A DNA stretch of 64,000 nucleotides, from contig NC_089452.1 in assembly GCF_026210795.1 (NCBI RefSeq), positions 1,178,001-1,242,000 on the forward strand. The letters run 5' to 3'. Every line of letters starts with the position of its first letter. Position 1 is the first letter of the stretch. The position numbers and the translations under genes are program-made. Of this stretch, positions 1-64,000 are shown one piece after another. The notes under the pieces were generated by a model, which was given only the letters and a program-made list of their open reading frames with translations, was not told the origin of the DNA and made no database searches. This stretch comes from Rhizophagus irregularis (taxonomy: Eukaryota > Glomeromycota > Glomeromycetes > Glomerales > Glomeraceae).

Positions 1-35
1 ATGAAAAATATACATATATAGAAAAAGAAACTAAT

Positions 36-1926
36 TTAATTAGAATTAAGACTAGTAAATAGGGAGTCGGATAGGTAACTATTCGCTGGTCTTGGTCTTT
101 TACTGTCGTGTGATTGTAACGAAGCGGAAGGATTAGTCAACGTATCCCTCTTGTGAGGTCGGTATTCCACTGTTTTAGTTTCATCTGATGTGTATGAAGG
201 AGAACCAAAGAGGTCTGTATGGTAATCAGGCGGGCAATAAGGCCTTGGAGCGTACGGTTTACTCATAAAGTCATCATAATCTTGATGCTTTTCCATCCAT
301 TTCTTCCACTTGTGATGTTGTTTTTTTTTGGAAGGTTTTGGAGGTGGTGGAGGTTGTTTTATATACTTGTGGTATTCTTTAGTCCAGACCGTGATTTGTC
401 GAGTTGACATTGCTCGACGATAATAATGTTTGAGAGTAGTACCCATAGCGTTAGCGGCGGATGAATCGTAATCTAGAGCGTTAGATTGATGTATATTAAT
501 AGTTGGGGTAAATTGGGTTGATCAGGGTTGTATTGTAAAAAATAACTACTGTCCACTTTTGACGGGTCTACGGGATTATAACCGTAGTAAATAGGAGTGC
601 GTTTAAGTGGTTCTAAAAGACCACCGAGAGCCGCGGTTTCTTCAGCGTTCAAATAATGGGGATCGTGTTGGCACCAGAAGGCCTATATGAGGTCGAAGGT
701 TGTGATCGAGCTATAGGCGTAATACTGGAATTCTCCAGCATGTGGTGAGGTATCTTAAATGTATAGTCATCGGGATCAGGTAATAATTTCTCCGTTGAAA
801 AACGCTTGAATTTCAGATGGTGAATAGGTGAATAAATGTGTTGAGCTTCATGAAACAGGAAGCGAAAACGTCTCCCTGCTGCAATTTTATCCTCTTTCAT
901 AGTGCGGGATATAGGGTTAATATTTTTGAACATCCGCGTACAATGTCTCTTGAAGCGGGTTTCCTGTTTACGTTTTGTTGCGGGGTTACTGCTGAGGTTA
1001 AATTTGAAATCCAAAAGGTGTTTCCTATAAATGTAGGCGCCTGGGTGTTTGCGTATGAAATTACTACTGTTGGCTGCAAAGCGTACATTGTATCGAATAC
1101 CAAGACGATTGGAAGAAATATCATTTTTCCATCGATGTTGCCAAAGATCGTATACATGATTTGCGTGTGAAGATTTTGAATTTATAAATCCTGGGTCCGA
1201 ATCAGGCACAGGTTTCAAATGGTGATTGATTTCTTTTCTCGAAAATTCAAATTGATGAGTACCACAAGCACGTCTATTTAAAGACATGACGAAAGGACTC
1301 GGGCTGTGACACCGGGTGGAAAGATTAAATGAACCAGGTGTGTAAGCATGTTCACAAGGAATGTAAATACCAAAGTAGAAGCGGTAGCGCTTATAAGAAA
1401 ATGAGAAGAAAGTTTTTGTAATGGTGTTCTTCAAAGTTCTTTTAGAAGCACGTGACTTGATAAAGTCAATTCGTTCCAGTAATTTCCGGCGAATCAAGTC
1501 AAAATACTTTTGTTGAATACGTCAGGGTAAAACTTTTTGTAAGGTAAAAAAGTGTGTGAGCATTTTACTAATTTGATATCTTGTGTTAGGCAAATAGCTC
1601 GTGGATGTGTATCGAATAGGCGTAGAATCCATGTGATAATCATTGGTGTGTAAAAATAAATGAAGATTATTGGTGTCCGAGAAAGGATCAGCAAGCTCAA
1701 AAAAGAAACTTTTTGAGCGTCTAAATTCGTAAATCTTGTTATAACCGGTTCGGCATTTTGTCATCACGTGAAATTTTTTCACAGAGACAAGGAAAGTATT
1801 TTCATGAGCGTTGGACATATTATTAAACGTATTTGAGGAAAAAGGTAAAGGTAAAGGTAAAATAGTCTGGTCGTTATGAACAGACTGAAGTGAAACAGGT
1901 ATATCTTCTGTATCCATATCTCTCAC
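36..1926 (-). pseudogene. Decayed copy of an unrecognised protein family (copy A)
   Basis: I do not recognise this protein. Three open segments (1926-1522, 1497-649, 446-36) align in order with the plus-strand copy at 12768-15058. The first two are in the same frame and separated only by a TGA at 1524-1522, where copy B has an arginine codon (CGA to TGA fits a CpG transition). After the TGA at about 650 the reading continues in another frame and then rejoins the GTTLKHYY segment. Shared blocks include VSxKKFHV, FELAD, HTNDYHM, FYFGIYIPC and a possible zinc site of the form C-x-H...C...C-x-THQ. The N-terminus (about 45 residues) is unlike copy B. The upstream DNA to about 2075 also resembles the region upstream of copy B (actctYtcccc, gttttgttaa, gcagtaat), so the copied unit extends beyond the coding part. 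The 3' end lies outside the window. Confidence 0.75.
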
Positions 1927-2080
1927 AGGTCAATGGTAATAAAAGGAGACCTTTCCGTAGAGGCCACCAAGTGGTTCTCGCTCCTTAGAAAAAACTATAA
2001 GTGTTTGTGAAAAAAAAGGGTATATTACTGCAGTTTTTTAACAAAAAAAACGGAAAGGGGAGAGAGTTTTTTTTTTTATT

Positions 2081-2093
2081 TTTTTATTTTTTT

Positions 2094-2125
<32 letters not shown>

Positions 2126-3359
2126 GGATCAATTTTCTAACCAGCTATAGTAAAAATGATTCGATAAATCGGGTCACGTGATCATTAACCAATAAAATTT
2201 AAGAACGTGATGCGGTAAATCTTGATTTTGGCCAGAATTATAAAAATCTTAATTCCGGCCAAAGTTATATATTACTTATATATTCAATTAAAATATTTTA
2301 TATTTATTTTCATGACCAAAAACTAAGATAAAAAATTAAAATATAATGTGTATTAATTTTATTAGCATGAATTTTTCAAAAAAATTCAGTATAATAGATT
2401 TTTAATATATTCGCTATACCGGATATCCTGATAAACCGGATATTTTTAGTGGAACCGATAGATCCGGTTTATCGAATTTCACTGTGTATTAAGAGTCAGT
2501 TAAGAATTGGGTCCAATCAGGTTTTTGGTTCTTAACTGGCTCTATTTTTTTTATCAGTATTCTGATAGGCCTATAAATTTTACCCTATGAGATAATGATA
2601 ATTTTTAAGAGATACCAGGTTCAAATTTGTAAAAAGTTGGTTTCTCAATCATTAATTGATAAATCTCCGATAATATTATCAATTAATTATTGCTAAATCA
2701 CCAGTAAATTATCTGTACACATGCTTGTTACTGTACAATATGCATTTTTTATTTCTAAAAAAAATTCCAGAGTACGCAGTCCAGACACTATCCAAATCTA
2801 ACAAAATAGGCATGGTACTGACTTCTTTATTAATAACATTCTATAGTAGTAGATTTTTTAATTAGAAAGTTTTGTACATATCAAATTTTAAGTATTGTTT
2901 ACTACCATTGTTTATTTCATGTTAATAATGATATTGGTTTATTATTAACGTTAATTAATATGATATGTTAAGTAAATTGTTAAAAATAGTAATAAAAATT
3001 CATATTTCTCAATGCAATTGTAGTTTAACACAATATATTATGTTTCTTAATGCCATTAAATAGCACATATAAATATTATCTGTTATATACTATTTATTAC
3101 ACTAACTATAATGTTTTTCTTAAAGAAAAAAAAGGGCCGGGGAGATGATCTAAATAAAGTATCATGTGTAAGCCGCAGTATTACCGTCACGTGAAAATAA
3201 ACAGTGAAACTCGGACGGGTGACGATGTGATAAATAAAGCGATCACGTGACTGTGCAAAAATTGCCTGTGCGACTGGGCTAGTTCGTTCATGATTTTTAT
3301 ACCGATCATTCTAAAAATATATGGGTTAGCCAAATTTAAACATAATGTTTAAATAATGT
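2081..3359. other. AT-rich non-coding stretch with a poly(A) tract and a short hairpin
   Basis: No credible coding region is visible. A run of more than 20 A lies near 2095-2124, just upstream of copy A. Arms AGAGTCAGTTAAGAA (from 2492) and TTCTTAACTGGCTCT (ending near 2543) form an inverted repeat of about 52 bp with one mismatch. CACGTG occurs near 2176. Confidence 0.5.
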
Positions 3360-3360
3360 T

Positions 3361-4990
3361 TTGTATTTCGGAACTTCATTTTTTCTTTTTAATGGTAAGT
3401 TTAAAAGTTGAAAATATTGTTTTGGAAATATTTTACTAAATGTTTCCTTTTTACTTTCTTTAAAAAACACTATAGGAACTTCGGCTTCATTTCAAAATGC
3501 TGGATTTCTAAGTGAGTTTAATTCTCAATAAAAAAAATACTTACTGTATTTGTTTTATTTATTTAATTGTATTTTTTGTTTTTTTTTTATAATCAGCTCC
3601 AATTCCAAAAATCGTAATTTCAGTTAATATTTTCGAAAGCTTATCTATCGTTATAAAGAAAAAAAAGTACTTTTTTTTTGTAGAGATTTGATATGCAAAA
3701 TCCCTAGATAAATGTTCAAAAACTTAATAAACAATTGTTTTTTTTTTATAGGAATCTGATTCCAATTTTGAAAACTGGATCCTAAATAAGTTTTTTGAAC
3801 ATTAACCTTTCGTTCAAAAATTTTTTCAAAAAAATATTTTTTTATTAAAACTGAAATCCCAGAGTTCAACTTATCATTTTTATTTTTTTAAAAAAATATA
3901 TAAAGCGACTCTGAAAACAACAAAATGGTGGTTAGTTTCGCATTATTCACTTTTTTATATCGATTTTATATAATAAACGTGAGTTCCGATACCGCAATTA
4001 CTTTTTATATATGGAATTAATATAAAAAAGTGAATTCCGTGCGAAACTAGATTTCAGGTCAGATCACGCTGTAAATGCATGAAATGTAAATTTTGTAACG
4101 GGATATTGCAAAATGAATGTTTTTTTTATAGAAACATTAAAACTAATATTTTTATTTTACTTTCTTTTATAGGCTTTGATGTTAAATTTAGCTTTGGATC
4201 CTCCTTTTCAGTGAATTTTGAAATTTATTATTTTTTTTTAAGAAATGATCTCTGACATTTTATGTTTCTTTATAGATTCTGACTTTGATAGCCTTTGGAT
4301 GGTAGGTTCAAAGTTAACTTCAAACCTTTTTTTATTTTTTTTTAATTAGAATCATGTTTAACATTTCTTTTATCATAGGTCTTAGAATTCAGCATTTTAC
4401 TACCTATAAGAAATATCAGATGTTTTTTTTTTTAATTTTTATAAATTTCGTATTTTTGGGCTTTTAGTAGGTTATTTTTAATGAAATTACAGAATGACTT
4501 CTTTTAATGGAATTTTAGAATTGACTTAACAAAACACATTTAACGATTTTTTTTTAATTTTTGTAGATTCTCTATTTCCAAGTGAGTAGTTATTTTTTTA
4601 ATGGGATTTTAGAGATGATTTTAAGGAACGCATTTAATGGTTCTTTTTTTAATTTTTTATAGGTTCCATATTTTTCGATTTTATTTGACCTTTACATAGT
4701 AAGTTATTTTTTTTTAGTGGATTTACAATTGATTTAGAAATGCATTAACTGTATTCTTTTTTTTTAGATTTTATCCAAACTTAATTAGGTTATTTCTTTT
4801 GGGATGTAGTTTCAGAATTGTGCACTAACCGTTTCTTTCCTTTAACTTTTATAAGCTTTGTTGTTCAAGACATCTATAGGACCGTGGTGTATTAATTTTT
4901 TTAGGCAGGTTTCAAAATGGACTTTAGGAAGCGTACTAATGTTTCTTTTTTTAATTTTTGTAGGCTATTATGTAGTACAATCTGTAAAGA
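3361..4990 (+). other. Tandem array of intron-like units with micro-exon-like segments
   Basis: Units of roughly 100 bp repeat along the plus strand. Each has a donor-like GTAAGT, GTGAGT or GTAGGT, an AATGGRATTTTAGAATTG-type middle, a branch-point-like TTGACTTAAC, GCATTAAC or GCACTAAC, a T run and a 3' TTTTTGTAG or TTTTATAG. Between them lie short segments: 3476-3511, 3597-3622, 3752-3789, 4173-4210, 4276-4301, 4379 onward, 4567-4581, 4663-4698, 4768 onward. The starts 4173, 4276 and 4379 are 103 bp apart; 4567, 4663 and 4768 are 96 and 105 bp apart. Several segments resemble each other (CTGGATCC and TTTGGATCC cores). The array either encodes a many-exon transcript or is a satellite that happens to carry splice-like motifs. 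No long reading frame exists, so product and frame are unknown. Confidence 0.5.
3932..4060. mobile_element. Short palindromic MITE-like element inside the array
   Basis: The left end TAGTTTCGCATTATTCAC followed by TTTTTTATAT is mirrored by ATATAAAAAAGTGAATTCC and GTGCGAAACTA on the right, giving imperfect terminal inverted repeats of about 30 bp in a unit of about 129 bp. No coding capacity. It interrupts the roughly 100-bp periodicity of the surrounding array. A target duplication is not clear. Confidence 0.5.
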
Positions 4991-5026
4991 ATCAGTGAAG
5001 AATCAGGTTTGTGATTCTTCACTGAT
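4991..5026. repeat. Perfect 15-bp hairpin at the end of the array
   Basis: Arms ATCAGTGAAGAATCA (4991-5005) and TGATTCTTCACTGAT (5012-5026) are exact reverse complements around a 6-nt loop. The hairpin lies just after the last intron-like unit. It could fold in RNA or be a relic of a small transposon. Confidence 0.75.
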
Positions 5027-5029
5027 ATA

Positions 5030-8000
5030 CCTTCAACTTGTGTATTGTGGGATGAATGCCTCCTTTAAGTTAGAATAAATGCCACATCATCCATCTTATA
5101 CAAAACAATATACACAATATTAAACATTGTATTTTCCAGTTTGACAGGAGTTTTCAAAATTCTATTTTGCAATTTTTACTAAAATTATTTTCCAAAAAAA
5201 AATTTTCTCCAAAATATTTCTAAAACACTTTTCACTCTTTCGACATGTCTGCACGCTTTCAGAAAAGTTGAACTCTTTAAACTTAGAAAAATTTCAAAAA
5301 TCCCAAAATTTGATTACTTATACTATAATGTAAATGTTCTAGATTTACCTGTTACAAGAAAGAGATTATTAGTTGTGTGCAAAAATTTTATTTAGTAATA
5401 AAAGCCAATTCCTCCTCCAGAATTAGCAGACTTTTATCAACTACAAAGTGAGGACACCTGAACTGAGAGCTTGGAGTGGTTACCAAGGTTGTCAAATCCA
5501 GTAATTCCCCTATCTCGAAGCAATTATCAATTTAGGGGTTATCCTTACTTTGCAAAATAAAAATTTACACACCTTATTTTTTAAACCAGGGATATCTTTT
5601 CCTTCATCAAAAAGTGAGCAGCCAAAAAATGGTCAAGTTCATCCCAGTTGTCTGAAAAATCCGAAGTACCAATAATATCAAGATAATTTTTCAAGAATCC
5701 ACAATATGATATTCTCATATTTTTTGTTATAATTATAAGAGGTAAGAACTTAGAAAGGTTAAAGTTAATAAATTAGGTATTAATAATACTATTCAAATAA
5801 ACCATAGATAGTAATAAACATATTGCAATTAATAATGGCAATTTTAATGATATACTACAAATTTCTAATAAATTCTCAATAATCAGAAATAGCTTTCAGA
5901 TGTATTCATATTTTCAACTTTATTATTTAATATTTTTTATCATTTAATATTTAAAGTGATGGAATTAAATCTCTTGTATGAAATCAAAATCTCTTATTTG
6001 ATACAAACAAAAGGTCTTAAATAAAAAAAAATCTCTTGTAAATAGTATGACTCAAGCTGACACATTGTAATATAAAATTGAAAAAATTTATCATATAAAA
6101 CATCTATATTTATATATATAACTGAATCTATTCTATGCCATACTGACAAAATTGATAAAGACTGAACTATTTTGCCAAATATGGTAGTAATGGTATGAAT
6201 AATTTTTGAATAAAATCATAAAAAATTATATTTAGGTTGAATATATATTTAACAATGACTTGACTTTTGTCATCTGACGCTCCTTATAAACCGCTATTTC
6301 TGTAAAAACTCTGTAAAAGTGAGGATCCATTCACGGAAAATGTAAATAATTTGATAAATTCTGTGGTACAAAGTTATTAATTCCGGAAATATGAGCCTTT
6401 TACGGAAAAAAGATGGAATATAATAAACGGATCGACTTTTTTTACAGGGTCTTTTAATATGTATTGTATATTAATCATAATACCTACATGTACATTATAA
6501 GACTATTAAATTACTTTGTCAGCTTATTTCATCTTTAAAACATGGGTTTTGTTTTTTATCGCACCTGCATTATGTCGCACCCTATAATAATATGTTAAGT
6601 TTCTTCTCCTAATGTTCACTTATTAATTAGGCGGACCAAATTTCAGTCTTACTTATTAAAGTTTAGATATTTTGCAAATTCTAAAAGATTTGTCTAGTAA
6701 GTGAATTTTATAATGTTTTAAAAATAAAAGCCTATTTATAAATTTACAAATTTATATATTTGAATTTATATAAATTTATTTTACATATAAAGATTAAATT
6801 CACATAATGGGATTGTTGGGTTCATAAACTACATAGGATAGTATACGTAAAATTTGCATGGACTTTTTCATAGAAGTCTACATAAAAAACATCTCTGATG
6901 AATTTTTTATTTTTATTTGCAATTTGTTTAGAAAATTTAAATTTAAAATTCAAATCCATAAAAATTTACTAGTATTATTTATTGCCTTAGAGTAATATTG
7001 TAATTATTATTTCTAATAAGTCGTAATAGCAACTGACATCTAAAATATTATCATGAAATTTATTTAAACAATATACAAAGAATTAATGACGGATGTGGAT
7101 TAAAAATTTTACAATTTACGGTAAGGGGAAAGGTAGAAATATATTTAAGTATCAAAATTAAAAAATAGGAAAGGTCTAGCGCTTAATATTACGATACAAA
7201 AGAATTTCATATTATATTTTATAATAAAGTGTTGTCCTATCATAGTTTGCATATTAATGATTATTTATAAGAAAATAAAAATGTACATATATACAGTACG
7301 TATATCGTAAAATTATGTTATTATTAATAGGAAGTGAATAATGAAATATTATTCAAAAATATTTAACTGAAAAAAAAAATCTTTATCACAGATTATTTTT
7401 TGTATTTTGCATCAACTTTATCAACTTTTAAAATATTTAGTTGATCGTGATAATAAAATGAATTTTCCAGTTATTGATTAACAGTAACTTAAAAGGCTCA
7501 GCTATAATTAAACTAAATCACAAAAAAAAAAGAAAATTAGAAATCTCAGTGAAATTATCATAAGGAAAGTCGTTCTTTAATAACTTATTCTAAATTAGTA
7601 AATTAATTGATTTAACAGTTAAGGCTTAAGTTGTGCATTAATTTTATCTAAAAATTATATTTAAGAAGAATTTTTTCTTAATTATTGAATTTATTATAAT
7701 CGAATTAAAATTTATGCATTTCTAATAATAAAAATGAAAAGTCAATTATGAGATAAAGTAGTAGAGATTTTTTTTTTTTTTTTTTTTTAGTAATTGCTTC
7801 CGTTTTTAATAAAAGTTTTAAACTTCTACGTTTTTTCTAATATAAGAAAAAGAGATTTGTTCGTCTCTATATATAAAAATTATGTGGTTTGATTGACTAT
7901 ATTTCATATATCTGATTTGTGGTTTGTGTTTTTTGTCCTGTCCCGTGACAGTGACGCAATAGCTACTGCTTCGTGCTTTCGCACTCTCACTCTATTTTTC

Positions 8001-8165
8001 TATTGACCTTTTATTTTTATTTTAAAAAAACTTCGCCCTTTTCTTTGAAATACACTTTAAATCGCCTCTTTCTCTTTATAGGAACACTTTATTTAAAATG
8101 AAGTTATAGTGTAAATGATTTATTATATAATCCGTCTAATTTTTAGAAAATTTTCCAGTCACAAT
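5030..8165. other. Long AT-rich stretch without recognised genes
   Basis: Both strands carry only short chance frames. Homopolymer runs are common (poly-T near 7770-7788). At 7859-7995 a tract beginning TCGTCTCTATATATAAAAA and containing GTCCTGTCCCGTGACAGTG recalls ends of Helitron/Helentron-type elements, but no partner end was found. Confidence 0.5.
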
Positions 8166-8469
8166 TAGGGATGGCAACGGTCACGGTTATTTATAACTGT
8201 TTATTGCCGATTATCGTGACCAATTCGGTCGACCGACTAGATGACAGATCGTTTAAACGATCATTTTAATTAAAATTATTATAAACAAGTAGAAAATTAT
8301 CTTCCTAACAATATTTTAATTTTTTTTTTTTTAAAAAAAAATATATTTAATAGATAATTCGGATAATTGTTTTTGGTGAAATTAGCAAACGGTTGGTCAA
8401 AGTTCGATCGAGTCAAAGATTCTATACCGGTTATGACCAACCAATGACCGACCGACTGTTCCATCCCTA
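8166..8469. mobile_element. hAT-type MITE, 304 bp
   Basis: The ends are TAGGGATGGCAACGGTC on the left and, read inward from the right, TAGGGATGGAACAGTCGGTC. TAGGGATG fits hAT terminal repeats. The flanks GTCACAAT (8158-8165) and GTCACATT (8470-8477) are an 8-bp target duplication with one mismatch. Inside each end are several GACCG/CGGTC motifs in opposite orientation, likely subterminal repeats. No transposase is encoded. Confidence 0.8.
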
Positions 8470-8698
8470 GTCACATTATATACAATACATTACTATCATA
8501 ATATATTAGCTTATTTATAAAGAATTCCCAATTCTATACATGATGATGGTAGGTATTAACGTTAATATTGGAACTAATAAAATTTTACTTTTGAAAGTAA
8601 TATATTTTTTTTTTGAGAAAAAAAAAAAAAATATTAACGCACGCTCTTAATCATCGGAAAAATTTACCAAATTTATTTAAATTATTATACATATAATC

Positions 8699-10170
8699 TT
8701 ATTTTTTAACTACTTTAAATACTTCATAATTTTCTACTATAAAATTTTCTGGAATACCTATGTTAGGATAGTCACCACTATCAGCTTTATAAGACCAATT
8801 ATTAGTACTCTTACATTCTAAATCTCCCATTTTAGGCCCATGTTCATTACCACAAAAAATAGCATACCTTGCATCCTTAACATAACCTAATTTTGCTGTA
8901 GAAATATCTTTTTCATTTGCAATGCTAAATAGAAAACTATCTTTGGTACTTACCCAATAAGGTCCGTTCCAATCAAGTGGGTTATAACCTCCAATTAATT
9001 GTGTTGAATTTTGAATTTTTGCTATCCAAATCGTTGCCCCTTTTTTATTACAATTTCTGTGAAATGTTTCAGTAGAAAATCCATCTTGACTTGAACGATG
9101 TAATAACTTAAAATCATAAGGATTGTTATTTTTATTATAATCTTTTTTATCAATCCATGAGGCTAAAAGAGGAAGATAATTCAATTTAATTATCTTTGAA
9201 TCAATTGTTGGCTTTCTTGAAGGAATTTTGGGGTTTATATTAGGAACTATATGGAATTCTAAAAGATTATGAATTAATTCTTTTGGTAAAATTTCTTTAT
9301 AACAATAAACCTTATAAAAGAAATCCTCAGCCTTAATATCATAAAATCTGACTAAAGGTATAAATCTTTCTAATACCCTCTCAATCTTTGTAATATCTTC
9401 TTTATTCCATTTAGTAGGTTCATTCTCCATATTTTGTTGTGCAAAACACCATTTTAACAAATTCTCCCAAATTTCAATTTCATCCACATTTAAATCTTCT
9501 CTTTTTAATAATAATTCTAATAAATTATCTTTTAAATTAATAAATTTATCAGAATTGAATAAAATCTTGGGATCTTCACAAATTTTCTCAAGATAAAAAT
9601 TCCATAATTCTGTAAACGATTCACGTTGATGAATAGTTTCAAGAATATCAATTAGATTTTGTTTTAAAAATTCCGGTTGATGTTCAATTAAAAATTCTTG
9701 AATATAAACAATTAATGATTGAATATTAAGTTCTTCAACTACTAACAATAATTTTAAAATATCAAATCCTTGTAAAGTTTTTAATTCAATATTTCCACAA
9801 TAAATAAATCTAATTTTAAAAATAATTTTTTCAGAAATATTAATAATTTTTTTTAACGTAAAAAAAAAAAAAATATTTAATTAATATTTTTTTTAAAAAA
9901 AAAATAGATACATTACCTGAGTATGATATTAAATAATTGTGGTGAAATATTTGGTTTTTTAAAAATAAATTTTCCATTTACTTTTTCAACCAATTCATTA
10001 GAAAATACAGAATGAAAATATTCAGACCTAACGGATAAAATATTTGAATGAACATGAATTTCTTTAATATCCGGTTCTTCCCCAGCATAAATAATGACGT
10101 CATATCCTATTTCATTATCAAAAAGTTTTTCATAATCGTTAGATAAATCGACCAAAAATTTTGTAGACAT
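8699..10170 (-). CDS. BTB/POZ-BACK-TLDc domain protein
   Basis: Two exons, 10170-9917 and 9809-8699, joined by a 107-nt intron (GTAATG...AAATTAG), give 454 residues with an exact frame (AG|A codes Arg). Residues 1 to about 120 are a BTB domain: YDVIIYAGEEP, the conserved HSNILSVRSEYFHSVFS, then FIYCGNIEL after the splice. About residues 125-240 are an all-helical BACK-like linker. The last 190 or so residues are a TLDc domain with the family markers LLHRSSQDGFS, FHRNCNKKGATIWIAKI, IGGYNPLDW and DSFLFSI. Known BTB proteins often serve as substrate adaptors for cullin-3 ubiquitin ligases; TLDc domains are linked to oxidative-stress protection and V-ATPase regulation. Which applies here is not shown. 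The family is greatly expanded in Rhizophagus. The ATG follows a T-rich leader and is the first in frame. Nothing is broken. Confidence 0.92.
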
Positions 10171-12576
10171 TTTTTTTTTTTTTTGAGTGGGCGTAACTTT
10201 ATGACGATCATATATATAATCCGGACCAATTTTATGGTAGGACAGGATCTGCAGCCCATATAAAAAAGTTGGCTATGAGCGTTAACGTGATAGTCGTGAT
10301 ATACTGTAATTCCGCAGTCGGCGTGAAAATTAAGGGTGCAGTGAATATGTTTTCAACCATTCATAAAAAACAGCTCAAATACTTATGAATAATAGAATGA
10401 AGGAGGGATGAATATTTTTATATAATGTGCGTTTTTTGGTAACATTAGACTAGATTTGAGCATCATTTTTACACGTGTTCTTAATTTCATTTATACCATT
10501 TATACCGGAAAAGTCTTTCATCATAGGACATAATACTTTAACGGTTTAATACAATTAATAGTACTACATACCTACAATAAAATTAGTTATAGGGTCAGCC
10601 GTTTCAACTTTAATGGGAAACCATTGAGAGAATAGTACATCGTCCTTCGCAACGACCCAGACAATAAATGAAAAAATTATTATCTAAAAAATAAATTTTA
10701 AATAGAATATACTTTCAAAATTAGAAATTCTTTTGGGCTATATGTTTACTGATGCATTGATCTGCATCACGATTTGTTTGCATTATCAAATTGTAATGTT
10801 GGATAAGGACATGCTCACAATCCTATTTATTTGCCAGTAGAAAGAAAATAAACAAATCTAATTTTCGTTATTTTTTCATTTATTGACATTTACTGTTGTA
10901 ACACCACCGAATTTTATAATTAAATGCGAGAAGAAAATAATTTTAGGAGGCAAAAAAAACTGACCCTCAGATAAATATGAACGGTAAAAACGCGGTGGGG
11001 TGTAATTACTTTAGGTCACTTGGGGTAGACAACTCATATTTATGCATATTTATGATCACTAGACAAACTGAAGTCCAATAAAATTGGGTACACAAAAAAT
11101 CCATATTAAATTTCGCCGCAAAATTTTTAGTTTTATTTTCTCAGCACACATACATAGAAGAGCAGCTGATGTTAAAAATATTTTTTTTTTTTAAGAAAAA
11201 AAATACATTTGATTACATAATTATTTAAACACCTAGGAAATATTATAATAAATTATAATATCCTCTATAACTAAGTTCAATCTAATTCTAAAAATAACTA
11301 TATAATCTAATCTAAAATCTATTATTTGACCTATCATTTTATCTTTCGTTACTAATTTTGTATTTTTAGCTAATTTTTTTTCGTTTATTTCATTTTCGTC
11401 TGTTTTTCGTTGTTTTTTTATTTTTTTCCCCTTCTTCGTCTTCTGATAAATTCTCCTTTAATTTAACTTTTCTTTTCTTCAAATCCTTTTTGATATCCCT
11501 CTTTCTTTTTCTATTTCGTATATCGTGTCATATCTTTTTTTCCAATATTTATCCTAATCTGATCATAAAAATAAACCCACTTGTTTTCTTTCTATCACCT
11601 TTTTATAGTCTTTTTCCTTCACTATGGTATTAAAATTTTGGTTATAGATACCTCGAATTAACTCCCGATATCTATCTTTACCCAAAATTATCCGGACACT
11701 TATTATGTATTTTGGATCTAGTGATTAAATTTTCATGATTTTAGATTCATTGCATTCGTCTCATTGAAAGGATTCGAATGATAATAAATTTGTAATTATG
11801 GGATTGATATTTAGCATGTAATTTTGCTTTAAATTGTTTAAACATTAAGTTTAGACATATCTTTTGTTTTGGTGATCGGATTTCATAATTTTTAGCTCAT
11901 TAGATTTGTCTCATTAAGGCGATTCAAATGGCGGTAAATTTACGATGTTCTGATCGATATTGACCAAGTTATGGTAATTCAATCTTTTATATTTTTTGTT
12001 GTACAAATTGTAAAATTGATGAAATAATTGGGTTCTTATGTCCAAAAGAATCCTGAAATGATATGAAGTAATTAGAATATAAAAATTTGTTTATTGTTTA
12101 TTTATTTTATGGAAAGTTGAGAGAAATACAGACTACTCTGAAAATATTATACAATAAGATCAAAGAAAATCAGCTGTAATTAAAGTCACCCAAAAAAATT
12201 CAGACCTCAAACTTTATACTAAGAAGGACTCAAACTGAAACTTGACCGAATCAGTAGAGCCAAAAATGATAAATAAAATAAAACACTGGGGAAAGGAATA
12301 TGACCAAAAAAAGGGGGGAAAGGGAAAAAAAGCTAAAGCTAAAAAAAACCCACGGTCCGTACCTACTAGAAACACGTAGGCAATAAAAATTCACGCCATG
12401 TATAGCTTTGTAATGTGCCGTCATGGTGTGATTGTATCTTAAAGTAAGGATCATTGTGATTTTCAGATTTTTCACACATCTATAGTAAACTATGCACTAT
12501 AGTAATTTAAAGTTCAATCAAAGTGGGAGAATCACGTGATATTAGTAAAGAAAGTTTTCATACATCTTTCATTTTT
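10171..12576. other. AT-rich intergenic region without genes
   Basis: No convincing coding frame. A diverged direct duplication of about 95 bp is visible: about 11718-11812 and 11868-11965 share TTCATGATTTTAGATTCATT-like, TCTCATTRARGCGATTC-like and TGATCGATATT-like blocks in the same order. The stretch 11330-11620 is pyrimidine-rich. Confidence 0.5.
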
Positions 12577-15500
12577 ATAAGTATTCTGGGGAAAAAAAAA
12601 ACTCTTTCCCCTTTTTTTACGTTTTGTTAATTTTCCGCAGTAATTTAGCGCAAGTTTTTTCTTTTTTTTAGTTTCTATTTGAAACTCTAAAGGGGGAGAG
12701 GCCCATACAGGCGCCTCAGTCCAATACGAGGTTTTTAGTCCTTCAATATCCTATATTATAAAGGAATATGTCTTCCACACCTTTTATTGAAATAGACTGG
12801 TCTTCCACTTCACAACATTCGTATCTTCAACTCGGTGACTCTACACCACCTGAAACCAGCTCAGATGACATATTAGTTAATACTGAGCGGCCAACAGTAC
12901 TTTCTGCTAAGGATATTCTTTCCCTTGATATTGACGATATTTATCCTTATACGTACTCAACTCTTCATCTTGAAGACAATGAAACGGAAGATTACTATGA
13001 TGACAAAGACTATTTTGAACAACTAATAGAGGCTAATTTAAATGCCGAAATAGAAGTTGTCAACACACTAAGAAATGATATACCTCCTGTTTGCAACACT
13101 CCTTTAAGTCCCATACAGGACATTACTCCTTCGCCTCCTTTGGCTACTGCGCCTCTTTCAGAAAATTCACTCACCGCTGGGAAAAAAACTACCCTCTTGG
13201 TCTCCCTGAAAAAATTTCACGTGACTACGCCAAAACGTTCCAGTTATAACAAGATTTACAAAATCCGCCGATCTAGGAGTTTCTTTTTTGAGCTTGCTGA
13301 TCATAATCAAAACACCAATGAAATTCATTTGAAGATACACACGAATGATTATCATATGAACACTAAACTGATTAGTTATAATAACACAAGTTCGTTCCCT
13401 AACAACAAATATCAAATCAGCTGCATGCTTACGCATTTTTTTTCATCACAAAGAGTTCTTCCTCGTCGTGTACAAGATAAATATTTTAATTTCCTCCGTA
13501 ACAAATTATTGGATAGAATTAAGATCATCAAATCACGTGCTAGTAGTACAGCTAATAGAAATTATTCTACAAGGACTTTTTTTAATTTTACTTATAAGAA
13601 ACGTCGCTTTTACTTTGGCATATATATACCTTGCCCTCATGTTAATGACCCTGAACACTTTCACAAAGACACACAATGTGGTATTCCTACCCCTTTTGTC
13701 ATGTCGCAACATAGATGCGCATGCGTAACTCATCAACATATTTTCGCAAGAACACAATGTTTCAACAATATTAAACAAAAAAACGTACAAAATCTGGCAA
13801 TTACATCAAAAGATTTTGTTAACAATAAGGCTTCTCATGCCAATTTATTATATTACAGATGGCTCGATGGAAAAACCAAACGTATTACCTCTAGACGACT
13901 GGATATTTCGTATGACAGCAATATTCATGCTAGAGACTCTCTTTCTATCACCAAACGTGGCAACAGACATATGTATCATAGATCTTTGTCCAACTTCAAA
14001 TATGATTTGAGTCCTAATTTACGCATTCAAAAGCAACAAGAAATACGTTTTAAACGCACTTGCCGTCGTGTATTTAATAAGATGCGATTACCTTCCAATC
14101 GCAAAGCTAAAAATCAAGATTATTTGGCGATAGCGCGCAAATACCGTTTTTTATTTTTGAAATCTCAATATGTCAAAGTACCTGTTCGACACTTACTGTA
14201 CAAACATTCTAATAAGATCCCTAACGCTGATGACTATCCGTTCCTGGTTCCTTTTTTCGCCATGGACGCAAATCACAAGAAACAAATCATGACTAAACTC
14301 AGTCACGTGCCTACAGCACCTTTGGCACCACCTGCTGATTATAACCCAATCCCGGATATGTTCATACCTTCAAAATATCATGATATCATACCAAAGGATC
14401 CAATATATGTGAACGATCGTTATGTTATTCCTGGATCTTGTGAATAGTTCACCTATATGTATAACTTTGATGAATCTTTCTACCCAGAAGAGGATAAAAC
14501 AGCACGTTATGATAGAAAGGGAAATATATCCCAAGACGTCCTATTTACCGTTCACAAGTCGTTGGAAATTACGTACTGACTCATATTGTAGAAAAAGCTC
14601 AAATAAAGAGCCTGGAAAAACTTAAGGCGATCGCCTTGCGCAAAGAATCAGCTTATCATGGAACTACTCCTAAACATTATTACTCTCGGATCAATACAAT
14701 TAAATCTTTAACTGAGGCATCAGATAATTTCCACACTCGCATACCTAATTATTTGGTGAAGAGAAAAGAAAATCACGATCATGGTTCTAGTAACGCAACG
14801 TTAGACAAATATCTTACTAAATTTCTCAAAAATAATAGACTCCGAACTCAAGGGGCTATGCGATTCCCTACACACATAGTAGCCACGGTCTCTGATGACA
14901 CAGCTGAGTTTGAATACTGCCTGAACAAACGGGATAACGCCCATAATGATTATCATTATTTGCCATTTCTGGATCATAAGATGAAACGACTACATCCTAC
15001 GCCAGCTATTACCGATGACTCCCTGGCTCCAGGACCTTCAAATTCAAAGAACGTTTAATTTATATATTATATATATTAGTATTCTCAATAATAGGAGTAC
15101 GATACCTTTATCCAGTAGTTTTAGCTACATTTCTGTTCCTTTTTGTTATCATACGTATAACACAACTCAAAATAGTGTGAACCACTCCACCTCTTACAGT
15201 ATTCACAGGTGGCAACCTTGGTTGAAAGGAAAATACGGATCATTATTTTTTTTATTTTGATTGTTTTATTACACCATATAACCTCTTCGCTCACCACATA
15301 CTGTAGGTAAAGTTTGACTATATTAGCCGCCCTTTAACCTTTCTTTTTTTAGATAGCCGCTACTCTCTCGGATGGTTTTTTCATGGTTCCCATTTGATTT
15401 TTTAGCGTAGTCCTACTTTATCAAATAGTACAGATCGAAGAGTGGGGTCCCGTAGGGGATGACGAACAAAGGTCTATACACATATATTAGTTTCAAGTTT

Positions 15501-15586
15501 TTTCGAACTCTTCCTTCTTTTATTTGTAATAGTCTGGGTTCTAACACTCTTTTAGTAATAAAATAAATAAATAAGTATTCTGGGGA
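12577..15586 (+). mobile_element. Retrotransposed unit carrying copy B of the unrecognised family
   Basis: ATAAGTATTCTGGGGA occurs exactly at 12577-12592 and 15571-15586, the two ends of the segment that holds the coding region. The right copy is preceded by an A-rich tail (AATAAAATAAATAA) on the coding-strand 3' side, and the left copy is followed by AAAAAAAAACTCTTTCCCC, which also begins the homology with copy A. A 16-bp duplication with a 3' A-rich tail is the footprint of LINE-type target-primed insertion. No reverse transcriptase or endonuclease is encoded, so the unit would have moved in trans. An unrelated direct repeat is less likely, given its exact placement. Confidence 0.65.
12768..15058 (+). 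pseudogene. Unrecognised protein family, copy B, with one stop and one frameshift
   Basis: An open segment of 559 residues (12768-14447) ends in TAG. The same frame then continues with about 43 codons (FTYMYNFDESFYPEEDK onward) to a TGA near 14578, and about two bases later another frame carries the protein on through HIVEKAQIKSLEKL and GTTPKHYYSR to 15058. Copy A has matching C-terminal blocks, so the original product was about 750 residues. Residues 1-135 are acidic and Ser/Thr/Pro-rich; about 140-480 are basic and conserved between copies. A C-x-H...C...C-x-C-x-TH cluster near residues 288-325 could bind zinc. There is no match I can name. Nucleic-acid binding (an ORF1-like role) is only an inference from the basic character and the retrotransposition footprint. 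Confidence 0.75.
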
Positions 15587-15640
15587 CTTAGATCACAAGC
15601 ATAATTTTTTAATGCTGTAATACCGCGATCCATTGGATTT

Positions 15641-15732
15641 GACCCACTTGATGATCGGAATGTCGATTATCTTGGCCAAAATTAACGTTAATTTTAGTCA
15701 AAATGATTGACATTCAGATCATCAAGTGAGTC
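15641..15732. repeat. 92-bp imperfect palindrome
   Basis: The sequence folds on a TTAACGTTAA centre near 15682-15691. Arms starting GACCCACTTGATGATCGGAA and, on the other strand, GACTCACTTGATGATCTGAA match over about 45 bp with a few changes. It lies just upstream of the Sel1/kinase gene. A MITE remnant or a promoter-proximal cruciform are both possible. Confidence 0.7.
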
Positions 15733-15870
15733 AGATAAGTGCATCAAGTGGCCAATAAAATTTTTTGCCATAATTGGTTTAATTATTCCTTTTGTGGTTT
15801 CAATCATGATGTATTACAGAAAATTTTTTGTCTCTAGAAAATAATAAAATTTTCAAATTTCTAAATATAA

Positions 15871-18800
15871 ATGGAAATTGAATTTTGTAAACCTAATATC
15901 TCAGATAAAAATATTGATGCAATAGGCACCAAAAATTGTTTGTATTGCAATATACTTTTTACTGAAGAATTATGGTGTAAAGAATGTATTAATTCTTTAG
16001 AAAAATTAGCAGAAAATGGTGATAAAGTAGCAATGTTAAATTTAGCCAACTATCATAAGAATGGAAAGGAAACGGAAAAAAATTTAGAAAAAGCAATTTA
16101 TTGGTATCAAAAAGCAGCAGAAAAAGATCATATTACAGCAATGTTTAATTTAGCCTTATGTTATGAAGATGGAAAAGGAACAGAAAAGAACTTTGAAAAA
16201 TCCTTTTATTGGTATCAAAAGGCAGCAGAAGAAGATCATATTACAGCAATGTTCAAATTAGCCAATAATTATTATTTTGGAAAGGGAACGGAAAAGAATT
16301 TTGAAAAATCCTTTTATTGGTATCAAAAAGCAGCAGAAAAAGATCATATTACAGCAATGTTTAATTTAGCCTTATGTTATGAAGATGGAAAAGGAACAGA
16401 AAAGAATTTTGAAAAATCCTTTTATTGGTATCAAAAAGCAGCAGAAAAAAATCATATTAAAGCAATGTTTAAATTAGCCAATAATTATTATTTTGGAAAA
16501 GGAACAGAAAATAATTTTGAAAAATCCTTTTATTGGTATCCAAAGGCAGCAGAAAGAGATCATATTAATGCAATGTTTAGTTTAGCCAATAATTATTATT
16601 TTGGAAGAGGAACAGAAAAGAATTTTGAAAAATCCTTTTATTGGTATCAAAAAGCAGCAGAAAAAGATCATATTAATGCAATGTTTAATTTAGCCAATTG
16701 ATATTCTAATGGAAAAGGAACAGAAAAGAATTTTGAAAAATCCTTTTATTGGTATCAAAAAGCAGCAGAAAAAGATCATATTGATGCAATGTTTTTCTTA
16801 GCCATTCGATATTATAATGGAGTAGGAACAGGAGAAAATTTTGAAAAATCCTTTTATTGGTATCAAAAAGCAGCAGAAAAAGATCATATTGATGCAATGT
16901 TTTGCTTAGCCATTCACTATTGTAATGGAGTAGGAACAGAAAAGAATTTTAAAAAATCCTTTTATTGGTATCAAAAAGCAGCAGAAAAAGATCATATTAC
17001 AGCAATGTTTAATTTAGCCTTATGTTATGAAGATGGAAAAGGAACAGAAAAGAACTTTGAAAAATCCTTTTATTGGTATCAAAAAGCAGCAGAAAAAGAT
17101 CATATTGATGCAATGTTTTGCTTAGCCATTCAATATTGTAATGGAGTAGAAACAGAAAAGAATTTTGAAAAATCCTTTTATTGGTATCAAAAAGCAGCAG
17201 AAAAAGATCATATTAGTGCAATGTTTAATTTAGCCAATGGATATTTTAACGGAAAAGGAACAGAAAAGAATTTTGAAAAATCCCTTTATTGGTATCAAAA
17301 AGCAGCAGAAAAAGATCATATTAATGCAATGTTTAATTTAGCCTTATGTTATAAAGATGGAAAAGGAACAGAAAAGAGCTTTGAAAAATCCTTTTATTGG
17401 TATCAAAAAGCAGCAGAAAAAGATCATATTAATGCAATGTTTAATTTAGCTAATGGATATTTTAACGGAAAAGGAACAGAAAAGAATTTTGAAAAATCCT
17501 TTTATTGGTATCAAAAAGCAGCAGAAAAAGATCATATTACAGCAATGTTTAATTTAGCGTTATGTTATGAAGATGGAAAGGGAACGGAAAAGAATTTTGA
17601 AAAATCCTTTTATTGGTATCAAAAAGCAGCAGAAAAAGATCATATTACAGCAATGTTCAAATCAGCCAATAATTATTATTTTGGAAAGGGAACGGAAAAG
17701 AATTTTGAAAAATCCTTTTATTGGTATCAAAAAGCAGCAGAAAAAGATCATATTACAGCAATGTTTAATTTAGCCTTATATTATGAAGATGGAAAAGGAA
17801 CAGAAAAGAATTTTGAAAAATCCTTTTATTGGTATCAAAAAGCAGCAGACAAGGGTCATATTGATGCAATGTTTAATTTAGCTAAATGTTATAGAAATGG
17901 AGAAGGAACAGAAAGGAATTTAGAAAGGGCCTTTTATTGGCGTCAAATAGCAGTAGAGAGTAACAAAACAAATTCTAAAAATGAAGCTGAATATTGTAAT
18001 GAATGCTTGCAACCAGATACTGACTACCAATGGTGCCAACAATGTAATACTAAGCGATTTCAACAAGATTTTTCAAAGTGGACTAGTAAAAATAAATTTA
18101 TTGATGAATTTGTTCAAGGAACACAGCTAAATGCCAAAAATTGTTATGAAATTTTAGAGTGGATACCTTATAACAAATTGTCAAATATTAATTATTATGA
18201 TAAAGGAGGATTTAGTGAAATTCATAAAGCTATTTGGTCAGATGGACCTATTTTTAATTGGAATTTTGATAAACAACAATGGAATAGACAAACATGTTAT
18301 GAAGTTGTTCTTAAAATACTTAATAATTCATCAAGTTTAAATAGTGAATTTCTGAATGAGGTATAGTATTTATAGTTAATAGCAAACTTTATTTTCTTGT
18401 ACAAAGTTTGATAATTTTTTTGTTATTTACATAGTGGAAATATCATTATAATTGTCAGAAAAAATCATTTTCAAAATTTATTCAGTTCTTTGGATTTACC
18501 CAAGATCCAAATAATTTAAATTATATTATAGTAATGAGTTATGCAAAAAAAGGAAGTTTGAGAAAATGCTTATCTGATATAATTAAAATCAAATGGCAAG
18601 ATAAGTTACAATTATTGAAAAAAATCATATTAGGACTTAAAGTAATGCATGAATCAAATTTAATTCATGGTGATTTTCATGATGGTAATATTTTAATGTC
18701 AGATGATTACAATGAGTTATTTATTATTGATTTAGGATTATGCAAACCTATAAGTGATTTAAAAGATTCTGATAATAAAGTTAATGAAGTTTATGGAGTT

Positions 18801-19331
18801 TTACCTTATATGGCGCCTGAAATATTAAGAAAAAAGCCCTATACTCCAGCAAGTGATATTTATAGTTTTTCAATGATAATGTGGGAATTTACATCAGGCA
18901 TCCCTCCATTTAGCCATGAAGCACATGACTATCACTTTATCTTGAGTGTTTATGAAGGGAAACGTCCTAAAATTGTGAAAAATACTCCAAAATGTTATAT
19001 AGAATTAATGAAAAAATGTTGGGATTTAAATCCTACCAATAGGCCGACCATATTAATGCTTGAAAATATTATATCTGAATGGATTAGATGTATTAATGAA
19101 TATTATAAAGTAAATATGGATGGAAATTACAAATTTATAGTACCTAATATTGATGGTCAATTAAAAAATGATATGTTAAAATTTGTAGAAGCAAATAAAG
19201 CTTTAGTAGAAGAAAAAGCAAATACTTCTATGATACAATATCATTCGCAGGCATGTTATACAAGTCGCAAACTTACTGAAATTTTAGTTCAAGAAGGGTC
19301 TCAGGGTTTTGATTGTATGATTGAAGATTAA
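15871..19331 (+). CDS. Sel1-like repeat protein with C-terminal protein kinase domain (one in-frame stop)
   Basis: Exon 1 is 15871-18360; a 74-nt intron (GTATAG...TACATAG) leads to exon 2, 18435-19331, for 1,128 codons. Order: a Cys pair motif (CLYC...WCKEC, residues 28-48), 18 Sel1-like repeats of 36 residues (about 50-700), a second CNEC...WCQQC motif, then a kinase domain. Kinase features: glycine loop DKGGFSEIHKA, lysine in VVLKIL, HGDFHDGN in place of HRDxxxxN, DLG in place of DFG, APEIL, and SDIYSFSMIMWE. It resembles the tyrosine-kinase-like family expanded in Rhizophagus; the HGD and DLG variants may weaken catalysis. Sel1 repeats act as adaptor scaffolds in known proteins. Codon 277 (16699-16701) is TGA where sister repeats have GGA, so translation from the first ATG would stop there. 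A later ATG at 16789 could start a shorter protein. Confidence 0.85.
16021..17964 (+). repeat. 18 tandem 108-bp coding repeats (Sel1-like)
   Basis: Each unit codes 36 residues ending in GTEKNFEKSFYWYQKAAEKDH. Neighbouring units are almost identical in DNA, including silent positions. The variable part falls into a few types (ALCYEDGKG, NNYYFGKG, AIxYCNGVG, NGYFNGKG) that recur in shuffled order, which indicates recent unequal exchange or conversion. The only nonsense change is at 16699. Confidence 0.95.
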
Positions 19332-20336
19332 TAATTCTATTATAATAATTATTCTTCATTTGTTAGATTATTTATCAATTATTACTATATCATATAAAAA
19401 TCATTACTATAGTAGTTTTTACAATATGCTGTACAAGTTTGACAATTATTGAAGCAATTTTTATTTATATTTATTTATATTTTTATTTTCATTTTTAATT
19501 TGTTTAAAATATTTCAGTTCAATATCCAAATCCATACTTCAAGCATTATATAAATAAATTTGTAAGTTGATAGTGAATCACACAATACCCATAATAATAT
19601 ATACTATCATTGAGACCGCAAAAAGTGCCTATTTATTTAAGAAATATTAAATTTAACACCTGGTATTTAACAACAATAAATTTGGGTCACTTGACCAAAA
19701 TTTTTGCAAAGGAAAAAAGTGTAGCAACAATTTTTTATAACAAAAACACAAAAATATGGAGTCACATCCCTTGAAAAATGAATTTAGCACATATTTTCTT
19801 AAGGAAGTACATATGATTTTAATAACAAGTTTCGAAGAAATAGGTTGACTTTCAAAAAAAGACCTTGAGCATAAAATATATCACTTTATTTAAACATAAT
19901 GACGATCCCACCATTCTTCTAAGATCTACAGTAAGTCTTTCTACTTCATTAAATGGAACTAATAATATAAACTTGCAAATGGTAACCTTTATACTATATG
20001 ATAATAATATGAGAAGACTTGGGATAATCTTTGATGATATCTACAGAAAGTGCAGCAAAAACTGCGGACACTCAAAAAATTAGGCCTCTGAAAAAATTAA
20101 ATAATGGTTATGTAATTGAGTTGAATTTTATACATGATTGGTTGGCAGAGAATAATATTAAATTATCATATTTATTTATTGAGTACGAAAGATGGAACAG
20201 TAGCAAAAGTAGATGGAATTCCATACTTTTAATTTTCAAACTTTGTGGATCTACGCCAAAAACAGTTGTCGGGTATTTGTAAGATATTGGTACTATCCAC
20301 TGATGTATTTCTCTCCTGGCTGTGACTTATTATTAT
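19332..20336. other. Intergenic region with short open frames of unknown status
   Basis: Between 19865 and 20282 two overlapping plus-strand frames (72 and 83 residues) have somewhat more protein-like composition than the surroundings, for example NNGYVIELNFIHDWLAEN. They may be an eroded gene, but I recognise no family. The rest is AT-rich and featureless. Confidence 0.3.
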
Positions 20337-20549
20337 AGGACCCCGAAATATACATAAAAGGGTCAGGTCAGAGTTTGCGTATAATGAGTCAAAAAAATCA
20401 TGTAGATCATTCCTTTTGTGGATAATCCCAGCCAAAATAATATTTCCTAATTTAGATAATGGCTGAAATTATCGTAATTCCGGCCCTGAAAGAATGCGTA
20501 TTTTGGACCACTTCTGGACCTGACCTCTACATATATATTTCGGGGTCCT
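20337..20549 (+). mobile_element. 213-bp MITE with AGGACCCCGAAATATA ends
   Basis: The ends are AGGACCCCGAAATATA and TATATTTCGGGGTCCT. The element is flanked by exact 8-bp duplications ATTATTAT (20329-20336, 20550-20557), the size expected of hAT-type transposition. It is almost identical, in opposite orientation, to the copy at 33085-33297, so both moved recently. No coding capacity. Confidence 0.9.
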
Positions 20550-20557
20550 ATTATTAT

Positions 20558-22131
20558 CATTAAATCTATTTCTTTAACATTATGGAATTTCTTTATTTAT
20601 ATCTTTTCCGCATATTTTCTGAATTAATTCATATAGAATTACATGGACCAATCTAAAAATTTCATGATGATTGCAACTTGTAAATAGTCATTCAGGTCAA
20701 GTCAGGTCTGGTCGGGTCGGGTAATTGACTTTACCGTTGTATATCGGAATTGAGGAAGAAAGCGTCTATGAAAAATTTAAATTATATATGAAATTGTATT
20801 TAGAAATAATTGAGATTGAATTTAAAATGCAATACAATTTAATGAAAAAAGCCTTTACCTCAAATGTATGACATGATTATATTATTCCATTCTTCTGACG
20901 AAATTAAAAAATTTGTCAATTCCTGTTCGATCATTGTTGTATCATTAAGTAGCTAAATATAATTACAAATATAGCAAATATTTTTTTATAATTTATTTAC
21001 TAAAATATCATTATGAATTCTTAATAAACTGAATATTACCTTTTGAAGTACAAGTGAACGTTTTAACACACTCATTGATATTTTAGTAAATATGTTTAGA
21101 GTTAATTTTTGTTTTTAATTTTTTCATTGACAGGTTTTCGTGACTGAAGGATTTTTTTGGGGGAAATGTAAATCACTTTAAGGTTCATTGTTGTATTATC
21201 TTTCGTTTTCTCATAACAGCAATAGCTTCTTTTATGATAAAATTATTGCTACCTTATTAATGATTACACAAATTAGGATGAGTTTTGTCAGCATGGTACT
21301 TTATTATTATATATTTAAAAATAAATATCGGTATTTTTTTTTATTTTCATTTCTTTTTTTTATTTTAAATATCTTATTTATTAGTTTGTGAATCAGTAAT
21401 ATTTTTATGTAATTATTATTATATAATAATTTTTATAGATGTTTCTACTTTATATCAGTAAATTATTAATAAACAATTATACGCTTTTTATATTTACCCT
21501 AAGGTTACTTGGATGTTGGGCATAATAGTGAAAGGTAAATCAACTTTTTTTTTAAAAAAAAATATTTTAACTTTAAATGGGAAAGCATCTTTTTTTTTTT
21601 GCTTACATAACGGTAATAATGGTAAAAAACTCCAGATTTATTATTTAGGGAAAAAAAAAATTTTTTCAATTATTATTTGGAGATTATATTATTTTTGGGA
21701 TAATTTATTTAATTCAGATGATTTTTTAAAAAGAAAAAGAAAAAAATAGTAAAACAAAACCTATGATAGTAAAAAAGAAATCACTAATTTACTATATTAT
21801 TTTTTTATTTTAAAAAAAAATCCGAAAGTCTACATACTTTTACGCCTGGTGATGACGCCGTGTCCCGTTGTCCGACAATTCCCACATCCCAGGAACTAAT
21901 GCCAAAGTGTTATGTAATAAATAGGGAAACGGAACCCAGTATTAAATCCGAAGTGTCGCTAAGAAACATATGTTCTAATTAAATTAATCATTATTTTGAC
22001 ATTTTACAATATTCATAGTATTTTATCATAAAAACTAATATAAAGTATTAAAACTTGTTACTATTTTCCCAAATTTCATAACGATAACTTATCAGAAAAA
22101 AAAAATAATTTCACATTTACAACGTAAAGAT
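20558..22131. other. AT-rich intergenic region
   Basis: No supported gene. A short GGTC-rich tract (GGTCTGGTCGGGTCGGGT near 20704-20721) resembles the subterminal motif of the element at 35189-35505. Open frames at 21188-21749 are T-rich low-complexity sequence and are not called. Confidence 0.45.
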
Positions 22132-22460
22132 CTAATTGGATTTGACTTCCAATAACTTTAATTCTTTAAATAAAAATAATAAAATAATTTGTATAACAAT
22201 GAAAAAAAGAAAATAAATAAATAAATAAAAATATTTTATGACAACAATAATTTGATACCATACCATTTCTACAACTTGAACCATATTTCTTTTTTAAAAA
22301 TTTCAATTAACCCCTTAATTAGATTTGACTTCCAATATCTTTAGTCCTTATAAACGAAGATAATAATAAGAAATCGAGATTTTAAAAAATCAACAACAAT
22401 TTTGATACCATACCATTCAACAACTTGAATCATTTTTTCTTTAAATTTCATTTAACCCTC
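22132..22460. repeat. Diverged tandem duplication at the 3' end of the P450 gene
   Basis: Two adjacent units (about 22132-22317 and 22318-22460) share TTGACTTCCAATA, TTTGATACCATACCATT, CAACTTGAA and a terminal TTAACCC in the same order. The second unit runs into the last codons and stop of the P450, so the duplication copied the gene's 3' end and flank. Confidence 0.65.
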
Positions 22461-24365
22461 TTCTCAATAATAATTGCTCCAGAACTTGGGAGTGCTAGTG
22501 GACCGACCCTCCTTCTTTCTTCAACTTTACCACTTGCTGTACGGAAATTATATTTTAAGATAACGTTATGCATAAAAAATTTGATTTCGTTTATAGCAAA
22601 ATATCTTCCAGGGCATCTAAGTAATTTAATAATTTTTGGGTTAATTAATATTTGCAAAAAGTTGAAAAAAAATAAATAAATTAAATACTATCATAAACTT
22701 ACGCGTGTTTACCACCTCCAAATGGCATATAATTTTTACCAATTTTTGATGCTAAAGCGTTTGCATCTACATGCCTGAACGGTTCAAATGACTTCGGATT
22801 TGGTCCTTGTAACGACTCATCTTGATTAACATCATCAACATAAACATAAACTAAACGATCTTTTGGTACTTGCAACCCATTAAGAAACGTATGATCTTTT
22901 AATACAGCATGTTCAAGTGCTACAATATGTCCAGTTAATCTTAATGACTCTCTAATAAAACTATCTAATTTTTTCATCTTATTAAGAGCTTCAAATGGAA
23001 GTATACCATCCTCGTCAGCTTCTTTATGTACTTCCAATTGTTCTTCATATAATTCTTGCATATATTGAGGTCGAGATGCTAAATCCATAAAAGCATTTGC
23101 ACAACCACCTGTTGTCGTATGAATCGCTGCGAAAAGTAATGAACATATTCTATCTGCTAATGATGAATAATCAACATTATTAGAATCAAAGCCATCTTGT
23201 TCCATAATATCTTGAAGGAAATCATCAGGACGCTTCCAAGAATCTCCATACTTTTCTTTCTCTTGTAAACGTTTACAAGCTTGTTTTTTAATATGTTTAA
23301 TTAATATATCTTGGTGTTTAATTGCTGGATTATATAATCCTGATTTTATGACAATACGATTGACATAATTTTGGAGTCCTGGATAAATAAAATCAAGGAA
23401 TGGTGGAATTATTAAAAATATTGATAAATCCCTAGTAAATTCCGCAAATGTAGTTATAATTTCATCATCTTATGATCCCTCCTATAAAAAAAAGTAAATT
23501 TTTTTTTTAATAAATATATATATTTTTTTTGAATCAAGATAAACAAAATATAGTACGTGCTGTATATACTTACTTCACCAATTAAAATATTTGCAATAGG
23601 GGTAGAAATAATTCTAGCCATTAAATAATACATATTATTAAAAACTTTTGGTTCATCATGATCACCAATATCGATATCGATATATTTTTGAGTGGCTGGA
23701 TGAAGACTTTTTTGCATACGCTCAGAATAAAAATTTAATTTAGGAAAAACATGTTCTTTAAGCAATTTTATTGGACTTATAGCACCCAAATTTTTAAGTA
23801 ATACGTCACCCGGAAATCTTTTACGAAATGCCACAAAAAAACTAAACGTATCATCTTTTGATAATATCTCTTGCGCATATTCTTTTCCTATTAAAATACA
23901 AATACATATAAAATTAATTAGTTGCGAAGATTAAAATTATTTATTTGTAGTATATAAATAAAAACGCGGATATATTACCAACAATTGTTCTCACTCGACC
24001 CCATACATATATACTAAAGATATCACCATACTAATCAATAACGATAATTGAAAGAAGTTAATAGATTTGACGCGGAAGAAAAAAAGAAGACAAAAAATTC
24101 TTTTACAATTTTACTAACCTCCTTTTTGCATTGTTTAATGAATTCTTCGGAATTAAAAATATAACTATAAGTATGACCGATAATTGGAATTTTATAACGA
24201 GCAAGAGGTGGCATATTCTAAATAAATAAAATAGAATAAAAAAAACTCTAAAAAAAATATATATATTCATTAAAATTATTTTCTTACCAATTTTGTCTCG
24301 CGAATACGCTTTGAAATATAAAGCGATATCAATAGAATGGATCCTAGAATGATCGTTTGATACAT
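22448..24365 (-). CDS. Cytochrome P450 monooxygenase, six exons, with an in-frame TAA
   Basis: Exons 24365-24288, 24217-24119, 24030-23979, 23887-23574, 23481-22703 and 22616-22448 join in frame to about 496 residues, a normal P450 length. The N-terminus (MYQTIILGSILLISLYI) is a membrane anchor, followed by PPLARYKIPIIGH, the I-helix AAIHTTTGG (an A-A-I-H-T-T form seen in fungal ent-kaurene-oxidase-like P450s), ExxR as ESLR, and the haem loop FGGGKHACPGR split by the last intron. It should act at the endoplasmic reticulum with P450 reductase, oxidising a lipophilic substrate that cannot be named. With standard splice sites the fourth codon of exon 5 (23472-23470) is TAA. An alternative donor GTGAAG four bases earlier paired with the acceptor at CATAAG would avoid it. 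Either the gene is freshly broken, alternatively spliced, or a base is wrong. Confidence 0.88.
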
Positions 24366-25499
24366 TTTTTGATGTGAAAGACTAAAAGCCGTAAGAAATA
24401 TAATGAAAATTTGAATTTATCTCTTTGAAGTGCGAAATGTACGCTTTTTATATGATTACTTTTTTTATCCATTTGAACTTACCAAATTAAGTTAGTGAAA
24501 TATTCTTTTATGTAAATATTACGTTTAGAAATGACGCTTTGTATTTTGGCGTTACTAAAAAAGGCACACAATAATGAACGTTTCCAAACGATATTTGCCA
24601 TTTTTGTATGAACCTTTCTATATTTATTCGACTTTTTATTTTACATGTCATTATTTTAATTGTTTTAGAATTTGATCGTCTCAAAATCGGCAGTTCAATC
24701 GGATAATTATTAACCGATTATATTGGAGCTTATCTAAATTTAGAAAATTTATAATCCTTTTTGCGTATACTGCGGGAGATCATCAAAGGTTTTTTTTATA
24801 TTAGATAATAATGTGACAAATAAATAGGCATGTTTTAATTTTCAGGAAAAATGAATAATGTGACTTGCTAAAAATTTTATGTTATTACGGAATGTAATTT
24901 CAGTAAATGTATAAAATTTGTTACAAGCAATTTGATATTACAAATTTAAGGAAAATAAAAAATTTACTTGATACGTTATAAAGTTATAAACCAAATATTA
25001 TTATCTGGTTAAATGTTTCAATTAATCAGATATTTTTGTCCGGATTCAACTCCTAATTAATTAAAACTAAAATATTTATTTTATAACATGCAATCTTTCC
25101 GTTTTAAAAAAAAAGCATTTTAACTTTCTTTTTGTCCCTTTAAAAATTATTTGTATCAATAATCTAATTTTTAAGAATTCTAATAGGCTTGAGTTTCTAT
25201 TAATAAGGTATATGAAGCTTTGGTATCGTAAAAAAAAAATCACGTAATAAATGAAATGTGGGATATTATCACGTAAATGTAATAATAGCATTAGTTAAAT
25301 TAATTATATTATAAATTATAAGTTTCTTCGAGAATAAAAAAATTTTGTCGCTGCAAATGGATTAAACGCTACGCCAATATTATTTGAGAGTCACCAAAAT
25401 GCATTAAATGCATTGTGTTGAAATATATACAATACATGTGCGTGTTCGTAAAAGGAAATTCTTTTTTTAAAAAAAAATCATCAGAGATGCTCTTTATTT
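24366..25499. other. AT-rich intergenic region upstream of the P450
   Basis: Holds the P450 upstream region; no other gene is supported. The minus-strand frame at 25076-25291 is low-complexity and not called. Confidence 0.4.
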
Positions 25500-25514
25500 C
25501 AACATTTGAGGATT

Positions 25515-25975
25515 TAGAATAGATGTCTTTCAGTTAATAAAACATGAAGTGAAAATATTATTCCAATTTTTATGGAGAAATCCTTAGAAATACTACTTAA
25601 AGAAGACGGAATAGGAGAAATTGATATTGAGCGTATTTATCAAATGAAAAAATAATTTATCGGAATCAAGGATTTGCATTATTACAACTTTATATCAAAG
25701 ATCTTTATAATAATATTTACAAAATCCATTCATATTTTAAATGGATTAAATTGTTATCGGTATACAACTAGTATATCATGGTATCGTTCCGAGAATTTAT
25801 CTTTTACCATTATTACAAATTTTAAAAGCTAAAATATTCCAGTTAAATCTTTAACAAGCTTAATTAATAACGTTGAAATAAAAAGTCACGATGATGAGGT
25901 TATTTATCAAAAATGTCTAAATCTAAATACTTTAATATTTATGCGTTTGGATATGTTTGTAATAAAGTAATAGAT
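25515..25975 (+). pseudogene. Relic of an F-box-like gene
   Basis: TCTTTCAGTTAATAAAAC and CCAATTTTTATGGAGAAATCC match the coding DNA for SVNK and PILWKNP in the intact F-box-like genes of this window (43874, 55439). Downstream, AATCTAAATACTTTAATATT fits the later NLxTLxL part, but frames are broken and most of the gene is gone. Confidence 0.5.
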
Positions 25976-26877
25976 GATTAGATCATTATCAATTAGTTTA
26001 GATTAATATGAATCCATTCAAATTCATTAAAAATAGTCTCACAATAATCATTGTCATATTTTTTTAATTATCCTTTCTGATTTAAATTTTGCAAGAAAAT
26101 AAAATTTAAGCCTTTTTTTTTTGATTTAAATATTTTTATAAATATATACGGTATTAATATTCATTAAACTATTATTTAATTTAGATAGGACCCAGAAATA
26201 TATAGGGTACACAGATGCGTCGCCATCATAGTGGAGTTGCATACAATTGAAAATTTTTTGATCCATAGCTAGGTCATCAAGATTACCAAAATTTCTATAT
26301 TAAAAAATTAGTTAAATATATTTACTGTACGTATTTATTTAGTTAACCGCATTGTAATATTGAAGGAAACTTCTAAGGGTTGAAAAGTGAAATTTAACTA
26401 TTTTGAAAAATATTATTGAAAAAATGGTAAAATAGGAAATTTTTTTTTCTTCACATTGGTATTTGATTTTATAAATAATATAGAAGCCATAATAAGTATT
26501 TTTGCAGGATTTGCTGTCTATTTCGTCAGTTCCGAAGTAACCGGAAGATTATTATGAATAAAGATTTAAAATAAAAAAAAATTAGTATAAAAAAGATTAT
26601 GATCCGATAATCTGTAATTTATCGGACATTCGTATTTTATCGATAATTGTCCGGAGCGAAGCTATATGTTTATGAACGTTAATCACAAATTGGATCACGT
26701 GGAGAAATCCGTTTGTACGCACGAATACGTCACTGAAATTTGTGCTACATCGATAAAACAAAATAAATATAAACAAGATAAAAATAGAATAAAACTTGTG
26801 ATACGTAATAAACAAGATACAAATTTTATCGCTCCGGAACCATAACGGTTTCCGTTTCCCTAGTCTAAAGTTTGAAT
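25976..26877. other. Intergenic region with one solitary MITE end
   Basis: TAGGACCCAGAAATATATAGGG near 26186 matches the end of the element at 32809-33035, but no partner end follows. No gene is supported. Confidence 0.4.
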
Positions 26878-27260
26878 TAGAGTTTGGAATCGATTAAGGT
26901 TAATCGATTAATTAATCGACTAAGACGGTTAATCGAATAAGGTATCTCAAAAATCGGTTAATCGATTAAAATTATCAACCCATAATTCTGGTCAAATTAC
27001 CTAATGCGGCCCAGAGCTGTGAATTTTTGGTCACGTGTTCTCCGAACTTGGAAGAATTTGTATTAATTTTTTAATGATAATAATAATAAATAAGACTTTC
27101 CTATAACTAAATGTATGATCAAACCCAATTTTGTGCAATCTGCGGTCAAAAAAAAAAAAAATTTTTAATATTTTAATATTAATCGATTATTAATCGATTA
27201 GGGCCCTTGGTTAATCGATTATTAATCGGTTAAGGTTTTTTTGGTCGGTTCCAACCTCTA
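26878..27260. mobile_element. hAT-type MITE with TTAATCGATTA subterminal repeats, 383 bp
   Basis: The ends TAGAGTTTGGAATCGA and, from the right, TAGAGGTTGGAACCGA are inverted repeats. The flanks are exact 8-bp duplications GTTTGAAT (26870-26877, 27261-27268). TTAATCGATTA or close variants recur about eight times, concentrated at the two ends, as expected of hAT transposase-binding subterminal repeats. No coding capacity. Confidence 0.9.
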
Positions 27261-27649
27261 GTTTGAATTTTGATCCACAAACTTTATGAAGTTTCTCTAT
27301 TACACATGCATCAAAGACTTAGGCATAAACCAATCAAACTTTACTGATAATGACTATTTCACACTTTGGATTCTACTGATATTTTTTTTAGAGCAAAATA
27401 ATCATTATATTTTAGAGGGTTTACATTTGATAAGCGTTACGATTTAAGTTTCAATTTTTAAATTAAGATTTAATACTAATTTATTTCTAAAGTTGAGTTA
27501 AACTTTATATTTAAATTAAATATATCGAACTTTACAATATAGATAAATAAGACAAAGAACAAATTATCGGATTATTTAAAAATTAATATTAAATATATTA
27601 AATGAAATTGATTAAAATCCTATTATCATATTTCACTTTTTTCGTTGAT

Positions 27650-30600
27650 TTAAAGATTATCCAAGTTTTCTTTGACTTCAGGATGTGCATTTTTTATAAC
27701 CTTCTTATACCAATAAATTGCACCATGAATAATCTTTTTGTATACCCTACCTTTTTCATATAAAGATGCAAGACGTTTTTGGGCTTCAACATTTCCCCCT
27801 TGCTCTGCCTTTTGATACCAATAAATAGCTTTTTTTCGGTCCTTTTTTACCCCTTGCCCACAATAATATAAATAACCAAGGCTATTTTGCGCATTACTAT
27901 CTCCTTTCTCAGCTGAATTTTCATAATATTCAAAAGCATTAACTTCATCTTTTTCTACTCCTTTACCTAATTCATAACATTTACCCAAGTTATATTGTGC
28001 TCCTTTATCTCCTTTTTCAGCTGCTAATCTATACCAATAAATAGCTTTTTCTAAGTTTATTTCTGTTCCATCACCATATTCATATAATATTCCAAGAATA
28101 TTTTGTGCAATACTATGTCCTTTTTCAGCTACTTTTTTATATAATTCAAATGCTTTTAATTTATTAACTTCAGTTCCAATTCCATTGAAATAACAATATC
28201 CAAGTTGAAGTTGAGCGTCTAAATGTTCTTCTTTGGCTGGTTTTTCATAATACTCAAAAGCTACAAATTCATCTTTCTCAACTCCTATTCCTAATCTATA
28301 ACATTGACCCAAATTATATAATGCCATGGCATGGTCTTTTTTAGCTGCTTCTTCATATAGTTCAATTGCTTTTGTTTTATTAACTTCAGTTCCAATCCCA
28401 TTAAAATAACAATATCCAAGTTGAAATTGAGCATTTAAATATCCTCCTTCAGCTGACTTTTTATAATATTCAAAAGCTCTAAATTCACTTTTTTCTACTC
28501 CCTTACCTAATTCATAACATTGGCCCAGATTGTATAATGCTACTATTTCTCCTTTTTCAGCTGCTTTATTATACCAGTAAATAGCCTTTTTTAAATCTTT
28601 CTCTGTTTCTTCACCATATTCATATAATGATCCAAGATTATTTTGAGCCATAGTATGTTCTTTTTCAGCTGCTTCTTTATAATATTCAACTGCCTTCATT
28701 TTATTAATTTCAACTCCAATTCCATTATAAAAGCAGCAACCAAGTTTATATTGAGCATCCAAATATCCTTTTTCAGCTGATTTATTATAATATTCAAATG
28801 CTTTAATTTCATCTTTTTCAACACCTATTCCTAATTCATAAGATTCACCTAAATTATATAATGCACTAGCATTTCCATTTGCTGCTGCCATTTGATACCA
28901 ATAAATAGCTCTTTTTCGGTCCTTTTTTACCCCTTGCCCACAATCATATAAATAACCAAGGTTATTTTGCGCATTACTATCTCCTTTTTCAGCTGATTTT
29001 TCATAATATTCAAATGCTTTTACATGATTAATGTCAGTTCCAATTCCTTTATAATAGCAATATCCAAGTTGAAATTGAGCATCTAAATATCCTGATTCGG
29101 CTGACTTTTTATAATATTTAAAAGCATTAACTTCATCTTTTTCTACTCCTTTACCTAATTCATAACATTGACCCAAGTTATATTGTGCTCCTTTATCTCC
29201 TTTTTCAGCTGCTCTATTATACCAATAAATAGCTTCTTCTAAGTTTTTTTCTGTTCCATCTTCGTACTCATATAATACTCCAAGAATATATTGTGCAATA
29301 CTATGTCCTTTTTCAGCTACTTTTTCATATAACTCAAATGCTTTTAATTTATTATGTTCAGTTCCAATTCCATTAATATAACAATATCCAAGTTGAAGTT
29401 GAGCGTCTAAATGTTCTACTTTGGCTAGTTTTTCATAATACTTGAAAGCTATAACTTCATCTTTCTCAACTTCTATTCCTAATCTAAAACATTGACCCAA
29501 ATTATATAATGCCATGGCATGGTCTTTTTTAGCTGCTTCCTCATATAGTTCAATTGCTTTTGTTTTATTAACTTCAGTTCCAATCCCATTAAAATAACAA
29601 TATCCAAGTTGAAATTGAGCATTTAAATATCCTCCTTCAGCTGACTTTTTATAATATTCAAAAGCTCTAATTTCACTTTTTTCTACTCCCTTACCTAATT
29701 CATAACATTGACCTAAGTTATATTTTGCCATCTCATTTCCACCTTCAGCTGCTTTATTATACCAGTAAATAGCATTTTCTAGATCTTTTTCTGTCCCTTT
29801 CTCATATTCATATAATAGTGCAAGATTATTTTGTGCAATATTATGTCCTTTTTCAGCTACCTTTTTATATAATTCAAATGCTTTTGATTTATTGACTTTA
29901 ACTCCGATCCCTATATCATAATAATATCCAAGTTTAAATTGAGCATCCAAATATCCTTTTTTAGCTGACTTTTCATAATATTCAAAAGCTTTAATTTCAT
30001 CCTTCTCAACTCCTTTTCCTGATTCATAACATTGGGCCAGGTTGTATAATGCTACTGTTTCTCCTTTTTCAGCTGCTTCATTATACCAATAAATAGCCTT
30101 TTCTAAATCTACTTCTGTTCCTTCACCATATTCATACAATGATCCAAGATTATTTTGAGCCATCTCATTTCCACCTTCAGCTGCTTTATTATACCAATAA
30201 ATAGCCTTTTCTACTTTTGATTTATTAACTTCAGCTCTGATTCCTTTATCATAATAATATCCAAGTTTAAATTGAGCATCCAAATATCCTTTTTCAGCTG
30301 ACTTTTCATAATATTCTAAAGCTTTAATTTCATCCTTTTCAACTTCTTTTCCTGATTCATAACATTGACCCAGATTGTATAATGCTCCTATTTCTCCTTT
30401 TTCAGCTGCTTTATTATACCAATAAATAGCTTTTTCTAAATCTTTTTCTGTTCCTTCACCATATTCGTATAATAATCCAAGATAATTTTGAGCCATAATA
30501 TGTTCTTTTTTAGCTGCTTCTTTATAATATTCAATTGCCTTCATTTTATTAATTTCAGCTCCAATTCCATTATAATAGCAGCAACCAAGTTTATATTGAG

Positions 30601-33600
30601 CATCCAAATATCCTTTTTCAGCTGACTTTTCATAATATTCAAATGCTTTAATTTTATCTTTTTCAACTCCTTTTCCTGATTCATAACATTGACCCAGATT
30701 GTATAATGCTACCATTTCTCCTTTTTCAGCTGCTTTATTATACCAATAAATAGCCTTTTCTAAATCTTTTTCTGTTTCTTCACCATATTCATATAATAAT
30801 CCAAGATAATTTTGAGCCATAGTATGTTCGTTTTCAGCTGCTTCTTTATAATATTCAATTGCCTTCATTTTATTAATTTCAGCTCCAATTCCATTATAAT
30901 AGCAGCAACCAAGTTTATATTGAGCATCCAAATATCCTTTTTTAGCTGACTTTTTATAATATTCTAAAGCTTTAATTTCATCTTTTTCTACTCCTTTACC
31001 TAATTCATAACATTGACCCAAGTTATATATTGCCATCTCATTCCCATCTTCGGCTGCTTTATTATACCAATAAAAAGCCTCTTTTAAATCTTTTTCTGTC
31101 CCTTCCCCATATTCATATAATAGTCCAAGGTTATTTTGTGCAATATTATGTCCTTTTTCAGCTACCTTTCTATATAATTTAAATGCTTTTGGTTTATTAA
31201 CTTCAGCTCCGATTCCTTTATCATAACAATATCCAAGTTGGAGTTGAGCATCCAAATGTCCTTTTTCGGCTGATCTCTCATAATATTTAAGAGCCTTAAT
31301 TTCATCTTTCTCAACTCCTATTCCTAATCTATAACATTGACCCAAATTATATAATGCTACTATTTCTCCTTTTTCAGCTGCTCTATTATACCAATAAATG
31401 GCTTTATCTAAGTTTTTTTCTGTTCCTTCACCATATTCATATAATAATCCAACATTATTTTGAGCTATCAAATGATTTTTTTTGGCTGCTTTTTTAAATA
31501 ACTTAAATGCTTCTAATTTATCAACTTTAGTTCCAACTCCTAAATAATAACATATTGCAAGTTGTAAATATCCATATATGTCTTCTTTTTTGAATAATTT
31601 TGTATATATTTCAAATGCTTTGCTTTCATTTTTTTCTACTCCTTTTCCAAGTTCATAACACTTTCCTAAGTAAATTGATGCAATTTTGTTGTTATTATTT
31701 GCTGACATTTGATACCAATAAAAAGCTTCATTTGGATCTACATCAGTTCCTATACCATATCCATAATAATTGGCAAGATAAAGCTGTCCACAAATACTTT
31801 CATTATTTACAGTTTTTTTTATCCAATAAATTGCTAAGTTATGATCAATTTTAGTTCCAATTCCATGTCTATAAAATATGCTTAAGTATACTTGCGCGAT
31901 AGGGTAATTGTCCTTTGCTGCTTTTGAAATTAATTTAAATGCATTTTCATCATTGTTTTCTTCTAAAGTAAATTCATTAAAATAAAAAAATCCAAGAAAA
32001 AAGATGTAAGATGATTTTGTTTGATTTTCTTTAAGCCATTCAAAAATATTACTTGATGTCTGATTTGAGAGAGATATACAATGGTTAATGAAATGTTTTG
32101 TCTCTTTAATACTATTTTCTTCTTCTTGTGTTTTAATCAAAAGTATAATTAAATTATCAATAAGAGTATTTATATCATCTGCTATGTTGAATATTTCTAA
32201 AAATAATTTTTCTGCTAGATCTAATATGTCTGAGTTAACTTCATTATTCAAATGATCCAGTATTATTTTACTCAGATATAGTTCAGAATTATTACTCATC
32301 ATATATTCTATAGAATTATTACTAAGCATACATGCTAAATTAGGTATAATTGATTGAGAATGGTTCTCTTGTAATAATTCTGTCTTGTTTTCCAAAGAAT
32401 TAATCTCATCATTATTTTCTCCAAAAATTATTTGCTTAAGAAATTTAACGACTTGATGTATAGTAGGGCGTTTAGTTGGATCATCTTCCCAACATACTAA
32501 AAGAAATTAAAAAAATTAATATTCTTAATTAATTATATAATAACATATGCCCTATAAAAAGTGTTTGTCTGATAAATATTCGTAATGTGGTCTATTTTCC
32601 GAACACTCGCACGTTATTGTACAATATTTGTTACAATTTAATACAAGATGCAGAGATTGAGAATTTTCGACCACGTAAAAAACGTACAATATCATGATAA
32701 TTGTCCAATAAATGTCAAGTAAATGTTCGGAACGGGGTCAATTTCCGAACAAAAAACTGAACAGTGTTTGGACAACTTTTTTTTATAGGGATGATAACTT
32801 CAGTTAATAGGACCCAGAAATATATATAAAAGGGTCAGGTTTGAGTTTGCGTATTTTGAACTAAAAAAAAAATCATGAAAATCTTTCCTTTTTTGGATAA
32901 TTTTTGATAATACCAGTCAGAACTTTATTTCCTATTATAGTACCGACTGACATTATCATAATTCCGGCCCTGAAAAAATGCGTACAGCAAAATTTTTTTC
33001 ATCACCTGACCCCTATATATATATTTCTGGGTCCTAGTTAATATTTACCTTTATATAAATTACTATATTCAATAGGAGTATCCTAGGACCCCGAAATATA
33101 TATGTAGAGGTCAGGTCCAGAAGTGGTCCAAAATACGCATTCTTTCAGGGCCGGAATTACGATAATTTCAGCCATTATCTAAATTAGGAAATATTATTTT
33201 GGCTGGGATTATCCATAAAAGGAATGATCTACATGATTTTTTTGACTCATTATACGCAAACTCTGACCTGACCCTTTTATGTATATTTCGGGGTCCTAGT
33301 ATCCTTGACAGTTTTTTCTCTTTGTCCTTTTATAATATTCATGATCAAATTTGCATCATATTCTACATTTTCAGCATAAAAAGGTCTATGTCCACTTGAA
33401 ATTTGCCAAAGGAGGACTCCTACACTATAAATATCAGACTTTGCATTTAATTTATATGGTTGGCTTTTATCCTTAATATTATTCAAATATTTTGGGTCAA
33501 TATAAGGAACAACACCAAGAACATTTGCTGAATTATATAATATATCAGTTATTTTTCTTGATAAACCAAAGTCCGCTAACTTTATTTTATTTTGATGTAC

Positions 33601-34247
33601 AAGTACATTTTGCGCATGCTATATTTGGTAAGAATGTTAAGAATGTTTATTTAACTTTATTGATATAAATAACAAAAAAATACTCAATAAATTATTTATT
33701 ACATTACCAAATCACAGTGAATAATTCCTTCATTATTTAGACATTCTACAGCATTAGCAAGTTGGAGCGCTAATTGATATTTATCATTCCATTCAAGTTT
33801 ATTAAAATTCTCTTTCAAATAGGATTGTAATGGTCCACAATCAGCATACTCCATAACTAATAAATATTTGTTTTCTAATTTTGAGATTCCATAAAATCGA
33901 ATAATATTTGAATGGTAATCAACTTCACGTTGCATTTTTATCTAATATTATAAATATAATAATATTAAGGACAAAAAGAACACATTATTGTAATGTTTAT
34001 AATAATAATTTACCTCATTAACAATTTCTTTGATAGTTAAGTTAAATGGATATTTCAGAGCCATAACAGTATCAGAATCTTTCCGATTTACACGAAAAAC
34101 TTTTCCAAAAGAACCATTACTTATTTCTTCTTTATTAGTGAATTCAGCGTAATCATAATATTTAATATAATTTTCTGATATTGCATTTTCTAACCAATCT
34201 ATATAAGTATTAGAATCTTTTTCAGTTGTTTCCGTCATGGTTTTCAA
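27650..34247 (-). CDS. Protein kinase with C-terminal Sel1-like repeats, interrupted by a MITE in exon 3
   Basis: Exons 34247-34014, 33941-33708, 33618-33049 and 32496-27650. Leaving out the MITE and one target-site copy (33077-33297), the frame runs unbroken for 1,887 codons before the stop. The kinase comes first: glycine loop ISNGSFGKVFR, VMALKYP lysine, IIHCDLHAQNVLV (HCD for HRD), ADFGLS, YIDPKYL in place of APE, KSDIYSVGVLLW and CWEDDPTKRPT. It belongs with the tyrosine-kinase-like group expanded in Rhizophagus. About 160 residues of mostly helical linker follow, then about 39 Sel1 repeats to the C-terminus. The MITE adds 221 bp and brings a stop seven codons into the insertion, so present transcripts should give a kinase lacking its C-lobe end unless it is spliced out. 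The Sel1 part remains open. Start: ATG 34247, or the Met three codons on. Confidence 0.87.
27690..31915 (-). repeat. About 39 Sel1 units in a 324-bp three-unit higher-order repeat
   Basis: Units cycle in the order LGLLYEYGEGTEKDLEKAIY, LGQCYELGKGVEKDEIKA, LGYCYYNGIGxEVNKxKA, giving a 108-residue period. One cycle near 30200-30240 is shortened: NKSK is followed directly by VEKAIYWYNKAAEGG, so one 36-residue unit was lost in frame. Divergence between cycles is greater than between units of the gene at 15871. Confidence 0.9.
32809..33035 (+). mobile_element. Diverged relative of the 213-bp MITE, within an intron
   Basis: The ends AGGACCCAGAAATATATA and ATATATTTCTGGGTCCT and the internal blocks GGGTCAGGTTTGAGTTTGCG and ATTCCGGCCCTGAAA match the copies at 20337 and 33085. 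The flanking AGTTAAT is repeated on both sides (32802-32808, 33036-33042). It lies in the 552-nt intron between exons 3 and 4 of the kinase/Sel1 gene, 14 bp from the splice donor. Confidence 0.85.
33085..33297 (-). mobile_element. 213-bp MITE inserted in a kinase exon
   Basis: Near-identical to the element at 20337-20549 but inverted. Exact 8-bp duplications AGTATCCT flank it (33077-33084, 33298-33305). It cuts the codons after GQREKTVKDT of the kinase C-lobe; the other side resumes with PIEYSNLYK. Removing it with one duplication gives a 349-nt exon in the right phase for the next exon. Confidence 0.95.
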
Positions 34248-34726
34248 GTAAAAAATCTTATTTGAATTACAATATTACTCGATAATTTGAATATGTTTTA
34301 AATGGAAAATCCTAAATACAATGTTTATAGTACCACAAATTTTCAAAATTGCCACATGACCAAATTTGACTTTATTTATTCCGCAAACACAATTATGCAG
34401 TGATAAGAATTACTACAGTTCTAGATTAAATCACAACTTGCTAAAAATGTATATTTAAAGGATAAATATTCAATAAACATATTTTTTTTACGAAACACCG
34501 AAATGTTGTATTAACTAAAATCATAACGCACCAAATTTGTAATTTGTTGCACAAAGAGAGCGATCATTGGAATTTTAAATTTTGTAATATGTGATTTCAA
34601 TATATATATATGTTTTGTTATAATAAAGTAAAATTCTATTATAAAAGAAGAGAAATTATAGTTTCATTTGAAGTGACTAATAAAGAAATACCAATTTTAT
34701 AAGCTTTATATGAAAGAATTATATAG

Positions 34727-35144
34727 GCACCCCTTTTGTGTGTGCCAGGTTCGTGACGCAGTAAATTTTTAAAAAACATCATTAAGGATTTTTTCTTCCA
34801 CATAAAGTTTTTAAACTCTTATTGTAGATGTAATTTCACCTGCTCTGCAAGTTTAATTAGGATTCGGAAGAAGGTTATGAATGCCGATTTCGACTTTACA
34901 TATAAATGATTGATTCTACCGTCTTTGTCGATCGTTTCCAAAAATGGGTTTCGTGAAAGAAAAATTTTTGTTAAATAAGTCAATAATGATATCCTTTGTC
35001 GCTCTATAAGTAAACTTGAAGAGCAGCTAAAATTACAACTATCTAGTAATTTTTAAGTTATATGTTATTAAAAAAAAAAAATTTTCTCGTTGCTCCACAA
35101 TCTGCTGGCTGCGCCACGAACCTGGCACACAAAAAAGGGGATGC
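34727..35144. mobile_element. 418-bp MITE with a 9-bp target duplication
   Basis: Ends GCACCCCTTTTGTGTGTGCC and, from the right, GCATCCCCTTTTTTGTGTGC form inverted repeats of about 40 bp that continue through AGGTTCGTGRCGCAG. The flanks ATTATATAG (34718-34726, 35145-35153) are an exact 9-bp duplication. A 9-bp duplication with long inverted ends fits Mutator-like transposition better than hAT. No coding capacity. Confidence 0.85.
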
Positions 35145-35188
35145 ATTATATAGTAAGTATTACGTCATAACCGTAGTTTTTACAATGA

Positions 35189-35505
35189 TAGTGTTCCGGT
35201 CAAACCTGGGTTATTGACCCGTCTTGTATTTAGGGGTCGGGCTGTGGTCGCATGATTTGATGACCCGTAACCCGCATGAACTCGACCCAACCCGTCAAGT
35301 CGGGTTATACCTTTATTTTGACCCGGTGACCCTATTATATTTTTAACTAAAAATTTCTATATTAAATACAACTTGACGGGTCGAATCCGGGTTATCCGAG
35401 TCAGAGTATAATCAGGTCAAGTCGAATCCGAGTCATTATTTTGCGCTTGGGTCGAGTTCGAATACACCTTAAAACCCGATCCGACTCAACCCCTTCGGAA
35501 CACTA
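35189..35505. mobile_element. 317-bp MITE-like element rich in GACCCG/CGGGTC
   Basis: The ends TAGTGTTCCGGTC and, from the right, TAGTGTTCCGAAGG are short inverted repeats. GACCCG, CGGGTC and GGGTCG occur about ten times inside. AATGA stands on both outer sides, so the target duplication is uncertain (5 bp at most). Confidence 0.65.
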
Positions 35506-36059
35506 AATGAAAAACTATATGATACAATAATTTATGATAATTAATCCATTCATATGTTAAAATTTTTTTAATCTGGATAATGTTTTTTTTAAAAAAAAAA
35601 TTCCCGTGACTCCCAATTGGATGATTAGAAATTTCGATTAAAAACACTTTTTACTTATAGTCTTTTGACTTTCTGTGACGTCATTTATAGTTTCTTAGTG
35701 GACATAAAAATATCGCACAAAAAAAATTTGCAGTCCGAGTTCAAGTCGATCAAGCTGACCCATTTTAAGGACTTATAAGCCGGAGCTATAAATCTAGTGT
35801 TAAATCTACGTACTATAGGCTTATTATATTTATGTAAATTGAGCCAAAAATTTAAGTTTATATATCATCCACCGATGCATAATATGAGGTCATTTCCATG
35901 GGGTGTTTCGCTAATCCAGTTCCGGTTAATGAATTTTGATGCTAACGGAAAAAGTTTAGTAATACGCATTAATGTATTTTTTTATAAACATATACGTAAA
36001 ATACAAAATTGTTTTTTAATGAATTTATTTCCGGTCTTCTGTGGCTCGCTCGGGACGGT

Positions 36060-37040
36060 GTGATGAGCTGTAGCAGTATTTCCGCAGGTATCAAAAAATT
36101 TTTTCAGTTTTTAGATCATTTTTTTTTATTTTAAAATCTCGTTAACCGATATTTTTTTCAAAAACTTTTTTTTTCAACTTTTTTTAAATCATTTTTTTTA
36201 AAAAAATTTTTTCCTTCATTCGGTTTAGTTTTTTTTTCTAAAACTTTTTTCATTTTTCTTTTTCGATTTGGTTTTTTTTGAGCCGAATTTTTTTAAAATT
36301 TTTTTCCTTTATAATCTATACTATATACAATTTTTTTATATATTGTTATATAGTACATTATTTATTTTTATTTTTTAGACTTGAATCTAGATCAGTAATC
36401 GGATTGACGCTGCGATGTTACGGTAAGCACCTTTTTTTCATCCTTATTTTCAATAATATTTTTTTCCTAATTATTCTTTTTTCGTTCTTTCACCCAGCCG
36501 AATGATGCTGCGGTGCTACGGCAAGCGCCTTTTTTTTCGATTTTTAATTTTAATATTTTTTTTTCCGAATTATTTTTTACTAATTTTTTTCCCTATTTTT
36601 TTTTTTATTCTTTCACCTTTGAGGTTTGGATCAAAGTCAGTACTCGAAATAAATATTTTTTTGGGAATTGTTAACCGTCACCTGGGTATTCAATCACGTG
36701 ATAGATTTAATATTTTTGATTGGCCAGATTGGCCACATGATTGCGTCATGTTATTCGGTTCTTTCGGTCTCAAGGTATTTTTCTTTTCTTTTATTTTTAT
36801 TTCTAACTTACATTCTGCTTACACTTTGTTTCTTATTACTCTATTTCATTATTTTTAGGTCCTTTAGTCCTTCCGGTTCTGCAATTAAGGTTCGGTTGTT
36901 TTTCACTTTACGTTTCGTTTCTTACTCATTTTTTTTATTTTTTTTATTTTGTTTCTGTTTCATATTTCGTTTTTCACAAATTTTATTTCATTTTTTTTTT
37001 AGATATTTTAGTTCTTTCGGTTCTACAATTAATAAAGGTA
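36060..37040 (+). other. Second micro-exon-like array in a T-rich tract
   Basis: Short segments bounded by splice-like signals repeat along the plus strand: 36379-36422 (after TTTTTTAG, before GTAAGC), 36498-36520 (after CACCCAG, before GCAAGC), a segment ending at 36774 (before GTATTT), 36859-36889 (after TTTTTAG, before GTTCGG) and 37003-37037 (after TTTTTTTAG, before GTATGT). The first two share GACGCTGCGATGTTACG / GATGCTGCGGTGCTACG, and the last three share CTTTCGGTTCT-type cores. The spacers are 75-110 nt of almost pure T and A. No long frame exists. Coding status is unproven. Confidence 0.45.
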
Positions 37041-39178
37041 TGTTTATTTATTTATTAATTTATTTTTCGTTTCTATCTTATATTTCGTTTCTTACTAACT
37101 TATTTTTTTTTACTATTTTTACTTGGTTTCCTATCATTACCCAACCTCCTATCATGATCATTTTTTTATTTTTTGTATTATTTCTCATTATTCCATCCTT
37201 CCGTCTCCCATCACTCCTCTTCGTCTCCCAGCATGTCCTATTTCTCCTTTTTGTTTCCTATCACTTCTCATTACTTTTTCATCTTCTATTACTCCATTGT
37301 TGTTTCATTTTTTTATTAGCATCTTTCTCCTTGATCATTGTAATTTACCTATCTTTATTATTTATTATTGTTGTTTTTTTATTTGTATCACTTCATTAAG
37401 AGTAAATACGGTGATTTTTTTCTTTAAAAAAAATTTTTTGCAAACATATTTATTCAAAATAATCTTATTTAATGAAATTTTATTTGCAATTATTAAAATT
37501 TAAGTCACACATTTACGATTTTAGACTTCGCGATCAAAAATTAGCTAAGTTAAAAAAATCAGCCATCAGCCAATTAATAAATTTACTATATACTATTGTA
37601 CATCATGTGACATATTTGAAAAAAAACCCAGGCGAGGCGACAATTGCCCAGGCGACGGTTAGCAATCCCCCCTTTTTATTTGAATAAGTATGTTTTGTAT
37701 GATTTTTTTTTAGTTGAAGCTGTATTACAAACGTAAACCATAATCGTTGCTAAATTTATTATGTGATTGGACCTGGATTATTACAGAAATCGTGGAAGAT
37801 ATAGAAGTTTTGATAGAAAAATATAAATCAGAAGGAGCAATTAAAAATTACAGAGGTGATTTGGTGTTGTAAATCTTAATTAATTATTTTTTTGTTCAAT
37901 GTAAGGTATTTTATATAAATAAATTTATACTTTATTTAAATATTATCATCGTCTGTTTAAAACAAAAAATATTCATTATTGATATATGAACAAATATTGG
38001 TAATAGATTACTAAAGGTGAACGCTCTCCAGAATCCTTTTTTGTTTGGCGGATTAGTCATTCTGCTAAATATGTAGGCAGTATGACTTGGATTGACATAT
38101 TGATACTAATTAGAGAAGCCACTATATTATATTTGCTCGTAAAATATAATAAATAGTGTAAATAAATAATTATTTAGCCTGATCATTTATTTTTAATTTA
38201 TTTATTTTTTTTTGTTTGTTAATATTTGATTTTTTTCATTTTAATTAATTATTTTAAAATATTAAGAAGGAAAACGTAGTTTATAACATTATTATAACAT
38301 TTACACTAAGACTTATATGGTACATTGGTACACCAGTATTGACAAATCTATCATCGCTTGTTCAGATGATCACAATTCCACTATGTTGTGAAATATTTAT
38401 ACTGTAGGTCTAGACTCATAGGAAGCAATATAATGATACATAAAAACTTTATTAAGTAATTAAGTTTTTATATTTATAATTGTAAAAATAGAAATAAGAT
38501 TAAATAAAAAAGAAAATATTTTAATAGGTTACTATGAACGTGGTTCAATGGTTGTTTTTACGTACAAATAATTTAACTTATAAATTTAACTAAAAATCTT
38601 ACTATATATATTAACTTGATTTATCCATCTTGTAGTCTTATACATAATTTATTGAAATTTTACTTACAGAATAAATAGAAAAAAACAGAACATTTCATTG
38701 GTCAAATTTCATATACGTTGAACGCATAACGCCGACCAATTGTGTTTGAATCTTTGAATCTATAGCGTTTCTCATTATTTTGCTTTTATCACATTTCTAA
38801 CTAATTGAGTTGAAAAAAAAATCTACTGTTTTGAACATTTTTGAGATGTTTTTTAAAAAGATTGCTCAAAATCTAATAGTAAAAATATTCGTTTATCGAA
38901 CAATGGTAAAATGATTGCGATATATTTTAGAGGTGATTTTCATTCTTTGTGTATACGTGGAATAAAATTTCAAAACCACCACAAACAAGTCATCATTTGC
39001 GACAAATATTTCCTGTCTATTACGAAAAAAATACCAAGAAAAATTATCAAACATATATTAAAATTGTCTTAAACCACGCACAACATATATAATAAGTCGG
39101 TACATAAATTCTTTATTTATTTAATGTACAAGCAACACTTACAGGATACAAAGTTAAACCCAAATATGAATTATCTTA
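37041..39178. other. AT-rich region without intact genes
   Basis: 37041-37400 is T-rich low-complexity sequence. CCCAGGCGAGGCGACAATTG is followed directly by a partial repeat (CCCAGGCGACGG) near 37628-37660. An F-box relic lies at 37788-37872. The rest downstream to the lipase shows nothing recognisable. Confidence 0.45.
37788..37872 (+). pseudogene. C-terminal scrap of an F-box-like gene
   Basis: The sequence reads DIEVLIEKYKSEGAIKNYR and a stop, matching the C-terminal DLIEEYKSERIIKN of the gene at 43874-45268. Nothing of the upstream coding region remains. Confidence 0.6.
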
Positions 39179-40950
39179 TTACAATACCACATGAGCATCA
39201 GCTAATACTTTATCTATAATATTTTTATAATCTCCCACTATAAGTTCAAACTTGTCAGATCTCAAACGTTCCATGGCCATAAAATAACGATGAGGGTAGT
39301 GATTATGAAAATATCCTGGGATGAAAGATTCAATTTTATCCATAGTACAATCTTCCGATGAATGGTTTTCATAATAATCATTATAGGATTCTATATTATG
39401 TTTACCAAGAATAACATTTAAAACATTATTTAATGTAATCTCACTATCTTCATAATCCTTCCTATCATCAATAAGTTTTTGTCTCAACAAGTCCTCCATC
39501 GATCCCAAGTTATCATCTACCTCATCATCATCATCATTATTTTTTTCACGAAAGACTATACCTTTAGGTTTATTGTTATCTAGAAAGAGATGAACTTTAT
39601 AACCGATACTATAATAATTAAGGATGTCATCTTTCGTGATATATCGACGTAATACACCGTACAAATGTTGTGGTGGCATTTTAGTAACGATATCATTGGT
39701 ATTAACGATTCGCCAAAGCGTTTTGTTTTCTTCAAAATTTTTGTGAAAGATGCCATTGAATGAAGATGCGAATTCTTTATCTCCTACGGCTGGTCCAGCA
39801 AAAACATAAGCGTCTCGTAACACACAGTATTCCGGAAGAGTACCAATCTTTATAAGCCTGAAAAACAAAAGAAGTAAAATTTAATACCCAATATATTTTT
39901 AACTTAAAAATTTAAAATCTGGTATAAAAAAAATCACCTTGCATAGAAAACCTGTGCCAAAGCCGCGCCAAGTGAATGACCAGTTATCCAAATGTTAACT
40001 TTTTTTTTGTTTCTCTCATGCATCTTTTTGGCTATATTACATATAGCCTCAACCATTCGTTTAGCAGGATAGCTTTCTTTAGTTTCATCCGAAGTTTTAG
40101 GGAAAAAATTATCATAAAAACCTTTATGAATCTCTCCAAACACGAATTGGCTTGCATCCACTCGCATAAAAAGAAAATCTGTTAACCACTCAGTAAAATT
40201 TGTTGGTGATGTACCTTTAAATGTTATAACAATGAAATTATTCTCTTGATTATTTTTATGTTCGGATAAATACATTCCAGAAAATAGAGAATCAGGACTG
40301 TTAAGTTCCGAGAGTGGTAGAAAATTAAACTTCAAATCTTTGGCTTTTTTATCGATATCTTCATACGCTTCACGACATTCATCTATAAGATCTTCGAAGT
40401 CATCACCCTCATGAATTTTTAATTTCTTATAAACTTCACGAACTTTATCAACTTTTTGGTCGTAGATGATGGTGCTTAGTATTAATAGAGTTTCAACCAT
40501 ATCGAGATTAAAGACTTTTGAATTACGATTGTTAGAACCTAATGCATTACGACCCTTTTGTACAATATCTTTTATATCATCTAATCCTTTTTTTGCAGTC
40601 ATAAGATTCCATTTATCCTCATTATAGAGTTCGAAATCAAATATCTTAATCATCTTGCATATTTCTAAAATAATATTCACTGGAAAGAGTATTAAGGAAG
40701 TAATAAAAAAAGATAAGATCATGAACATAAAATTAAATGGTTGACTTAGTGGAAGCGTCAGATCTGTAAAAAGAGATAGTAAAATATGACTGGCCATAAC
40801 ATGAATAAAACGAATATATTCTAAAGTCGTTTTAAGTAATGAAAATATTTGTTTTTCCATAATAAATTCTACCCATTTTGATGGTCTTGGAATGTAAGAT
40901 AAGTCATTTAAAAAATATAAGTAAAATTCTCTATCTTCCATTTCATTCAT
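39179..40950 (-). CDS. Class 3 (fungal) lipase family protein
   Basis: Exon 1 (40950-39938) and exon 2 (39857-39179) join across an 80-nt intron (GTGATT...TTTTCAG), AG|G coding Arg, for 563 residues. The serine-hydrolase elbow GHSLGAALAQ ends exon 1. FAGPAVGD, then NTNDIVTKMPP (probable catalytic Asp) and a His-rich segment near YFHNHYPHRYF (probable catalytic His) are in exon 2. FKGTSPTNFTEWLTDF is the usual block before the elbow. A hydrophobic region around residues 55-115 suggests membrane attachment. It should hydrolyse acyl esters of glycerolipids; substrate unknown. An in-frame ATG at 41028 would add 26 residues including six lysines from a poly-A tract, so I prefer MNEMEDREF at 40950. 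Confidence 0.88.
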
Positions 40951-41959
40951 GACGGATTTCTTTTTTTTTTTTTTTATTATTACGAAAACAACTTTTATGG
41001 GGTATTTATTATTTCCCAGGATCAACATAGCATGCTATTACATAATCGACTATACTTAGTTGGCAATTTTTGATTGATGAACATTGCCAAGTATAGACGC
41101 CAATCTTAATCTGCATGTGAATTGTGAACCAAGAAATAAATTCATGTGAAACTGACTTCATATAGAAATAGACTGGACAACTGAAAATTGGTCTTTTCTC
41201 AAAAAAAAGACCGGATCACCAGAACACGTGCCAATCGTACCATTACCAAATTAGCAATTAAAAGAAAGCAAAAGCTTGACAACTATATATTTACTGTATA
41301 AATATTGAATTGAACAATATCTTCCACTAAATTCCTAAACATTGTTTATTTAATAAAATTAATTTTCGCTTTTTATTCCAAATAAAAAAATAACTTACGT
41401 AATTGACGATCAAATGATTGCTGTTTCCATAAAATTATATTAACTTTTAGATAATAATTCTGGTAAATAATTTCTGAGTACAATATTTATTAGTATTATG
41501 AAAGATATATCAAGTAGCCTATTACTATTTCCGATCTCTTTTAACTCCTTCGTTTTCACCTAATGGCTTTAATGTTTCACGATTTGAAAATTTGATTGAA
41601 AAATATATAATTTTAACGTTTTTAATTTTTTAAAATAAATATTTTTATGTATTTAAATCTTTATATATGAATTATTTTTTAAATATGATGTTCAAAGAAT
41701 TTTATTTGACAATTTTATAACAAAATTATTATATTCTAAACATAAAAAAATGACGTTTGTGAGTATAGCAGAATATTTAAGTTTATTATATAATTATCAT
41801 CAAATTTAATAATAATAATATTAGTACAATGATTTTTGTACGCCTAAAATTTCATTTTATACAAATTTTCTGCCTTGACTATTTTGATTTATTAATGACG
41901 CATATCAGTGAATCGGAAAAATACAATACTTTATTAGCCCGAAAAAAAATTAATCTAGT
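40951..41959. other. AT-rich intergenic region
   Basis: Contains the lipase upstream region and a small imperfect hairpin (CTATACTTAGTTGGCAAT ... ATTGCCAAGTATAG, 41049-41096). No gene is supported. Confidence 0.4.
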
Positions 41960-42420
41960 GAATCAAATATCTCTGATAAAAATACTGATATGGTAAACAC
42001 AAATAATTGTTCGTATTACAATAAACCTTAAGCTGAAGAATTATGGTGTAAAGAATGTATTAATTCTTTAGAAAAATTAGCAAAAAATGGTGATAAAAAA
42101 GCAATGTTTAATTTAGCTAAATGTTATCATGGTGGAAATGGAACAGAAAACAACTTTGAGGAAGCCTTCTATTGGTATCAAAAATCAGCAGAAAATGGTT
42201 ATACTTATGCAATGTTTAATTTAGCTTACAGTTATAGTAATGGAGAAGGTAATTTAGCTAAATGTTATAAAAATGGAAAAGGAACAGAAAAGAATTTTGA
42301 AAAAGCCTTTTATTGGTATCAAAAATCAGCAGAAAATAGTTATACTTATGGCAATGTTTAATTTAGCCATATGTTATACATGTAAAGGTTCAAGATGTCT
42401 TTTCAGTATTTGTCTCTAAA
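41960..42420 (+). pseudogene. Fragment of a Sel1/kinase gene
   Basis: The 5' end matches the start of the gene at 15871: ISDKN, a changed NCSYYN in place of CLYC, then EELWCKECINSLEKLAKNGD, with a TAA just before it (CCT TAA GCT). Three Sel1 units follow; one is truncated at NGEGNLAKCYKNG, and a base insertion near 42350 (TATGGCAATG for TATGCAATG) ends the frame. No kinase part follows. Confidence 0.8.
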
Positions 42421-43873
42421 CAACTCCATGTATAAGATTTTCGTATTACGTAAAGCAGACAACCTAAGCTCGTTAGTGTTTGTTAAATGAATGAAACTTT
42501 TATTTTTAATAATGAAAAGAAATATAAATTCAATATTACTAAACTATAGTAATAAAAATTAACCATTTACTATATTATTTATTAGTATATTGCAAATTCA
42601 AAATTTTGGTTACCAAAATTTTTAATGCTAAAAAAATCCAAAAAATATTTATTAAAGTAGGTCGAATTTTGTTCAAAAATTTATGAAAAGATTAAAACCA
42701 AGTTGATAAAGGATGTGGTTTTATTTCTAATTCAATTATATTTATTCATTAAATAAAGTACAAGTGTGCAACTAAATAAAAAAATTGTATAATTAATTTA
42801 TAAAACAACCAAATATTATATATTTAATGTATTAAGGTATGGAGTACTTTATAAAAAGTGGAAAAGAAAATTAAGTTTAATTCTGGCCTTGAAGATTAAA
42901 AAAGAAAAACATGAATATAGTTATAGTTATTCAAGATTAAAAAAAGGTGGTGTTATCCTTTTAATAAATAGATTTTATAAATGATTATTTTAGTCCTCTA
43001 TCTATGTAAAATTAGTTTACGATTTATCAGACAAAAGTTTTTTTATTGATTTAGATTAAAATTATTTTTTATATATCATTCTTAAAAATAATTTCAATAT
43101 TTTACATGATTCTATTTATGACGGTATTTACAAATGGCAATTTATTGAAAGAAAAATACGGCTATTTTGGTAGTCATTTATTTGCGGGTAGATGCTATGG
43201 TAAAAGGGCTGGAGACGCTAGCCGAGACACGAGTTGCCTGGCTTGATTTCATTTTGGGTTATAAAGTTCAATTTTTAGTTCCGAGAAGTTCTATATTAGT
43301 ACACTTGCCTTTCTTTAAATTTTTTTTTTTGATTGGTTTCGTTGCTGATGTGTACAAATGAGAAAAATTCTTAATAATTAACCAGAATTAGAAGTATTAT
43401 GACGTATTTGTCATCCTTATTTCGGATCATATTTTTCCGATTCACTTGGAAGGATAAAATGATCGGCAATCAATTTTCAGACGCAATTTTGATGAACCGA
43501 AGCATAAATTTATGGTGAAATCAACATAATTTCAATTTATCTCCAAAAAGGAATATTCCGTTACTCTTTTACTAGAAATTTTTGTATTAAAATTACTGGG
43601 CTTTAAAATGATTTTGCGTTGCGGATTCTTAGTTTGTGTCAAAATAAATAAGTGTGTCACGTGACGCATAAATCAAGAATTTGTACAATATGAAACATGT
43701 GTAGCATATCACAAAATGATTTACAATAACACTATATATAGGCAAAGTTACAGCCGAAAAAAAAAAAATTATTTTTTTCATTTTTTTCATAACTGGTCGG
43801 AATTAAGAAAATTCTAACCAAACGTCATAAAAAAATCTAAGAAAATAAAATTCTGACCGGAACTATAACAAAA
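42421..43873. other. AT-rich intergenic region
   Basis: No supported gene. Just upstream of the F-box-like ATG, at 43795-43865, TGGTCGGAATTAAGAAAATTC and ATAAAATTCTGACCGGAACT form an imperfect inverted repeat. GTCACGTGAC occurs near 43656. Confidence 0.4.
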
Positions 43874-45268
43874 ATGTCCAAATTGAGCATTGATATTTTT
43901 TACTTGATATTTAAAGAATTTCTAAATGATAAAAAGAATTTGTATTCATGTCTTTTAGTTAATAAAACATTTTGTGAATTAATTATTCCTATTTTATGGA
44001 ATAATCCTTGGAAATTCTTAAAATTGGGGAAAGAAAATTCATTATTATATGTTATTACTTCACACTTATCAGATGAGTCAAGGAATAATTTATGTCGAGA
44101 TATATTTAATCATTCGCATGAAAAAGTAAAGAAACCTTTATTTGACTATATTAGTTTTTGTAAACATTTAAATTTAGGTATAATTCAAAATATAATTGAT
44201 GCTGTATGGATTAAAGGTGAAGCAACAAATGTCAAAAATAAAATATTCAACCTTTTTATTAATGAAAATATGAGAATTTCACACCTTTATATACCTTATA
44301 AATTTGATATTCAAATACATCATATTCCTGGAGCCAAAAGCTGCTTTTCAGAAATTGAATTTCTTAGTTGTAACACTAACATAAAAGATAATATTGTAAC
44401 TGGATTAATGGAAACATGCAAATCTATTAGAAAATTGGAACTTATTATCGAAACAGGAAAAAATAATTATAAGATTGTTGAATTAATCAAATCCATAAAA
44501 AAATTATATAGTATTAACTTAATGTGTTATTCATACGAAAGTGAATCATTTTGTGAAACTCTTGAAAATTCATTGATTAAACATGCAAATACCATAAAAT
44601 ATTTTAAGACAACAAAACGTCCTAGCACGAATATACTTTCATATTTTATTAATTTAAGAGTATTAGAGTTAGATAGTTTTCATTATATGCCATGGAATTG
44701 TTTAGAAAATTTATCTTTACCATTCTTAAAAATCTTAAAAGTCAAACATGTTCTAACAGATAATTTAACAGGTTTAATTGAAAATACAAGTGGAACTCTT
44801 ATTGAAATAAGTATTACTTGGCGAATATGTCATAGTAAGATTAATTATAAGAAAATTATTCAGGCTATATATCAAAATTGTCCAAATCTTAAGTATCTTA
44901 AATTAGTGATTAAAAAAAAAAATATTATTGATCTAGAAAAATTATTAATTCAATGTCAATATTTAGAAGGATTATATCTTGTTATTGAAGATAAAGTGGA
45001 TGAATTTAATTTGAACAATTTATTCAAAGTATTGGCCAATTCATCACCAACTAATTTGTTTAAATTTAAATTTTCTTTTTTTGAAATTAAATTTAATTCT
45101 TTGAAATTATTTCTTGATAATTGGAAAGGTAGACATCCCATGTTATTACAATTTGGCAGCGATCAATTGGATGAAATAAAAGATTTGATAGAAGAATATA
45201 AATCAGAAAGAATAATTAAAAATTGTGATTATAATTTTCATGATGAAGAATTTGAATGGTCTAATTAA
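43874..45268 (+). CDS. F-box-like protein with leucine-rich-repeat-like body
   Basis: A single exon of 464 residues. The N-terminal 45 residues (MSKLSIDIFYLIFKEFLND..LYSCLLVNKTFCELIIPILWNNPW) fit the F-box-like pattern, which in known proteins binds Skp1 in an SCF ubiquitin ligase. The rest is a run of leucine/isoleucine-rich segments (LFINENMRISHLYIP, IEFLSCNTNI, CKSIRKLELI, LRVLELD, LSLPFLKILK, LIENTSG, CPNLKYLKL), probably substrate-binding. The C-terminus LKLFLDNWKGRHPMLLQ is shared with the three other intact copies here. Start is the first ATG after a non-coding leader. No lesion is visible. Confidence 0.88.
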   Translation: MSKLSIDIFYLIFKEFLNDKKNLYSCLLVNKTFCELIIPILWNNPWKFLKLGKENSLLYVITSHLSDESRNNLCRDIFNHSHEKVKKPLFDYISFCKHLNLGIIQNIIDAVWIKGEATNVKNKIFNLFINENMRISHLYIPYKFDIQIHHIPGAKSCFSEIEFLSCNTNIKDNIVTGLMETCKSIRKLELIIETGKNNYKIVELIKSIKKLYSINLMCYSYESESFCETLENSLIKHANTIKYFKTTKRPSTNILSYFINLRVLELDSFHYMPWNCLENLSLPFLKILKVKHVLTDNLTGLIENTSGTLIEISITWRICHSKINYKKIIQAIYQNCPNLKYLKLVIKKKNIIDLEKLLIQCQYLEGLYLVIEDKVDEFNLNNLFKVLANSSPTNLFKFKFSFFEIKFNSLKLFLDNWKGRHPMLLQFGSDQLDEIKDLIEEYKSERIIKNCDYNFHDEEFEWSN

Positions 45269-47580
45269 TTTATTGATCTATTCTGCAATATAGATTGATG
45301 ATAAATCAGAATATCATAAGAGTTGCTAAATGAATCACAAACAAATATTTAAATGAAGTGCGTTCTTTTACTATATTATTTCTTTTATATTATTTCTTAT
45401 TAGTTTATTGTATTACTTTAGCCTTCATGAGAATAAATTGGACTTTTCGTTATTATGAGGTATTAAAAGGGAATTCATTTAAAATATATAAACATTAAGT
45501 CATGTAACATATTTTACTTGATAATAAAATTTAATAATATTTTTTGGGATTTGGGACACGTGATTTTATTACATGGTGTAAAATTAATGTTATATTCTTT
45601 TTTAGTAGCACCGACTAAGATTTTCGGAGCGCAATATGTGGCAATATTTTTTTGTTTATATTAATTATTATCTGTTATTATAATGTAATTATTTTTAATT
45701 TTTTTCTACGCTACCAAAAATGTTCGGTATATATTTTATTTATTACTTTTTAAAGAATTTGTCAGCGGATGGGCGTTATAAAATCGCAATTATGATAAAT
45801 GTACTTATGTTGAGGAGGTAATTTAATACTTCTGATTGGAATGGAATATAGCCTTCAACCGAATAGCACCCATTATAATGTAAAACGTATATTGATTACA
45901 TTAAACGCAAAGTGTAAAGATAATACGTAAGGATTTCATTTATCTGAATTTTATAGTATCACAGACCTTTACGATCATATATTTATCTTCTTCAGGCATG
46001 CATTCCAGTTATTTTTTAAATTTGAAAAGCAATATTAAGAACTTTAAAGATTAAAAAAAATTTCACTTCTTTTAACTATAAATGAACGGTATTTTTGAGT
46101 TTTGATCTTAAGAAAGTTTATGATTATTGGAAAAGTTAAATCATTAAGGGTTATAAAAGTATCCTTTTAGTTTTGTATCCTTTTTTTAAAGAATATAATA
46201 TCTTTAATTGATATTCAAGTTTGGATGAATAATTTATAAATATAGTCATATAGGAGAAATTTACACTAATCATTTTCGGATGTGAATTTGTTAAATGAAA
46301 GTTATTCAAAAAGTTGAATATATTCCAGACCGTTGGATGTATTAATTTTATTTTCTGGCAAATAAATTTAATTTTCTATAATTTGGAATAAGTTTGATCT
46401 TAATGCATCTTGATTTTTATCCTTAAAGAATAAATCCTAAGAGCGGTTGAAAACTTTAAATGAACTTCAAATAAAGACTATTTTATGAGTATTTATAATA
46501 TATTAATTTATTTATTATTAATAACATCTAATGATAACTTAATATATGTATATAAAGTATATTAGTAAAGAATCACGTACTCGTTACTATAATACATTAT
46601 TATTTGGATCTGGCATAATATAAAAGTTCAAGCTTGCTTATCCTGTTAGTTGTTAGAAGCATCATGTAGTTAATATCTGTCGAAAACTATCTGAATATCT
46701 GCAGTTTACGGTAGATCATTAGAATTACCATTATTGCCTTCTCGAGATGAGCCTGACGAGTCCGCTAGGGATGAGATGCTGTAAGGAATATGTTTATTAC
46801 TATCCATGGTTTATTTGAATAACGTAATTACTTTGATATTATTATATCCAAGTGTTGAAACACCATTCTTTAGTTGTAGCAGCCTTCGTAGGAACTGAAA
46901 AATAGTGACTACTTTGCCATCCTTGAGCATGCCCTACAAAATTCAAATAATTAAAGAAAAAAATTTACTGCGAGTAAATTTGTGTAACAATACCAAGTCC
47001 TTCCATGACATCCCAAAGTGAACAATTTTTGAACTTTGGAAGAGACTTTTGAAACGAATAAAGCATAATTTATGCATGCATTTAGGTTGCATTGATATAA
47101 TAAATATTATTTCCAAGAAATATTCTTTTTCTAAATCGAATGATTTATTTGTTCTTTTTTTGAAACTCATAAAAGGAAATACATTACGACAATGCCAATT
47201 CCTTAAGAAGACATATCACATTGATCAATATGATCGTCAAAAAACAATTTACTTTTAGCCTAATCTAAAATTAGAAAATTATGAACATCGGAAAAACGAC
47301 ACATTATGTAATACAGTAAAAAAGTAATAACTTATTGTAACAATGATTTTTTTTTTTATTTTTTTGTTGATCTAAAAATAATCCTTTCAAAATCAACGAA
47401 GAAAAAAATATATATATATAAAGCGATGGATTTCGAAAGATTTTTTGTTCAGAAAACATTCATTAGATAAATATAAGATTTTGCATAAAATTTACATAAA
47501 CATAGATATTATCATATTAGAAAATATAGATTTCAATAATTCATAAACGTGTATAGAGCGTAAATCATCACCGTACGAAA
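45269..47580. other. Intergenic region containing a hammerhead-like fold
   Basis: Apart from the fold at 46705-46784 nothing is recognised. Small open frames near 46943-47258 have no family signature. Confidence 0.4.
46705..46784 (+). ncRNA. Decayed hammerhead ribozyme (type III arrangement)
   Basis: The core CTGACGA (46753-46759, consensus CUGANGA) is followed by stem II GTCC/GGAT with a GCTAG loop, then GAGA where GAAA is expected (46773-46776). A stem III strand (TGCTGTAA) pairs, with two bulges and a wobble, with TTTACGG at 46705-46711. Next comes the cleavage triplet GTA (46711-46713), and GATCAT (46714-46719) pairs with ATGAGC (46747-46752) as stem I with one A-G mismatch. All parts are in hammerhead order. 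The A14-to-G change should abolish cleavage. Such ribozymes occur in Penelope-like elements and retrozymes; no partner repeat is visible here. Confidence 0.45.
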
Positions 47581-47819
47581 ATGTCATTAGAATCTCAATC
47601 TAGAATTTTCACAAAATCAAATCTGGTTTATATACCTTTGTCTATAACAACCGCCCATACATTAAATTTCATCATTAATTCACCTTTATCAACATGGCAA
47701 GAATTTCCACCAAAATTACCTGATTCAATTCATTTATCAATATGGTTTATTCCATTGTTATTATTCATATCACTTACATTTGAACCAATTAGAACAAGAA
47801 AACGTTTTTACACTTTATT

Positions 47820-50545
47820 TTTTTTTTTTTAAAACTGTAATGCATCTTTATTAGGATTTATAGTCAAGTAACTTATCCTAAATTACAAGATACTTAGAGC
47901 CGACCGTGCTAAACACGTGACAACCCTATAACAGAGTAATCGAACAAAACAAAAAGAAACATTACAGAAAATTAATAAAATAAATATACTACCTGAAAAT
48001 AAAATGCCTAAAACTAGCAAACTATACTATTTGTGAAACCTAACTATTTGAATTCTAAATTTTAAAGTGTAGGATTAAAGATGAAATGTGTAATGATGTT
48101 CAGGTCTGCCATGTGCAGCTTCAAAAGATGAGTCCCAACGGTCCCACACCCAAACAGTTCATTCCACCAAATCCCCCTTATACCTACAAAAAAAATAAAA
48201 GTTAGTATTCTGAACTAAATTGAACAAGTTGAAATAAAATACATTTTTGTTGTGAATTTTTGTTATCGGAATCTTTTTTACGTGAATCACGTGACTTCGA
48301 TTAAAATATAATTCATTTCTCCTCGTAAGTCTCTTCCTTCTCTCTTCACTTCTTGTTATTCTTCTTTTTCTTTTTCTTTCCACTTTTCTTCTTTGATGGT
48401 GATGCTTCAGGTTCTACCTCTTTTTCCTCTATCTCTTCCTCTTCTGTATCTTCTTCAATTCCGTAAATTGCCGATGGTGAAAAAGAAATCAATTGCTCTC
48501 TTTGCCTCTTCTCCTTATACATTTCATTGAAAGCTTTGCTTCTTTCTTCTTCATCTTCTATCTCGCTCCATTTACTTGGCGATTCCAGAATTGGTCTCTT
48601 TTCTCCAATTTTCTTTTCATCTTGGTATCGATTTTCATTCTCCAATCTTTGTTTAAAATTATCGTTCATGGTTGTATATTCCTGGAATATTTTCGTTTGT
48701 TCCGCTAAACTGATAATTCTTTGTCCTAAATGGAAGAAATTGTTTCTCTCCATTGCCCAATCTTTGGCTTTCTCCATTGAATCAATCTTATTCTCCTTGC
48801 TCACTAAACGCAGGGCCTCTGTATTGATTCTTTCCCATTCCATTGCGTTGGACAGTTGATCGAAGACATCTTTCACTTCCATTAATTTGTCGACTAGACT
48901 ACCATTGTGGGTTGATTCTTGATACTGAACATATTTGATTTTATTTGTTGTTCTGTAATCTTTTATGATATCAACCGCTTCTTCAAGCGCTACGTTATCT
49001 TTCTTCAGTTGTTGCCCTTTGTTTTCTGAAGTGTCATTATGATCTGGAGTATTCTCTTCTCCTACTCTCCATTTTTTAATCATCTCGACAACTTCGTTTT
49101 CGTCTGGCGTCTTGCTTATCCTTAGTGGCTTTTCTTCCGCTTTTGATGGATGTAATAAGCTTTCTTGTCGTGAGGCGAAGTTCCCTAATTCTCTATAAAT
49201 TCTCTCCAGTGGTGTGATAGGTGTCTTCGGTTCACTTGCCAGCCGTAAAGGTGATCTTGTCCTATTTTCCCTATTTTCTGTAGCTATAACCTTTTCTTGT
49301 ACTATCTTCTCTTGTACTTTTGTCGCTCTTGTCTTAGCATCACCGTCTTTGTATATCGTCTTCTTGTTTCTCACAAGCCAAACTCTATTAATATCTCCCT
49401 GTGTGCATGAATCCTCCACTGCTTCTTCCATTTCTTTGAGGTTCCTAAAATATCCAATCACTTTCCAATTTTTTGTGATTTTGATAATTTTAATGAAAGC
49501 CGTCTTGGAAGTTTGTTGCAGTTTTTTCGTAAAGCCGTATGTGTTTCCCTTCTTTATGGATTCCATTTCTTCGTTAGTTAGGTCTCTCACAGTCTGCCAT
49601 TGATCCCGCTCTTGTCGTCCTTTCAAACCTAGTTTTGCGTCATACCATCTGATAAAGTTTTTGCTAATACAAATACCGAAATGTCCATCCAAGAACGTTT
49701 TTTCAAAGTTTTCGTTCAAAGCGATTTTTGCCTTAACGGTTTTGTATTTGTATTGACCTCGAATTTGCAGTCTATAAACCATTCCTAACTTCATCAGATT
49801 AGTTCTTACATCGTCTTCACTCCAATATTTTGGTATATCGTAGAAAAATATGTCACGTGCCTCCTTGGCCTGCTGATCATTACTAACATTTTCGGGTAAA
49901 ACTGGTATCTCTAAAATTTCTTCCCGTTTTCTCCTATTTGATGTTGATCTTCCTTTTTTTGATTTCTTCAGCTGATCGAATTCTTTGTTAACGCCAGTTT
50001 TAACCTTTTTTAGTTCTGATCTCGTTTTCTCTACTTCTTGCGAAATTTTCCTTATTTGCTCATTTTTCTGCGATATTATTCATTCTTGTGTTTTCTCCTA
50101 CTTGCCTTTCTTGTCCATCATGTGATCTTGCCTCCGCAGCTCTTCTCGCAACTTTGAATTTTCCCATGAGAGTCTTTTTATTTCGTCTATATAGACGTCG
50201 AAAGACGTTGCTGTACACTTTAAAACTATTTCTTGTATAGTCTCTTTTTTCGTACAGCGTCATTCCGTATCGACTCCAGGAAGTTCTGTTCAGTTTTGCT
50301 GAGACCGCCGTCTCTTGGTACTCTTTCTTGGCTTTTTGCTGTGGTCCTTGAGTTCGCACTGAAAATATTTTTTGTTTCTTTTAGAAACCTATATCTATAT
50401 TCTGTAAATTTGTATGCTGACTCCATTTTTGAGGTTTTTTATTTGGATTTTATTAATAAAAAAAACTCGTAAAAGACGTTTTTCCTTCCACAAAAAATTT
50501 GGGCAGAATGATCGTCAGAAAGAGTCACCTTTCCTTTTATCAATC
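47820..50545 (-). mobile_element. ORF1-only LINE-like retroelement, 2.7 kb
   Basis: ACGTTTTTACACTTTATT occurs exactly at 47802-47819 and 50546-50563. On the minus strand the element ends in TTTTAAAAAAAAAAA next to the left copy, with AATAAA about 18 nt before the A run. This is the footprint of target-primed reverse transcription. It carries an ORF1-type protein but no endonuclease or reverse transcriptase, like the half-LINE (HAL1) elements of mammals. The 3' part contains CTAAC followed by a T run and GTAG (about 48180-48215 read on the minus strand), which looks like an unspliced intron end. Confidence 0.85.
48346..50424 (-). pseudogene. ORF1-like RNA-binding protein of the retroelement
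   Basis: From ATG at 50424 the frame starts MESAYKFTEYRYRFLKE and reaches TAG near 50228. Further on, a frame with two more stops (a TAG and a TGA at about 50100 and 50080) reads a coiled-coil-like stretch (WENSKLREELRRQ, NEQIRKISQEVEKTRSELKK), a basic segment, then RDIFFYDIPKYWSEDDVRTN and KTVKAKIAL, which look like the RNP2 and RNP1 parts of an RRM. It stays open from there for about 550 residues to 48346, ending in acidic runs and a lysine tail. Coiled coil, RRM and basic C-terminus is the usual LINE ORF1 plan. The open C-terminal 482 residues start at 49794. Confidence 0.7.
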
Positions 50546-51663
50546 ACGTTTTTACACTTTATTATCTCTAGCGCTAATATATTTATCAATCCCAATTAGT
50601 TTTCGTGAGGGAAATTATCCGATTAAACTTCAAAATGATTTGGTTGGTCGTAGTGCAGTTTTTGGGATGAAAATGTTACTATTCTTAAAATTGAATAGAT
50701 CATACAATAATCCTAAAAATCAAAAAGAATTCAAATCATATCTTTGGTCATTATTTAATTGGAGTTTTGATTCTTATATAATTCCTCCAAAATCGGATGA
50801 TCCTTTGATTATTAAATCTCCTACAACTTCACAAATTAACGGAAAGTTGATCAGCCGCTTCATAATTACTTTTGTAAAATGGTTAATTTATGAACTTATC
50901 ACATAAGTATGTAGTAGAAATACCAGAAAAGGCTTATCAAGTTCGCTTAATTGAATTTATTACAAAAGGAATCCCTGCCATTACAATGTCTTCAATTTTA
51001 CATTACTTGAATATCACTTTATCTATATACTTGTTGCTTTCATTACTTTATGATGTTTTCACTATTATTAACGCAATTTTCTTTCGTCTTTTCTTTCATC
51101 CCACATCGGAAAATAACAATCACAAATCTATTTTGATTAAATCCGGTTTTCTTACTCCTTCAGAATACGTTTCTTTAAAAGAATGGATGATTACATTCAT
51201 ATTCAATACAAAACATTTATTTAACGAGCCATGGATAGCATCAAGTCCTCGTGATTTTTGGTCTACTCGTTGGCAATTGATGTTTAGCGAAATTTTTAAA
51301 GAATTAGGTTACTTACCTGTCAGAAATTTTCTCTCTTCATTCGTTCCAAGGAAATTTGCAAATATGATGGGTGTACTTGATGCTTTATGTTTTAGTAGTT
51401 TATTTCATGAATACCTTATTATTGGACAATTTAATATTTGGACGGGTGAACAATTCTTTTTCTTTATGATTCATGGAGTAATAATAATTTTATGGGAAGC
51501 TGTGTTTGGCTATGAGAAAAAAAATGAGATTACAAAATGTAAAAGATTTTTAAAATGGGGTTTGTTATTAATTATTAATTTAATATTTATACCAGCATTT
51601 ATTGAACCTTTGATAAGAAAACGTGAGAATTTTCTTCTTCGATCATATTTTTCTAATCAATGA

Positions 51664-52331
51664 AATTATTTTAAATTTTTGTAACATTTTATATTATTTT
51701 AACATAAATAAATAGATTAAATTTTCTTCATTAAAATATAAATTCGTGACGTAATATCAGATATCAAAATGTCAAAAATAAAAAAAAGTAGTTATGTTAT
51801 AAAGTTTACGTCTAATATGTCACATAATTAAAATTAAAAATAATATAAATATATGGTATAATTAAATAATAGATAAATTCCCATCTAATTAATTTTTTTT
51901 TTTTTAAAGATTAGTACCCAAATTTAACGTTTCGGATAGAATATTTAATTCATAAATTTATTCCGATATCCCATATTAGGGACCGTTGATCTTTTGCCCA
52001 AAATTTGCACCAAAGTTGATTGACTTTATATGAATATAAGCAAACCTATCATCTCTAAATATTCAAAAATATCGTTTAAGCCATCAGTAGGAAGTAGAGG
52101 TATGGTTTCAATATGACAAAGAAAGGTTTTAAATTCTTAAACAAGACGGAAATGTACTTAAGTGTTTTAATTGTGTACAGTATAAAGTCGACTTTGTTAA
52201 CTTTTAAATTAATTATGCGTAAATAAGTTATTGCAGGTCTGAGTGGTCGTCAATTAGGAATACATTTAATTATTCAATGTTTAATACGGTCATATTAAAT
52301 AATGTTGTCATATGTAACCACGTGGCACAAT
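51664..52331. other. AT-rich intergenic region
   Basis: No gene or clear repeat is visible between the wax-synthase-like gene and the hAT-like element. Confidence 0.4.
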
Positions 52332-53693
52332 TATACTTGCCGCCCATATAAATGGGATTGGGAGAATCCCATATCCCATCCCACCCATATCCCATCCCAT
52401 ATCCCATTTATCCCATCCCATTTGTCATAATCCCATTCCAATCCCAAATCCCAATCCCATTCCAATCCCATATCCCATATCCCATCCCATATCCCATTAA
52501 TCTTATACATGTATATTGTGTAACCTTACTCCCATTGGTCTATCTATCACGTGATGTTACACAAAATTCCAAAAAAGGAAATTTTTCTTCCCACAAAAAA
52601 TGAGAGATTTGGTTTCACAAGCATTCCGAAAAAGGAAATTTTTATGCCGATCATATAATTCCGGCCAGAATTACAGCTCTAGTATTACGGTCCTTTTTCA
52701 AATTAGTTTTTTGCGATTTTCTCAATATCCAGTGATCCAATTTTGATAAACTTTTTTTTAATTTGTAGCTAATATTAAGCTCTATAAAATAAAAAAATTT
52801 CTTGCAAGAAATAATAAAAAAAAAGAGCAGATTAGGTTAATTTTTGCAAAAAGCCATTATGAATTCTATAATAGATGTCTGAGGTCCTGTAATATCAATT
52901 AAATAAGAATATTTGGAATTAATTTTTTATTGTTGCATTTATAAAAAAACATTACAAAATTATAAATTTTTTATAACAAAAATGTAATATTTTAACTTTA
53001 TTTTAACCTATCTATTAAAATAATAAAAAATTTATCTATAAAATAATAAATAATAATTCATTAACATCAAATGCTTAGTATTTAATTAAAATGGCTTGGT
53101 ATTCAATAAAAATGGATTTAGTTTTCTAATTTTTTTAATTTAAATTTAAATTATTAGCATATACAGTATAAGATATAATATCTTTAAAGAGATTTATTTA
53201 TAATTTTTTGTATATTTAATTATTTGTAAAGTATTAACCTATTAAGCATTCATATTATTATCATATAATCTGTAATTAATCAATTCTTAGATTAAAGAGT
53301 ATTATATTTGAAAAAATTTTATGTTAAAAAAGAAGGAGTTTGCTATTTATCGCCGGAGTCACGTAATTTTTAATTTTGGCCGGAATTAAGTGATCGACAT
53401 AAAATTTCCTTTTTTGGATTATCGTGTAACTCATTTCCCCGTTTTTGATGAGAATCAAAATTGCCTTTTTTGGATTGTGTAACGTTACTCAAGTGCCCAA
53501 AAAAGGAAATTTTGACCGGAATTATAAAATTTGGCTGAAATTATAGGAAATGGGATTTGGGATGGGATTTGGGATTTGGGATGGGATTGGGATTGGGATT
53601 TGGGATTGGAATGGGAATGGGATTTGGGATTTGGGATGGAATGGGATGGGATGGGATGGGACTCCCATCCCATTTAAATGGGCGGCAAGTATA
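52332..53693. mobile_element. hAT-like non-autonomous element with CCCAT subterminal repeats, 1,362 bp
   Basis: The ends TATACTTGCCGCCCAT are inverted, and the flanks GGCACAAT (52324-52331, 53694-53701) are an exact 8-bp duplication. The first 165 bp hold about 20 CCCAT/CCCATATCCC units and the last 150 bp hold the mirror GGGAT/GGGATTT units. Further in, both arms carry TCCAAAAAAGGAAATTTT and AATTCCGGCCAGAATT-type blocks in opposite order. The middle (52700-53330) is AT-rich with no transposase. Confidence 0.88.
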
Positions 53694-53701
53694 GGCACAA
53701 T

Positions 53702-54594
53702 GACAGTCAATTATTCAACATCCTACAGACAAGACTTTAAGTATAATAAGTAACTATTTTATTTGATTGTTAAAAGTTTTTAGAAATAGTGAAATAAAAG
53801 ATTGTATAAAAGCTTATAACTTTAAGCAAAATTTGGTATGGATTTATTTATTTATATTATATTTAAATAGTTTAAATAAACATAAAGACATTATTTATTT
53901 TAAAGCTAAGTAAAATATTTGGAATACCTTTAATACCTTATTAATGATAATTTTTATTTTAATATCATTAGGATCATAATTGGAGCTTTTATTTTAGTAT
54001 AATTTCACTTGATTTGAGTCGTATGTTATAAAAAAAAAAGAATTTTTTTTTTAAATGAATAAAGATGAATAGCTAATGATTAACCTATCTTTATGAAATT
54101 ACTATTGTTAGATTCTATTAAAATAGAACTTTTAATTTAGCATAATTTATTTGGTTTAACCAAAAATATGAATTTTCGAAAATTTTACGTACGCTTATAA
54201 TACAAATGTTTTTTGCACATGATGGATGGCATCGTCCATCCAATCATTTCCATAGTTTTTAAAAATTTTTGAAAGTTTTCTAAAGGACAAATCTGCAGAT
54301 CGACGATCACTGTAAAATGTTTACACGTCATTCTTGCGATAGGCCTAAGCAATGCATAAATAGGTAATTAGCTCTACGCATCTCTTCAGGACCAGAATAT
54401 CGTAATACCGCCTGACAATATCCAAAATAGAAAGGTTCTATACATTATTTTGGTTCATTCAATCTATGTATTGCTTGGAGTTCTCTTGTGATACGTGATG
54501 AATAAATCAGTAGAATCCTGTGCAACATGGAACAACATAAATTTTGTAATTTCATGTGAACTAACCATATACCCTTTACAAGATTTTATTAAAA
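53702..54594. other. AT-rich intergenic region
   Basis: No supported gene; an inverted GATGGATGGCATCGTCCATC lies near 54222-54241. Confidence 0.4.
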
Positions 54595-55160
54595 AAAAAA
54601 TATACAAGCTAAACGTAGACGTTCTTTACTTGATATTTAAAGAATTTCAAGATGATAAAAGACTATATTCATGTCTTTCAGTTAATAAAATTTTTTTTAA
54701 AATAATTATTCCAATTTTATGGAATAATTCTTGGAAATTCTTAGAGTTAGGAAAAGAAAATAATTATTATACATTTATATTATTTCACATTTATCAGATG
54801 AGTCAAAAACAACTTAAAGAATCTAGGAGTTGACTTTTTGACAAATTTATATCAAAAACCCTTATATAACTATATTATTTTGTAAACATTATAAATTTAA
54901 AAGTAATTCAAGATATAATTGAAATTCAAAGTATATGCAATAAACCTAAAATTTTAATTATTCAAAATTAAAATATTCAAACTCTTTATAAATGAAATAT
55001 GGAATATATACATCTTTATATGCCTATCAATTTGATTTTCAAATACATCTCATTCCTGAAGGCTGAAGCAAAAAGCTGTCTATCAGAAATAAATGATGTT
55101 TTAGTTGAATTAGCAGAAATATGTAAATCCGTCTTTTATTATTATGTTAATTTGAAAGTA
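54595..55160 (+). pseudogene. Degenerate F-box-like gene
   Basis: KLNVDVLYLIFKEFQDDKRLYSCLSVNK and IIPILWNNSWKFLELGKEN match the N-terminus of the intact copies. Frameshifts follow after about 54780, then pieces equivalent to LYQKPLYNYI, LFINE, HLYMP and LVELAEICKSV appear in different frames. Everything beyond the middle of the gene is deleted. It lies about 280 bp upstream of the intact copy at 55439. Confidence 0.85.
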
Positions 55161-55438
55161 TGAGAATTGCTTTGTTATATAAGTGATACAACTGAAGGGT
55201 TGATAAGATTAGATAGTTTTGCAATAGTTATATATAGATAATATTTAATACAAATGGATCACTTATAATTTGGGAATGTTTATTTTAATAAGTTACGATG
55301 TGATCGGCTTTGAATTTCTGTACTACCCGCGTGACTGAAATTTTGACGTATTTTGTACGACATACCCATAAATATTTATGTTTTACAAATGAGTCATACT
55401 TGCATGTCTTGCATGTTTTTTTTTTCTTTTAATAAAAA

Positions 55439-56806
55439 ATGTCTAAATTAAATAGAGACGTTCTTTATTTGATATTTGAAGAATTACAAGATAATGAAAA
55501 ATCTCTTTGTTCATGTCTTTTAGTTAATAAAACTTGGTGTGAAACAATTATTCCAATTTTATGGAAAAATCCTTGGAAATTCTTAAAGGAGGGAAAAGAA
55601 AAAATTCTATTTAACATAATAATTTCACATTTATCTGATGATAATTTAAGTAAAAGTATTGAAAATTTATATCAAAAACCTTCATTCAATTATATTTATT
55701 TTTGTAGATATTTAAATTTTAATCATATTGAAAACATAATTGAAACGAATATTTTACTTAAAAATGAAATAATCAAACTTTTTATTAATGAAAATATGAA
55801 ATATACACACCTTTATATACCCCAACAATTTGATTTTCAATTATATCTCATTCCTGGTTTCGAACAATCCTTTTCAGATATTGAATTCCTTAGCTGTAAC
55901 ACTAGAATAAATGATAATATTTTAGTTGAATTAACTAAAATTTGTAAATCGATTAAAGAATTGGAACTTTTTACTGAAGTTCGTAATAATAATTATGAGA
56001 TTATTAGATTAATTGAAACACAAAAGAAATTATCAAATATTTATTTTATAAATAAATATATACGAAATGATGAATCATTTTGTAAATCTCTTGAAAATTC
56101 TTTGATTAAACATGCGAATAATATTCATTATTTAATGATAACCAGACAACCTGCAACAAAGATTCTTCCATTATTTATTAATTTAAAAATATTAGAATTG
56201 CAATGTAATTCTCTTGATATAACATGGAATTGTTTAGAGAATTTATCATTACCTTTCTTACAAAGTTTAAAGGCAAGTCGAGTTCCAATCAAACCTTTAG
56301 CAAGTTTAATTGAAAATACGAGTGGACATCTTACTTTAGTAAAAATTGATCATATACGTCATGATGAAAAATATAATAAAAGAATTATTGAAGCTATCTA
56401 TCAAAATTGTCCTAACCTTAAATATCTTAAATTATTATTTAAAAATAGTAATATTTTAGAATTAAAAAATTTATTAATTAATTGTAAATATTTGATTGGT
56501 TTATATATTATTATTGATAATATGAGAGATGTATTTGATTGTGATAATTTATTTAAAATTTTAACTGATTCATCACCTGTTAGTTTATTTAAATTTAAAT
56601 TTGCTTTTTATTATAGAAAAATTAAACCAGATTCCTTAAAATTATTTTTTGATAATTGGAAAGGTAGACATCCTATGATATTACAATTAAGTCAAGGAGG
56701 TAATGATATGGAAGAACATTCTAATTTGATGGATAAATATAAAACAGAAGGGATAATTGAAAAATATGATGATTATTTGCATGGTGAAGATTTTGAATGG
56801 ATTTAA
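55439..56806 (+). CDS. F-box-like protein with leucine-rich-repeat-like body
   Basis: A single exon of 455 residues, same plan as the gene at 43874: F-box-like N-terminus (MSKLNRDVLYLIFEELQDNEKSLCSC, LVNKTWCETIIPILWKNPW), leucine-rich middle with FLSCNTRINDNI, CKSIKELEL, LKILELQ and LIENTSGHL, and a C-terminus SLKLFFDNWKGRHPMILQ then EGIIEKYDDYLHGEDFEWI. Probably a substrate-recognition subunit of an SCF-type ubiquitin ligase; the partner is unknown. It sits directly after a broken paralogue in the same direction, so it arose in a tandem pair. No lesion is seen. Confidence 0.88.
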   Translation: MSKLNRDVLYLIFEELQDNEKSLCSCLLVNKTWCETIIPILWKNPWKFLKEGKEKILFNIIISHLSDDNLSKSIENLYQKPSFNYIYFCRYLNFNHIENIIETNILLKNEIIKLFINENMKYTHLYIPQQFDFQLYLIPGFEQSFSDIEFLSCNTRINDNILVELTKICKSIKELELFTEVRNNNYEIIRLIETQKKLSNIYFINKYIRNDESFCKSLENSLIKHANNIHYLMITRQPATKILPLFINLKILELQCNSLDITWNCLENLSLPFLQSLKASRVPIKPLASLIENTSGHLTLVKIDHIRHDEKYNKRIIEAIYQNCPNLKYLKLLFKNSNILELKNLLINCKYLIGLYIIIDNMRDVFDCDNLFKILTDSSPVSLFKFKFAFYYRKIKPDSLKLFFDNWKGRHPMILQLSQGGNDMEEHSNLMDKYKTEGIIEKYDDYLHGEDFEWI

Positions 56807-57684
56807 CTAGTTTAAGTTTTGTATTAAGGTAATTTTTTGATTACTGTAAAAGAAAGATTCTATTATATTTTATATTAAAAAAATTATTGTGTATAATTTA
56901 GATCATACTTGTAGCATACTAAGTATAATATAGTGGCTTCTCTAATTAGTCATTTCTTCTTTGACCCTACAAAATTCAAAAAAAAATAAGTTAGTTACAA
57001 AAAATAACTAAATAAGATTCCGTTCAGGCTGTAACCTTGGATGCAACTGGGCGGATACGCATCATCCCTTCATACTTTCTATACATAATGGTTTCCCTAA
57101 TCTTTCTTCTTGCTTACTATATTTGACAGCCCTTGAATATCATATTGTGCTTGACTTAAAATATTAAAGAATAATAAGTTTAATATAGATATTAACATTG
57201 TACTACTGTATGTTCAATTATAAGTTAGCTGATAATTGATCATATAAAATAGCATTAGAATTTTTATTAAATTAGATAATTTTGGTATACAACGTGACTG
57301 GTTTATATAGCGTTAGTCATATGTACTAATAGACCCAGGTTAGAATGCATTTTTATTCGGTAAAATACTAACAGCTGATAAATTATTTTTATCTTATAGT
57401 AAGTAGTTTGGAAACTGTCACATAAATTTTTATTTGTTATTAAAAGTTTGCAATTATATAATAAAATAATTTCTACTGAAAAATAAATATAATAAATAAA
57501 TAAACTAAAAATAAATTTAATTGACTCATACCTTTCCCAGGGACCATTTTCTCGGAAAATTGGTTGTATTTTATCATCAATACCAAAAAAAACTTATCTT
57601 TAATAAATCTGTTGATATGACTAAATATGACTACGAATTATCAATTATATTACTGGCATAATTTAGATTTTTTGAAAAAAATGT
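56807..57684. other. AT-rich intergenic region
   Basis: No gene is recognised between the F-box-like gene and the tRNA-like sequence. Confidence 0.4.
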
Positions 57685-57783
57685 ATACCGACGTGGGACT
57701 CGAACCCACAATCACCAGATATCAACTGAATTCTCAACATTCATTAGAGGTCTTGGCGCGTTATCCAATTGCGCCAGTCGGGC
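57685..57783 (-). tRNA. tRNA-like gene, probably Arg (TCT) with an intron, possibly defective
   Basis: Read on the minus strand: acceptor GCCCGAC, TG, D arm GCGC-AATTGGATAA with the following CGCG, an anticodon arm with CCTCTAA, an insert of about 22 nt, stem TCTGG, variable TGATT, T arm GTGGG-TTCGAGT-CCCAC and 3' acceptor GTCGGTA. The T arm and B box are perfect. Oddities: the first two acceptor pairs do not match (GC against TA), position 33 is C instead of T, and the anticodon stem CCAAGA/TCTGG has one extra A. It may therefore be a tRNA pseudogene. Isotype is uncertain. Confidence 0.6.
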
Positions 57784-57789
57784 TGTTTT

Positions 57790-59537
57790 TTATTTTAACA
57801 TACAAAAAGGTTATATTAATTTTTACTATAATTACAGATTATATTTAATGATTAACGCTAAATCCATTAAATCAGGAATAACGGTAAAATTCATCAATAA
57901 ACTTGGTCTAATCTATTGTCATTTGTTAGTAATTCACCACTAATATTAATAATTAGACGATATTTCATTGATTTCTAATTACCGCTCTATATGATATTTA
58001 CTTATACAAATGAATTATTCTAGTAATACATCCCACACACCTGAAAGGTTATATGTTAAAGGGATCAGGTCACTTAATTACCATTAATATCCGTGTTACT
58101 AATCATCAGAACTTATGAAACTTAAATACGTAATTTATTGTTTTCAAAAAAAAAATTTGATACTATGTAAATAAAATTTTACTAGTATCCTGCACATGTT
58201 AAGGCAATAATTACAATATCATTAATTTTTTTTTTAATTTCTGTAAATGATTCGGTACTATGTACGAATACCTACATACTACAACATTATCAATAGGAAA
58301 ATAAATGATAAATTCTAGGTATTATTAAAACATTTACTTCATGATTTATTTGATAATACACGTTATAACATACAATTATGATATCAATTTTTTTACCGCT
58401 ACTATAATCCATTGACTGACCACGTAAGCACGTATTACTGCTATCAAAAGGACAGGTATGATACGAACCACATGGAATAAAAAACCTTACAGACTTTTAT
58501 TTGAATTATTTATAAATGTACTAAACTTTTAGGTTCTCTTTACACATGCAAAATGTTAACCTTCTTACATTTGTGAAGTTATTAATTAAAATTTCTTTAA
58601 AAAACATCATTTTAATTATTTTAATTGTATTTTCATATGTTTTGTATAAAATAAAGATCAAATTTACTTTATTTACCGCGTACATAATTATTTAATATCA
58701 TTACAAATGATACCAATTTTTTGCATGACTAAAATAAATACAATTGTAATATCAAGTTATAGTTGATTTCATTTTGTAACTTTCTCCCAATTTATCAGTT
58801 TTCAATTTCAAGCTTATGAGATATGAGTAATTTTCAACAAGCAGCAATTGTTAATAATTTGTGTGATCAGCATCATACTATACCGTATTTCACATATCAT
58901 ACCGTAATACTTTACTTCATTATAACGTAATTTATGGGCATTAAATTATTAAATTATTACTCCATTACTTCATGACACAACTCTGTTTTTTGAACCGTCC
59001 AAAGGTATTCAAATAATAATGATATTAATAGTGTTATTTATTTCATGGGGAGTAGACAATAATAGGGTTTTTTTCCCGAGGGGAAAAACCCTAATGTTCC
59101 CCTAAATGGGTAATCCCCCTAGGGCGTGTCATTCATTAAATATTAACTATTTTAAACTTAACTATTTTAAACTAAAATTAGTAATTTCCCGGCTATCTAT
59201 ATTCTATATGAGGCTGGGAAATGAGTAAACGAAGATTCCTGGTCATTTATAAACTCAGCTAATCACTCGCAATTTTTAAAAATTAGTATGAAGGTGACAC
59301 TTATTGCGACAGGGGATTATTATTATTATGATCATTTGGTAGTAAATATATGTTTTGAAATCAAGATCAAATCATTAAATCCCTTATTACATTGTCAAGA
59401 AATATAAATTGTTACACAAAAAGTAATGGCCTGATAGATGATCTCGACAAATATGTTACTACTAGATAAATAAAAATAAGTTCACAATAAATTTTGTTTA
59501 TTATAAAACGTATAAAAAATATTTTAATTTACAGGGT
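57790..59537. other. AT-rich intergenic region
   Basis: No gene is supported. At 59063-59092 AGGGTTTTTTTCCC and GGGGAAAAACCCT form a hairpin around CGA, followed by more C/G-rich short sequence (to 59130) that stands out from the surroundings. Confidence 0.4.
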
Positions 59538-60932
59538 TTAAAATTCAAAATCTTTACCATATAAATAATTATCATATTTTTTAACTATTCCTTTTACTTT
59601 ATATACTTCTATCAAATCATCCATATTTCCTCCTATTTGACTGAATTGTAATAACATAGGATATCTTTCCTTCCAATTATCAAAAAATAATTTTAATGAT
59701 TCAAATTTAATTTGTCTATAAGAAGGATAAAAACTAAATTTAAACTTAAATAAAGTAATTGGTGATGATTTAGTTAATATTTCAAATAAATTATTCCAAT
59801 TAAATATATTACCTATTGTATTATAAATAATAATAAATAATCCATCTAAATGTTGACAATTAATTAATAAATTTTCTAATTCTAAAATATTACTATTAAT
59901 TAACATTATTTTAAGATATTTTAGATATGGACAATTTTGATAAATCACTTGAATAATTCTTTTATTACTTAATTCATCATGATTTTTATAATCAATATTT
60001 ATTTCAATAAGAAATCCACTCGTATTTTCAATTAATCTTGTTAAAGCTTTGATTGGAACTTGATTTGCTTTTAAAATTTGTAAGAAAGGTAAAGATAAAT
60101 TCTCTAAACAATTCCAAGTATCAATAGAAATACAATCTAATTCTAATATTCTTAAATTTACAAAAGATGAAAGAATTTGTGTGGCAGGTTGTCTAGTTGC
60201 CTTAAAATATTGTATAGTATTTGCATGTCTAATTAATGAATTTTCAAGTAATATACGAAATGTTTCATCAGTATTATTATATAAATAATCTATTAGAAAA
60301 CTAACACTAAACAATTTTTTTTGAGTTTTAATTAATTTAATAATTTGATAATTATTATTTTGTACTTCAATAATAAGTTCCAATTCCTTAATTGATTTAC
60401 ATATTTCAGTTAATTCAACCAAAATATTATCATTTACGCTCGTATTACAACTAAGAAATTCAATTTCTGAAAAACAACATTTAGTCCCAGGAATAAGAAA
60501 TACTTGAAAAGGTATATAAAGATGTGTAAATCTTGTATGTTCATTAATAAAAAGACTAAATATATCATTTTTAATAATTATCTTTTCAGAATCTTTATCT
60601 ATTGCATTAATTATTGTTTTGACTTTAAATAAATTTAAATGTCTACAAAAACTAATATAATTAAATAATGGTTTCTGATATAAATTTTCCAAAAAATTAA
60701 TACCAAGATTTTTTAAATTATTTTTTGACTCTCCTGATAAATGTGAAATAATAACGTTTAATAATGATTTTTCTTTTTCTCGTTTTAGATTTTTCCAAGG
60801 ATTCTTCCATAAAATTGGAATAATTATTTCACACCAAGTTTTATTAACTAAAAGACATGAATGAAGAGTATTTTCATCATCTTGAAATTCTTCGAATATC
60901 AAATAAAGAACGTCCCTATTCAATTTGGACAT
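59538..60932 (-). CDS. F-box-like protein with leucine-rich-repeat-like body
   Basis: A single exon of 464 residues. The F-box-like start is MSKLNRDVLYLIFEEFQDDENTL, LVNKTWCEIIIPILWKNPW. The body carries LFINEHTRFTHLYIP, IEFLSCNTSVNDNILVELTEICKSIKELEL, LRILELD, LSLPFLQILKANQVPIKALTRLIENTSG, CPYLKYLKI and FESLKLFFDNWKERYPMLLQ. It is closer to the gene at 55439 than to the one at 43874 in several blocks (VPIKxL, ICKSIKELEL), but lies on the opposite strand. Likely an SCF-type adaptor by family. No lesion. Confidence 0.88.
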   Translation of the reverse strand: MSKLNRDVLYLIFEEFQDDENTLHSCLLVNKTWCEIIIPILWKNPWKNLKREKEKSLLNVIISHLSGESKNNLKNLGINFLENLYQKPLFNYISFCRHLNLFKVKTIINAIDKDSEKIIIKNDIFSLFINEHTRFTHLYIPFQVFLIPGTKCCFSEIEFLSCNTSVNDNILVELTEICKSIKELELIIEVQNNNYQIIKLIKTQKKLFSVSFLIDYLYNNTDETFRILLENSLIRHANTIQYFKATRQPATQILSSFVNLRILELDCISIDTWNCLENLSLPFLQILKANQVPIKALTRLIENTSGFLIEINIDYKNHDELSNKRIIQVIYQNCPYLKYLKIMLINSNILELENLLINCQHLDGLFIIIYNTIGNIFNWNNLFEILTKSSPITLFKFKFSFYPSYRQIKFESLKLFFDNWKERYPMLLQFSQIGGNMDDLIEVYKVKGIVKKYDNYLYGKDFEF

Positions 60933-61970
60933 TTTTAAAAAAAAGAAAGTCTTTTTTTGGTTGAAAAGTTTTTAAAAGTTAACATTTATTAACTATTTTA
61001 ATGGTCGTTGTGACATGTTGTACGGAATTGTCTTACGTGCTGTACCACATTTAATATATGATTGCAGCATGTGATGGCAAGCCATAACCGTTTTTTTTTT
61101 CTAAACTATTACTATAAAGTTTTGGATCGACGATATAGTTGAATTTGTATTCTTTATTATCAACTAGACAAAATAGATTTTCTTTTTAATTAAAACAAAC
61201 CAATTTATGCCGCTCAAATGAGCGATCTTTTTTTTTATAAGTTGTTGCTGATTCATAATTTTAACAAAAAAAAAAATGGAATTTTTATTAAACTTTTATA
61301 AATACCGATACCATATTTTATAATAAATTAGTTTTTTATATACGTTAAAATTTTTTTTTTTACGAATTTTATGGCGTAAAATTTTCGAATTATGATTGAT
61401 CAACATTACACTATTTACTTTCAATAAGGATTTCGTTGAGGTTTGATCTACCACATACTGATTCATACTTGCCATGGAAATTCCCGGGTGAGGCGCAGTA
61501 GTCGAGCTTTTTACCGGCAGACACGTGACCAAATAATTAGTAGGTAAATATAATGTTTCTTATATTAAATAATATATAAATTGCATAGGAATGCTTAGCA
61601 AAATTGATCGCCTCATCACGCGAAATCATTGTCAATTCAAAGAAAAATCTCATGTTTGATATTAGAAGAGTATATGATGTGAATGAGTTTATTCAATAAT
61701 ACGAAAATTACGATTATATAAGATCATGTTATCATACGGCACGCACGAAGCAATTATTAATTATATATGATTGGCAGATTGGCATCAACAATAAATTCTT
61801 CAATGCAAATCAAACAATTAATACATTTAAATTTAATATATTTAATATTTTATTTATTTAATATTTATGCTTAGAATATAATCAAAACCTACTAATAAAA
61901 CAATAAAATAAATATATAAATATATAAATGTAGTATATAAAATAAATCCCTAAATAAAAAGACTAACTAG
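60933..61970. other. AT-rich intergenic region
   Basis: No gene is supported. 61440-61515 is less AT-rich (CCCGGGTGAGGCGCAGTAGTC) and may be a fragment of a repeat. Confidence 0.4.
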
Positions 61971-63362
61971 TTAATTCCATTCAAATTCTTCATTACGTAA
62001 AGAATTATGATATTCTTTAATTATTCTTTCTGCTTTATATTTTTCTATCAATTCTACTTCATCTATCATCTGATTTAATTGTAATGACATAGGATTCCTA
62101 CCTTTCCAATTATCAAAAAATAATTTTAAAGATTCTAAATTGAATATTGAATGATTATAAAATTTAAATTTAGACAAACTAATTGGTGAAGAACTAGTTA
62201 ATATTTCAAATAATTTGTTCCAATCAAACATATCTGCTGTAATACTCATAATAAATAACCCATTCAAATTTTGACAGCTAACTAATAAATTTTCTAATTC
62301 TAAAATATTACTACTTCTTAACATCAATCTAAGATATTTAAGTTTTGGACTATTTTGATAAATTACTTGAATAATTCTTTTGTTATTAATTTCATTATTA
62401 TCTATATAAGAAAAAATACTTATTTCAACGAGATGTCCACTTGTATTTTCGATCAAACTTATTAAAAATTTGATTGGAACGTGCTTAACTCTTAAAATTT
62501 GTAAGGAAGGTAAAGATATATCTTCTAAACAATTACATGCCCCATGATTATTATTATACAATTCTAATATTCTTAAATTAATAAAAGATGAAAGAATTTT
62601 AGTTGTAGGTTGTTTCGTTATCTTAAAATATTGTATTGTATCTGCATGTTTAATCAACGAATTTTCAAGAGCCTCGCGAAATGATTCATCCCGATATTGT
62701 CTATAATTATCTAATAAACGAAATTTTAATAATTTTTTCTGGTTATCAATTAATTTAACAATTCCATGATTGCTATATTTTGCTTTAATAATAAGTTCTA
62801 ATTCTTTAATTGATTTACATATTCCTGTTAATCCAGATAATATATCATCATACATTTTAGTGTTACAACTAAGATATTCAATATCTGAAAGTGAGTATTT
62901 TGCTCCAGAAATAAGATGTAATGGATAATCAAATTTATAAGGTATATATAGATGTGTAAATCTTGTATTTCCATTAATAAAAAGATTAAGTATTTCGTCT
63001 CTAACAATCATTACTTCAGATTTATCGAAAACATTATTAATTATACTTTGAATTACATTTAAATTTAAATGTTTACAAAAATTAACATAGTTAATCAAAG
63101 GTCTCTGATAGGAAATTTTCAATGAACATTTTTGATTCAAATTATTTTTTGACTCATCTGATAAATGTGAAATTATTATATTTAATAATGATTTTTCTTT
63201 TTCATTTCCCTCTTTTAAGAATTTCCAAGGATTTTTCCATAGAATCGGAATCGTTATTTCGGAAAAAGTTTTATTAACTGATAGACATGAACAAAGAGTC
63301 TTTTCATCATCTTGTAATTCTTCCAATATTAAACAAACAATGTCTCTAATTAACTTGGACAT
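61971..63362 (-). CDS. F-box-like protein with leucine-rich-repeat-like body
   Basis: A single exon of 463 residues with the same plan: MSKLIRDIVCLILEELQDDEKTLCSCLSV, ITIPILWKNPWKFLKEG, HLSDESKNNL, LFINGNTRFTHLYIPYKFD, IEYLSCNTKMYDDIL, CKSIKELELI, LRILELYNN, LEDISLPSLQILRVKHVPIKFLISLIENTSGHL, LKYLRLML and LESLKLFFDNWKGRNPMSLQ. Adjacent to, and co-directional with, the copy at 59538-60932, about 1 kb apart. Role as for the family: candidate ubiquitin-ligase adaptor. No lesion. Confidence 0.88.
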   Translation of the reverse strand: MSKLIRDIVCLILEELQDDEKTLCSCLSVNKTFSEITIPILWKNPWKFLKEGNEKEKSLLNIIISHLSDESKNNLNQKCSLKISYQRPLINYVNFCKHLNLNVIQSIINNVFDKSEVMIVRDEILNLFINGNTRFTHLYIPYKFDYPLHLISGAKYSLSDIEYLSCNTKMYDDILSGLTGICKSIKELELIIKAKYSNHGIVKLIDNQKKLLKFRLLDNYRQYRDESFREALENSLIKHADTIQYFKITKQPTTKILSSFINLRILELYNNNHGACNCLEDISLPSLQILRVKHVPIKFLISLIENTSGHLVEISIFSYIDNNEINNKRIIQVIYQNSPKLKYLRLMLRSSNILELENLLVSCQNLNGLFIMSITADMFDWNKLFEILTSSSPISLSKFKFYNHSIFNLESLKLFFDNWKGRNPMSLQLNQMIDEVELIEKYKAERIIKEYHNSLRNEEFEWN

Positions 63363-64000
63363 TTTATTTATTTTTTTTTTATAAAAAAAAAAATTGTAAT
63401 TTGAAAAGGCGCATCGAATGACATTTTATTAATGTTGACTTGTATGTTGTACATCCCGTTACGGGTATCAAATGTATCACGTAACTTTATTTTTTTTTTT
63501 TTGATAATGATAATGAAAAAGATTTGCGGCTGAAAAGGTGAAAAGGCACTCAGCCCCAGGATCTGCGGCAGATCATTTATTTCAAATTTCTAAATTTAAC
63601 ATTATTGTGCATACGCCATATTTTGCAGCAAACAAACTGTACAACATAATACAATTTTTAATCAGATTTTTTTTTTTTACATATAATATATATTGCAAAA
63701 TTAGAAACTAATCTTTTATTAAATGAGAATATAAAATTATTCTTTTGCCAAACTATTACAATAAATTTAGGCGAGTTGATCAAATACTTCTTGTTCAGAT
63801 TTGTCAAAAGATATTATTGAATGATCATTATAGTCCGCAAGACCTTAAGATTCTTATGGCCATCGGCTAAAATGCAAGTTGCGAAGGCGTAAATATTCCT
63901 TTTTTAGTCCGGAACATAGCGATATGTTTTGTCGATGGTGACACAAAAAGTGTCCGTTTGTTCTCCCTATTTGACTTCAAGAAGACGTATCTAATATTTC
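63363..64000. other. Upstream region of the last F-box-like gene
   Basis: Starts with a T/A-rich leader containing poly-A and poly-T runs, followed by sequence without recognised features to the window end. Confidence 0.4.

Follow-up and report, generated by a model that had tools for sequence, protein, structure and literature searches.

Serial intron and micro-exon arrays in Rhizophagus irregularis as candidate non-coding loci with constrained introns

Near the start of a 64,000-nucleotide stretch of the Rhizophagus irregularis genome (contig NC_089452.1, positions 1,178,001 to 1,242,000; hereafter the window), splice-like motifs recur at short intervals between positions 3361 and 4990. An earlier note, made from the sequence alone, read this segment as an array of short introns and micro-exons that, if transcribed, might diversify a small, possibly secreted product, and named a satellite with splice-like motifs as the alternative. 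Is the segment a gene built of tiny exons, a satellite, or something else?

We scored the segment as a chain of donor, branch and acceptor signals, using matrices trained on the arrays of two other loci, L016 and L017; because L016–L029 were fetched for their likeness to the window, this model is not fully independent of it. On the forward strand the three signals recur in order through nine units at 4058–4963, with a chain score of 73.7. None of 500 dinucleotide shuffles in 250-bp blocks reached this value (mean 16.1, maximum 44.7), and no other chain in the window, on whichever strand, scores as high; 20 shuffles of the full window gave at most 37.0. Under the same model the minus strand of 4041–4990 holds zero chains, and the minus strands of the left and right array stretches carry none or almost none of the chain signal. 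A strict GT..AG parse kept eight introns in the right part (score 44.3) and one in the left part (3361–3943), where the chain score of 19.5 was reached by 2 of 500 shuffles. On our reading, acceptor-like sites in the right half recur every 88–108 bp, and canonical pairs leave segments of 15–38 nt between them. The ordered motifs first described across all of 3361–4990 are thus firm at 4058–4963 and weak at 3361–3943, and they do not extend to 3945–4037, which is an insertion. The features are as follows.

3361–3943, forward strand: left, weak part of the array
3395–3475, forward strand: canonical pair GTAAGT..TAG, paired by hand
3476–3511, forward strand: 36-nt segment between two canonical pairs
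3512–3596, forward strand: canonical pair GTGAGT..CAG, paired by hand
3945–4037, no strand assigned: inserted palindromic repeat, outside the array unit, separating the left and right parts
4058–4963, forward strand: main array of about nine intron-like units
4211–4275, forward strand: intron-like segment GTGAAT..TAG
4276–4301, forward strand: micro-exon-like segment, 26 nt
4302–4378, forward strand: intron-like segment GTAGGT..TAG
4471–4566, forward strand: intron-like segment GTTATT..TAG with a weak donor (the strict chain places its donor at 4450)
4567–4581, forward strand: micro-exon-like segment, 15 nt
4582–4662, forward strand: intron-like segment GTGAGT..TAG
4663–4698, forward strand: micro-exon-like segment, 36 nt
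4699–4767, forward strand: intron-like segment GTAAGT..TAG
4768–4788, forward strand: micro-exon-like segment, 21 nt
4909–4964, forward strand: 3' half of the last intron through its acceptor, the window stretch best shared with other arrays and matched at many places in the genome

A genome search with the whole segment returned 535 matches; among those listed, all but the self match cover 3945–4037, which marks this piece as inserted. This palindromic repeat matches the genome in hundreds of places, often as tandem copies spaced by about 52 bp. Because it swamped this first search, the array halves were searched separately: 3361–3930 found only itself in the genomic DNA, and 4125–4990 found 26 further matches (best E 1.6e-12). 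By eye, the array of locus L042 is likewise broken by an inverted-repeat element.

The window copy is also worn. ATAAGT at 3786 and ATAAGA at 4406 stand where donors are expected, AAG replaces an acceptor at 4853–4855, and exact GTAAGT occurs in one of nine parsed window introns versus 84 of 129 elsewhere. The nine introns show no excess structure (z −0.82 in the branch region, 0.21 in the first 50 nt), and this, with the worn sites, suggests that the copy is perhaps dead. The segment is a worn, partly decayed member of a genome-wide class of arrays and may be a relic. That its short segments resemble one another, as had been noticed, is only weakly true: the likeness is mostly intronic (best self match 4499–4577 to 4593–4673, 78%), a tandem-repeat finder reported no array of about 100 bp in 3361–4990, and autocorrelation gave no sharp period, as unit lengths vary.

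The class itself is large. An exact pattern of acceptor, 16–46 nt, GTAAGT, 30–60 nt and CTAAYNTTTC matched the genome 421 times and its backward version once; a version with each motif reversed had no match in the genome. With the first gap set to 66–96 there were 30 matches (backward control 2), and at 186–216 there were 57 (control 5), so that micro-exon spacing is preferred; by eye, 11 of these 57 belong to a single dispersed sequence, and many of the rest are neighbouring array units. The 100 matches listed of the 421, all on contigs C1–C7, group into 56 loci separated by more than 5 kb, at least two exact matches falling in each of 21 loci, and scaling from 100 to 421 extrapolates to about 240 loci genome-wide. 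Ten fixed, unselected 10-kb pieces yielded no chain of 25 or more, a loose bound on density which indicates that the arrays are not everywhere. The search for further arrays of the same unit, proposed in the earlier note, thus brought to light hundreds of relatives.

Cleaner loci make the unit plain. L016 and L017 carry clean arrays of a 112-bp unit, which joins an intron of 79–81 nt to an exon of 32 nt. The plan recurs, with different sequence, in an array on the opposite strand of L016 and in another downstream in L017. Repeated duplication of an intron-plus-exon unit, as the earlier note proposed, is supported by these loci. Five others (L019, L020, L021, L027 and L028) are array-like in a loose parse, fail the strict score filter and stand outside the intron, exon and pair counts below. 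Among the entries listed by searches of the open-access literature, we found no account of such arrays in arbuscular mycorrhizal (AM) fungi.

Tandem, palindromic, A+T-rich and multi-copy, and with a worn representative in the window, the arrays could be an untranscribed satellite whose unit resembles an intron plus an exon by chance and whose hairpins are DNA palindromes. Against this stands the way in which copies diverge. Between L040 and L046, no GT (0/28), donor +3 to +6 (0/56) or AG (0/28) position has changed, with 73/410 changes in exons and 73/704 in the rest of the intron. Sites are lost between L047 and L040 (GT 2/16, AG 2/18), and 4 of 40 donor +3 to +6 positions differ between L016 and L017; L018 and L017 have no aligned classified positions and contribute nothing to these counts. 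Pooled over ordered pairs, which are not independent, changes number 4/200 at GT, 10/404 at +3 to +6, 6/226 at AG, 588/5513 at other intron positions and 509/3137 in exons, that is, 2–3% at GT and AG versus 16% in exons and 11% in the rest of the intron. The branch motif (61/690, from the same non-independent pairs) is not much below other intron positions. Further, the AG lies outside both hairpins described below, and branch motif, T tract and TAG hold the order and length of an intron. A plain satellite, the alternative named in the earlier note, is too simple a description where splice sites resist substitution while the rest of the array diverges, and we regard it as improbable.

Exons diverge faster than introns in all five array pairs compared by unit-by-unit alignment (0.106/0.052, 0.076/0.035, 0.077/0.051, 0.049/0.015 and 0.133/0.053; pairs not independent). 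Micro-exon divergence is 1.5–3 times the intron rate, and exons remain the faster at A/T sites alone. Part of the difference follows from the higher G+C of exons (0.42 versus 0.24 in introns) and from CpG-like positions, which change fast in both. From these alignments, it seems to be the introns rather than the exons that evolution has kept.

Introns at intact loci average 85 nt and have strong donors and branch points, usually with a hairpin at the branch point and often with one at the donor that shows compensatory changes. Across 138 distinct introns, taken from 16 parsed chains in 12 loci and in the window, the branch region is more stably folded than shuffled sequence (mean z −2.86, 70% below −2), as do the first 50 nt (mean z −2.01, 49% below −2). 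A stem starting at the donor is present in 58 of the 138, versus a mean of 8.6 (range 4–12) in 20 shuffles; some such stems, those of the 112-bp unit, link donor and branch region and form no local hairpin. By eye, the window intron 4302–4378 has a relative in L019 with a perfect palindrome at the donor, in the corresponding position. A pattern for introns with a local hairpin matched the genome 190 times and never backward. The inner stem is absent from this search pattern, and in 34 distinct inner sequences of at least 11 nt, drawn from related and hence not independent arrays, the first three inner pairs are Watson–Crick in 97, 100 and 82% of cases, all above the maxima of 5000 permutations (76, 94 and 74%). 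Pairs 4 and 5 (68 and 71%) lie below their maxima in the same permutations (76 and 79%). The stem thus covaries in its first three inner pairs.

As controls we used 12 accepted introns out of 17 gaps in three chaperonin genes, their borders set by script. None of the 12 had a branch-region z below −2, an exact GTAAGT or a branch match of 6/7; the last two occur in 65% and 70% of array introns (n = 129), a gap partly due to the choice of L040–L047 by a pattern requiring GTAAGT and CTAAY. In L016 and L017, which were not picked by pattern, 23 of 42 introns have exact GTAAGT and 35 a branch motif of at least 6/7. No Rfam family reached its gathering score, either in the window or in nine array loci; the nine loci gave seven matches that fell short of it (E 0.00027 to 0.066). 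A miRNA or mirtron reading was dropped: the sub-threshold miRNA matches lie, by coordinates, outside the array introns, and the listed donor stems are of 7–16 bp.

The small product of the earlier note could be a protein, made by schistosome-like or effector-like micro-exon genes diversified through alternative exon use. Fast micro-exons between conserved introns would also be expected of a diversifying effector, and in two arrays the open frame is rather long (on the minus strand of L016, 12 of 300 shuffles equal it; in L040, 20 of 300). Yet the lengths of 119 distinct predicted micro-exons ignore three (34, 30 and 55 with remainders 0, 1 and 2), of the 17 exon indels that separate paralogous arrays, 14 disrupt the frame and three are of length three, and the joined exons of 15 parsed arrays have no consistent excess of open frame, the longest frame being matched by 12 to 300 of 300 shuffles. 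In the 400 nt that precede the first parsed donor, a span that would miss first exons farther away, none of 11 loci has a convincing signal-peptide first exon. Seven of them have no ATG frame of at least eight codons running into the first donor, and the other four have short ones (window, 13 codons; L047, 10; L016, 22 and 13; L019, 11). In L018 and L021–L025 a 62-codon frame occupies the exon after the array; its pN/pS ranges from 0.26 to above 1, one pair having no synonymous change, it is interrupted by a stop in L024 and by a frameshift in L025, and it has no Pfam match at E 1. Dimers of this conserved terminal exon gave no coding signature. The proposal of a small secreted product is left without support, and we consider protein-coding genes very improbable.

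Arrays have also travelled with their surroundings. L040, L041, L046 and L047 have long flanks beside the array in common, which indicates that the copied pieces were larger than the arrays. Both L017 and L018 have, ahead of the array, a frame that carries the hAT dimerisation domain (PF05699; E 1.5e-12 and 2e-7, respectively), and L016 and L017 are 98% identical over the 1.9 kb before the array. A terminal-repeat-like end was seen, by eye only; the array may sit inside the hAT element. In L043, two arrays point apart with about 0.3 kb between them, and matches in a similar arrangement occur at C2:4060691 (minus strand) and C2:4061714 (plus strand).

Such dispersal suits the main rival of our reading, in which a selfish repeat persists because splicing removes it. 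It would make no RNA product; units with working splice sites would be tolerated since an array within a transcript is mostly removed, leaving short exons. Dispersed copies with long common flanks, the adjoining hAT-domain frames of L017 and L018, worn copies such as the window and constrained splice sites in non-coding sequence are all expected of it. Camouflage alone does not predict hairpins at branch and donor or their compensatory changes, and arrays within host genes are not apparent, though few flanks were seen. We judge this explanation unlikely, though less so than either a satellite or a protein.

The reading that we prefer, with a probability of about one half, is that the serial arrays are non-coding loci, constrained in their introns, that spread by duplication. 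They would be 'inside-out', a term used for snoRNA host genes. Each array grew by repeated duplication of one unit, consisting of an intron of about 85 nt (strong donor, TACTAAC-like branch point, T-rich tract and TAG) and an exon of about 15–50 nt. In intact members the branch point sits inside a short hairpin, and the donor often opens a second one. Intact arrays would be transcribed and spliced serially into a non-coding RNA, and selection would keep the introns once they are excised, or their splicing as such, with the micro-exons as spacers free to change. Arrays would then have spread as larger duplicated stretches, some copies coming to lie beside hAT transposase genes. Should intact arrays be transcribed, a major plant symbiont would harbour, in hundreds of copies, a kind of gene with reversed roles, its exons being spacers and its introns the part that is kept. 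Such loci would offer a natural test bed for the serial splicing of many tiny exons, for the roles of hairpins at donor and branch point and for the origin of new introns by duplication. Gene finders would overlook the arrays or call false micro-exon proteins.

A more specific version of this reading is possible, though on balance doubtful: the fungus may hold hundreds of 'intron factories', RNA genes of ten to twenty serial hairpin introns in which micro-exons are only spacers and the product is the excised structured introns, or a load on the spliceosome, possibly feeding the abundant small-RNA pathways of the fungus. One study of R. irregularis reports abundant small RNAs around young genes (PMC10234402).

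Several known systems resemble the arrays in part. Schistosome micro-exon genes, according to one account (PMC10526429), have exons that are mostly a multiple of three, introns of 100 to almost 5000 bp and a conserved N-terminal signal peptide. Like them, the arrays string together very short exons, which change rapidly, and are suspected of a tandem origin; they differ in exon lengths that ignore three, introns of about 85 nt and no signal peptide found. Introner-like elements and the repeated stwintrons of ascomycete fungi are described as families of spliceosomal introns that resemble one another and have a symmetry able to form hairpins (PMC8469720, PMC9024468), and a stable intron hairpin is present in the arrays as well (donor stems and local-hairpin matches, above). 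Unlike these introns, which sit singly at unrelated positions in protein genes, the arrays multiply intron and exon together in tandem. Three apparently single hairpin introns, a small sample, all lie among further intron-like units, clearly so in L057 (10 units) and weakly in L056 and L058.

Host genes of snoRNAs have poorly conserved non-coding exons and constrained introns (PMC11405852). Array exons, too, are non-coding and less constrained than the introns (five of five pairs), but the introns examined gave no Rfam match, to a snoRNA or otherwise, at gathering score, and the arrays are tandem and multi-copy. SP7-like effectors of AM fungi, as one report describes them, combine a signal peptide and protein repeats with a single conserved intron ahead of the first repeat (PMC11333574). 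They are repeat-bearing genes of the same fungus but are not built of serial micro-exons, and the arrays have many introns and no open frame. These effectors and other repeat proteins of AM fungi were set aside.

Upstream of the arrays, CACGTG occurs seven times in eight loci of 800 bp each, versus 25 times in 100 kb of unselected sequence; the loci that bear it (L040, L041, L046 and L047) are mutually related, and the window has two more at 2900–3395. In L041, a pyrimidine-rich leader (880–1200) is complementary to purine-rich sequence at 3020–3110 near the 3' end of the array (best piece 61 aligned columns, 79%); both stretches are of low complexity, so the match may be chance.

Elsewhere in the window, the forward strand at 36300–37130 may hold a second, weaker array, whose chain at 36521–37125 scores 30.4; 15 of 500 shuffles reach this, which makes it suggestive only. 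Its exon-like segments are mutually alike, ending in TTCTGCAATTAAG and TTCTACAATTAATAAAG. Long repeat frames with DNA periods of 108 bp, which we take to be Sel1-like, occupy 15871–18366 and 27650–32506, and the neighbouring frames are presumably kinase-like. Repeats of ATCCCAT and TGGGAT at 52366–52497 and 53549–53661, about 1 kb apart, are mutually inverted.
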